This document shows positions 1 through 43,778 of a stretch of DNA of 43,778 nucleotides, piece by piece. This DNA is from a bacterium ADurb.Bin243. GTDB taxonomy: Bacteria > Muiribacteriota > UBA9980. The stretch is from NCBI GenBank assembly GCA_002069765.1, contig MWBZ01000028.1, positions 1-43,778 on the forward strand. The letters run 5' to 3'. The stretch's first letter is position 1. Every line of letters begins with the position of its first letter. Under the pieces are notes generated by a model. The model had not been told where the DNA came from. It saw only the letters and a list, made by a program, of their open reading frames with translations, and made no database searches. The position numbers and the translations under genes were made by a program.

Positions 1-134
1 AACGCTTCGATCTCTTTTGAAAAAGATTTGACGCTGTAGCCGCATCCGCTCAGATAGAGCGAAATGAGTTCTATATTATTCAAATCGTCGTCGATTACAA
101 TAATATTTACCGTTTCGGGCCGGCTTTTATTCAT
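1..134 (-). CDS. Response regulator receiver domain, N-terminal fragment
   Basis: The 44 codons read leftward from ATG at 134 give the start of a CheY-like receiver. After a short polar N-terminus there is a hydrophobic beta-1 strand (NIIVI), then the acidic triad D15-D16-D17 that binds magnesium in receivers, then an amphipathic helix and a second strand. The gene runs off the window, so the phospho-acceptor Asp and any output domain are not visible. It could be a lone receiver or the start of a longer regulator. No strong ribosome binding site is visible upstream. It diverges from rmlB across 222 bases of A+T-rich DNA in which I find no promoter close to consensus. Confidence 0.75.
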   Translation of the reverse strand, partial: MNKSRPETVNIIVIDDDLNNIELISLYLSGCGYSVKSFSKEIEA

Positions 135-356
135 AACTATCAAACTTCTTTACAATCAATTAAAGATAAAACATTTTTTAGCGTCCTGATTTTTCATGCA
201 TTCAATTATTATTATATATTAAACTTTAAAATATTTCAAGAATTTTTAAAGCTTAATATTTTAACAATTGTCTTTATTTTTAAATTCATTTTTGTTAGTA
301 TATATATCGAGCGGGCGAAACGCTCTGAATAAAATTTTAATCTACGGTGGAGGGTT

Positions 357-1430
357 ATGATATCAAAAAACAGGCCAGTTTATCTTGTGACCGGTGGCGC
401 CGGCTTTATAGGCTCTAATTTTATTAAATATCTTTTCGCTCGTTACGGCGATGACGTTTCGGTGATAAATTTCGATCTGCTAACATACGCTGGAAATCTG
501 GACAATTTAAAGGACTGCGAAGACCGGCCGGGCTATAAGTTCGTCAAAGGCGATATCGCCTCGAGCGAAGACGTCGGACGCCTCTTCGGCGAGGGCCGGA
601 TCGATTTTGTGGTGAATTTCGCGGCGGAATCGCATGTGGACCGCTCCATTATAGACTCATCGCCGTTCATAAGAACCAATATCGCGGGAACCCAGGCGCT
701 GCTCGATTATTCCCGCAACCACGGCGTTAAGAAGTTCCTGCAGGTTTCTACCGACGAAGTTTACGGCAGCCTGGACGGCGGCGGTTTGTTCACCGAAGAT
801 ACCCCGCTGGCTCCAAATTCGCCATATTCAGCCAGCAAGGCTTCCGCCGATATGCTCGCGAGGGCCGCTTTTAAAACATACGGCTCGCCCGTTATAATAA
901 CCAGATGTTCCAATAATTACGGGCCATATCAATTTCCCGAAAAGCTCATACCCCTAATGATCGCCAATATAATAAAACGCAAGAAGCTTCCCGTTTACGG
1001 GCGCGGTGAGAACGTTCGCGACTGGCTTTACGTCAGCGACCATTGCGAAGCCATCGACGCCGCCCTGCGTCTCGGCTCGCCCGGAGAAGTTTACAATATC
1101 GGCGGAAACAATGAATTTAAAAATATAGAAATCGTGAACCTGATAATAAGCATAATGGCTTCTAAAGGCTATCCCGGCGGGCGGGACCTTATCGAATTCG
1201 TGCAGGACCGTCCCGGCCACGATCTCAGGTACGCCATAGACGCGTCGAAAATAAGACGGGAGCTCGGTTTCGAGCCGAAAGTCGATTTCGAGCGCGGAAT
1301 AGCTATGACGGTTGACTGGTATTTAAATAATCAGCAGTGGCTGATGAATATTATCTCTGGAGAATATAGCAGGTATTACGACGAACTTTACCTGCCCAAA
1401 TATAAAAACGCAGCGCAGGCAAAAAAATAA
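357..1430 (+). CDS. rmlB: dTDP-glucose 4,6-dehydratase
   Basis: This enzyme converts dTDP-glucose to dTDP-4-keto-6-deoxyglucose, a cytoplasmic NAD-dependent step toward dTDP-rhamnose and related sugars for surface polysaccharides. The 357 residues match the usual family length. The Rossmann motif GGAGFIGS lies at residues 13-20, the catalytic TDE at 132-134, and the YxxxK pair at Y157 and K161. A strong ribosome binding site (GGTGGAGGG) precedes the ATG. The rmlA, rmlC and rmlD partners are not in the window. It is followed after 16 bases by the AIM24-family gene, so the two are probably co-transcribed up to the terminator at 2202. It belongs to the extended SDR superfamily, and the RmlB subgroup is well supported. 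Confidence 0.95.
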   Translation: MISKNRPVYLVTGGAGFIGSNFIKYLFARYGDDVSVINFDLLTYAGNLDNLKDCEDRPGYKFVKGDIASSEDVGRLFGEGRIDFVVNFAAESHVDRSIIDSSPFIRTNIAGTQALLDYSRNHGVKKFLQVSTDEVYGSLDGGGLFTEDTPLAPNSPYSASKASADMLARAAFKTYGSPVIITRCSNNYGPYQFPEKLIPLMIANIIKRKKLPVYGRGENVRDWLYVSDHCEAIDAALRLGSPGEVYNIGGNNEFKNIEIVNLIISIMASKGYPGGRDLIEFVQDRPGHDLRYAIDASKIRRELGFEPKVDFERGIAMTVDWYLNNQQWLMNIISGEYSRYYDELYLPKYKNAAQAKK

Positions 1431-1446
1431 ATATAGGGAGGAAGAA

Positions 1447-2115
1447 ATGGCGCAGTTTGAAATAGTCAAAAAGCAGGAACTTAAAATGGTAAAGGTGACG
1501 CTCAACCGCGAACAGATAAGGGCCGAATCCGGCGCGCTGCACTATATGCAGGGCAGGATCGAAATGGAATCGCAGATGCCCTCTGCTGCGGGTTTTTTTA
1601 AATCTTTCGTCACCGGCGAAAACGTTTTTAAACCCGTTTACAGCGGCAGCGGCGAGATATTTTTCGGCCCGCCATCCTTCGGCGAATACCTGATTCTCAC
1701 ATTGAACAACGAAGAATGGATACTCGATAAAAGCGCCTACGTATGTTCCGATATAAACGTGGAAGTCGGTGCCTATACCAATAAAGCGATTTCGGGTCTT
1801 TTTTCGGGCGAAGGCTTCTTTCAGACAAGCGTAAAAGGCACCGGCCAGGTCGTAATACACTCGCCGGGCGAGGTGGAAAGGATCAAACTCGTAAACGACA
1901 GGCTTGCGGTAGACGGAAGCTTCGCCATAGCGCGCACTGCCGGGCTGAATTTTTCCGTTCAGAAAGCGGCTAAATCCCTCGTCGGAAGCATGACTTCGGG
2001 TGAAGGTTTCCTCAACGTCTTCGAAGGCACCGGCACCGTGCTTATAGCGCCTGTCAGCAACATTTATTACAACCTTACCGCGCTTATAATGAGCATGCGC
2101 ATGAGTTCAAAATAA
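1447..2115 (+). CDS. AIM24-family protein (TIGR00266-like)
   Basis: The 222-residue protein has the features of the AIM24/DUF124 family: many glycines and beta-strands, an early LxREQIRAESGAL segment, paired GxGEIFFGPP and GTGQVVIHSPG turns, and a C-terminal GEGFLNVFEGTGTVLIAP stretch. The fold is a double-stranded beta-helix related to the tubby C-terminal domain. The yeast namesake is a mitochondrial inner-membrane protein. The role of bacterial members is not established, and I assign none here. There is no signal peptide or membrane segment. A GGGAGGAAG ribosome binding site precedes the ATG. It is the last gene before a strong intrinsic terminator. Confidence 0.85.
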   Translation: MAQFEIVKKQELKMVKVTLNREQIRAESGALHYMQGRIEMESQMPSAAGFFKSFVTGENVFKPVYSGSGEIFFGPPSFGEYLILTLNNEEWILDKSAYVCSDINVEVGAYTNKAISGLFSGEGFFQTSVKGTGQVVIHSPGEVERIKLVNDRLAVDGSFAIARTAGLNFSVQKAAKSLVGSMTSGEGFLNVFEGTGTVLIAPVSNIYYNLTALIMSMRMSSK

Positions 2116-2201
2116 ACGCGCCGCGCATATACAGGCGCTCAGGCATTAACGATTCTTTTTTCATTTTACTCGGTAAAACAAAATTCAATATTTTTTTGTT
2201 C

Positions 2202-2254
2202 AGGGAAGGCGGGGCGCCGCGGCTCCTCCCTTCCCTAAAATTTTTCTTTTTTTT
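2202..2254 (+). terminator. Intrinsic terminator after the rmlB-AIM24 unit
   Basis: A hairpin spans 2202-2236 with eight-base perfect outer arms (AGGGAAGG and CCTTCCCT) and a G+C-rich interior. Four A residues and a long T-rich tract up to 2254 follow it. This is a textbook Rho-independent terminator about 90 bases after the AIM24 stop. The arms and flanking CG.G and CTC bases closely resemble the hairpin at 41421-41460, which precedes the group II intron. Confidence 0.9.
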
Positions 2255-2315
2255 GCCGATATTGATAACTGACTGGTCATAATAAATAAAAAAAGAAAAA
2301 ACTGGGGGAATTTAG

Positions 2316-2477
2316 ATGAGCAACGTTATTAATTTCGTAAAAGTATATCCGGTTAACGAATATATGCATCTTGAATCCAGCATGAAGGAATACGGCCTGA
2401 AAGTAAAGCCGAATCCCGTGCAGCCCGTAAAGGCCAACATGGAAAACGGCTCGCTTAAAATAGATATTCTGGTATAG
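2316..2477 (+). CDS. Small uncharacterised protein, 53 residues
   Basis: An ATG at 2316 follows a strong ribosome binding site (CTGGGGGAA, about seven bases upstream) and opens a 53-codon frame ending in TAG. The protein begins MSNVINFVKVYPVNEYMHLE and ends in KIDILV. It is soluble, contains no Cys or Trp, and has a polar middle with repeated KPNP/QPVKA residues. It lies between the terminator at 2202 and the convergent gene ending at 2497, so it must have its own transcript; no promoter close to consensus is obvious. I recognise no family. The ribosome binding site, the codon use similar to its neighbours and the isolated position argue that it is a real gene. Confidence 0.6.
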   Translation: MSNVINFVKVYPVNEYMHLESSMKEYGLKVKPNPVQPVKANMENGSLKIDILV

Positions 2478-2496
2478 ATAACCTTTTTTATTCAGC

Positions 2497-3558
2497 TTAT
2501 TTTACCTGGTGTTGTATTATAAATTTAGAATATAGCTGCGGATCGACCGGCTTAATATTCATAACTCTCCTGACGCTTCCGGTAATAATTTCAAATTCGA
2601 CCGAATCCATATTTTTGGCCTTTCCATATCCGGCCGTAATCGCCGCCGCTAGAACTATATCGCAATCTTCGAATATTCCTTCGATCAGTCCGACCGGCCC
2701 TTTTTCCACCGTAGCTTTTATTATGGCCATATTTTCGCCGGCGTATTTTTCTATTAAATCGTTTTCCGCCTCGTTGCGCCCGATTATTATCTTGTGAGTT
2801 TCCTTAATTCTGAAATGCCTTCCCAGCCTGAGCCTTACCACGTCTTCCATGGTGAGAGTTTTTTGCTCTCTGTGTTTCATAAGATCGAAAAAGCGCTCGG
2901 CGTAGGTCTGGTCGGTTAAAAAGCAGCATCCTCCGCCTGGATTGGGAAATACCGCGATGCCCAGTTCGCGCGCGAGTCTCATCTGCGGATTGCGGCCGCG
3001 CCCGCCTATGGCGTAAAGCGCTTCGCGATCGACGAGCCCGTTTTTTTCAGGGATGGTCGGCTCCAGAAGTTTTGCGGAAAGCGGCCTTAAAACGAGCCCC
3101 GCGACGCCGGCCTCTTTTTCTATCATGCGCATAGTGTTTTTATGCTGCGACATCGGCCGCTGGCCCACTACTTCGCCGGTGACGATGAACTGTGCGCCGA
3201 TTTTCTGCATATATTTGTGCGCTTCGCGCAGCATGTGTATCCGGCAGTCTATGCATGGATTGACGTTAGAGCCGTATCCGTGCCGGGGGTTGGTGACCAT
3301 TTTGAGATATTCCTCCGAGATATCCACTATTTCTACCGGTATTTCTATTTCCGCCGCCGATTTGAGCGCGGCGTTCTCCAATTTTTTCTTGCTGGCGGAC
3401 GATTTTGCCCCGTCGACCCTGCGCCTTTGCTCGGTTATGCAAAACCCGGTATAAAAATTGATGCCGTAAACTTCTATGCCGAGTTTTTCGACCACTTTCG
3501 TCGCCAGCATCGAGTCGAGCCCTCCAGACATTAACGCCACCGCTTTGATTTTTTCCAT
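2497..3558 (-). CDS. PP-loop tRNA sulfurtransferase-like protein (MnmA/ThiI-like)
   Basis: The N-terminal half carries the ATP-pyrophosphatase P-loop SGGLDS, followed by NPCIDC and the conserved TGEVVGQRPMSQ segment, and later GGGCCF. These are features of MnmA/ThiI-like enzymes that adenylate a tRNA uridine and transfer sulfur through active-site cysteines. The last roughly 150 residues resemble the NFACT-R/DUF814-type RNA-binding extension in a ThiI-like subgroup that lacks THUMP and rhodanese domains. The target base cannot be read from the sequence. The start is uncertain: GTG codons at 3570 and 3567 sit just after AAAGGTAA, while ATG at 3558 has only a weak GTGGTG. It is the last gene of the leftward block and converges with the small gene ending at 2477. 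Confidence 0.75.
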   Translation of the reverse strand: MEKIKAVALMSGGLDSMLATKVVEKLGIEVYGINFYTGFCITEQRRRVDGAKSSASKKKLENAALKSAAEIEIPVEIVDISEEYLKMVTNPRHGYGSNVNPCIDCRIHMLREAHKYMQKIGAQFIVTGEVVGQRPMSQHKNTMRMIEKEAGVAGLVLRPLSAKLLEPTIPEKNGLVDREALYAIGGRGRNPQMRLARELGIAVFPNPGGGCCFLTDQTYAERFFDLMKHREQKTLTMEDVVRLRLGRHFRIKETHKIIIGRNEAENDLIEKYAGENMAIIKATVEKGPVGLIEGIFEDCDIVLAAAITAGYGKAKNMDSVEFEIITGSVRRVMNIKPVDPQLYSKFIIQHQVK

Positions 3559-3595
3559 AAATAGCACCACTTACCTTTCTATTGCATTAAAATAA

Positions 3596-5017
3596 TCATT
3601 TATCCTTTTTGAATCCGAGCCTGGTCATTTCGCCCCAGTGCTTATTTCCGAGAATATAATCTATCGTGCCCCTGAACCTGAAATAAGTGTTGAGCTGCTT
3701 ATAGCCGAAGTTTTCGAGCACGGAGTATAAAAACAGCCATGAAGCCTGAGAGACGCTGGAATATTTTTTAAAAGTCAGCTCTTCGAGAAGAATAGAGCTG
3801 ACCGAAAGTATTATTCCCAGTGATATGGACGCCATGGTGAATAATAACACGAATTTATAATTTACGATTCCCAGCCACAGAGAAACCAGAAAGACGATGT
3901 AGCCGGAAAATTCTATTACCGGCCCCAGCATTTCGAAGAAAACGAAAAACGGCATCGCTATAAGCCCTACCGCTCCGTAGCGCGGATTGAAAAGCATATT
4001 CATATTAAGAAGCAGGCTGTCGATAAGGCCGCGCTGCCAGCGGTTCCGCTGCCGTGAAAGCACGCCCAGCGTTTCAGGGACTTCGGTGTAGCATACCGGA
4101 TCCGGTATGAATTTGATCTTCATTTTCTTTTCCGGCCTGTATTTATTATAAAGCCTTACCACCAGTTCCATGTCTTCGCCGACGGTATCGCTTCTATAGC
4201 CGCCCGCCTCCACGACCTCTTTCTTTTTGAATATGCCGAAAGCGCCGGATATTATAAGCATGGAATTTATGGCGCTCCAGCCCGTGCGGCCGAAAAGGAA
4301 CCCTCTTAAATACTCGATTATTTGAAATTTGGCCAGAACGCTTCCGGGAAGGTCTATCGAGACGACTTCGCCGGCCTCTATGCGGCAGCCGTTTATTACG
4401 CGGATTATTCCGCCCGCGGCTATTATATCGGGTTCCTCGATGAACGCGCGGGAAATTTTAAGTATGCTTTCGTTGTCTAAGACCGAGTCCGCGTCGAGCG
4501 CGCAAAAAAGAGGATACTTCGAGTAATTCACGCCCGCGTTGAGCGCATCCGCCTTGCCGCCGTTCTGCTTGTCTATCATTATAAGGTTGCGGTGGGTCTT
4601 TGAAACGTAAATGCCCCTGACATTTTTGCAAGGAAGGGAATTCGAAGGCTCGAAGGAAACTTCGGTCATTTTATAGGCGGCTTTTAAAAGCTCGGCGGTG
4701 TCGTCTTTAGAACCGTCGTTGATGACAATGATTTCGAATTCGGGATAATGCAGCTGGAGCATGGATTTAACGCTGTCTACTATGTTCTGGCTTTCGTTAT
4801 ACGCCGGCATTAGAACGGATACCGGAATATAAAAATTCGAGCGGAAAACTATTCCGGTATTTACGACGCGGTTTTCGCGCACGTATTTTCTAATTTCGAA
4901 AAAAGACAGAAAGTTAAGCAGAATGTAAATTATATTTATGGCGATAAAATAAAATACCACCAGGTAATTATAAAAATAAAGCACGCTGATTAAAAATTGC
5001 TGCAAATCCATTTTCAT
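3596..5017 (-). CDS. Processive family-2 glycosyltransferase, polysaccharide synthase type
   Basis: This 473-residue membrane protein resembles PgaC, hyaluronan and cellulose synthases, which polymerise a sugar nucleotide and extrude the chain. A long hydrophobic segment lies at about 10-40. The GT2 domain follows, with DGS at 101-103, DAD at 175-177, the acceptor-site GED at 280-282 and QRNRW at 323-327. Together these are the D, DxD, (T/G)ED and Q(Q/R)xRW set of processive synthases. Hydrophobic segments at about 348-412 form the channel region, and the protein ends with a WGEMTRLGF-containing tail. The sugar and product cannot be inferred. Its ATG overlaps the stop of the HEAT gene by four bases, so the two proteins are probably translationally coupled and may form a complex. 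Confidence 0.88.
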   Translation of the reverse strand: MKMDLQQFLISVLYFYNYLVVFYFIAINIIYILLNFLSFFEIRKYVRENRVVNTGIVFRSNFYIPVSVLMPAYNESQNIVDSVKSMLQLHYPEFEIIVINDGSKDDTAELLKAAYKMTEVSFEPSNSLPCKNVRGIYVSKTHRNLIMIDKQNGGKADALNAGVNYSKYPLFCALDADSVLDNESILKISRAFIEEPDIIAAGGIIRVINGCRIEAGEVVSIDLPGSVLAKFQIIEYLRGFLFGRTGWSAINSMLIISGAFGIFKKKEVVEAGGYRSDTVGEDMELVVRLYNKYRPEKKMKIKFIPDPVCYTEVPETLGVLSRQRNRWQRGLIDSLLLNMNMLFNPRYGAVGLIAMPFFVFFEMLGPVIEFSGYIVFLVSLWLGIVNYKFVLLFTMASISLGIILSVSSILLEELTFKKYSSVSQASWLFLYSVLENFGYKQLNTYFRFRGTIDYILGNKHWGEMTRLGFKKDK

Positions 5018-6126
5018 ATCCCCGCTTCGGTTTCCGTCGTATATTTTTCGGTAAGAACGTGAACAATGGTCCGGTAAGCCATCGACATTTCCTGTCCGGC
5101 CAGTTCGGGGCTGAACATATATCCCTGAAAGTCGAAGCTCATTTCATAAAGCGCTATGGCCGAATTATAGCGGACGTTCCAGTCGGAATCGTTTAAAAGC
5201 GACTTAAGCTTATCGATTTTCTCGACGCATCGGAACTCTAAAATGGCTTTTACGGCGCTGACTCTCACTTCGGGGTCGCGCGAATCCAGGTGCATTTCGA
5301 CCGCGTGGAGCGAATCGGTATATACCATTTTACCGAGCGAATATATGCAGCTTTTAACGATTAAATTCACTTTCGTCTCTTTAAGCACGGCGTGGATTTC
5401 TTCGGCCGCGTCGAAAAATTTGAAATATCCCATTATTTCGATCATCGAGGCGGTGAGCAGGTCTTCTTCGTGTATCCTGACGATGCGCCCGTCGCGCTTT
5501 TTTAGCGCCGCGAGCAGCGGCTCGCAAATTTCTTCGCCGAAGGACCATAAAGTTTCCGATAATTTATAACTGGTTACGAGCTTTTCGCGGGCAAGCGCCT
5601 CGAGGACCCGATCCAGGGCGGAAAAACATTTAATTTCAGCGATGGCCTTTACCGCGGCCATTCTTACGAAAAAGTTCCCGTCGTCGAGGGCGTTAAGCAA
5701 ATTGTCTATGCAGACGGGCTTTTGAAGAAGGCCCAGGCAGTATATCGAATAAAGCCTGGTGTCGAGATCGTCGGAGGCGGTGGAGTCGCATAAGATTTTA
5801 AAAACGGGGCTTTTATAAATCGCGTTTATAATGCGGTCGAAATCGTCGCCTTTAATATTGCTAAGATACACCGAAATAAATTCTATGAAATTTTCGAGGT
5901 TTTTTACGCCGATAGTTGAAAGGGTTTTCTGCACTCCGCTTTCGTCATTGGCTACTATTAAAGGCAGGAAAGCGTCTTCGAGTTCGCCGAACAGCTTTTT
6001 TTTCCGCGTTTCACGGTAATTGGAAATGATTTTGCCCGTTATTATATAGCCGAACAAAATAATTACCAGGAAAATGAAACCGATATTTACCGTGATTAAA
6101 AAGATTATTAAATCAAAGCTGTCCAT
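5014..6126 (-). CDS. Membrane-anchored HEAT-repeat protein
   Basis: The 370-residue protein begins with one strong transmembrane helix (about residues 6-32) and a short basic stretch. A cytoplasmic array of HEAT/PBS-lyase-like helical repeats follows. Repeat signatures are visible in FVRMAAVKAIAEIK, EVRVSAVKAILEF and NVRYNSAIALYEM. Such solenoids are protein-interaction scaffolds, and no catalytic motif is present. Its stop overlaps the start of the glycosyltransferase by four bases (ATGA), and the receiver gene ends six bases upstream of its ATG. Inference: it could be an adaptor passing a signal from the phosphorelay to the polysaccharide synthase at the inner membrane. HEAT-repeat membrane protein is firm; the role is a hypothesis. 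Confidence 0.82.
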   Translation of the reverse strand: MDSFDLIIFLITVNIGFIFLVIILFGYIITGKIISNYRETRKKKLFGELEDAFLPLIVANDESGVQKTLSTIGVKNLENFIEFISVYLSNIKGDDFDRIINAIYKSPVFKILCDSTASDDLDTRLYSIYCLGLLQKPVCIDNLLNALDDGNFFVRMAAVKAIAEIKCFSALDRVLEALAREKLVTSYKLSETLWSFGEEICEPLLAALKKRDGRIVRIHEEDLLTASMIEIMGYFKFFDAAEEIHAVLKETKVNLIVKSCIYSLGKMVYTDSLHAVEMHLDSRDPEVRVSAVKAILEFRCVEKIDKLKSLLNDSDWNVRYNSAIALYEMSFDFQGYMFSPELAGQEMSMAYRTIVHVLTEKYTTETEAGI

Positions 6127-6132
6127 TGTGCG

Positions 6133-6501
6133 TTATCTTAAAATCTTTTTAACCCTGCTCGATAATTCGGCCGGCGAAAAAGGTTTAGTTATATAATCGT
6201 CGGCGCCCATATCCAGGCATTTTACGATATCGGCTTCTTTGCTCAATGCCGTAAGCATTATAACTTTAACATGCTTTGAGCTGTCGTCGCCTTTTAGCGT
6301 TTTGAGTATGGTCATGCCGTCTATGCCGGGTATCATTACGTCCAGCAGAAGAAGATCGGGTTTTTCGCCCTTGATGTGCTCGCATAATTTTTCGCCGTTG
6401 TCGAAAATGGTTATATCTTTAAAGCCGTCGGCGTTCAGCCTTAATTTAATTAATTTAGCGATCGCCGGTTCGTCTTCGCATATGAATACTTTTTTTAACA
6501 T
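6133..6501 (-). CDS. Single-domain response regulator (CheY-like)
   Basis: This 122-residue protein is one complete receiver domain with no output domain. Acidic residues E9-D10 bind metal, D54 in LLLLDVMIPG is the phospho-acceptor, T84 in MLTA is the switch Thr, and K106 in the TKPF motif is the conserved Lys. All functional residues are present, so it should accept phosphate. With the HPt protein just upstream it can be the last Asp of a His-Asp-His-Asp relay. It probably acts by binding a partner, and the HEAT protein encoded six bases downstream is the obvious candidate. That link is inference. Confidence 0.92.
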   Translation of the reverse strand: MLKKVFICEDEPAIAKLIKLRLNADGFKDITIFDNGEKLCEHIKGEKPDLLLLDVMIPGIDGMTILKTLKGDDSSKHVKVIMLTALSKEADIVKCLDMGADDYITKPFSPAELSSRVKKILR

Positions 6502-6542
6502 ATTATCACCTTTGCGTTTTTTATTATTACGGCCGGAATGTA

Positions 6543-6881
6543 TTAGTTTTTAATGTTTCCAGCGTAAAGCTCTTTTAATTTTATTATTTCGTTTCTTTCG
6601 TTTTTTAAAATATTAACGGCTTCCGATAAACCGCTGACGCTTCCCGCGCGCGCGTCATGCTCTATTTTTTTAGCGGTTTCGGCGATAACGTTAAATCCCA
6701 GCTGAGAGGAAGCCCCTTTTATTTTGTGCGAATGTTCGATCACTTTATTAATATCGGCTGATTGCGAAGAATTATCAAGCGCCTGAAGGTCTTCGCCGGT
6801 AGATTGAATCCAGGCGTCGATCAATTCTATGAAAATATCTTCGCTTACGTCCAGCGCTTTAGCTAATTGTTTAATGTCCAT
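6543..6881 (-). CDS. Histidine phosphotransfer (HPt) protein
   Basis: This 112-residue, mostly helical protein has the HPt signature: H52 in the HKIKGASSQLGF segment matches the HxxKG phospho-His motif of the four-helix bundle. It has no kinase domain, so it shuttles phosphate between receivers. It sits between the 1129-residue hybrid kinase (31-base gap) and the CheY-like receiver (41-base gap), exactly where a relay needs a carrier. The 1022-residue kinase has its own C-terminal HPt, so this free one most likely serves the other two kinases. That assignment is inferred from domain content. Confidence 0.9.
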   Translation of the reverse strand: MDIKQLAKALDVSEDIFIELIDAWIQSTGEDLQALDNSSQSADINKVIEHSHKIKGASSQLGFNVIAETAKKIEHDARAGSVSGLSEAVNILKNERNEIIKLKELYAGNIKN

Positions 6882-6912
6882 ATAACGCTCCGTTTAATTA
6901 TATTTTTGAGGT

Positions 6913-9900
6913 TTAATCGTTTTCTTCGAGAAGCCATTTGTTTATCATTTCAAATAACGCTTCTTTTTTTATGGGCTTCGCCAGATAATCGTTCATTCCG
7001 CTATTTATGCACGCCTCTCGGTCGCCTTTGACGACATTGGCCGTCATAGCGATTATCGGCGTGGGCCTGTTATGTATGTTGTTAAAAATCATCTCTCTTT
7101 CTTTTTTTCCGATTATGCTTTCGGAGTCTATCTGCATTATTATTTTTTCATGCTGCCTTTTTAAAAATTCCAGTTCGAGCTCCCTGATTTTTTTAGTGGC
7201 GGTAAGGCCGTCCATCACGGGCATTTGAATATCCATAAAAATTATATTGTAGCGCTCGTCGTTCAACGATTTTTTAAAAAGTTCGACGGCCTGCTCTCCG
7301 TTTTCGGCTATATCCACGTTATATCCGGCGCTCGATATGATAATTTTCACGAGTTTCTGATTGACCGGATGATCTTCGACGAGCATAACCTTTAAAGGAT
7401 AACGGGCTTTTTCGGCTTGGATCGTTTTTTCGTCCGTTTCGGCGGCCCTTTCGCCGGAATTTTCTTCCGCCTGGCCGGGCTTTATAGCGCTTTCGTTTAA
7501 AAGCTTTATAATCGTGTCGAGCGTTTTCTGCCTTCTTATGGGCTTGGGTAAAAAGCCGTTAAAACCGGCTTCTATGAATTTTTTAATATTTTTGTCGAAA
7601 AGAGTTGAAAATGCTAATATTGGAAGCGTTTTAACCGATTCAAATTCGCTTTTTCTAATTTTTTTAGCGGTTTCATAACCGTCCATGCCGGGCATCTGGA
7701 TGTCGAGAACGACAAGGTCGTACTGCGACCCCTGCGAATTGCGAGCCGCTATCATTTGCAGAGCGTCTTCGCCGCTCGCCGCCCCTTCGGCTTTGAATCC
7801 GGACAATTTCAAAACTCTCGCCAGTATCTCTATATTTGCTTCGTTGTCGTCGACTATGAGTATTTTTTTATTTCTGAGTTTTTCGTCGATTGAAAAATCG
7901 GCGCTATGAGCGGCGCCGGGCTTTTTGAGCCAGAGTGTAAAATGGAAAGCGCTGCCTTCGTGCGGGCGGCTTTCGACCCATATTTCGCCTTTCATGAAAT
8001 TTACGAGTTTCTTGCATATGGAAAGTCCGAGTCCGCTACCGCCGTATTTTCTGGTTATGGATCCGTCGACCTGCTTGAAGGTTTCAAAAATAATATCGAG
8101 TTTATCTTCGTCGATGCCTATGCCGGTGTCTTTGACGCAGAAATGCAGTTTTACCTGATCGCCGCTTTCTTCGAGCCTGTTTACCAGAAGTGAAATTTCG
8201 CCTTTTTCGGTAAATTTTGACGAATTACCGAGAAGGTTTATCAATATCTGTTTTATTTTCACGGCGTCGCCTTTGAAGTATGAAAAAATTTCGCTGTCGA
8301 TATTGCACAGAATTTCGATAGGCTTGTTTATGACTATAAAACTTATCATTTCGCATACTTCATAGCAGACCAGCTCCAGGTCGAAATCTATTTCTTCGAG
8401 TTCGAGCTTGCCGGATTCGATCTTTGAAAAATCAAGAATGTCGTTTATGAGTTTGAGCAGTATCATACTGCTGTTTTTAATCGTTTTAACGTAATCTGCC
8501 TGGTCGTCTTTGAGCGGAGTGTTCATGAGTATGTCGGTGAAGCCTATCACGCCGTTGAGCGGAGTCCTGATTTCGTGGCTTATATTGGCCAGAAATTCGC
8601 TCTTGGCGAGGTTGGCGTAATCGGCCTGCACTTTAGCATATTGAAGCTCGAATTCGGCTTTTTTACGTTCGGTTATATCTTCTTTGACGGCAAGAAAATG
8701 AGTGACCATGTCGTTTTTATTTTTAATCGGCGATATCGACGCGAATTCCCAGTAGAGTTCTCCGTTTTTTTTGCGGTTGTTCAGTTCGCCGTGCCATTCG
8801 TGTCCTGATATTATGGCGTTCCAGAGCTGCTTGTACGTTTCAACGGGCATCTGCCCGGATTTGAGGATGCGCGGATTTTTGCCTATGACCTCGTCCGGGG
8901 AATATCCGGTCATCTGGGTGAATTTCGGGTTCACGTATTCGATGTCGCCCTGAATGTTGGTTATAACTATTGAAACTGGGCACTGCTCTATGGCGTACGA
9001 TAATTTTCTCAGCTGGTCTTCGTTTTGCTTGCGTTCGGTGATGTCTTCGAAACTTTCTATAAAACCTATGTAACGGCCTTCGTTGTCTTTTAAAATGCCC
9101 CTGTTTTTTAATATGGTCTTTAGTTTTCCGTCTTTGGTGATAATTATGCTTTCGGTCGTCTTCGAGCCTTCGATGTTTTCCAGTTCGGAAGTATTGAAAG
9201 CCGAGCATTTGTCGCGGCAGAGTATGAAGCACTTTTTGCCGACGGCTTCTTTGGGGCTGTATCCGGTAAGTTCTGCGGCCCTGTCGTTCCAGCTTGTAAT
9301 GGTGCAGTTTTTATCAACGGTGAATATGGCGCTCGGCGTGACCTGATAAATTAATTCGGCGTATTCTTTAGCGTGTTTTAAGGCGGTTTCCGCTTTTTTA
9401 CGCTCGGCTATTTCCCTGTGCAGTTCTTCGTTGGCTTTCGCCAGATCGGCCGTCCTTTCGCGCACCCTTTTTTCGAGCTGCTCGTGCATATCGAGTATTT
9501 CGACTTCCATCCGGCATTGTTCGGATATGTTCTGAACCACGGCGAGTCCGAGTTTTTTACCGAACGGCTCGGCGGTAAGTACGCAGTTTATAAGAACTTC
9601 TATGAGGCTGCCGTCTTTTTTTATGTACTGGCAGAAGTAATCTTTGATCTGGCCCGCTTTTAAAAAATGCGGCGACACTTCGGCCGAAGTAAGACGCTTA
9701 TGGTGGGGCGGTATCAGAAAGTCGAAACGTTTGCCTATGACTTCTTCTCTGGAGTAACCTGTTTCGGCGAGCCATTTGCTGTTTACGTCGCAGAAGTTGC
9801 CTTCTGAATCGAACGAAAACATCATTACCGGAGACATATTGTATATGTGCTTGAAGCGCTCTTCGCTTATTTCAAGCTCTTTTTGAAGTTTCTTTTCTAT

Positions 9901-10302
9901 TTCGTTAGAAAGGTAACGCTTTTCGGTTGCGTAGCAAATGGTGCGCACGAGAAATTTATTGTTGACCTGGCCTTTTACCAGATAATTCTGGGCGCCGGCC
10001 TTAACCGCGTTAATTCCGAGAGTTTCGTCGTCGATTCCGGTAAGCACTATTATGGGCACGTCTTTGGAATGCTCCAGAAGCTTCGTCAGCGTGCTGAGGC
10101 CGTTTTCGTCAGGCAGCGAAAGGTCTAACAGGATCACGTCGAATTTTTGTTTTAAAACCATTTCGATAGCTTCTTTTAGAGACGAAGCCTCGCTGGTTTC
10201 GAAGGTGAAGCTGGATTTTGCGTGTGAAAGCATAAGGTTAAACGCCCTGGCGTCTAACGGGTTATCTTCTATAAGTAAAATTTTAATCGACTTTTCGCTC
10301 AT
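6913..10302 (-). CDS. Cytoplasmic hybrid histidine kinase, REC-PAS-PAS-PAS-HisKA-HATPase-REC-REC
   Basis: The 1129-residue protein has no membrane segment. A receiver comes first (D13 acidic pocket, D60 acceptor). Three PAS domains follow at about 145-265, 310-425 and 430-545, with a coiled coil around 265-310. The dimerisation domain has phospho-His H576 in SHEIRTPLNG. The ATPase domain carries N689/N693, DTGIGI at 725-730 and GGSGLGL at 754-760. Two further receivers follow, with D867 and D1024. The last receiver has an unusually long charged insertion (about 1040-1080) between helix 3 and the PIIAMTA strand. The N-terminal receiver suggests its own kinase is controlled by another. It contains no HPt, so the adjacent free HPt gene is its likely partner. 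No sensed ligand can be inferred. Confidence 0.92.
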   Translation of the reverse strand: MSEKSIKILLIEDNPLDARAFNLMLSHAKSSFTFETSEASSLKEAIEMVLKQKFDVILLDLSLPDENGLSTLTKLLEHSKDVPIIVLTGIDDETLGINAVKAGAQNYLVKGQVNNKFLVRTICYATEKRYLSNEIEKKLQKELEISEERFKHIYNMSPVMMFSFDSEGNFCDVNSKWLAETGYSREEVIGKRFDFLIPPHHKRLTSAEVSPHFLKAGQIKDYFCQYIKKDGSLIEVLINCVLTAEPFGKKLGLAVVQNISEQCRMEVEILDMHEQLEKRVRERTADLAKANEELHREIAERKKAETALKHAKEYAELIYQVTPSAIFTVDKNCTITSWNDRAAELTGYSPKEAVGKKCFILCRDKCSAFNTSELENIEGSKTTESIIITKDGKLKTILKNRGILKDNEGRYIGFIESFEDITERKQNEDQLRKLSYAIEQCPVSIVITNIQGDIEYVNPKFTQMTGYSPDEVIGKNPRILKSGQMPVETYKQLWNAIISGHEWHGELNNRKKNGELYWEFASISPIKNKNDMVTHFLAVKEDITERKKAEFELQYAKVQADYANLAKSEFLANISHEIRTPLNGVIGFTDILMNTPLKDDQADYVKTIKNSSMILLKLINDILDFSKIESGKLELEEIDFDLELVCYEVCEMISFIVINKPIEILCNIDSEIFSYFKGDAVKIKQILINLLGNSSKFTEKGEISLLVNRLEESGDQVKLHFCVKDTGIGIDEDKLDIIFETFKQVDGSITRKYGGSGLGLSICKKLVNFMKGEIWVESRPHEGSAFHFTLWLKKPGAAHSADFSIDEKLRNKKILIVDDNEANIEILARVLKLSGFKAEGAASGEDALQMIAARNSQGSQYDLVVLDIQMPGMDGYETAKKIRKSEFESVKTLPILAFSTLFDKNIKKFIEAGFNGFLPKPIRRQKTLDTIIKLLNESAIKPGQAEENSGERAAETDEKTIQAEKARYPLKVMLVEDHPVNQKLVKIIISSAGYNVDIAENGEQAVELFKKSLNDERYNIIFMDIQMPVMDGLTATKKIRELELEFLKRQHEKIIMQIDSESIIGKKEREMIFNNIHNRPTPIIAMTANVVKGDREACINSGMNDYLAKPIKKEALFEMINKWLLEEND

Positions 10303-10331
10303 CTGTTTTCCTCGTTAAGGCGCTTGCCGCG

Positions 10332-13300
10332 TCATATTTTGAATCCGTCGCGGCTTATCGCGCTTATATACCTGTTAAAATCGCCTTCCAAAGAGTCGAA
10401 CGTTTCCCGCGCATCAGCCGTGCTTCCGCTTTTGCCGATTTCTTCCAGCTTTAAAAGCGCCGCCGCTATCTCTTCGGCGCTGGCGTTGAGCGCCGAGCCT
10501 TTCAGCCTGTGGGCGCAATGCCTGAGCATATCGGGGCTGTTTTCATCGATGGCCTTTTTGAGGTCTTTAATATATACGGGCCATGCCTCTATGAACATTT
10601 TTATGATTTCCTGCATCAGCTGATTATCGTTATCCATGTTGTACTTTAAATTTTCAAAATTAAAAACAACCGCGGGCTTCAGCCGGGCGGCGTCAGCGCT
10701 GAAGTCAGCGAGGACGCGCGAACCGTTTCCGTCTTCTTTTTTTTCGGCGGCTTCCGGCCGCGTTTTATTGAGGCTTTCGCTATCGGGATTAAGCGCGCGA
10801 GCGGCCGCTATGACTTTTTTGAGGAGCGGTTCGAGTTCCTTGAGTTTTACTGGTTTTGACGTATAGGCGTTCATTCCGGCTTTTATGCAGGCGTCTTCGT
10901 CGCTTCGCATCGCAGCGGCCGTCATGGCTATTATCGGAATGCGAAAGCCGCTTTTTCTTATTCTGCGGGCGGCTTCGAGGCCGTCCATGACGGGCATCTG
11001 AACGTCCATTAAAATAACGTCATAAGTTTCGTTTTCAACGGCTTTTAAGGCTTCGGCCCCGTTTTCGCTGACCGTAACCGTATGGCCTTTTTTGGCGCAG
11101 TAGCTTTTAATGAGTTTTACGTTAAGCGGATTGTCTTCGACGAGAAGAAGATTGTATTTCTGATCGTCGCAGGATTTATCGTCTTCGTCCGGGCCGTTTT
11201 CAAAATTATATTCGTCCTGGCTGGCGCCTTTTTTAAATTCGATCTCGAAATAAAAATTGCTGCCTTTGCCGACCGTGCTTTCGACGGTAATTTTATCTCC
11301 GCCAAGAAGATTTACGAGCCTGTTTGAAATAGCCAGGCCTAGTCCGCTTCCGCCGTAGCGGCGGGTGATGGTGCCGTCGGCCTGGACAAAAGGCGAAAAT
11401 ATCACCTCGATTTTTTCCGGCGGTATTCCTATTCCGCAGTCGGCGACTTCGAACCTTATGCGTATCCCGCTTTCGCTTTGCGATATCATTTGTATAACGA
11501 GTTTTACCTCGCCTGTTTCGGTGAATTTTATGGAATTGCTTATCAGGTTGAGAAGGACCTGCCTGAGCCGGTAAGGATCGCTTATTATGCCGCAGCGGAT
11601 TTGCGGATCGTACCGCTTTATGAGTTCGAGGCCTTTTTCTTTTGCGGCGGCGAAAGATATGCTGAGCACTTCATCTGCTATTTCGAGCAGGTTGAATTCT
11701 ATAAATTCGATATCCAGCTTGCCCGCTTCGATCTTGGAAAAATCGAGAATATCGCTTATCAAAGTCGCCAGAATGCTTCCGCCGGTTTTAATGTTCTTTA
11801 CGTAATCGGTTTGAAGCGCGTCCAGGCCTGTTTCCGCGAGCATATCCGAAAAGCCTATTATAGCGTTCATCGGCGTTCTGATTTCATGGCTCATCATGGC
11901 CAGAAAATCGCTTTTGGCGCGGTTGGCTTTGTCGGCTGATTCTTTTGCCGCCTGAAGTTCGAGCTCGGTGCGCTTTCTGACCGTAATGTCCTGAAAATAA
12001 ATGGAAATTCCTTCGGAAGCCGGGTAAAAATTCATTTCAAACCATTTATCGAACGGCGGATAATATTCGGTGAAAACGCTTTTGACGGATTTGTACATAG
12101 TATTTTCTATTTCATGGTAAAACTTGAGAGCGAGCGTGGCGGGAAAGATATCCGAAAGTTTTTTGCCGATAAGGCCGCTGCGAGGCACGTTAAGGATTTT
12201 TTCGGCGGCGGGGTTCGCGTAAGTGAAACACAGATTGCGGTCTATGGCTAAAAAGCCGTCCGTTATGCTTTCTAATATATTGGAAATATTGGCGCTTGAA
12301 ATCCTCAAAGCCCCTTCGATCCGGTGGCGTTCCTTTATTTCGGCGGCCAGCTCGTTGTTGGTGGCGCAAAGCTCCAGGGTCCTCATATTGACTTCATTTT
12401 CAACCCTCAGCGCGAACACTTGAAGTATCCTTATGATAACTGATATCAAAAGCGTGACCAGGAGGCCGCTGAGCGAAAGCCCCCATATAAGCCCGGTGCG
12501 GGCGCCGCCGGCATAATTGTAGCTTCCCTGGTATATGAATTTCCAGCTGAGGCCGAATACGCTGAGGGTTTTTGAATAAGTCAATGAAAGCGGCATATCC
12601 GGCCGGTTCGCGCCGTAAATTATTTTATTGTCGCTGTTATCGACGATCATAAGGTTCGTTTCATCTGACATATAATCCAGCAGAGAGTTTTTAATCATTT
12701 CTTCGATGCTGTTTATGAATATTATGTAGCCTTTAACGCCTTTCGAGCCCGGGCCGTTTTCGCCGTCGCCTTCACGGATGGGCACTGCGCAGTAAATTAA
12801 AGGAGGCGCTATCGTAGCCAGAGGCTTTTGAGAAATAAAAGCGCAGTATTTGCTTTGCGAAGATGAGTGCAGGAAATTTTCATTCGAAATCAAAATTTCC
12901 TTGAGTTCTTTGATGGATATGCTTTTAATAAGCTCCGACGGCGAAAAAAACTTTATCAAAAAGGCGTTTCGCTCGCGGTTCTGGCTTTTGATGCTGATTT
13001 CGATCGTGCTCATATCGAAAAACCCTTTTTTATGGCCGGGGCTTCCGAAAATGACTTTGCCGGGATTGAGGTTGATTATCCAGAGCATGCAGCTGAAAAA
13101 ATTTGATTTTTCTAAAATGTTGGAGGAAATATTTTTATAAACGTTGTTGGTGAGGTAATCGGCGGCCGGAGTTTGAAACAGCGCGCTGAGGTTATTGAAA
13201 ATAGCTTCGTTAAGTTCTATTTTGCGTTCGAACTGTAGCAAGGCCCTTTGCATATCGTATTCGAAAACGGATTCGAGATCGGAGACTTTATCTTTATATT

Positions 13301-13400
13301 CGACGACGAAAAAAAGTATGCTGAAAACGATTCCGGCTATCGCAACGATCAGCGGGGCGAATTTATTCGTTATGATTTTATTGGCAGGCCCTTTTCCCAT
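10332..13400 (-). CDS. Membrane hybrid histidine kinase, CHASE-like-PAS-HisKA-HATPase-REC-HPt
   Basis: This 1022-residue inner-membrane sensor has a transmembrane helix at about 13-33, a periplasmic domain to about 300, and a second helix at about 302-330. The loop has CHASE-like features (an [21 protein letters not shown]-type start, an LLWI-like strand, later VKGYIIFI and WKFIYQ), but the CHASE call is moderate. Inside the cell a PAS domain (about 370-475) precedes HisKA with H505 in [10 protein letters not shown]. The ATPase domain has N618/N622, CGIGIP at 655-660 and GGSGLGL at 683-689. A receiver (D799) and a C-terminal HPt (H964 in HRLKGSALN) complete the tripartite BarA/ArcB-type layout, so it can run most of a relay alone. 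It lies 26 and 29 bases from its neighbours. Confidence 0.92.
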
Positions 13401-13425
13401 AAAAGTTTACAATTTCTGATGTATT

Positions 13426-15051
13426 TTATTCTTTAATTATTTTTTGGATCATTTCGTCGAGTTCTTTAATTTTATAAGGTTTTGATATCATCGCGCAAAA
13501 TCCGTAACGCTTATATTCGCTCATGATGGTTTCGTTTGAAAAACCGCTCGCGGCTATGGCTTTTGCGCTGAGTCCCTGAGCGTTTAATTTTTGCAGCACT
13601 TCCTGGCCGCCGAGGTCTCCGGGGACGATGAGATCCAGTATCAAAGCGTCGAACGGCCTGTTTTCTTCGTGAGCTCTGACAAACGACGCTATGGCTTCGC
13701 TGCCGTTGTTCACCGTATGGACTTCGTAGCCTAAATGCTTGAGAAGGTTTGAAGTGACTTCTCGAACTATACTTTCATCGTCCATGACCAGTATTTTTCT
13801 TCCGGCGGAAGAGCTTTTATTTTTTTTGCTGTCTGGCTCGAAATGTCCCGTGCCTTCGAACGAGGCCGGAAGAAAGACGTTAAATGTGGCGCCGCTGCCA
13901 TAAACCGATTCGGCCGTAATAATTCCGCCGTGCTTTCTGACTATCGAGTAAGACGAGGTGAGGCCGAGGCCGCTTCCCGTCTGGCGTGTTGAATAATAAG
14001 GGTCGAAAATTTTGGTCAGGTCCTGCGCCTCGATGCCGTGGCCTTCGTCGCGGAACGAAAATTTAACGTATTTTCCCGCGGCGAGGTTCATCGAATTGCC
14101 TTTATCGACTAATTCGTTTACGGCCGTTACAAAAAGGTTTCCGCCGTTTGGCATAGCCTGGACAGCGTTTATGACTATATTGGTTATGAGCTGATTTATC
14201 TGGCCCTCGTCTATTTCCGCCGGCCACAGGTTTTTATCTATATTGAAAAGCGTTTTTACCCTGGAGCCTCGGAGGGCGAATTCCACTATAGGCTTCAAGC
14301 TTTCGGAAATATGCACGGATTTTTTCACGGGCGCGCCGCCTTTTGAGAAGGTGCGGAACTGCGACGTGAGATCTTTGGCTTTGAAAGCTATCTGTTCGGC
14401 CGTGTTAAGGGCTTCCTGCGCGGGGCTGTCTTCGGCTATTATAAATTTGGCGTAAGAAATATTGCCGGTAATGCCGGTGAGCAGGTTGTTGAAATCATGG
14501 GCTATTCCGCCCGCGAGAACGCCGAGCGCCTCGAGCTTGCTCATTTTTAAAAGCTCTTCTTCCATTCGTTTACGGTCTGATATGTCGCGGAAAACGAGTA
14601 TGGCGCCCTTTAAATTCTGGTTTTCATCGAGTATCGGCGCGCTGCTGGCCGAGAGGAATTTTTCTTCGCCGCAAGGCGTGACGATTGCGCTGTTATGCTC
14701 CAGCCCGACTATTTGAAGTGTCTGCAAGGTTTTTTCCGCCGGGTTCGGCGTTTCTTTTCTGCTCGTAACGTTTATGAGCTTGAAAACTTCTGAAATGCGG
14801 CTGCCCATAACTTTTGCTCCGTCGAAACCGCAAATGGAGGCCGACATCTTATTGGCGAAAATGACCTTGAGTTCTTTATCTACGGCGATTACGCCTTCGC
14901 CGATGCTTTCGAGCATTTTTTCGAGCCCGGCTTTCCTTGATTTTAAATCGGCGATCTCGGTTTTAAGAGCTTCGACTTCTTTTGCGAGCCGTATATTTTC
15001 TTCGGCCGTCGATTTTATATCCGCGCCGGTGTCGTTTGAATTTTCAATCAT
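13426..15051 (-). CDS. Soluble PAS histidine kinase with C-terminal receiver, NtrB-like
   Basis: The 541-residue cytoplasmic protein starts with a coiled coil (about 15-50) and one PAS domain (about 45-160). Its phospho-acceptor region has the NtrB-type motif AHDFNNLLTGI with H185, unlike the SHEIRTP motif of the two larger kinases. The ATPase domain has NIVINAVQAMPNGG (about 291-304), DEGHGI (335-340) and TGSGLGL (358-364). A receiver with D473 and K524 ends the protein. There is no HPt domain, so its receiver must pass phosphate to a separate HPt or serve as a regulator or phosphate sink. It starts 21 bases after the pyruvate kinase stop, consistent with co-transcription. Confidence 0.92.
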   Translation of the reverse strand: MIENSNDTGADIKSTAEENIRLAKEVEALKTEIADLKSRKAGLEKMLESIGEGVIAVDKELKVIFANKMSASICGFDGAKVMGSRISEVFKLINVTSRKETPNPAEKTLQTLQIVGLEHNSAIVTPCGEEKFLSASSAPILDENQNLKGAILVFRDISDRKRMEEELLKMSKLEALGVLAGGIAHDFNNLLTGITGNISYAKFIIAEDSPAQEALNTAEQIAFKAKDLTSQFRTFSKGGAPVKKSVHISESLKPIVEFALRGSRVKTLFNIDKNLWPAEIDEGQINQLITNIVINAVQAMPNGGNLFVTAVNELVDKGNSMNLAAGKYVKFSFRDEGHGIEAQDLTKIFDPYYSTRQTGSGLGLTSSYSIVRKHGGIITAESVYGSGATFNVFLPASFEGTGHFEPDSKKNKSSSAGRKILVMDDESIVREVTSNLLKHLGYEVHTVNNGSEAIASFVRAHEENRPFDALILDLIVPGDLGGQEVLQKLNAQGLSAKAIAASGFSNETIMSEYKRYGFCAMISKPYKIKELDEMIQKIIKE

Positions 15052-15072
15052 AATTATGCCGTCCGTACAGTT

Positions 15073-16740
15073 TTATTTTCCGATGACGCTTATTGCGCCG
15101 CAGGGGCACTTGCTTTCGCACATTTTTTCGGCCGCGCAGTCGCCGATATTTTCAGCGTTTATGAATATGCGGTTATTCTGATATCCGAATATTTTAAAAG
15201 GGCAGCAGTTGACGCATATTCCGCAGCCGACGCATTTTGAAGGATCCAGGCTTATTTTTACGCCGTTTCCTTCGCACGAGGATGTTGAAACTGCCGCGCC
15301 GGCGGAGGCGTTCGCTCTTACCTTATGTACCTTCATTATATTCGTCGATCCGGATTTTCCGACGGGCGCGCCGCCGGTTATGACTATATAATCGCCTCGC
15401 GAGGCGAATCCGGAATCTATAGAGGCTTTTTCGGCGAGAGTCATCATCTGGTCGGTTGACGCCGCCCGGTCAATGGCCAGAGGTACCACGCCCCAGTAAA
15501 GATTGACTCGCCGCGCGATGGATTCGGACATGGTTATAGCTAAAATAGGGGCTTTGGGACGGTATTTTGAAACCAGAAGCGCCGTGGACCCGCTTTCTGT
15601 ATAAGTGACTATCAATTTTGCCTTTATTTCGGCCGCTGCAGCAGCAGTGGCATAGCAGATGCTGTCGGCCGCACCGTATAAAGGATTGATGATGCGGTTT
15701 CTGGATTCATGATCGTGGCCGATTATTGACGGTTCCACTTCGCGGGCGATGGCCGACATCATTTTTACGGCTTCTACGGGGTATTTTCCGGAAGCCGTTT
15801 CTCCCGAGAGCATTATGGCGTCGGTGCCGTCGAGTATGGCGTTGGCCACGTCGGACGCTTCGGCCCTGGTGGGCCTGGGGTTATCCGTCATGGATTCGAG
15901 CATTTGGGTGGCGACGATAACGGGTTTGCCTTCAAGGTTGCATTTCTGGATGATGCTTTTTTGTATGACCGGAACTTTTTCGGGCGCGAGTTCCACGCCT
16001 AGATCGCCTCTGGCCACCATAACGGCGTCTGAAGCTTTTATTATGCTGTCTATGTTCACGACCGCTTCGGGCCTTTCGATCTTGGCGACCACGGGTGTGT
16101 TCATGGATTTTTTATGTATGAACCTTTTGACGTTTTCGATGTCGCTGGCGTGCCTTACGAATGAAAGCGCCACGTAGTCCACCGCGTTATTTAGAGCGAA
16201 TTCCAGGTCGGCGAAATCTTTTTCAGTTACGGCCGGAGCGGAAACATTGGCGTCGGGAAGGTTTATGCCTTTTTTTTCCTTGAGGAGCCCGCCTTTTATA
16301 ACCTGGCACAGAACGTCGGTAGGCGATTTGACCTCGAGCACTTTCAGCTCGAAAAGCCCGTCGTCGAGAAGGATTCTGGAGCCGGGTTTCACGTCGGAGG
16401 GGAGGTTTTTATATATGGTGGGGATAATTGCCGGCCCGAAGCGGTTTTCGGCGGTGGTGACGACGACCTCGCTCGACTCGATAAGCTCTATGGGTTTGGA
16501 ATCGGGAAGTTTGCTGACCCTTATTTTAGGCCCCTGCAGATCGGCCAGTATGGCTACGTTGAGCGAAAGTTCCTTCGCGGCCTGCCTTATCAGATTTATA
16601 TTTGAAAGATGCGTTTCATGGCTGCCGTGAGAAAAATTAAGCCTTGCCACGTCCATTCCGGCTTTCATCAGCTGCTTTACCGTTTCTGTATTGCATGACG
16701 CCGGCCCGATGGTGCATATTATCTTGGTTAAATTAAACAT
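15073..16740 (-). CDS. pyk: Pyruvate kinase with C-terminal ferredoxin-like iron-sulfur domain
   Basis: Residues 1-475 form a complete pyruvate kinase, which makes pyruvate and ATP from phosphoenolpyruvate and ADP. Visible motifs are the start KIICTIGPAS, RLNFSHGS, the catalytic Lys in VVAKIERPEA (K220), the ARGDLGVEL metal-binding segment (243-251) and ATQMLESM (278-285). After a short Ala/Ser linker, residues 497-555 form a cysteine-rich module. C503, C506, C509 and C513 follow CxxCxxCxxxCP; then C535, C541 and C545 follow C-x5-C-x3-CP. This suggests one, possibly two, 4Fe-4S clusters. The usual C-terminal extension in some pyruvate kinases is a PEP-utiliser domain, not this. A good ribosome binding site (AAGGAG) precedes the ATG, and the gene is first in the leftward operon. 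Confidence 0.93.
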   Translation of the reverse strand: MFNLTKIICTIGPASCNTETVKQLMKAGMDVARLNFSHGSHETHLSNINLIRQAAKELSLNVAILADLQGPKIRVSKLPDSKPIELIESSEVVVTTAENRFGPAIIPTIYKNLPSDVKPGSRILLDDGLFELKVLEVKSPTDVLCQVIKGGLLKEKKGINLPDANVSAPAVTEKDFADLEFALNNAVDYVALSFVRHASDIENVKRFIHKKSMNTPVVAKIERPEAVVNIDSIIKASDAVMVARGDLGVELAPEKVPVIQKSIIQKCNLEGKPVIVATQMLESMTDNPRPTRAEASDVANAILDGTDAIMLSGETASGKYPVEAVKMMSAIAREVEPSIIGHDHESRNRIINPLYGAADSICYATAAAAAEIKAKLIVTYTESGSTALLVSKYRPKAPILAITMSESIARRVNLYWGVVPLAIDRAASTDQMMTLAEKASIDSGFASRGDYIVITGGAPVGKSGSTNIMKVHKVRANASAGAAVSTSSCEGNGVKISLDPSKCVGCGICVNCCPFKIFGYQNNRIFINAENIGDCAAEKMCESKCPCGAISVIGK

Positions 16741-16789
16741 CGAAATCTCCTTAAAAATCTATCCGTCGATAAAAACTAATAAGACATAA

Positions 16790-16804
16790 TTGATATTATA
16801 TCAA
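16790..16804. repeat. Perfect 15-base palindrome over the pyk -10 box, possible operator
   Basis: The sequence TTGATATTATATCAA has seven-base perfect arms around one central base and covers the -10 box of the pyk promoter. It resembles the FNR/CRP-family layout TTGAT-ATCAA, but the half-sites are five bases apart rather than four, so that identification is not made. It is also inside the divergent region upstream of the SpoIID-like gene and could act on both directions. Part of the symmetry may simply come from an A+T-rich -10 region. Confidence 0.4.
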
Positions 16805-16823
16805 ATATGCGGAATTATTTCAA
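16795..16823 (-). promoter_or_regulatory. Sigma70-type promoter of the pyk-phosphorelay operon
   Basis: Read leftward, a TTGAAA -35 box (16818-16823) is followed by a 17-base spacer and a perfect TATAAT -10 box (16795-16800). The predicted start near 16788 gives a leader of about 48 bases before pyk. No comparable promoter is visible in the short gaps between the next eight genes, so it may drive the whole block down to 2497. The -10 box lies inside the palindrome at 16790-16804. Confidence 0.75.
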
Positions 16824-16872
16824 TTTAAATTTAACAATTAAAGTTTAAATAAATTATCCGATATGTAAGGTG

Positions 16873-18981
16873 ATGAAGAAGATTATTTTATCGTTTATAA
16901 CCACGACTTTAATATTCATAATGACGCTTAAAATTTCATGGCCCAGCCAGGAGCCGTTTTTGAATTTATCGGGCGACGACACCGACGTGCTTACGATGTA
17001 TTACGGAGGCATGCACGAAACCGCTCTCGCGCGGCTCGAAACGCTTATAAGGCAGAAACCCGAAAGGCTCGACCTCATATTGATGAAAGGCCATGTGCTC
17101 CGCCAGCTCGGCGATTCGCCCGCGGCCGCCGGCGCTTACAGCCAGGCCTTAAACCGCGATCCGCAAAATTACACCGCGAATTACTATTATGCGCTTTCGA
17201 GCTATATGAGCGGGGAGTTCAAGAACGCTCTCAGCTCGCTGGAGTCGTTTATGAAAGTCAGCCGCGAAAAAAATATAGACCATCAGAGAAATTTATTTTT
17301 ATTAAAAGGCATGAGCGAGATCGAAACTAAGAAATACAGTCAGGCGGCCGATACCTTCGCTAAATTAAACGAGCTATATCCTAATTTTTCGCCTTACCTT
17401 CACTGGCTGGCGCGCTCTTATGAAAAGGCCGGCGAAGTGGCTAAAGCGCGCGACGCATATTTAAGCGCTTATAAAAACGATACGTCCAACTTCGAAATAC
17501 TATTCGATGCGGCGCCGCTCCTGCTTAAAAGCGGCGATATCGAAAACGCCTATAAATATTACAAAAAAATATATGAAAAGTTGAAAAGCGATTATGAGAT
17601 AAAGAAAATTTATAACGAACTCGCGGCCATTTACAAAAATCTTATGGCGCAAAAGCCCCAGGCTAAAACTTTTAAGCCTTTAGAGCCGAAGAAAACCGCC
17701 CCGCTTAATATAGCCGGCGAAGAAATTTCGGTGGGCCTGAGCACCGACGATAAAGGCGAACCGCTCGGCGTTTCGTCCGTCAAACTAAAAGCGTCAGGCA
17801 AATTCGTTATTTATAAAGACTCAGGCCGCCGGATTTTATTTACCGGCAACGATTCGAATATCAATGAAAACGAATATGAACTGTATTTCAAGAAAAAATC
17901 TTTTTACGTTAAAAACCTCAACAGCGGAAAAACTTTCGAACTCGGAAGCGAAGACCTTTTTTTGAAGCCCGCCGGCGTTAACGACACCGTTTTATTCCGC
18001 GGAATAAAAGTGGGCGCGGCGAGCGCGTGGGAATCTTCTGAAGCCCGTTATTACAGGGGCGGTTTTAAATTCGTTCGCAATAAAGATAATTTTTATATCG
18101 TCAATAAAATCGGCCTCGAAAAATACCTTCTTTCAGTACTGCCTTCGGAAATGCCGGCGAATTTTCCGGCGGAAGCTCTTATGGCCCAGGCTATATGCGC
18201 GCGTTCCGAGGCGCTGTACAAGAAAAACGCCATCAAAAGGCATGCGAAGTTCGGATACGATCTTTGCGACGACCAGCACTGCCAGATGTACCGTGGCGTT
18301 TCGTGGGAGCAGCCCGGCGCGAGCGAAGCCGTGATTAAAACCGCCGGCAAAGTCGTTATGTATAACCGGAAAGTATGCGACGCGATATATTCGGATAACT
18401 GCGGCGGCTATACTCAATCAAGTTCCGACATAACCGGCTGGGGAGACATAAAATACCTCAGCGCGGCCAGCAATTTAAGAAACTGCGGCGGGAATATTTT
18501 TAACCCGCTTTTTCTGGAGCAGTTCGTGAGCGCGGCCGGCGATACATACTGCCGCGCGGAAGGAAACATTAAAAATTATCAATCCAGATGGATACGCAGA
18601 ATCGACGCTAAAACCATCAATGAATCGCTTAAAAGTCTTGAAATAGGCGACATTTTGAGAATAATTCCCCGCCGAAGGTCCTTTTCGGGGCACATAGACT
18701 CCATAGAAATAATAGGGACGAAAGGCCGCAAAACCATAAAAAACGAGCTGAAAATACGAAAACTTTTCGCTTATTCGCCGTTGCGCTCTTCAAAATTTAT
18801 AGTGGAAACCGCCTGCGATAAAAAAGGCCGCCCGAGATTTTTCATGTTCATAGGCGCCGGGTTCGGCCACGGCGTAGGCATGTGCCAGAGCGGCGCTTAT
18901 GGCATGGCGCGCGAGGGGCAAAATCACAGCCAGATTATAAATCATTACTTTAAAGGCGCGCAGATATCGAGCCTTTATTGA
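16873..18981 (+). CDS. Secreted TPR-SpoIID/LytB domain protein
   Basis: A signal peptide (MKKIILSFITTTLIFIMTLK) directs this roughly 702-residue protein across the inner membrane. Residues about 30-260 hold TPR repeats, visible in HVLRQLGDSPAAAGAYSQAL, NYYYALSSYMSGEFKNALSS and LHWLARSYEKAGEVAKARDA. From about 285 to the end lies a SpoIID/LytB domain with FKFVRNKDNFYIVNKIGLEKYL, LLSVLPSEMPANFPAEALMAQA, YDLCDDQHCQMYRG and the terminal GFGHGVGMCQSGAYGMA. SpoIID is a peptidoglycan lytic transglycosylase, so a wall-remodelling role is likely. ATG at 16873 is preferred over GTG at 16870, though AAGG lies very close to either. Its TGA stop abuts the alanine racemase stop with no bases between. Confidence 0.88.
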   Translation: MKKIILSFITTTLIFIMTLKISWPSQEPFLNLSGDDTDVLTMYYGGMHETALARLETLIRQKPERLDLILMKGHVLRQLGDSPAAAGAYSQALNRDPQNYTANYYYALSSYMSGEFKNALSSLESFMKVSREKNIDHQRNLFLLKGMSEIETKKYSQAADTFAKLNELYPNFSPYLHWLARSYEKAGEVAKARDAYLSAYKNDTSNFEILFDAAPLLLKSGDIENAYKYYKKIYEKLKSDYEIKKIYNELAAIYKNLMAQKPQAKTFKPLEPKKTAPLNIAGEEISVGLSTDDKGEPLGVSSVKLKASGKFVIYKDSGRRILFTGNDSNINENEYELYFKKKSFYVKNLNSGKTFELGSEDLFLKPAGVNDTVLFRGIKVGAASAWESSEARYYRGGFKFVRNKDNFYIVNKIGLEKYLLSVLPSEMPANFPAEALMAQAICARSEALYKKNAIKRHAKFGYDLCDDQHCQMYRGVSWEQPGASEAVIKTAGKVVMYNRKVCDAIYSDNCGGYTQSSSDITGWGDIKYLSAASNLRNCGGNIFNPLFLEQFVSAAGDTYCRAEGNIKNYQSRWIRRIDAKTINESLKSLEIGDILRIIPRRRSFSGHIDSIEIIGTKGRKTIKNELKIRKLFAYSPLRSSKFIVETACDKKGRPRFFMFIGAGFGHGVGMCQSGAYGMAREGQNHSQIINHYFKGAQISSLY

Positions 18982-20122
18982 TTAATCCGTCACTACGCGC
19001 GGCAGCGACTCGTTGATGCGCGTCACCACTTCGTAATTTATCGTGCCTATTTTCGACGCGAGGGTTTCGGCGCTTATGGCGTCGTCTTCCGCCGCCCCCA
19101 GAAGAATGACTTCGTCTTCGGGCCTTACGCCCTCGATATTGGTCACATCCACTATGAACATATTCATGCATATTCTTCCGAGTACCGGAGCGCGCCTGCC
19201 TCTGATTATTACGTAGCCGCTGTTGGAAAGCTTGCGGTCGTAGCCGTCGTAATAACCCGCGGGGATAATGGCGATGCGGCTATTTTGAGTGACGAAATCG
19301 GAGCAGCCGTAGCCGATATATGAATTAGCCTCGACGCTTTTAACCTGGGCTACGATGGATTTCCATTTCATGACCGGCGCGAGGTTGAAATCGCCTATCT
19401 TTCTTTCGTACGCCGAAATCTTGGTTTCTTTTGAAGGCCAGAGGCCGTAAAGCCCGATGCCTAGCCTTATCATTTCAAAATGGACGTTGTCGAATAAAAT
19501 GGCGGCCGCGGTGCAGGCCGTATGGCGGCGCCACTTGCGACGCCTGGAAAAGCTCGTATGCCTGCTGGAAATTTTCGAGCTGGCGCCTGGCGTAGCTATG
19601 CTCGGTGGTGTCTTCTATGTTGGCGTAGTGAGTTGAAATGCCTTCGATTTCGATGTTTTTTTTGCTTTTGACGAGTTTTATGAAGCCGGGAAGGTCCTGC
19701 GGCGAAACGCCCTGGCGGTTGAGGCCCGTTTCTATTTTTATGTGCGCCCTGGCGTTTTTTTTGTATTTAGCCGCTATTTCCTGCAGGCGGTTAATGGTTT
19801 CAGCGTTATAGGCGACGATAGATATATCGTGATTGACGGCGTCTTTTAAATTTGCGAGCGGAGTGTAGCCCAGCGCCAGTATGGGCGTTTTGATCTTTAT
19901 ATTTCTAAGCCGGACGGCTTCGTCGAGATTGTTCACTCCGAAAAAATCGACGCCGTGTTCCGCGGCTATTTTAGCGACTTCTAAAAGGCCGTGCCCGTAG
20001 GCGTTCGCTTTTACTACGGCCATTATCTTCACTTTAGGAGCCAGGCGCGCGCGCATGGAATCTATATTTGCGGTAAGCGCTTTTCTTGAGATTTCAACCC
20101 AGCATGTTTTGTCGATGGACAT
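18982..20122 (-). pseudogene. alr: Alanine racemase, interrupted by a frameshift
   Basis: Two leftward frames together make one alanine racemase, the PLP enzyme supplying D-alanine for peptidoglycan. The upstream part (19475-20122) has the PLP lysine K38 in VVKANAYGHG and the TGLNRQGV segment. It loses frame after PPY at about 19520 and ends at 19475. The downstream part restores family sequence from roughly 19515: ACTAAAILFDNVHFEMIRLGIGLYG, then IPAGYYDGYDR with the catalytic-Tyr region further on. Compared with the family pattern PxxVHxANSAA, about three residues are also missing at the junction, suggesting a net loss of about eight bases rather than a simple one-base slip. It may be a true pseudogene or an assembly error. 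It starts 34 bases after the preceding gene. Confidence 0.85.
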
Positions 20123-20156
20123 TTGAGTTCTCCGTTCTGATTTAGATTTATTTTTT

Positions 20157-21767
20157 TCAGTCGAGCGAAAGGATGCCTATTGAATCGCAGTAATCGTTGG
20201 CGCGGCTGTATGTTAAAACTACTTTGTATTTTGAATCGTGCCTGATGCACTCGTAATCGCCTATGGCGCGAAGCGCGGCGATTTGAGTGAGCGATTTATT
20301 GACCGCGCGGTACGCGTATAAGGCGGTCGATTCGGGAATGGAACTGCCTGATGCGTAATGGCAGACCTTGAATAAAACGATCTTTCCGTCAAAACTGAAC
20401 CTGGCGTCGCCGAGGGAGCCGCGGCCGAAGTTATAAAAAAATGAATCGTATTCGTTATTTGCGGCAGCGTCGTACACGCGGAACTTTTTTTCGGCCATGT
20501 CGTAAAAAAAAGCCATGGGCCTCGCTGCGTTTGACGAGAGTGCGGCAGCCGGGCCGAATTTATCGTCTATAATATTTTTATGGATTTGCAGATTTTTTGC
20601 GGCGGGCTGTTTGACGGCCATTTTGCCTATGATTTCAACTCGCGCTTCGCCGTTTTTATCGGCCGTGAGCATTACGTAACTTCCGTCGCGGGATTTTTTC
20701 GAGCGAAGTACGAGCGTTTCAGCGGTTTCTTCGCGGAGGTCTGAAAATTTATCGGCGACGCCGAGGGTAGCGGGCGGAGAGAAGGTCCAGCGTTTAAAAT
20801 CCGACCTGTCTTTTAAAAATACGTCGGGTGAATAGGAAATTAAAAACGAGGGTTTTTGGGCGTCGAGCAGGCTGAAATCGAATATGGCGCCGGTGAAGTT
20901 TGACTGTCTGGAGAACCTGAAGTTATAATCCATGCTGTAAATATTTATGTTTCCTTCGCCCGGGCCCATTAAAAGATAAACGAATTTATCTTCGGCGGAT
21001 ATGTTTTCCATTCTGGACAGAATCATTTTTTTAAATACCATGCTGCTGGAAACCGCGTATCGCGAAGGGCAGTCGAATTCGTTGACCGAGTCTTCGCTTA
21101 TGGATAAAGACGAGCGCAGGGCCCCGGCGGAGTTTATAACCGCGTTCGGCGCGAGTATATTGGCTTCGCGGGCGGTTATGGCGTCTGAAACGCGGAAGCC
21201 TTTAAGGGTCCCGGCGGTTTCTATAAATATATAGTTTCCGAGATAAGATGCGCCGAGAGGTTTTGAGCCGAGAGGCGCCCTGTAAAGGGGAAACGCGCGG
21301 CCGCGGAAAAGCGCCTGGCATGAAAAAACATATAAATGCCAGTCGGACGCTATGACGGAGTGATATCTTTTTTTATTGATTTCTAAAGGAATGCTGAATA
21401 TTATTTTGCCGTCGCATACCATGTTTTTGTGAAACGAGGCGAATGATTTTTCTCCGTCATCCGCGGTTTCGCAGAGCTTGACCGGAGACTGGGGCCCTAT
21501 GCCCCCTATTTCACAGGCGCCGTCGGCGAGCTGTATTTTATAACGAAGCGTTTTGCCGCCGGGGTGAACCGAGTCGAAATATAAGTGAAAATCGTCGGCC
21601 TTCATGGAGTCTTTAACTATTTCAATGCCGCGGCGGTCAACCGAAAAACGCTGCGTGATAAACACCTCGGCCGAGCCCGCCGCGCGCTGCGCGAATGCGG
21701 TATTAACGCAAAGAACATTGAAAAGAACCAGGAAAAATACTATAAATTTCAAATGAAATGATTTCAT
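20157..21767 (-). CDS. Secreted protein of unknown function
   Basis: The 536-residue protein has a clear signal peptide (FIVFFLVLFNVLCVNTAFA, cleavage near residue 26) and no later membrane helix. I recognise no family. The mature part is rich in short beta-strand segments separated by turns, with repeated patterns such as GSYVMLTADKNGEARVEI, ARPMAFFYDMAEKKFRVYD and DARFSFDGKIVLFKV. These resemble the blades of TolB/WD40-type propellers, but the similarity is weak. Eight or so cysteines are scattered through the mature part, so disulfides are possible. It lies 54 bases after the pullulanase gene and 34 bases before alr on the same strand, suggesting co-transcription. A periplasmic or outer-surface location is inferred from the signal peptide only. 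Confidence 0.7.
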   Translation of the reverse strand: MKSFHLKFIVFFLVLFNVLCVNTAFAQRAAGSAEVFITQRFSVDRRGIEIVKDSMKADDFHLYFDSVHPGGKTLRYKIQLADGACEIGGIGPQSPVKLCETADDGEKSFASFHKNMVCDGKIIFSIPLEINKKRYHSVIASDWHLYVFSCQALFRGRAFPLYRAPLGSKPLGASYLGNYIFIETAGTLKGFRVSDAITAREANILAPNAVINSAGALRSSLSISEDSVNEFDCPSRYAVSSSMVFKKMILSRMENISAEDKFVYLLMGPGEGNINIYSMDYNFRFSRQSNFTGAIFDFSLLDAQKPSFLISYSPDVFLKDRSDFKRWTFSPPATLGVADKFSDLREETAETLVLRSKKSRDGSYVMLTADKNGEARVEIIGKMAVKQPAAKNLQIHKNIIDDKFGPAAALSSNAARPMAFFYDMAEKKFRVYDAAANNEYDSFFYNFGRGSLGDARFSFDGKIVLFKVCHYASGSSIPESTALYAYRAVNKSLTQIAALRAIGDYECIRHDSKYKVVLTYSRANDYCDSIGILSLD

Positions 21768-21821
21768 AAATATATGTACACCAACCGTCGTTATCTAAAT
21801 TTTCACTTAACATGCCCGCAT

Positions 21822-24146
21822 TTATTTCTTGCGTGCGAGTATGACTCCGCTGATCGGCGGAACGGAGTAATCGCCTTTAGCGCTTGAAACGCCGGTTGGC
21901 GAAGCCTCTGTGCCGTTGCATAAAACTTTCCATTCTTTATCGTCGGGAAGGGCGAATTTGATCCAGTTGTTCTGATCGCCGTTTAAAAGCACTATTACGT
22001 CGCTTTCTTTGCCGAAAAGCTGATACCCGAGGCCGTTGTTGTTATCTACGAGCATCCACTTGATGTCTTTGTCGGTGAGCGGACGGTCGTTTCTGAACTG
22101 CGGATATGCGTGCCTGATTTTAACGACGCCCGAGAAAAAGTCGAACGCTTTTTTATTTTTTGCCTTGAGCGACCAGTCTATATGATTTATTTCGTTGTCC
22201 TGATCGTATGAGTTGTCGTTTCCGAACTTGGTTTTTAAGAACTCCTGGCCTTCGTGAAGCATGGGAATGCCCTGCGATGTGAGGGTTATTAAGCCGGCCA
22301 GCATGGCTATTTTCTGGTTTCCGCCGCAGGCGTCCATCATGGTCGCGTTGTCGTGGCATTCGACGAAATTTACCGTTTCGGTAGGTTTAGCGGCCCACCA
22401 GTAGCAGGTGCCGCAGATAAGCGTCATCATATTGTCGCGGTTGGCGCGTCCGGAGGCGAAATTTCTTACGTTGTTTTTGAAGTCGTCGTTCCATTTAGCC
22501 CAGCGCGTATTGCGGAAATCGCCTTTAGACCACTGGTTGCGGTTCCAGTCGGCGGCCCACGGTTCGGCTATTAATATTACATTTTTAGGCAGGGTGTCGT
22601 TAATGGCGGTCATGGTTTCTTTATCTATGATCGTAGCCAGGTCGAAGCGGAAACCGTCAACTTTATATTCTTTTACCCAGTGCATGAGCGTTTCCAGCAC
22701 ATAGCGGCGGCCCATCTGGCTGTCGGTGCGGAATTCATTGCCGCAGCCGGTTCCGTTCCAGTAGAAATCGGGATTGTCGCAGAGCCTGTAATATTCGCGG
22801 TTGTCGATTCCCTTGAAGTTGAAAGCGGGGCCCTGTTCGTTGCCTTCGGCCGTGTGGTTATATACCACGTCTAAAATAACGGCTATGCCGTTTGCGTGAA
22901 GGCCGTCGATAAGTTTTTTCAGTTCGGTTACCTGGCGGCCGTCTGAAGCCGTTGCGTAAGAAGATTCGGGCGCCATGAAATGCGTGGTCATATAGCCCCA
23001 GTAGTTAACGCCTGACGGCGCGGCTTTGTTGTCGAATTCGTGCACCGGTAAAAGTTCTACGGCGTTTACGCCGAGCGCTTTTAGATTGCCGAGGATTTTT
23101 TCCGAGTCGGCGCCTTCGAGGAGGCCGAGATATTTTCCGCGTTTGTCGGCGCTTACGCCGGCGGATGCGTGTGAAGTATAGCTTTTTATATGCATTTCAT
23201 ATACTACTAAATCTTTAGCGGCAGGGGTTTTGAAATCCGCTTCTTTCCATTTGTACGTATCGCTCACTACCACGCTTTTGCCGTAGCTGCCGTCGTTGGC
23301 GTATGCGTAAGGATCGGAAAGAAGGTGCTTAGGATCGAACCTTTCGCCTTTGCCTTTGGGGCCGTCTACATAGTAGCCGTAATATTTGCCGGTTAAATTC
23401 TGGTTGAAAGCGAGGTACCACATGCCTTCGGCGGTCTTTTTCATTTCGTATTCCTTGCCGGTTTTAGCGTCGGCGGAATCGAAAAGTACGAGTTTGACCG
23501 AAGCGGCGCGGGGAGCGTTAAGCGCGAAAGTGGTGGTGGAAGTTTCAGGATAAAAATTAGCGCCCTGTTTTAATTTTGACGCGGCTTTCGGCTGGCTTTT
23601 AACGCTGGCGGGCGAGCTGACCGTTACGTTTTTGGATATGGCTTCTACGCCGCTTCTGGCGAGCGTATTTTTTTGAGAAGACAATTTACGGGTTAATTCG
23701 GCGGCTTTTTGCGCAACCGCTATTAATTCCTGCTGGTCTGGAGACTGAGCCATGAGGAATTTAGTTTTATCGTTGAGCATTTTTATAGTTTTTATGGAGG
23801 CGAGAACGTACGGCAGTTTTTGATTGGCGGCGGCGAACGATGCTGCGGATTCCAGCACGTAATCTATCTGCTGCGCGTTATTTACCGAGTCTATGAAGGA
23901 GCGTATTTCAGAGAGGCTCACGTCTTCTAAGCGGCTGAAAACTGCGTCGGATAGCGCCTGCATATCGGCGGCTTCGCCGCCTGAAACCAGGTTGTTCGAA
24001 GATTGAGAAATGTCGCGGGCGAGGTTGTCGAGCGCTTTTGTCAGGCCGTCTGATTGCTGCTGGGCGGACGCGTAAGAAAATGTGAAAAAGGAGAGGAACG
24101 ATATCAAAAGAAGGGCTAAAAACCTTTTGCATACTAAATTCTTCAT
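21822..24146 (-). CDS. Secreted pullulanase/isoamylase-type alpha-glucan debranching enzyme (GH13)
   Basis: This hydrolyses alpha-1,6 branches in glycogen-, starch- or pullulan-like glucans outside the cytoplasm. A signal peptide (LALLLISFLSFFTFSYASA) is followed by a roughly 150-residue helical region with no recognised family, then a CBM48-like beta domain (NFYPETSTTTFALNAPRAASVKLVLF). The GH13 barrel is complete: NYWGYMTTHFMAPE, region I DVVYNH, region II GFRFDLA with the nucleophile Asp, region III IAEPW with the acid/base Glu, and region IV CHDN. A C-terminal beta domain ends the protein. The ATG at 24146 is chosen over 24161 and 24152 because GGGGG lies eight bases before it and the signal peptide starts there. 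A consensus promoter lies upstream. Confidence 0.9.
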   Translation of the reverse strand: MKNLVCKRFLALLLISFLSFFTFSYASAQQQSDGLTKALDNLARDISQSSNNLVSGGEAADMQALSDAVFSRLEDVSLSEIRSFIDSVNNAQQIDYVLESAASFAAANQKLPYVLASIKTIKMLNDKTKFLMAQSPDQQELIAVAQKAAELTRKLSSQKNTLARSGVEAISKNVTVSSPASVKSQPKAASKLKQGANFYPETSTTTFALNAPRAASVKLVLFDSADAKTGKEYEMKKTAEGMWYLAFNQNLTGKYYGYYVDGPKGKGERFDPKHLLSDPYAYANDGSYGKSVVVSDTYKWKEADFKTPAAKDLVVYEMHIKSYTSHASAGVSADKRGKYLGLLEGADSEKILGNLKALGVNAVELLPVHEFDNKAAPSGVNYWGYMTTHFMAPESSYATASDGRQVTELKKLIDGLHANGIAVILDVVYNHTAEGNEQGPAFNFKGIDNREYYRLCDNPDFYWNGTGCGNEFRTDSQMGRRYVLETLMHWVKEYKVDGFRFDLATIIDKETMTAINDTLPKNVILIAEPWAADWNRNQWSKGDFRNTRWAKWNDDFKNNVRNFASGRANRDNMMTLICGTCYWWAAKPTETVNFVECHDNATMMDACGGNQKIAMLAGLITLTSQGIPMLHEGQEFLKTKFGNDNSYDQDNEINHIDWSLKAKNKKAFDFFSGVVKIRHAYPQFRNDRPLTDKDIKWMLVDNNNGLGYQLFGKESDVIVLLNGDQNNWIKFALPDDKEWKVLCNGTEASPTGVSSAKGDYSVPPISGVILARKK

Positions 24147-24228
24147 AGACATTACCCCCATATATTTAATTAATTTTTGCTAACTTAATTTTTTGACTGA
24201 AATTAATTGTATTAAAAATCTTACATCA

Positions 24229-24257
24229 ATTATACAATACAAAGTCGAAGTTGTAAA
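24229..24257 (-). promoter_or_regulatory. Sigma70-type promoter of the pullulanase gene
   Basis: Read leftward, TTTACA (24252-24257) and a perfect TATAAT (24229-24234) are separated by 17 bases. The predicted start near 24222 gives a leader of about 75 bases before the ATG at 24146. It is back to back with the promoter at 24286, with about 28 bases between the two -35 boxes. Confidence 0.8.
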
Positions 24258-24285
24258 CATTTAAAGTAAAAAATATCAATAAATA

Positions 24286-24314
24286 TTGACAAAAGATTAA
24301 AAGTTTGATATATT
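24286..24314 (+). promoter_or_regulatory. Sigma70-type promoter of the parvulin-repeat gene
   Basis: A perfect TTGACA -35 (24286-24291), a 17-base spacer and TATATT at -10 (24309-24314) make this one of the strongest promoters in the window. The predicted start near 24321 leaves about 70 bases of A+T-rich leader before the ATG at 24393. It diverges from the pullulanase promoter. Confidence 0.85.
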
Positions 24315-24392
24315 CACGACATTAAATTAAAAAAAGGTATTATATTTTAGTAAAAAAATAAAATATAAAATTTGAAGGGAGAAATTTTTTCA

Positions 24393-27300
24393 ATGAACCA
24401 GGGGTCAATTTTTTTCTCAAAAAACAACGTCATCGTTAAAGTAGTCATCTGGTCGGTAGTAGCGGCTTTCGTTCTATCGATCTTCATCTTCGCCGGCACT
24501 TTCCATCTCAACCAGCAACAGCAGCAGGCCGTCGAGGACCTTAAAAACCTCAACAAAAAGAAAGTTTCCGACAGCGATTATAAAAAAGTCCTCGCGAGCG
24601 TCAAATTTGCAACCGACGAAGTAATCGACGTCACCGCCGGCGATTTTTACGATATCCTCCACCGCCAGGACGAACAGTTCCGCAAGTTCTACTCCACTAA
24701 AAAGCAGCGCGAAGAACTGCTTAACCAGATCGTAGAAGTAAAAATAATGGAAAATAAATCCAAGAGAATAATCCCCACTCCGGCTGACTACGATGAAGAA
24801 ATAAACAAGATATTCCCTTCCAAACAGCAGATGGAAGAATATATGAAAAACAGCGGCATGACGCGTGAAATACTCGAAGAACGCCTCAGACCTCAGGTTC
24901 AGGAAAAACTTCTCAAACGCCAGCTTTCCAAACCCCGCGAAATCGCCGAAGAGCTCCTCAACAAATATTACGAAGAGCATAAAAAAGAATTCGTCGAAAT
25001 GCAGACGCTTCCCGGCGAATCCAAAGAAACCGAAGTCCAGAAGTCTTTTGCCGACGTTAAAGAAATCATACGCGCTAAACTTCTCAAAGAAGTATCAGAC
25101 GCTGACATCCAGAAATATTACGAAGAGCACAAAGGCCGCTATAAAAACCCCCTTACAATGGATTTAGCTCATTTATTCATTAAAGCGGATTCTGAAGCTA
25201 TAAAAAAATCTATAAACCCTACCGACGAAGAACTTAAAAAATACCATTCCGAAAATAAAGACAAATACAAAACTCCCCGTACTTTCGAAGTTAAAGCTAT
25301 CGTAAAACCCTACGACAACAAAGAACTTCGCGATGCGGTTACCGTTTCCGAAACCGAAGCGGTAGAATTTTACGGCAAAAATAACGCAAAATTCACAACG
25401 AGAGCTCATTTAGATCTCAAGAGCATACTCGTAGACCCTAAATCGAAAGCGCGCGTAGAAGCGTTAAAACCTACCGATGAAGAGCTTCTCGCTTTCTACA
25501 ACCAGACCGACGAAGTAAAGGCTTCGCACATCCTCGTAAAAGACGAAACTCACGCTATCGAGCTCAAAAAGAAAATAGACGGCGGAGCTAATTTCGAAGA
25601 ACTCGCGAAATCCGATTCCACATGCCCTTCAAAAGATAAAGGCGGCGACCTCGGATTCTTTAAGCGCGATATGATGGTAAAACCTTTTTCGGACGCTGCG
25701 TTTGCGCTTAAAATAGGCGAAATCACCGGTCCCGTAAAGAGCGATTTCGGTTACCACATAATCAAATCGACTGATCAGAAAACCGCGTATTCAAAACCTT
25801 TCGACGAAGTAAAAGAAGAAGTCAAAAAAACTTATATTGAGAAAAAACTCGACGAACAGGCTAAAGCCATTGCCGAAGACGTAGTTAAAAAGATAAAGGC
25901 CGGCGAAAGCTTCGCGGAACTCGCGGCTAAATACTCCGACGGCGCTTCGAAAAGCAACGGCGGCGTTTTAGGCACTATCTATCAGGACAACAAAGAACCT
26001 ATCGAAAATATAGAAAAACTTACGGGCGAAGTGGCTATGAACGGCCGCGTTTTAGACAACATATTATACACGGCTTTCGCTCTCAATAGCGACACGACGC
26101 CTTCAGAAGTGATAAAAACCCCTCTCGGCTTCCACGTTGTAATGGCCTCTAACAAAGTAGATTCCAGGCTCAAACCTTACGAAGAATGCAAAGCCGAAGT
26201 TATCGAAGAATTCAAAAAAGACGCGGCTAAAGTTAAAGTAGACGAAATAATGAACGAAGTTTACTCCAAGCTTACAAAAGGCGGCTTCAAGTTCGAAGAG
26301 ATCCAGGCTAAATATTCCGACGGACCTTCGGCAAAATCAGGCGAAGTTTGCGGAAAAATATATCTCGGAGAACTTCCTAAAAATTACGACAAATCAAAAT
26401 TAGCCGGCGAAATAATTCAAAAAGCCGAAGACGAAATACCCGCCGAAGTTACCTCGGCTCTCGCTAAACTCACTTTCGAAGGCCAGTGCAGCGAAGTTAT
26501 AAAACTTCCATGGGCCGCGGTTATATTAAAAGCCGAAAAGATATACGAACCTTCGTTTAAATCTTTCGAAGACGCTAAAGACGCTCTTAAAGCCGCTTAC
26601 ATAAGCCAGAAAACCGAAGAGTTAATAAAGAAAACGCTTACCGACGCCAGAGAAAAAGCCGTTAAAGGCGAAGATTTCGGCGCGCTGGCAAAAAGCGTTT
26701 CAGAAGGCGTTACCAAAGATAAAGCCGGAGAAATCGGCCTTATCGTTAAAGGCGAAGGTTTTAAAGACAAATCGGCCGCCGATAAATATAAAGGCGAAGT
26801 CAGCATGCCCTGGGGCACCATGATCGATCCCGCCATTGAAGAAGCGGTATTCGAACTTGAAAAAGGCGCGTATTCAGATGTAATCAAATCGTCTTTCGGC
26901 TTCCATGTATTTAAAGTCAAAGATAGAATAACCGACAGCTATAAAGAACTCGGCGAAGTAAAAGATAAAATTAAAGAAACGCTTTCCAGAAGCGCGCTGG
27001 TTACCGACGAAGAAATCAAAACATATTACGAACAGCATAAATCCGAATATACCACGCAGGAACGCGCTAAAGTCAGAATCATAGTTGTCCCGACCGAAGC
27101 CGAAGCAGAAAAAATACATACCGAATTGACCAAAAACAAAAAAGATTTCGCCGAGCTTGCCACCCAGTTCTCTAAAGATCTGGCTACCAAAACCAAAGGC
27201 GGAGATATGGGCTTTATAACCCGCGGCCAGGTCAACCAGGCCCTCGAAAACGCGGCGTTCAGCCTCGGTATCGGCGCGGTTTCGAGCGTATTCAAAACGC

Positions 27301-27503
27301 CGGCCGGCTACAACATAATACAGGTGACTGAAAAAGAAGCCGCAAAAACCGCTTCTCTAGAAGAAAAACGCGAAGAAATCAAACAGATACTTGCTTCGCC
27401 TAAAGAAAACGAAATCTACAAAGAATACATGAGCGAACTTCGCAATTCGCTCGACGTGGGCTATAAGAAAGAAAATTTCGAATTGCTCACCAAGTATGAA
27501 TAA
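24393..27503 (+). CDS. Membrane-anchored multi-parvulin peptidyl-prolyl isomerase (SurA/PpiD-like)
   Basis: The 1036-residue protein probably has one N-terminal transmembrane helix (about 15-35) and a periplasmic body, like PpiD. A helical SurA/PrsA-like chaperone region follows (about 75-290) with spaced YY-E-HK-Y/F motifs. Parvulin units then appear at about 374-460, 495-588, 618-715, 745-843 and 888-980. The first (ASHILVKDE, FEELAKSDSTCPSKDKGGDLGFF, FGYHIIK) and the last (FAELATQFSKDL, KGGDMGFITRG, AGYNIIQ) are the most canonical. The middle three lack a clear first strand or carry insertions. The ATG at 24393 is preferred to TTG at 24372 because GAAGGGAG lies upstream of it. Very high Lys and Glu content. 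It probably folds exported or outer-membrane proteins. Confidence 0.88.
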   Translation: MNQGSIFFSKNNVIVKVVIWSVVAAFVLSIFIFAGTFHLNQQQQQAVEDLKNLNKKKVSDSDYKKVLASVKFATDEVIDVTAGDFYDILHRQDEQFRKFYSTKKQREELLNQIVEVKIMENKSKRIIPTPADYDEEINKIFPSKQQMEEYMKNSGMTREILEERLRPQVQEKLLKRQLSKPREIAEELLNKYYEEHKKEFVEMQTLPGESKETEVQKSFADVKEIIRAKLLKEVSDADIQKYYEEHKGRYKNPLTMDLAHLFIKADSEAIKKSINPTDEELKKYHSENKDKYKTPRTFEVKAIVKPYDNKELRDAVTVSETEAVEFYGKNNAKFTTRAHLDLKSILVDPKSKARVEALKPTDEELLAFYNQTDEVKASHILVKDETHAIELKKKIDGGANFEELAKSDSTCPSKDKGGDLGFFKRDMMVKPFSDAAFALKIGEITGPVKSDFGYHIIKSTDQKTAYSKPFDEVKEEVKKTYIEKKLDEQAKAIAEDVVKKIKAGESFAELAAKYSDGASKSNGGVLGTIYQDNKEPIENIEKLTGEVAMNGRVLDNILYTAFALNSDTTPSEVIKTPLGFHVVMASNKVDSRLKPYEECKAEVIEEFKKDAAKVKVDEIMNEVYSKLTKGGFKFEEIQAKYSDGPSAKSGEVCGKIYLGELPKNYDKSKLAGEIIQKAEDEIPAEVTSALAKLTFEGQCSEVIKLPWAAVILKAEKIYEPSFKSFEDAKDALKAAYISQKTEELIKKTLTDAREKAVKGEDFGALAKSVSEGVTKDKAGEIGLIVKGEGFKDKSAADKYKGEVSMPWGTMIDPAIEEAVFELEKGAYSDVIKSSFGFHVFKVKDRITDSYKELGEVKDKIKETLSRSALVTDEEIKTYYEQHKSEYTTQERAKVRIIVVPTEAEAEKIHTELTKNKKDFAELATQFSKDLATKTKGGDMGFITRGQVNQALENAAFSLGIGAVSSVFKTPAGYNIIQVTEKEAAKTASLEEKREEIKQILASPKENEIYKEYMSELRNSLDVGYKKENFELLTKYE

Positions 27504-27524
27504 TCAAAAATAAAAAACGGCAGG

Positions 27525-27556
27525 TATTAGAGGCACGGCATGCCGTGCCTCTAATA
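27525..27556. repeat. Perfect 32-base palindrome between the parvulin gene and rqcP
   Basis: Both 16-base halves are exact reverse complements, centred on GGCATGCC and flanked by TATTAGAGGCAC arms. It starts 21 bases after the parvulin stop and ends 30 bases before the rqcP ATG. As RNA it would form a very stable stem, but only ATTATCC follows rather than a U tract, so simple Rho-independent termination is doubtful. It could be an mRNA-stability hairpin, a two-way terminator or a protein-binding site. Confidence 0.7.
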
Positions 27557-27586
27557 TTATCCGGAAAATAAAAAAGGACGGTTTTA

Positions 27587-27841
27587 ATGCGTCTGGATAA
27601 ATTTTTAAAACTTTATAGAATAATCAAGAGGCGCACGCTCGCCCAGCAGGCCTGCGACGACGGCTTCGTGCTCGTCAACGGCCGTCCGGCAAAGTCGGGT
27701 AAAGAGCTTTCTCAAAATGATGAAGTGACGGTTAATTTCACCCAGGCCGGAAACCGCGTCAGGGTAAAGATACTCAGGCTGCGCGACGGCAACGTCGTAT
27801 CGCCTGAAGATATCAGCGTCACCGAAGAAAAACTGCAATAG
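27587..27841 (+). CDS. rqcP: S4-domain RNA-binding protein, RqcP/HslR-like
   Basis: The 84-residue protein is almost entirely an S4 domain: MRLDKFLKLYRIIKRRTLA, the VLVNGRPAKSGKEL hairpin and DEVTVNFTQ. This matches the RqcP (YabO)/Hsp15 group, which binds stalled 50S subunits carrying peptidyl-tRNA. In Firmicutes RqcP works with RqcH in C-terminal alanine tailing; in proteobacteria HslR has a related role. The R-IKRRT pattern and short length favour RqcP. The other members of the pathway are not in the window. A ribosome binding site (AAAGGACGG) lies upstream, and ksgA follows after 53 bases, forming a small ribosome-related pair. Confidence 0.82.
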   Translation: MRLDKFLKLYRIIKRRTLAQQACDDGFVLVNGRPAKSGKELSQNDEVTVNFTQAGNRVRVKILRLRDGNVVSPEDISVTEEKLQ

Positions 27842-27894
27842 TATCCTCAATTTTTTCCGCCTCCGGCCCGCGGCCGCTCGAGGTAAAGAAATAA

Positions 27895-28848
27895 ATGCAG
27901 ATGACATATCCTTCTTCAGTTATTAATATCATAAAAGAATTCAATATCAGCGCCGACAAAAAGTACGGGCAGTGCTTTCTTATCGATAATAACGCGCTCG
28001 ATAAAATCGCCGATTCCGCGCAGATAGGCGGCGAAGAGCTGGTTATCGAAATCGGTTCCGGCCCCGGCAATTTAACGGCCAGGCTTTGCTCGCGCGCCCG
28101 TTACGTTATAGCTTTTGAAACCGATATTAACCTTTTTAAAATTTACGATAAATATTTCAAAGGCTTGAACGTTTCTTTCAAGCAGATGGATTTTTTAAAG
28201 GCCGATCTTCATAAATTAATTTCAGACGCGGCGGCCGAAAATAAAATCGATTTCGCGTCCGTAAGGGTCGTCGCTAATATCCCCTATTACATAACGTCTC
28301 AAATTATCGAAAAATTGCTTTACTCCAATATAAAATTCAGCGGCATCTACCTTTTAATTCAGCGCGACGTCGCCGACAGAATCGCAGCGCAGCCGGGATG
28401 CGGAGAGTACGGCATTTTAAGCGTCGCATGCGCCCTTAAATCAAAGGCCGCGATAGTCAGAAAAGTTCCCGGAACATGTTTTTACCCGGTACCGGAAGTG
28501 GAATCGGCACTCGTTAAACTCGAACCTTTCGACCGTTTTTCAGGCTCGGCGTTTAATGAGGAAATATTTTTCGCGATAGTAAAATCCGCGTTCAATCAAA
28601 GGCGTAAAGTGGCCGTCAGCGCGATTTCTAATAATATAGAGCGCGTCGGCGAAATTAACCGTTACGACGCCGGATTTCTCGCTTTTTTAAAATCGCGTTC
28701 CCTTAAAGCCGATTTTTCGCATATATTTGAAAAGCTCGGAATTTCAAAGCTGGCGCGCGCGGAAGAAATATCGTGCGAAGGCTATATATCCATCGCCCGC
28801 GAGCTGGAAGCTATTTCAGCTTCAGCCGTCCGGGGCGTGAATTCTTAA
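27895..28848 (+). CDS. ksgA: 16S rRNA dimethyladenosine transferase KsgA/RsmA
   Basis: This enzyme dimethylates the two adjacent adenosines in the 3' terminal hairpin of 16S rRNA during small-subunit maturation. The KYGQCFLIDNNALDKIA start, the SAM-binding EIGSGPGNLT, the acidic FETDIN, and the catalytic NIPYYIT motif (residues about 130-136) define the family. Near the end are CFYPVPEVESALVKLEP and AFNQRRKV. The 317 residues are slightly longer than typical (about 270) because of a longer linker and C-terminus. A second in-frame ATG occurs two codons in, so the exact start is open. The upstream GAGGTAAAG is an adequate ribosome binding site. Confidence 0.93.
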   Translation: MQMTYPSSVINIIKEFNISADKKYGQCFLIDNNALDKIADSAQIGGEELVIEIGSGPGNLTARLCSRARYVIAFETDINLFKIYDKYFKGLNVSFKQMDFLKADLHKLISDAAAENKIDFASVRVVANIPYYITSQIIEKLLYSNIKFSGIYLLIQRDVADRIAAQPGCGEYGILSVACALKSKAAIVRKVPGTCFYPVPEVESALVKLEPFDRFSGSAFNEEIFFAIVKSAFNQRRKVAVSAISNNIERVGEINRYDAGFLAFLKSRSLKADFSHIFEKLGISKLARAEEISCEGYISIARELEAISASAVRGVNS

Positions 28849-28871
28849 TAAGCCGCCGTCAAAAAAGCCGC

Positions 28872-28900
28872 TTGTAATTCGCTGTGATATCTGGTAAAAT
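28872..28900 (+). promoter_or_regulatory. Sigma70-type promoter of the Kdo/Lpt operon
   Basis: TTGTAA (28872-28877) and TAAAAT (28895-28900) are separated by exactly 17 bases, and the predicted start is near 28907. It lies just downstream of ksgA and is the only good promoter seen before kdsA, so it likely drives kdsA through lptB. The transcript would begin with the hairpin at 28906-28937. Confidence 0.65.
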
Positions 28901-28905
28901 ATTGT

Positions 28906-28937
28906 GCCGGGCAAATGAATCAATTCGTTTGCCGGGC
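28906..28937 (+). promoter_or_regulatory. Hairpin at the predicted 5' end of the Kdo/Lpt transcript
   Basis: Fourteen-base arms (GCCGGGCAAATGAA and TTCGTTTGCCGGGC) with one mismatch and one G-U wobble enclose a four-base TCAA loop. It starts at the predicted transcription start and ends 47 bases before the kdsA start codon. There is no U tract after it. A 5' stabilising stem, or a weak terminator for ksgA read-through, are both possible. Confidence 0.5.
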
Positions 28938-28984
28938 CGTTAAACTTCATTAAAATACAAAGACTTCAGGAATGGAGAGTTGTT

Positions 28985-29824
28985 TTGTTAAAAGATACTA
29001 AAAAAATCAATATAGCCGGTGAAAGTTTTATAGGCGGCGACTCAAAATTTTGCGTGATCGCCGGCCCGTGCGTTATCGAAAATATAGATATGCTTCATAA
29101 AACCTGCTCTTTTTTAAAAGGCGAAACCGCGAAGCGCGGCTTTAGTTATGTGTTTAAAACGTCTTACGACAAGGCGAACCGCACTTCCCTCAAGGGATAC
29201 CGCGGTCCGGGCCTTAAAGACGGCCTTAAGATGATAGACGAGATCAAAAGGACCTATCAGGTGCCCGTGCTCGTGGATGTGCATGAAAGCTCGCACGTGG
29301 CCCCCGCCGCCGAAGTGGCCGACATACTCCAGATCCCGGCTTTTCTATGCCGGCAGACCGATTTCATTAGAGACGTGGCTTCGAGCGGAAAGTGCGTCAA
29401 TATAAAAAAAGGGCAGTTCGTCGCGCCCGGCGACGTTCGTTATATAGCCGACAAAGTGCTCGACGCCGGAAACTCCCGAATAATCCTCACGGAGCGCGGG
29501 TTCGCATTCGGTTACAATAACCTGGTATTCGATCCGCGCGCGCTTTATATAATGAGAAAAACCGGATTTCCCGTCGTCTTCGACGCCACGCACTGCGTTC
29601 AGATGCCTTCGGCGTCCTCTGGAACTTCAGGCGGAGTGAGAGAACTGGTCCTGCCATACGCGCGTTCGGCTTACGCAATGGGAATCGACGGGCTCTTTCT
29701 CGAAGTGCACGAAAACCCCGACGCCGCGCTTTGCGACGGGCCAAATATGCTCGATTTCAAGCTCTTTTGCTCGCTTATGGACCAGATCGGCGACCTCGGC
29801 GCGGCTATTTACGAAAAAATATAA
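28985..29824 (+). CDS. kdsA: 3-deoxy-8-phosphooctulonate synthase
   Basis: KdsA condenses arabinose 5-phosphate with phosphoenolpyruvate to Kdo 8-phosphate, the committed step to the Kdo sugar linking lipid A to the LPS core. The 279 residues match the family: FCVIAGPCVIEN, FKTSYDKANRTS, YRGPGLKDGLKMI, DILQIPAFLCRQTD, NIKKGQFVAPGD, FDATHCVQMP and LEVHENPDAALCDGPNML. The translation start appears to be TTG at 28985, eight bases after GGAG, with no in-frame ATG nearby. The active-site asparagine in KANRTS and the Cys in GPCVIEN are compatible with known enzymes. I did not determine metal dependence. It is first of six Kdo/LPS-export genes. Confidence 0.95.
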   Translation: MLKDTKKINIAGESFIGGDSKFCVIAGPCVIENIDMLHKTCSFLKGETAKRGFSYVFKTSYDKANRTSLKGYRGPGLKDGLKMIDEIKRTYQVPVLVDVHESSHVAPAAEVADILQIPAFLCRQTDFIRDVASSGKCVNIKKGQFVAPGDVRYIADKVLDAGNSRIILTERGFAFGYNNLVFDPRALYIMRKTGFPVVFDATHCVQMPSASSGTSGGVRELVLPYARSAYAMGIDGLFLEVHENPDAALCDGPNMLDFKLFCSLMDQIGDLGAAIYEKI

Positions 29825-29891
29825 GCGCCGCCGCCCGCGATAAATTATATAATAAGAATTTTTTTTTAGAACCCGGTAAAGAAGTGATTTT

Positions 29892-30872
29892 ATGGAAGAC
29901 ATTTTTATAGACGTCATATCCGAAATACGCTCGATTTTAGTTCACGAAAGCGCCGCGTTGAGCGGCCTTCAGGAGCATATCGGCGATAACTATCTTCAGG
30001 CCGTAAGGATGATACACAATTCCAGCGGAATGCTCATCGTGGTCGGAATGGGAAAATCCGGCCTGGTAGGCCGAAAAATAGCGGCCACGCTGTCTTCGCT
30101 CGGCACGCCTTCGGCCTTTATGCATGCCTCCGAAGCGCTGCACGGCGATCTGGGCATGATAAAACCGAACGACGTTTTGCTGATGATCAGCAACAGCGGT
30201 AAAACGCGCGAACTTATAGAAATCATCCCATACGCCAAAAGGATAGGCGCTAAGATAATCGCGATAACGCATAACTCCGATTCGGAACTGGCCCGCACCA
30301 GCGACGTCGTACTGCCGCTCGTCTACGCTAGCGAAGCCTGCCCGTTCAACCTGGCCCCGACCACTTCCACCACCATGACATTAGCCATCGGCGACGCTAT
30401 TGCCATAGTTCTTACGAAGCTTAAAAATTTCAAGCCGCGCGATTTCGCCACCCTTCATCCGGGCGGCTCTCTCGGCAGGCGGCTGCTGATAACGGTGGCC
30501 GATCTCATGCATACCGGCGATCAGCTTCCCCTGGCTTCTGCCGATACCCCTCTCATAGAAGCGCTTCCGCTCATGTCGCAGAAAAAGCTCGGAACTATAC
30601 TCATTACCGGCGCCGGCGGCACGCTTCTGGGAATACTTACCGACGGCGACCTGCGAAGGATTTTATGCAGGCTCGGGGCCGATTCGATCAAAGCCCGCAT
30701 AGGCGAGGTTATGACGGTGAACCCACGCAGGATAAGCCCCGAAAAGCTATGCGAAGAAGCCATAAATATAATGGAATCCCATAAAATTACGACGCTTCCC
30801 GTGGTAACGGCCGAAGGCGTACTTATGGGCGTAATACACCTGCACGACCTTTTGAAGGCTAAAATATATTAA
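29892..30872 (+). CDS. kdsD: D-arabinose-5-phosphate isomerase (SIS plus two CBS domains)
   Basis: This isomerises ribulose 5-phosphate to the arabinose 5-phosphate used by KdsA. The 326-residue protein has the standard layout. The SIS sugar-isomerase domain (about 35-185) carries VVGMGKSGLVGRKIAATLSS, LGTPSAFMHASEALHGDLGMI and MISNSGKTREL, followed by ACPFNLAPTTSTT and FATLHPGGSLGRRL. Two CBS domains follow (about 205-260 and 270-326). The name KdsD/KpsF depends on species context. The adjacent kdsA and kdsC favour the LPS-Kdo role. An AAAGAAGTG sequence precedes the ATG, and the gap from kdsA is 67 bases. Confidence 0.93.
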   Translation: MEDIFIDVISEIRSILVHESAALSGLQEHIGDNYLQAVRMIHNSSGMLIVVGMGKSGLVGRKIAATLSSLGTPSAFMHASEALHGDLGMIKPNDVLLMISNSGKTRELIEIIPYAKRIGAKIIAITHNSDSELARTSDVVLPLVYASEACPFNLAPTTSTTMTLAIGDAIAIVLTKLKNFKPRDFATLHPGGSLGRRLLITVADLMHTGDQLPLASADTPLIEALPLMSQKKLGTILITGAGGTLLGILTDGDLRRILCRLGADSIKARIGEVMTVNPRRISPEKLCEEAINIMESHKITTLPVVTAEGVLMGVIHLHDLLKAKIY

Positions 30873-30928
30873 GGCATGCGCGGGTTTTGTTAAGATTAAA
30901 AAAACTAATAAAACGATGGAGGTAATAT

Positions 30929-31447
30929 ATGTCTATATTTACTAACATTAAGCTTATAGCCATGGATGTCGACGGCGTTTTAACCGACGGCTCCATTATC
31001 ATGAGCTCGTCCGGCGAGGAACTCAAAGCTTTTTCGGTGCACGACGGAGTCGGCGTCAAGCTGGCCCACCTTTCAGGAATGACGACTGCCGTAATTACCG
31101 GCCGCTCGTCGTCTGTTGTCGTCAAAAGAGCCAAAGAACTCGGCATAAACGAGATTTATCAGGACGTAGTCGATAAGGAACTCGCTCTGGAAGAACTTCT
31201 TGAAAAATATAAACTGAAAGATTACCAGGTCGCATATATAGGAGACGATCTCAACGATCTTAAGGTAATGAGGCGCGTGGGGCTTAAAATCGCCACGCTT
31301 AACGCGGTGCGCGAAATTAAAGATATCGCCGATTTTATAACCGAGTTCGAAGGCGGAAAAGGCGCCGTGCGCGACGCTATAAACGCTATACTCGAAAAAA
31401 AGGGCGTCCTCGCCGAAGCTATAAATAAATACTGCAACCTGAAGTAA
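30929..31447 (+). CDS. kdsC: 3-deoxy-D-manno-octulosonate-8-phosphate phosphatase
   Basis: KdsC removes phosphate from Kdo 8-phosphate to release Kdo. The 172-residue protein is a C0-type HAD phosphatase without a cap domain: motif I MDVDGVLTDGS, motif II ITGRSS, the conserved Lys in KELALEELLEKY and motif III GDDLNDL. The length and the FSVHDGVGVKLA segment are typical of KdsC tetramers. GGAGG lies just upstream of the ATG. It lies between kdsD and the LptC-like gene. All three Kdo-making steps are therefore consecutive; the CMP-Kdo synthetase kdsB is absent from the window. Confidence 0.95.
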   Translation: MSIFTNIKLIAMDVDGVLTDGSIIMSSSGEELKAFSVHDGVGVKLAHLSGMTTAVITGRSSSVVVKRAKELGINEIYQDVVDKELALEELLEKYKLKDYQVAYIGDDLNDLKVMRRVGLKIATLNAVREIKDIADFITEFEGGKGAVRDAINAILEKKGVLAEAINKYCNLK

Positions 31448-31544
31448 GCGGGCGATAAAAATTTTTAAAAAGAAGCTTAAAAAAATCATAAAAAAAACAA
31501 TAGACAAAACTGTCGCGCTTATAGTATTTTTTAAATTCGGCCGC

Positions 31545-32222
31545 GTGGATTATAAAAATCATAAGTACTATCCTTACGCCGAATTTTTTCTGGAACGCCG
31601 CCATTATTTTTATTACGCTTTAATGTTTTTTGTTTTTTTATGGCTTTACGACGTTTATAATACATCCGGAATGTTCGCCGAACGGCGCGGGTCGGCCATC
31701 GAGCTTTTCACTATCGATTTCGTCAAAAAGACCGAAAATAAAGTCGAGTGGATGCTCAGCGCCGACAAGCTCATTAAGGATGAAAGCTACAATAAGAACT
31801 ATTTTACCAACATTAAATTCACGACCGACCCGGCGTCCGATTCCGTGCAGTTGATAACCTCTAAAGAAGCCGTGCACGACGCCAATTTGAAAATCATTAA
31901 TTTTTCGGGCAACGTCCATGTCAAATCCATTTATCCGGATACCTCCGAAGTTACGGCGGAAGCCGGAGAAAAAAACGCGGCTCTGCCGGCGGGCGAAAAG
32001 ACCGATTTTTTCGAGCGCGGCAGGCCTAAAAAATTTCTCGAAGACAACATGTACACCGACTCGCTCGAATATTACTACGAAAACCAGGTGCTGATAGCCC
32101 GAAATCCGGTCAAGATAGTCAGGCCGAAAATGGAGATAGCCGGCAATAGCCTCGAAGAAAGGTTCAAAGAAAAAAAAGCCCGGATCGCGGGTAACGTCAG
32201 GATAAAAATATATGAGGAATAG
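31545..32222 (+). CDS. lptC: LptC-like LPS export periplasmic protein
   Basis: LptC is an inner-membrane-anchored periplasmic protein that receives LPS from LptBFG and passes it to LptA. This 225-residue protein has one N-terminal transmembrane helix (YYALMFFVFLWLYDVY) and then a beta-rich domain with short OstA-like motifs (VHVKSIYPDTSEVTAEAG, YTDSLEYYYENQVLIARNPVKI, NSLEERFKEKKARIAGNVRIKI). Similarity is weak, so its identity rests mainly on the position between kdsC and the OstA-like gene. The start is uncertain: GTG at 31545 has no ribosome binding site. The same frame continues upstream, open to ATA at 31455, encoding a very basic N-terminus; no ATG, GTG or TTG occurs in that extension. 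Confidence 0.75.
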   Translation: MDYKNHKYYPYAEFFLERRHYFYYALMFFVFLWLYDVYNTSGMFAERRGSAIELFTIDFVKKTENKVEWMLSADKLIKDESYNKNYFTNIKFTTDPASDSVQLITSKEAVHDANLKIINFSGNVHVKSIYPDTSEVTAEAGEKNAALPAGEKTDFFERGRPKKFLEDNMYTDSLEYYYENQVLIARNPVKIVRPKMEIAGNSLEERFKEKKARIAGNVRIKIYEE

Positions 32223-32229
32223 CTTGAAC

Positions 32230-34131
32230 ATGAAAGAAAAAAGGGCGATAAAAATATTTTTGATTTTAGCTTCGCTGCTTCTGGCCGCGATTTTCGTTCT
32301 TCAAATTTCGCCGCAATCCAGCCTTCGTTTTGAAGTTTACGCGCAGCAGGCCGAAAAAGCCGGCGCCGCCGAAAAAACTTCGGGGCCGGAAGCGGAAAAG
32401 GCAAAAACGGCGGCGGCGGGCAAAAAAAAGCAGGCCATCGAGATAACGGGCGATCTTTTTGAAATGGAGTCCGACGGCACTTATGTGATAACCGGCAACG
32501 TCCACGTATATCAGGGCAGCCGCACCATCGTCTGCGAGCGCGGCACGTATAACGAAAAAACCGGGATAGTAAGGGCTTTTACCAACGTGGAAATACTCGA
32601 CGCCAAGTTTAAAATGAAGTGCCAGCGAGTCGATTCGCATATGAAAGAAAATTATTCGCTTTTTTCGGGAGGCGTTGTAGTTGACGGAAATAATTTCAAG
32701 GCTACTTCGGAGCGCGCTTTTTACTACGAAAAAGAAGAAAAGGCCGTGCTGATAGGCAATCCTGTTGCTAAAAGCCTCGACCAGACGCCCAACGAAGTCC
32801 ACGGCGAACGCATAATCTACTTCATGAAGACCGAACGCATGGAAGTGCTCAATAACGTTACCGCTTTTATACAGCCGAAGGAAAAAGAAAAAGAGGGCGC
32901 AGTCACTCACATAACGGGTAACCGCCTTGAAATTCTTACCGACGGCCGTTATCAGGTAACCGATAACCTGCGCGTCCTGAAAAAAGATATGATCCTTTAC
33001 GCCGACAGAGGCATATATGATGAAACCAGCGAAGTAACCGAAGCTTTCGGCAACGTCAAGGTCGAAACCAGCAAATACACACTTACTTCCGGATACGTAA
33101 AACACCTTGCAAAAGAAGACCGCACGCTGGCCAACATAAAGCCCAGGCTTATACAGATAGTCGATAAGAAAAAACGCGTTTTGCCTTCCGATGAAAATAA
33201 ACCCGAAAGCTCCGGCGGAGACGCTTCCGAAAAAACCGCGGCCGGCGAAAGCGGCCAGGCCGCTGAAGGCAAAGACGGCAAGGACGATAAAGACGCCGGC
33301 GGAGAAAAAACGGCCGCAGGGGAAAGCGAAGGAAAGGAATCCAAAAAGAAGATATCCAACAAAGACAAGATAATACTCGAAGCCAACGAGATAGAGGCGC
33401 TCGAAAACAGCACTCATATAGTCGCTAAAGGCGACGCGTCGCTCGTGCAATTTCCTTACCTCGGCCAGGAAGGCACCGAAGGGGTCGAAATCAATTCCAA
33501 AATCGAATCCCAGATCATGGATATTTTCACCGAAGAAGGCAAAATGGTCGCCAAACAGGACGTAGTTCTCACTTCAAAAGATATTACCGCCTACGGCGAC
33601 ACCGCCACATATTACGAAAGGGAAGACCGGCTCGATATAGAAGGCAACGCACACGCCATACAGCGCCGCGGCAAAGGCCAGGAAGACAACGACATAGTCG
33701 GCGACAAGATCACTTATTTCGCTTCGACCGAAAGGATTCTCATAAAAGCGCCGAAAATAAAATTTTTTCAGACAAGCAAAGACGAAAAGACACTGCCTGA
33801 AATCGAAAAAGATACCGCGCCCGTGCGCCTTAAACGCAAAAAAGCAGATTCTACGGCTGAAGTGGCGCTCGGCGCAACTTCCGAAGTGGCCGTCAAAAAT
33901 ACCTCCGAAGTCGGTATCGCAACGCGGTCTGGAGGCGCCACCGACGAGACGGCGGTTAAAAGCCCCGCCGTTACCGGCGAAAATCTGATCAGAAGGCCGC
34001 GCAAGGCGCCTGAAACCGCGCCGGCGCCCGCGGAACCGCAAACCGGCAAGCCGCGCGATCCGGACGCCAACGTTAGAATAAAAATAAATCCAAGCGGCAA
34101 AGTAAGCGACGTGAAGGTGAGAAACAGGTAA
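32230..34131 (+). CDS. lptA: Large OstA/LptA-like LPS transport protein
   Basis: LptA builds the periplasmic bridge that carries LPS. This roughly 633-residue protein is more than three times the usual length of about 180. After a signal anchor ([16 protein letters not shown]) come OstA-type repeats such as [51 protein letters not shown] and [20 protein letters not shown] charged Gly/Lys/Asp/Glu-rich linker follows (about 320-375), then a further OstA block ([21 protein letters not shown] to [15 protein letters not shown]), and a Pro/Ala/Thr-rich tail ending in [15 protein letters not shown] at 32230 is chosen because AGGAA overlaps the lptC stop; ATG at 32212 is possible. The stop overlaps lptB by one base. 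Confidence 0.82.
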
Positions 34132-34853
34132 TGGAAAGTTTGGCCGTAGTTAACGCTTTAAAAACATACTCCAAAAGAAGGGTAGTCGATAACGTTTCCC
34201 TCGAAGTGCTCAAAGGCGAAATAGTAGGACTTCTGGGGCCTAACGGAGCCGGAAAGACCACAACTTTTTACATGGTCGTCGGCCTTGTTATGCCCGATGA
34301 AGGCCGCATTCTGCTCAGCGGCCAGGACATAACCTACGATCCCATGTATAAGCGCGCCCGGCAGGCGATCGGATATCTCGCGCAGGAGCCTTCGGTTTTC
34401 AGAAAACTCACCGTCGAGGAAAATATAATGGCTATACTCGAATTTACGCCGCTCACGCCGGCCGAGCAGAAAGAAAAGTGCGAAAAGCTTCTGCACGACC
34501 TCAACATTACCAAGATCGCCAGAAGCTACGGATACGCCCTCTCAGGCGGCGAGCGGCGCCGCGTTGAAATAGCCAGGGCGCTGACGACCGACCCGTCCTT
34601 TATCCTGCTCGACGAACCTTTCGCCGGCGTCGATCCGATAGCGGTGCTCGACATCCAGCAGATAGTGAAAAAATTAAAAGAACGCGGGCTCGGCGTTCTG
34701 ATTACCGACCATTCGGTTAGAGAAACCCTGCAGATTACCGACCGCGCCTACGTTATGAATAACGGAAAAATACTCATTGCCGGCCGCCCCGACGATATAG
34801 CCAATTCCGAAGAGGCCCGTAAAATATATCTGGGCGAAAATTTTTCGCTTTAA
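34131..34853 (+). CDS. lptB: LPS export ABC transporter ATP-binding protein
   Basis: LptB is the ATPase that powers extraction of LPS from the inner membrane with LptF and LptG. The 240 residues include Walker [10 protein letters not shown], the family-typical Q-loop segment [18 protein letters not shown], the signature [15 protein letters not shown], Walker [17 protein letters not shown] and the switch His in ITDHSVRET. The [23 protein letters not shown] and [14 protein letters not shown] segments are characteristic of LptB rather than LivG-type ATPases. It is coupled by a TAATG overlap to the OstA-like gene. LptF and LptG are not in the window. Confidence 0.95.
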
Positions 34854-34894
34854 TTTTATTATGTCTTTTTAAATTTTTAATATCAGGAGATACT

Positions 34895-35524
34895 ATGAGT
34901 CTTGGCAAAGTAAACGCTAATACGAGCGCCTCCGCGGACAGGCTTAATAAGCTCATGCGCGAACGGCTGAAACCGGGCGCAGATAAAAAGCTCATCGACG
35001 AAAGAATATGGGATTTGTTCGGCGAGGAATGGGCCGTTATGTTCACCGACCTTTCCGGCTTTTCACGAGGCGTGGAAAAGTTCGGGATCATACATTTTTT
35101 ACAGACTATTTACGAGTCAGAAAGGCTCCTGCTCCCGCTTATAGAAAATTTCGACGGCATCCTTCTCAAAGTCGAAGGCGACAGCCTGCTCGTAATATTC
35201 AGAAATGTGAATAAAGCCGTCCGGTGCGCGCTGGAGATGCAGGGAGTCCTTAAAAAGTACAACGAAACCCAGAGCGATGAGGAAAAAATCCTTTTATGCG
35301 TGGGAATCGGGTTCGGTAGGGTGCTTAAAATAGGCGACAGCGACGTTTTCGGCGCCGAAGTCAACGCCGCGAGCAAACTCGGCGAAGATATGGCCCGCGC
35401 TTACGAGATACTCGTCACACAGGCCGTCGTAGATAAAATTTCGCCGCTTCCCGTCGGACTCGAATTTGAAAAGATAGCCAGGCCGCCGGCCGGCGCAAGA
35501 CAGGCTTACAGGCTGATTTACTGA
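34895..35524 (+). CDS. Class III adenylate/guanylate cyclase domain protein
   Basis: The 209-residue soluble protein consists mostly of a class III nucleotide cyclase catalytic domain. It has the first metal Asp in MFTDLSGFSRGVEKFG, KVEGDSLLVIF with the second metal Asp and a preceding Lys of the purine-specifying type, and DVFGAEVNAASKLGEDMA with the specificity Asp, the transition-state Asn and a basic residue. All key positions appear filled, so it could make cyclic AMP, but substrate choice is not certain. The N-terminal 40 residues are a short polar helix, with no sensor or membrane domain. TCAGGAG precedes the ATG. It lies 41 bases after lptB and may be co-transcribed. Confidence 0.82.
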   Translation: MSLGKVNANTSASADRLNKLMRERLKPGADKKLIDERIWDLFGEEWAVMFTDLSGFSRGVEKFGIIHFLQTIYESERLLLPLIENFDGILLKVEGDSLLVIFRNVNKAVRCALEMQGVLKKYNETQSDEEKILLCVGIGFGRVLKIGDSDVFGAEVNAASKLGEDMARAYEILVTQAVVDKISPLPVGLEFEKIARPPAGARQAYRLIY

Positions 35525-35569
35525 CCGCTTTTTGCGGCCTGGCGTTTTAAAATTAAGGAGTATTTGCAG

Positions 35570-36490
35570 ATGGCCCTGGCGATGGATAACCTCAAAACCG
35601 TTTATTTAATCGATACTTATAACCTTATTTTCAAGGCTTTTTTCGCCTTCGCGCAAAAGCCCATGACGACCTCCTATCACATGAACGTTTCCGCTATATA
35701 CGGATTTTTGAATATGCTTCATAAAATATTGAACGACTATGAACCCGTTTATACCCTGTGCGCGCATGATACAGGCGAAAAGACTTTCCGCGCCGATATT
35801 TACGAAGGCTATAAGGCCAACCGCCCCGAATGCCCCGCCGAACTCGTCCCGCAGTTCGACGTAATATTCGAATTCATCGACGCGCTCAGCATACCAAGAC
35901 TTGCCATGGCCGGCCTCGAGGCCGACGACATTATAGGCACGGTGGCTAAAAAAGCCTCCGCGGAAGGATACTTCGTTAAAATCATTTCTTCCGACCGCGA
36001 CCTGTTTCAACTTATTTCCGAGCGCGTACGCATGGTCTCCCTTAAAAAAGGCATTTCCGAAATAGTCGAATACGACGCGGAAGCCTTGAAAAAAGAATAT
36101 AAAATAAAGCCGCAGGAAGTGGTCTTATACAAATCTCTCGTCGGAGACGCTTCAGATAACATTCCCGGCGTTAAAGGCATCGGACCCAAAGCCGCCGAAG
36201 AACTTATTTCAAAGTTCAAAAGCCTGGATGAAATTTATGATAATCTCGATATGATAACCGGCAGAAAAAAAGAACTGCTCGCCGCCGGTCGCGAGGCCGC
36301 TTACCTGTCCTATAAACTCGCGCTTATCGACTGCGACGGCGCCGTGGAAGTGGATATAGAAAATTACCGTAAATTTGAGCCGGATATTGACAAATTCCAT
36401 GCTTTATGCGTAAAATATGAGCAGAAGAAAATGTTCGAGCGCTACTCGAACTATTTTGAAAAAAGGAGCGGATTCTTTTATGGGCATTAG
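35570..36490 (+). CDS. Stand-alone 5'-3' exonuclease (DNA polymerase I N-terminal domain type)
   Basis: This 306-residue protein is the FEN-type 5' nuclease of DNA polymerase I without the polymerase part; such nucleases remove RNA primers and flaps. Catalytic features are intact: LIDTYNLIFKAFFAF, FRADIYEGYKANRPECP, GLEADDIIGTVAKKA, SSDRDLFQLIS and the helix-hairpin-helix region GDASDNIPGVKGIGPKAAEELI. The frame stops soon after with FERYSNYFEKRSG, where polymerase I would continue. ATG at 35570 is chosen because AAGGAG is nine bases upstream; TTG at 35564 is too close. The gene overlaps the next one by 11 bases. A separate polymerase must exist elsewhere if primers are processed by the usual route. 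Confidence 0.92.
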   Translation: MALAMDNLKTVYLIDTYNLIFKAFFAFAQKPMTTSYHMNVSAIYGFLNMLHKILNDYEPVYTLCAHDTGEKTFRADIYEGYKANRPECPAELVPQFDVIFEFIDALSIPRLAMAGLEADDIIGTVAKKASAEGYFVKIISSDRDLFQLISERVRMVSLKKGISEIVEYDAEALKKEYKIKPQEVVLYKSLVGDASDNIPGVKGIGPKAAEELISKFKSLDEIYDNLDMITGRKKELLAAGREAAYLSYKLALIDCDGAVEVDIENYRKFEPDIDKFHALCVKYEQKKMFERYSNYFEKRSGFFYGH

Positions 36491-36923
36491 CGATAAGAAC
36501 GATATCATCTATTTAGCCTACGATTCGATCGTCGAATATCTCGATGTGGATTACACGGTCACCGCCAGGTCCAATATATCCAATCCAGTTCTTTCATACC
36601 TGATGTATGAAATCGAATTCAAGAACGGCCGCAGGTACCTGTGGTACGATAAAAAAGAACATAAGATCGCCGTCATGGACTCGGGCGCGGACGCCTCAGA
36701 ATTCGACGCCTCTTCGTGGCAGCTGATTCTGCGCGATGATTTCCAGAAACAGACCGAAAGAAAAGAAGGCGCCCCCATGATATTTCCGGTTTCATATGAA
36801 ATTTACGTTTCGCACGATAAGGCTTCGCTGGCCGTCATAGAGGTTTTAAACGGAACTAAAACGCTTTACCGCGGGACTTTCGTTAAGTCTTCACAGCTGA
36901 ACATTTATCCTTATTCGGCCTGA
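36480..36923 (+). CDS. Uncharacterised protein, 147 residues
   Basis: The ATG at 36480 lies inside the end of the exonuclease gene, ten bases after AAAAGGAGC, so translation is probably coupled. The 147-residue soluble protein has no signal peptide or membrane helix. It has alternating strand-like segments (VLSYLMYEIEFKNGRRYLWY, HKIAVMDSG, YEIYVSHDKASLAVIEVLNG) and ends in SSQLNIYPYSA. I recognise no family. The frame stays open for 21 codons upstream, but that part overlaps the exonuclease and has no start signal. Its coupling to a flap nuclease gene suggests, without proving, a nucleic-acid related role. Confidence 0.65.
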   Translation: MGISDKNDIIYLAYDSIVEYLDVDYTVTARSNISNPVLSYLMYEIEFKNGRRYLWYDKKEHKIAVMDSGADASEFDASSWQLILRDDFQKQTERKEGAPMIFPVSYEIYVSHDKASLAVIEVLNGTKTLYRGTFVKSSQLNIYPYSA

Positions 36924-36967
36924 CGCTCCTTTTAAAAAATTACCCGATCATTTAAGGCAGGTATAGC

Positions 36968-39046
36968 ATGGATAATAAATTAAAAACTTCGCCCGGTTCG
37001 CCTTTTCCCCCGGGAGCCAGCGTTCGGCCCGACGGCGTCAACTTTTCAGTTTTTTCTCAGAACGCCGAAAAGATCCAACTGCTGCTTTTTCATTCGCAAT
37101 CAGACGTCAAACCTTTCGCCGTTATTACGCTCGACGCTTTTACCAACAGGACGGCTTTCTACTGGCATATCTTCGTCCCCGGAATCGGCGCAGGAATCTA
37201 TTACGCATACCGCGCCGCGGGGCCTCAGAACTCCGCCGCCGGCCAACGTTTCGATTTCGAGAAGATACTTATAGACCCTTATTCGCGCGCCGTTTCAATG
37301 AAACGCTGGCAGCGCGAAAGCGCCCTCGGCCCCGGCGATAATCTTTATAAATCCATGCGCTCTATCGTCCTCGACGAAGACGACTACGATTGGGAGAACG
37401 AAAAAAGGCCGTTACACGCTAAAAACGAACTCGTTATTTACGAGCTTCATCCGGCGGGCTTCACTAAGTCGCCTACCTCGCACACCGCCCATCCCGGAAC
37501 TTTTATCTCTCTCATCGAAAAAATAGATTACCTCAAAAGGCTTGGCGTAAACGCCGTGGTTATGCTTCCCGTAATGCAGTTCGATGACCGGACCGCCCTT
37601 AGATATTCGCCGGGCGGAGTTCCGCTCACTAACTACTGGGGCTATAGCAGCTCGGCTTTCTTCGCCCCGCACGCGTCATATACGGTATATAGCGAAGGAA
37701 ACAACCATCTCAAGGAGTTCCGCGATATGGTAAAAGCCCTTCATGCCGCGGATATAGAAGTGATCATCGACGTTTCCCTCAATCACAGCGACGAAGGCGA
37801 TGAACGCGGCCCCGTCTTTTCTTTTAAGGGCCTCGACAACGCCGTCTATTACAGGGCCGATAAAAACGATCCCGCCCGTTACGACGATTCCATCGCATGC
37901 GGCAATACGCTTAACTGCTCGCATCCCGCCGTCAGACGCTTGATCGTCGATTGCCTGGAGTTCTGGGCCGATAAAATGCACGTGGACGGTTTCCGCTTCG
38001 ACGAGGCTTCCGTTTTTATGAGCGATGAAAATAACCGGCCCTATAATTATTCCCCCATATTCTGGGATATGCAGTATTCGCAAAAACTCTTAAATTCGAA
38101 GTTTTTTATTAAAAATCTCGACCCGGCCAGATACGACGTGCGCCACAACCTGCCCTCGGACCGCTGGGCCGTGCTTAACGCCGATTATAAAACCGATATC
38201 AGAAAGTTCGTCAAGGGCGAAGCCGGCGTTACCGCCAGGGTCGCTTCCAGAATCTCCGGAAGCGCCGATCTTTTTGAAAAAGCAGGATACAGACCCGAGA
38301 ACATTATTAATTACGTTACCTGCCACGAAGGTTTCACTCTTAACGACCTTGTCAGCTATAACCAGAAACACAATTACGAAAACGGCGAAGACAACCACGA
38401 CGGACCCGTAAACAACTACAGCTGGAATTGCAGCATTGAAGGCGCCTGCGATATCGACGGCGTCGAGAGCCTAAGACTCCGCCAGATAAAGAACTTCGCC
38501 GTTATTTTATTCGTTTCGCAGGGCGTTCCGCTTATACTGAGCGGCGACGAAGTGCGGCGCACCCAGAACGGAAACAATAACGCATACTGCCAGAATAACG
38601 AAACCAGCTGGTTCGACTGGACTCTTGTAAATAAAAATTCCGGTCTGCTTAAATTTTTCACCGGCCTGGCCGCTTTCAGAAAAAAACATTCCATACTGCG
38701 CCGCAGGGAATATTTTAAGGGATTCACCAATTCGCGCGGCCTTCGCGACGTATGCTGGCATGCTTGCGAAATCGGCAAACCCGGCTTCGACGACCTGGCG
38801 TCGCGGGCCCTGGCGTTCACTCTTGGCGCGCCCGACAACGGATGCGACATTCACGTAATTATGAATATGTACTGGGAGCCGCTGGAATTTCAAATGCCGC
38901 TTATCAACGGACGCGGATGGTATAGGGTCATCGATACTTTCCAGCAGCCGCCGTTCGATCTTATCGACGAAGCGGCCGCCGAAGAAGTTAAAACCCCTGC
39001 AGTCAACATCAACGGACGCAGCGTCGCCGTTTTCATATCTAAATAG
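36968..39046 (+). CDS. GlgX/isoamylase-like GH13 protein lacking catalytic residues
   Basis: The 692-residue cytoplasmic protein has the CBM48 N-terminus (SPFPPGASVRPDGVNFSVFS) and barrel layout of glycogen-debranching GlgX. NYWGYSSSAFFAPHASY, region I DVSLNHSDEG and region II GFRFDEAS keep the His pair partner and nucleophile Asp (D345). Region III, normally IAEPWD with the acid/base Glu, reads IKNLDP (381-386), with no Glu. Region IV, normally AHDGFTLNDLVSYN, reads CHEGFTLNDLVSYN, replacing the stabilising Asp by E454. Two of the three catalytic acids are thus missing or changed, so hydrolysis is doubtful. It may be a glucan-binding or regulatory paralogue. It could also be misread if the alignment around 380 is wrong. 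Confidence 0.85.
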   Translation: MDNKLKTSPGSPFPPGASVRPDGVNFSVFSQNAEKIQLLLFHSQSDVKPFAVITLDAFTNRTAFYWHIFVPGIGAGIYYAYRAAGPQNSAAGQRFDFEKILIDPYSRAVSMKRWQRESALGPGDNLYKSMRSIVLDEDDYDWENEKRPLHAKNELVIYELHPAGFTKSPTSHTAHPGTFISLIEKIDYLKRLGVNAVVMLPVMQFDDRTALRYSPGGVPLTNYWGYSSSAFFAPHASYTVYSEGNNHLKEFRDMVKALHAADIEVIIDVSLNHSDEGDERGPVFSFKGLDNAVYYRADKNDPARYDDSIACGNTLNCSHPAVRRLIVDCLEFWADKMHVDGFRFDEASVFMSDENNRPYNYSPIFWDMQYSQKLLNSKFFIKNLDPARYDVRHNLPSDRWAVLNADYKTDIRKFVKGEAGVTARVASRISGSADLFEKAGYRPENIINYVTCHEGFTLNDLVSYNQKHNYENGEDNHDGPVNNYSWNCSIEGACDIDGVESLRLRQIKNFAVILFVSQGVPLILSGDEVRRTQNGNNNAYCQNNETSWFDWTLVNKNSGLLKFFTGLAAFRKKHSILRRREYFKGFTNSRGLRDVCWHACEIGKPGFDDLASRALAFTLGAPDNGCDIHVIMNMYWEPLEFQMPLINGRGWYRVIDTFQQPPFDLIDEAAAEEVKTPAVNINGRSVAVFISK

Positions 39047-39085
39047 CCCGCGGATTTTTTCTGCCGCGGCCCTGAAAGGATTGCC

Positions 39086-40033
39086 TTGAAACGACGGTTT
39101 CGCGATAATAAAATTAACAGCGTTAAAACTAATCCGCGAGTTTCGGCTAAGACCGAGCCGGATATCCGCTCGCTCCTGGCGGCCGCGCACGAAAAACGCA
39201 TACCCATTATGCCGCTCGCCGCTTACAGGCTTTTTAATTCGGATTACGACGGCTTGAAAGGGCTCGTAATAGATATTTACAACGATTCCGCCGCCGTTTC
39301 ATGGTACCTCGAATCGGCTTTAGCTAAAAAAGAAAAGATAATCGACGCGCTCGTGTCAAAACTCCCCGTCACTTCCGTTTACGAATTGTACAGATTCAAA
39401 TCGCCCGGCGCGCCCCAAAATTATAACCATATCTACGGCGCGAAAATGGATGAATTTTTTACCGTCCGGGAACGCTCGGCCGAATTTTTATGCAGCTACG
39501 ACCACGGCCAGAACACAGGCTTTTTTATTGATAACCGCGCCAACCGCGATATACTTTTTAAAATGGCGGCGGGCAAAAAAACGCTCAATCTTTTCTCCTA
39601 TACCGGGGTTTTATCCGTAGTGGCCGCTTCGGGCGGCGCCGGCGAAGTCACCAGCGTTGATATAAGCCCGGCATACAACCGCTGGGCCCGAAGAAATCTC
39701 GAGCTTAATGGCTTCGGAGAATTCGCTCAAAAAGTATTGGATTTTGACGCGCTGGAGTATATGAATTTTTGCGCTAAAAAAAATAAAAAATTCGATCTGG
39801 TCATCCTCGACCCGCCGCCTTTTGCGGCCCGCCTCGCCGGAAAGGTTTTCAGCGCCGGAAAAGACTACCGGCGCCTCGTCGACGCCGCGCTGAAAATAGT
39901 TTCTAAAAACTCCGTCATACTCGCTTTATGCAATATGGCCGAGTATGACCGCCGCGATTTCGCGCTAATGCTTCATGAAGCCGTACGGGAATCAGGCGCG
40001 GCCGCCGGTTTCAAGATTACGGCGGGGCGATAA
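39086..40033 (+). CDS. RlmI-like class I SAM-dependent methyltransferase
   Basis: The 315-residue protein resembles the RlmI/RlmK group that methylates 23S rRNA bases. It has the RLFNSDYDGLKGLVIDIYND segment, an FFIDNRANRDILF stretch, SAM motif I LNLFSYTGVLSVVAASGGAGEVTSVDISP and the catalytic-region motif VILDPPPFAA. The N-terminal PUA domain of RlmI is absent, replaced by a short basic tail, so the target may differ. The start is probably TTG at 39086, six bases after AAAGGA; no ATG lies near. It follows the GlgX-like gene by 39 bases and converges with the YD-repeat gene 36 bases later. No clear terminator hairpin separates the convergent ends. Confidence 0.85.
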   Translation: MKRRFRDNKINSVKTNPRVSAKTEPDIRSLLAAAHEKRIPIMPLAAYRLFNSDYDGLKGLVIDIYNDSAAVSWYLESALAKKEKIIDALVSKLPVTSVYELYRFKSPGAPQNYNHIYGAKMDEFFTVRERSAEFLCSYDHGQNTGFFIDNRANRDILFKMAAGKKTLNLFSYTGVLSVVAASGGAGEVTSVDISPAYNRWARRNLELNGFGEFAQKVLDFDALEYMNFCAKKNKKFDLVILDPPPFAARLAGKVFSAGKDYRRLVDAALKIVSKNSVILALCNMAEYDRRDFALMLHEAVRESGAAAGFKITAGR

Positions 40034-40069
40034 AAAACTCAATTACCTTAAAAATTATTATATCGAAGT

Positions 40070-41212
40070 TTATTGATTGTATTCGTAAGTGAATGTCGTT
40101 TTCAACACGGGCTTTTGCCCGCCGTCCGACACGCTAGCCTCTTCGATCTTTCTTAGATCGTTGAATTTGTTCGCTACGCTTTTTACAAGCTCCGAGCCGC
40201 CGGCGCCGTAATAATACTCGTTTATTTTCCTGTTCAACTCGTCGTATTTATAAGCTTCCCTGTATTCGATCCGGTTCGCCGAATCGTAACGCGTTTTGCC
40301 AATTAAATTGTTAAGCTGATCGTAAGAATAGGTCTCAAGATAAAGCCTTTTGCCGCCCGCCGTTATTTCGGTTTCTTCGGTTTTATTGCCGGAATCGTCA
40401 TAGGCGTTATGTATGGTGCTCGAAAGGACACCGCCGCTGTATTTTTCTATGTCGAGCTCGCAGGCGAAACGGTTATATGTCGTTTTTCTTTCTATAACGC
40501 AGTCTGGGCCTCTGTAAAACGAAGTATCAGCTTTCAAACCGGCCTGATCGTAGGAATTCGCGATTTTTTCGATGATTTTTCCGTCCGGCCCCGTCTTAAG
40601 GCTTTCAAGCTCGTTTTTATTTTCGTCGTATTTGTAAAATGTCGTGCTGTATAACTTTGCGCCTTTATAATAAGCGCTTTCGATTTTGTTGTTTTTCTCG
40701 TCGAACTTATTGACGGTTTTTTCGATGAGTTCGCCTGAAGGCGCGTCGATAAGAGTTTGAATCAAAAGATTGCCGCCGGGACCATATTCATAAGTCCATT
40801 TTTTGGATTCTACATAGCCGCCCTGCTTTTCATCGTAGTAATAAAGCGATTCCGTTTCGGAAAGGCCGGCAGGATTGAGCGACGCGCGCCACTTTTGAAC
40901 CGGCATGTGTTTTTTTAGAGAGCGGTCGTAGCTGATAATTTCGTTTTCTATTAAATTTCCTGAAGCGTCGTACGCCGATATATTTTCATTGTCGTGAATC
41001 GCCGATATGCCGCCACTGCCGTCGGATGAAAAGTTTTTCTCGCTGATGGACCTTATCTTCAAAGCGCGTATTTCATAAATCTGCTTTAAATTTTTAGAAC
41101 TTAAAACCTTCTCGAGCGCTTTTTCTTCTTTCTGGGCCGTCGAAACGCCCGGAAATATAAACAGCAAGCCAACCGCGATAAAAAACGAAATGATAAAATA
41201 AGTTTTTTGCAT
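40070..41212 (-). CDS. Secreted YD-repeat (RHS-like) protein
   Basis: A signal peptide (KTYFIISFFIAVGLLFIFPGVSTA) precedes about 355 residues made largely of tandem strand-turn repeats. Examples are YDENKNELESLKTGPDGKI, YDQAGLKADTSFYRG, YDDSGNKTEETEITAGGKRL, YDQLNNLIGKTRYDSANRI and YDELNRKINEYYYGAGG. These match the YD/RHS repeat that builds beta-cocoon shells in RHS and Tc toxins, but the protein is short and has no toxin C-terminus or core motif. It may be a stand-alone periplasmic or surface repeat protein. ATG at 41212 is chosen over 41224 because GAGGTG lies before it. A promoter and a long palindrome lie upstream. Confidence 0.78.
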   Translation of the reverse strand: MQKTYFIISFFIAVGLLFIFPGVSTAQKEEKALEKVLSSKNLKQIYEIRALKIRSISEKNFSSDGSGGISAIHDNENISAYDASGNLIENEIISYDRSLKKHMPVQKWRASLNPAGLSETESLYYYDEKQGGYVESKKWTYEYGPGGNLLIQTLIDAPSGELIEKTVNKFDEKNNKIESAYYKGAKLYSTTFYKYDENKNELESLKTGPDGKIIEKIANSYDQAGLKADTSFYRGPDCVIERKTTYNRFACELDIEKYSGGVLSSTIHNAYDDSGNKTEETEITAGGKRLYLETYSYDQLNNLIGKTRYDSANRIEYREAYKYDELNRKINEYYYGAGGSELVKSVANKFNDLRKIEEASVSDGGQKPVLKTTFTYEYNQ

Positions 41213-41223
41213 GCCGCACCTCA

Positions 41224-41262
41224 TATTATAAAATTAACGAACCTTTATTTAATTTTATAATA
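41224..41262. repeat. Perfect inverted repeat over the promoter and leader of the YD-repeat gene
   Basis: Thirteen-base arms (TATTATAAAATTA and TAATTTTATAATA) are exact reverse complements separated by 13 bases. The upstream arm overlaps the -10 box and the other ends beside the ribosome binding site. It may be an operator or a leader stem. Its very high A+T content raises the chance of accidental symmetry, but 13 perfect pairs is long. Confidence 0.5.
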
Positions 41263-41280
41263 AAAACCCGAAATAGTCAA
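41252..41280 (-). promoter_or_regulatory. Sigma70-type promoter of the YD-repeat gene
   Basis: Read leftward, TTGACT (41275-41280) and TAAAAT (41252-41257) are 17 bases apart. The predicted start near 41245 leaves about 33 bases of leader before ATG at 41212. Confidence 0.7.
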
Positions 41281-41420
41281 CGTATTATGAAGTTGATAAA
41301 TCGTAATCGCGGTTATCGACCTTTATGCTTTATATAACTCGCCGCCGCCGCTTTTTGCTTTTTCATTTAGACTGGTTAATTTATTTGTTTGATTAATTAC
41401 TTAAAAAAATCTCTTTTTGA

Positions 41421-41460
41421 TAAGGGAAGGCGAGAGGCCAAAGGCCCCTCCCTTCCCTTA
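41421..41460. terminator. Terminator-type hairpin marking the intron insertion site
   Basis: Perfect ten-base arms (TAAGGGAAGG and CCTTCCCTTA) enclose a smaller GAGGCC-AAA-GGCC stem. The intron begins two bases after the hairpin. Rightward there is no T tract after the intron-exon junction. Leftward, a TTTTTTT run lies about 13 bases beyond it. The arms nearly repeat the terminator at 2202-2236. Group IIC introns are known to insert just 3' of such stems. Confidence 0.75.
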
Positions 41461-41533
41461 AGTGCGCCCGGCATGGGCGATAACTTGGCGGTGCAAGTCC
41501 GCTATGGGGTTGATAGCAGCGACCATTAGCCGA

Positions 41534-41564
<31 letters not shown>

Positions 41565-41878
41565 TGAAGGAAGCCGCAGGCAAAGTTCCGGCCCGAGGAA
41601 CACGAAGCACATATAAGGCCGAATTAGACTGGGTGAGTTTGCTTAACAAAACAAAGCCCGATGCTATCCGAGGTCTATAGGGTATATGTGACGGGTAGAT
41701 GGGATGAAAGTTATCGCTCTTACCCGGGGAGATCTACCCGAAACGCCCAAAAGGGCAACCCCGCCAGTGATGGCGGATTGAGCGGGCAGAAGTCAGCAGA
41801 GGCCATAGTAGCAGGAAAGTTTTTTTTTTGCGAAGGGCTGAACGTTAGGGTTATGAGAAGTCAAGGAGTTCGAGAGCA

Positions 41879-43276
41879 ATGCAAAGACCGCAGAAAACTT
41901 TGAATAACAAAGGCTATTCGGGAGCGGCGGAGATGGAATCTCCAGATACCCGCAAAGCGCGTAGCATTGTCCCGGCACGAACCGACGGAAACATAATCGG
42001 ACAATTAAATAATACCCTGTTTAATCAAATCCTATCCAGAGAGAACCTCAACGCCGCTCTTAAAAGAGTAATGAACAACAAAGGCGCGGCTGGGGTTGAT
42101 AAGGTTACGTATCGAGACTTCAAAGAATATTTGATCCTTAATTGGGCGGATATCAAGAAGAAACTTGTCGAAGAAACCTATCGGCCGAATGCCGTCAGAC
42201 GGGTAGAAATACCCAAAGCTGACGGCGGCAAGAGGAACCTCGGAATCCCGACTCTTTTAGATCGACTAATCCAGCAGGCGATGGCACAAATATTAACGCC
42301 CATTTACGAGAAGAAATTTTCTGATAGCAGTTATGGATTCAGGCCGGGCAGAAACGCACATCAAGCGGTTAAGCAGGCCCGCGAGTACATAGAAAACGGC
42401 TATAAATGGGTTGTTGATATAGACATTGAAAAGTTCTTCGACCGGGTTAATCATGATATTTTAATGGCGCTTTTGAGCAAAGATATTTCCGACAAAGCAA
42501 CGTTAAGGCTAATAAGGAAATATCTGGAATCCGGAGTGATGATAAACGGCGTTGTGACGGCGACCGAGGTGGGAACGCCTCAGGGCGGCCCGTTAAGCCC
42601 GTTATTAGCCAATATTATGTTAGATGTTCTGGACAAGGAACTTGAAGGTAGAGGCCACAAATTCTGTCGTTACGCAGACGATTGCAATATCTATATCAAA
42701 AGCAAACGCGCCGGAAAGAGAGTTATGGAGAGCATAAAGGAATTTATCGAAACGCGGCTCAGACTTAAAATAAATACTGAAAAGAGCGCGGTAGATAGAC
42801 CGATGAAACGGAAATTTCTTGGCTTTACAAACTACTACAAAAAAGGCGGCATAGGTATAGCGATATCAGCTAAATCCAAAGAAAGATTGAGAGCGAAACT
42901 AAAAGAGTTGACATCCAGAAGCAACGGGAAAAGTATGGCAAAGCGCATTGAGGGCCTGAACCAATATCTGATAGGCTGGCTTAATTACTATATACTCGCC
43001 GATATGAATAACATGCTCAAAGAAATCGAAGAATGGCTCAGAAGGCGAATACGAATGTGTCTGTGGAAAGCGTGGAAGAAGCCGTCGGCCCGGAAAGAAA
43101 ATCTCAAGAAATTGGGTTTGGAGGCCGGAAAGGCCCGCGAACATGCTAATACTAGAAAAGGATACTGGCGGACAGCCGGAAGCCCAATACTTAGTACAAC
43201 CGTTACCAATAAGCGCATTGAGGAATTAGGCCTGATTAACATCGAAAAATATTATTTAAAACTCCGGAGCCTCTAA
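41879..43276 (+). CDS. Group IIC intron reverse transcriptase/maturase
   Basis: The 465-residue protein both assists splicing and copies the intron into DNA at new sites. RT motifs are complete: RRVEIPKADGGKRNLGIPTLLDRLIQQA, YGFRPGRNAHQAV, VVDIDIEKFFDRVNHD, GTPQGGPLSPLLANIML and the catalytic CRYADDCNIY (YADD at 265-268). The thumb/maturase domain X follows (YLIGWLNYYILADMNN to RKGYWRTAGSPILSTTVTN). No C-terminal HNH domain is present, as expected for class C. About 45 residues precede the region where related proteins begin, so a later internal start is possible. AAGGAG lies about ten bases before the chosen ATG. Confidence 0.95.
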   Translation: MQRPQKTLNNKGYSGAAEMESPDTRKARSIVPARTDGNIIGQLNNTLFNQILSRENLNAALKRVMNNKGAAGVDKVTYRDFKEYLILNWADIKKKLVEETYRPNAVRRVEIPKADGGKRNLGIPTLLDRLIQQAMAQILTPIYEKKFSDSSYGFRPGRNAHQAVKQAREYIENGYKWVVDIDIEKFFDRVNHDILMALLSKDISDKATLRLIRKYLESGVMINGVVTATEVGTPQGGPLSPLLANIMLDVLDKELEGRGHKFCRYADDCNIYIKSKRAGKRVMESIKEFIETRLRLKINTEKSAVDRPMKRKFLGFTNYYKKGGIGIAISAKSKERLRAKLKELTSRSNGKSMAKRIEGLNQYLIGWLNYYILADMNNMLKEIEEWLRRRIRMCLWKAWKKPSARKENLKKLGLEAGKAREHANTRKGYWRTAGSPILSTTVTNKRIEELGLINIEKYYLKLRSL

Positions 43277-43279
43277 CGA

Positions 43280-43355
43280 ACCGCCGGATGCCGAACGGCT
43301 TGTCCGGTGGTGTGAGAGGACGGCTGGTCAATTAATGGCCAGCCTCCTACTCGAT
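43280..43355 (+). ncRNA. Group II intron domains V and VI
   Basis: Domain V spans about 43280-43311: a nine-pair stem (ACCGCCGGA with TCCGGTGGT, one G-U pair), a two-base bulge and a short GCCG/CGGC cap. This is the metal-binding catalytic heart. Domain VI follows, with a GGCTGGTC/GGCCAGCC stem. The branch-point A is most likely 43349, seven bases from the 3' end of the intron. Confidence 0.85.
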
Positions 43356-43778
43356 AATCCCTTCCAACCCCTGATTAGCCTGACGCTTTATTATTGTCAA
43401 TTGCCGGCTTTTCTGCCGCGGCTTTAATTCAGTTATGCTATTTTCGGCGACTGCCTCAAATTTCTTCACTGCCTTTCGTTCATTTGCAGACGCGCGCACG
43501 CGCGCGTCTGCGCAGCAATAATGGCTTGCTGGTAAGTCAACCTAAGGGTTTTATAGTATACCTTTTGGTTAATCAACTTGCACACAATCACTAATAACTC
43601 CCCTCAACAAATAACCGCTTTTTATTTAATCAGCCTATAAAAATGCTTTCAGGTTAAAAACCATTGTTTAAATTGCTTTTAAGCTCGTAGCAGGGGCCAG
43701 AATAATTTTTGAGGGGTGTAGCGGAAGCGCCGGAGCCCAGGAGGGGCGTGAGGTCGGGGCACGGAGGCCCTAATGCAG
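43356..43778. other. 423 bases downstream of the intron with no recognised gene
   Basis: No convincing coding region, RNA gene or insertion sequence is seen. It starts with the 3' exon (AATCCCTTCC). A 66-codon frame at 43394-43594 has no ribosome binding site and no family-like sequence. A short alternating CG palindrome lies at 43486-43511. From about 43690 to the end the DNA becomes G-rich on the top strand (clusters such as GGGGTG, GGAGGGGCG, GGTCGGGGC), unlike the A+T-rich part before it. The edge of another gene or element may begin there. Confidence 0.6.
43486..43511. repeat. Alternating CG palindrome
   Basis: Eleven-base perfect arms (GCAGACGCGCG and CGCGCGTCTGC) surround a CACG centre. 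The middle is a long alternating pyrimidine-purine run, the type that can adopt Z-DNA, and the whole forms a stable hairpin. There is no T tract and no adjacent gene to explain it. Confidence 0.65.

Follow-up and report, generated by a model that had tools for sequence, protein, structure and literature searches.

The foldase gene in the window analyzed here (the whole 43,778-nucleotide stretch of contig MWBZ01000028.1) raises the question of how so many parvulin units are arranged in one chain and what the additional units may do. The original prediction of a PpiD-like chain of more than 1000 residues with about five parvulin-like units was right: the 1036-aa product contains five matches to PF00639 above the cut-off of 21.7 bits (Table 1). 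The protein was scanned in separate pieces, and each unit exceeded the cut-off alone, including the middle units U2–U4, for which a PPIC domain search had been proposed; the refuting outcome named for it, middle units that are not parvulins, did not occur. The same five units were returned by a PF00639 scan of the whole genome; the unit borders given here were set by our own iterated parvulin profile. The reading that we favor, with a probability of about 70%, is that the protein is a chaperone of the translocon exit that resembles PpiD and carries, in addition, one nested link and one in-line unit; parvulins would be inserted in one another in it.

Table 1. Features of the foldase gene and of its product (positions are those of the window)
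Feature	Residues	Position	Strand	Details
Sigma-70-like promoter, TTGACA-17-TATATT, TG ahead of −10		24286..24314	+	Pattern match only
Ribosome-binding-site-like GAAGGGAG		24374..24381	+	11 bases ahead of ATG 24393; by eye
PpiD-like foldase gene		24393..27503	+	ATG 24393, stop 27503, 1036 aa, five parvulin units
Putative N-terminal membrane anchor	about 13–35	24429..24497	+	Hydrophobic stretch by eye; model helix 11–53, low pLDDT
Putative NC chaperone domain (SurA/PpiD-type), N-terminal part	about 46–233	24528..25091	+	Helical in model
S1, helix + strand, His260; proposed U4 beta-1	234–264	25092..25184	+	Module profile; model strand 255–264
S2, helix + strand, Ala at His position; proposed U3 beta-1	276–306	25218..25310	+	Model strand 297–306
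S3, helix + strand; proposed U2 beta-1	318–348	25344..25436	+	Module profile; strand not confident in model
S4, helix + strand, His379; beta-1 of U1	360–383	25470..25541	+	Module profile
U1, canonical parvulin	373–463	25509..25781	+	PF00639 79.1 bits
U2, without own beta-1, retains beta-4 His581	480–588	25830..26156	+	PF00639 51.4 bits
U3, most degenerate, active-site His absent	603–716	26199..26540	+	PF00639 38.6 bits
U4, without own beta-1, retains beta-4 His838	738–845	26604..26927	+	PF00639 51.0 bits
S5, helix + strand, no His; beta-1 of U5	870–899	27000..27089	+	Module profile
U5, in-line parvulin, both His replaced	901–981	27093..27335	+	PF00639 74.6 bits
C-terminal helix	989–1020	27357..27452	+	Helix from model

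The good promoter predicted ahead of the gene was borne out as a pattern: the site agrees with the consensus at 11 of 12 positions and is one of three such sites in 7.3 kb, where 16 promoter-like sites were observed compared with 9.6 (sd 3.2) in shuffled sequences. In the two further genomes of the genus, where identity is 97% and 82%, the reading frame is open from end to end. A fusion artefact was rejected as the origin of the long chain, given the same full-length frame in these two genomes.

The NCBIfam model for PpiD (PRK10788) scored 201.5 bits, below its cut-off of 493, and the generic model PRK00059.1 passed (313.9 bits, cut-off 303) with seven stretches matched. The chaperone region was recognized weakly by SurA_N_3 (11.9 bits, below the cut-off of 27.2). 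SurA resembles the foldase in having more than one parvulin and a presumed role in folding of envelope proteins, but it is a soluble protein with two in-line parvulins and no membrane helix, and the foldase has five units rather than an in-line pair.

Inspection of the active sites revealed that only U1 retains the complete residue set (His379, Asp419, Met428, Phe432 and His455), and the claim of at least two canonical units was not borne out. In U5 the GGDMGF core is retained, but Ile896 and Asn974 replace the histidines, and Val and Leu replace the Met and Phe; it is a well-recognized unit that, judged from its residues, is probably inactive. Of the two active-site histidines, U2 keeps one (His581), U3 neither, and U4 keeps His838; U4 would have both only if the strand of S1, with His260, serves as its beta-1. 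Active residues have thus been lost in U3 and U5, and catalysis would fall to U1. Whatever the layout, the protein might instead be a scaffold without isomerase activity, its parvulin units only binding clients or partners. E. coli PpiD offers a parallel, its parvulin reportedly being inactive through a change of a critical histidine (available text of PMC9797188), and four of the five units of the foldase lack an in-line active residue set. We consider this unlikely, given that U1 has the full set and closely matches a PrsA parvulin (93 residues that are 58% identical, Z 18.9), and that a Campylobacter PpiD is reported to be active (PMC5368265, seen in part).

A full-length model was predicted from an alignment of 39 rows (2 full-length, 8 covering U1–U2 and 29 covering U1). 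Fragments were used in this alignment; a mixed alignment had set the beta-1 strand of ordinary PpiD on S3 instead of S4. The mean pLDDT was 69.3 and the pTM 0.37, and we take the predicted domains to be usable and their overall arrangement not to be reliable. In ten-residue blocks, pLDDT reached 92–98 in U1 and 84–96 in U5, whereas U2, U3 and U4 gave about 70–94 at both ends and 35–56 in the middle of the unit. The model also agreed with the expectation that the middle units would be parvulin-like: in each of U2–U4 the predicted order of elements is three helices, a strand, helices and one or more strands, which corresponds to a parvulin minus its first strand.

In searches with the model, U1 was matched by VIA to the PrsA fragment 6xd8 (Z 18.9, 93 residues, rmsd 1.0, 58% identity) and U5 to PrsA 6vj6 (Z 19.0, 95 residues, rmsd 1.0). 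PrsA parvulins are thus the best structural matches of both units, but PrsA itself is a lipoprotein of about 280–300 aa with one parvulin. VIA-align on the full model gave mainly U1 and U5 among the 50 matches listed, and the middle units were barely tested by it. Foldseek retrieved parvulins, PrsA, SurA and the solved PpiD–YfgM complex (8zht_A; 774 columns, E 4.1e-9), the overall superposition on the latter being poor (rmsd 20.3, TM 0.23 by target). Among the matches listed from the sequence searches, 8zht did not occur. When U3 and U4 were modeled alone (residues 590–850, two-row alignment), the pLDDT was 37.6, a low value that would fit missing strands and equally the two-row alignment.

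The segment that precedes U1 offers candidates for these missing strands. Residues 234–383 consist of four copies of a helix-plus-strand module (S1–S4), and a fifth copy (S5) lies ahead of U5. In many rows the module immediately upstream of a unit overlaps the first residues of that unit, and its strand is therefore taken to be the unit's beta-1. The model places a strand immediately before U1 (374–382) and U5 (891–899), whereas U2, U3 and U4 open with long helices (470–502, 596–628 and 725–757) that no strand precedes. Matches to Rotamase_3 likewise start at profile position 11 in U1, 15 in U5 and 29–31 in U2–U4 (the U3 match being below cut-off); the absence of beta-1 was not visible with PF00639 and our own profile, in which U2–U4 start no later than U5, or nearly so. 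S1 and S2 appear in the model as lone strands at about 60–77 pLDDT, and the S3 region lies at 29–40. The units without a beta-1 (U2–U4) are equal in number to the spare strands (S1–S3). Since U2–U4 lack their own first strand while spare strand-helix modules precede U1, nesting is indicated. Both the S profile and the U profile were built from sequences of the foldase's own family. A chance origin of the module repeats was rejected, as the module profile also matches E. coli PpiD (41.3 and 29.5 bits).

According to an AlphaFold2 model of E. coli PpiD, the second domain is formed by residues 187–223 and 477–578, the third by 228–261 and 360–470, and the parvulin lies between; the order from the membrane is NC domain, second domain, third domain and parvulin, and the second and third domains share a fold according to the authors (available text of PMC9643414). 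We compared the C-terminal segments of these domains, taken from 12 PpiD-like loci (among the best 80 of 572) and E. coli PpiD, with parvulin profiles by hhalign. The third-domain segment gave probabilities of 94.1% and 91.6% with two parvulin profiles and 98.1% with U2; the second-domain segment gave 96.3%, 94.7% and 97.1%, respectively. For each target, the reversed version and 20 versions with shuffled columns stayed at or below 1.5%. By profile comparison, the two interrupted domains of PpiD are parvulin-derived, an origin that we did not find stated in the accessible parts of the literature searched. A single PpiD sequence often gives a signal close to or under the threshold (1.9 and 4.2 bits in E. 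coli), but in some the signal is plain (L073: 37 and 37 bits). The module profile counts one module less than there are units in PpiD-like proteins (two versus three in E. coli), and the counts agree only if the outermost strand, which has no helix motif before it, is added. This shortfall, and the two parvulin profiles in which the absence of beta-1 is not visible, lower our confidence in nesting slightly.

Like E. coli PpiD, the foldase has strand-helix modules ahead of a central parvulin and helical regions of putative NC type at either end; a membrane helix at the N terminus and parvulin-derived domains that are interrupted by this parvulin and completed behind it are probable further similarities. 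The two differ in that E. coli PpiD has 623 aa, two interrupted domains and one unit significant by our profile, whereas the window protein has 1036 aa, three units proposed to be interrupted, a fifth unit in line and a U1 whose active site is canonical. These comparisons bear on the layout of beads on a string, in which five tandem parvulins would each fold by themselves and the modules before U1 would form a separate spacer or repeat domain. The unit profiles are indeed found consecutively along the chain, U1 and U5 each form a complete in-line unit, and the model leaves the overall arrangement unfixed. We nevertheless regard this layout as quite unlikely: it does not account for the lack of a starting strand of their own in U2–U4 in the model, for the strands before U1, which in many orthologues carry the beta-1 His motif, or for the nested layout of the homologous segments in the PpiD model (PMC9643414, in the text available).

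The nested reading can be formulated as follows. A single N-terminal membrane helix would be followed by a membrane-proximal NC domain of the SurA type and by a periplasmic arm. In the arm, the chain would first supply the outer domains with their beta-1 strands and hinge helices (S1, S2, S3), then reach the canonical U1 at the tip, and on its way back complete each domain left interrupted, the last one begun being finished first (U2 with S3, U3 with S2, U4 with S1). The in-line, probably disabled S5–U5 would come next, after which the C-terminal helix (989–1020) would close the NC domain, as expected by analogy with E. coli PpiD (available text of PMC9643414). From the membrane, the arm would consist of NC, U4, U3, U2 and U1, with U5 joined to it close to the base. 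Homology to PpiD suggests that the protein is held beside SecYEG, where it would meet exported chains on their emergence; the inactive links would supply reach, hinges and binding surface, and U1 would isomerize prolines. We infer the strand pairing, the Sec placement, catalysis by U1 and the linker role of U2–U4. For the degenerate units we prefer the role of arm links to that of client-binding modules, which had been suggested originally.

In order to follow the units in homologues, we surveyed the phylum, in which 35 of 36 genomes, including that of the window, gave some match. From 32 other genomes 33 stretches were taken, yielding 33 related ORFs (G016 and G028 also matched, with no stretch taken). 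The shared S4-domain and ksgA-like neighbors, adjoining in 15 and 12 of the 33 loci, respectively (several loci being cut), support the orthology of these loci. At E < 0.01 our own profile found five units in 4 ORFs (L029, L030, L033, L035), four in 18 and three in 9; one fragment had two units and another had none. When weaker matches were admitted, a further unit appeared in seven of the nine three-unit ORFs; the other two are L054, which is cut, and L055, a protein of 745 aa with three units. Unit matches of 1–5 bits on module strands or on a split U1 beta-1 were left uncounted (e.g. L030, L031, L033, L034, L037), and matches of 4 and 5 bits at the place of U5 were counted in L047 and L038. 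Long orthologues thus occur across the sampled phylum, mostly with four units. The idea of an expanded machine is fair, but the expansion is relative to PpiD, is common to the phylum as sampled (usually with four units) and is one of nesting more than of beads.

The order of modules is SSSS UUUU SU in five-unit proteins, SSS UUU SU in four-unit proteins and SS UU SU in the 745-aa L055. Reading this order requires weak matches, namely a third module of 0–5 bits in L036, L040 and L044 and a U3 or U5 of 4–12 bits in L032, L038, L039, L041, L045, L047 and L048; in L032 the module profile did not find S5. We aligned 26 long orthologues with the window protein (alignment A1, 27 rows), leaving outside seven of the 33 ORFs that were cut, shorter or fragments (L034, L040, L054, L055, L058, L060, L061). 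In this alignment the extra module (window residues 330–368) and the extra unit (665–790) are present or absent jointly, both being filled in 5 of 27 rows and both nearly empty in 22, and S3 is confined to the five-unit proteins. In a FastTree phylogeny the four-unit L031 is placed among the five-unit proteins, with local supports of 0.90 and 0.95, so both halves of the layer seem to have come or gone together.

A second test of the pairing is provided by the histidines of S1 and U4, the outermost pair proposed, namely His260 in beta-1 and His838 in beta-4, which are 578 residues apart; the U4 column of the alignment represents the last interrupted unit. Among the 27 orthologues both were lost in five, only that of S1 in two, only that of U4 in none, and both were kept in 20 (p = 2.6e-4; 4.0e-4 without the two same-genus rows). 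The in-line control S5–U5 also showed joint loss (p = 1.4e-3), and none of the other 14 of the 16 strand-by-unit pairs fell below 0.05, the lowest being S4–U5 (0.079). No signal of joint loss was seen for S2–U2 (p = 0.47, 27 orthologues). On the tree, the double losses represent about two independent lineages (L032/L038/L047 and L051/L059), and L050 and L052 lost the S1 histidine only; given the related rows, the few independent events and these single losses, the co-loss is support for S1–U4 pairing and not proof. A looped array with sequential pairing (S1–U2, S2–U3, S3–U4), which would equally account for the extra module and extra unit together, is highly improbable, since the co-loss favors S1–U4 and not S1–U2 (p = 0.16) and E. 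coli PpiD has been modeled as nested (PMC9643414, text available in part).

Beyond the phylum, named genomes were scanned and the best 80 of 572 loci retained; A1 was too diverse to serve for the contig scan. The 91 ORFs with a unit at these 80 loci included 74 with one, 13 with two and 3 with three matches. One of the 91 ORFs, L062, had five units and shares 97% identity with the window protein; the other ORFs had no more than three matches. In L063 two of the three profile matches are pieces of one unit, U2. This protein (513 aa) and L067 (491 aa, from a Nitrospira MAG) have the layout module, U1, U2, with one interrupted unit; compared with the window protein, their nest is one layer deep and U3, U4 and U5 are absent.

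It appears reasonably probable, on these comparisons, that PpiD proteins in general are recursive nests, parvulin in parvulin in parvulin, whose depth shifts by both halves of a layer at once, lengthening the arm by which the active parvulin is held at a distance from the translocon. L063 and L067 would have one interrupted layer, PpiD and most of the sampled phylum orthologues two, and the window protein and two other families three. The topology is more interesting than the unit count, the protein being best read as PpiD with a deeper nest and not as a machine of a new type. If the second and third domains of PpiD are interrupted parvulins, PpiD, SurA and PrsA form one series from one domain, with arm length tuned in evolution by nesting, and the natural series of depths makes the relation of reach to function testable. 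Nested insertion as such is already known, with six levels in the cyanobacterial RNA polymerase (PMC13114784, available text); the difference here, if true, is that one fold is nested in itself.

In the accessible parts of the literature searched, which covered few subscription papers, we found no case of more than two parvulins per chain, no nested parvulins and no paper on 8zht. The same texts left open the identity of the non-parvulin domains of PpiD, a protein that sits at the exit of the export channel. The four-domain matches in them were, where identifiable, FKBP-type.

No YfgM-like partner stood out in the genome, in which all five TPR_21 matches lie in frames of 767–1320 aa; the length of YfgM, about 200 aa, is far below these. 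The yfgM gene is reported to be absent from many bacteria (PMC9643414, in the text available). Downstream of the foldase gene lie an S4-domain gene, genes that we take to be ksgA-, kdsA- and kdsD-like, and genes that code for a HAD hydrolase, for LptC, for an LptA/LptD_N protein and for an ABC ATPase. An Omp85 protein is encoded elsewhere in the genome. The Lpt-type genes and the Omp85 protein suggest a diderm organism that has a system for LPS export. The genome encodes two more parvulin proteins, one of 498 aa with one unit and one of 756 aa with two SurA-like cassettes.

Two relatives of the foldase, encoded at loci L063 and L067 (the latter in a Nitrospira MAG), carry a single putatively interrupted unit and, judged from their sequences, would represent a minimal one-level form of the layout, which makes them well suited to structure work. 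In a number of phylum orthologues, the loop behind the β1 strand of U1 contains approx. 100 additional residues, and the canonical unit itself is therefore interrupted in these proteins. A Pfam search (up to E 1) with the copy of this stretch from the orthologue at L046 gave no match. A further parvulin protein of the window's genome (L007) has two parvulin cassettes, joined by a low-complexity linker rich in Lys, Ser and Glu.

Table. Coordinates of the features.
Feature	Location	Strand	Remarks
LPS-making/export cluster	window 27587-34853		directly behind foldase
~500-aa relative	L063:5974-7515		one module + U1 + one more unit
~500-aa relative	L067:1430-2905		one module + U1 + one more unit
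Divergent promoter-like pair	window 24229-24314	(-) and (+)	pattern match, 11/12 each
536-aa protein	window 20157-21767	(-)	N-terminus signal-like
756-aa parvulin protein	L007:190-2460	(-)	contig C25, window's genome
Additional U1-loop stretch, L046 copy	L046:7303-7680		corresponding part in other orthologues: columns about 530-660 of the alignment of 27 long orthologues (A1)

The foldase gene is immediately followed by a cluster for LPS synthesis and export, which comprises an S4-domain gene, genes that we take to be ksgA-, kdsA- and kdsD-like, and genes for a HAD hydrolase, LptC, a 639-aa LptA/LptD_N-domain protein and an ABC ATPase. Upstream, 28 bases separate two divergent promoter-like sites (pattern match), of which the (-) site faces an alpha-amylase/pullulanase-like gene and the (+) site the foldase. 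For the 536-aa protein encoded beside the amylase-like gene, Pfam gave no hit at E values of 0.001 or below; the protein is kept in this position in both other genomes of the genus (2/2).
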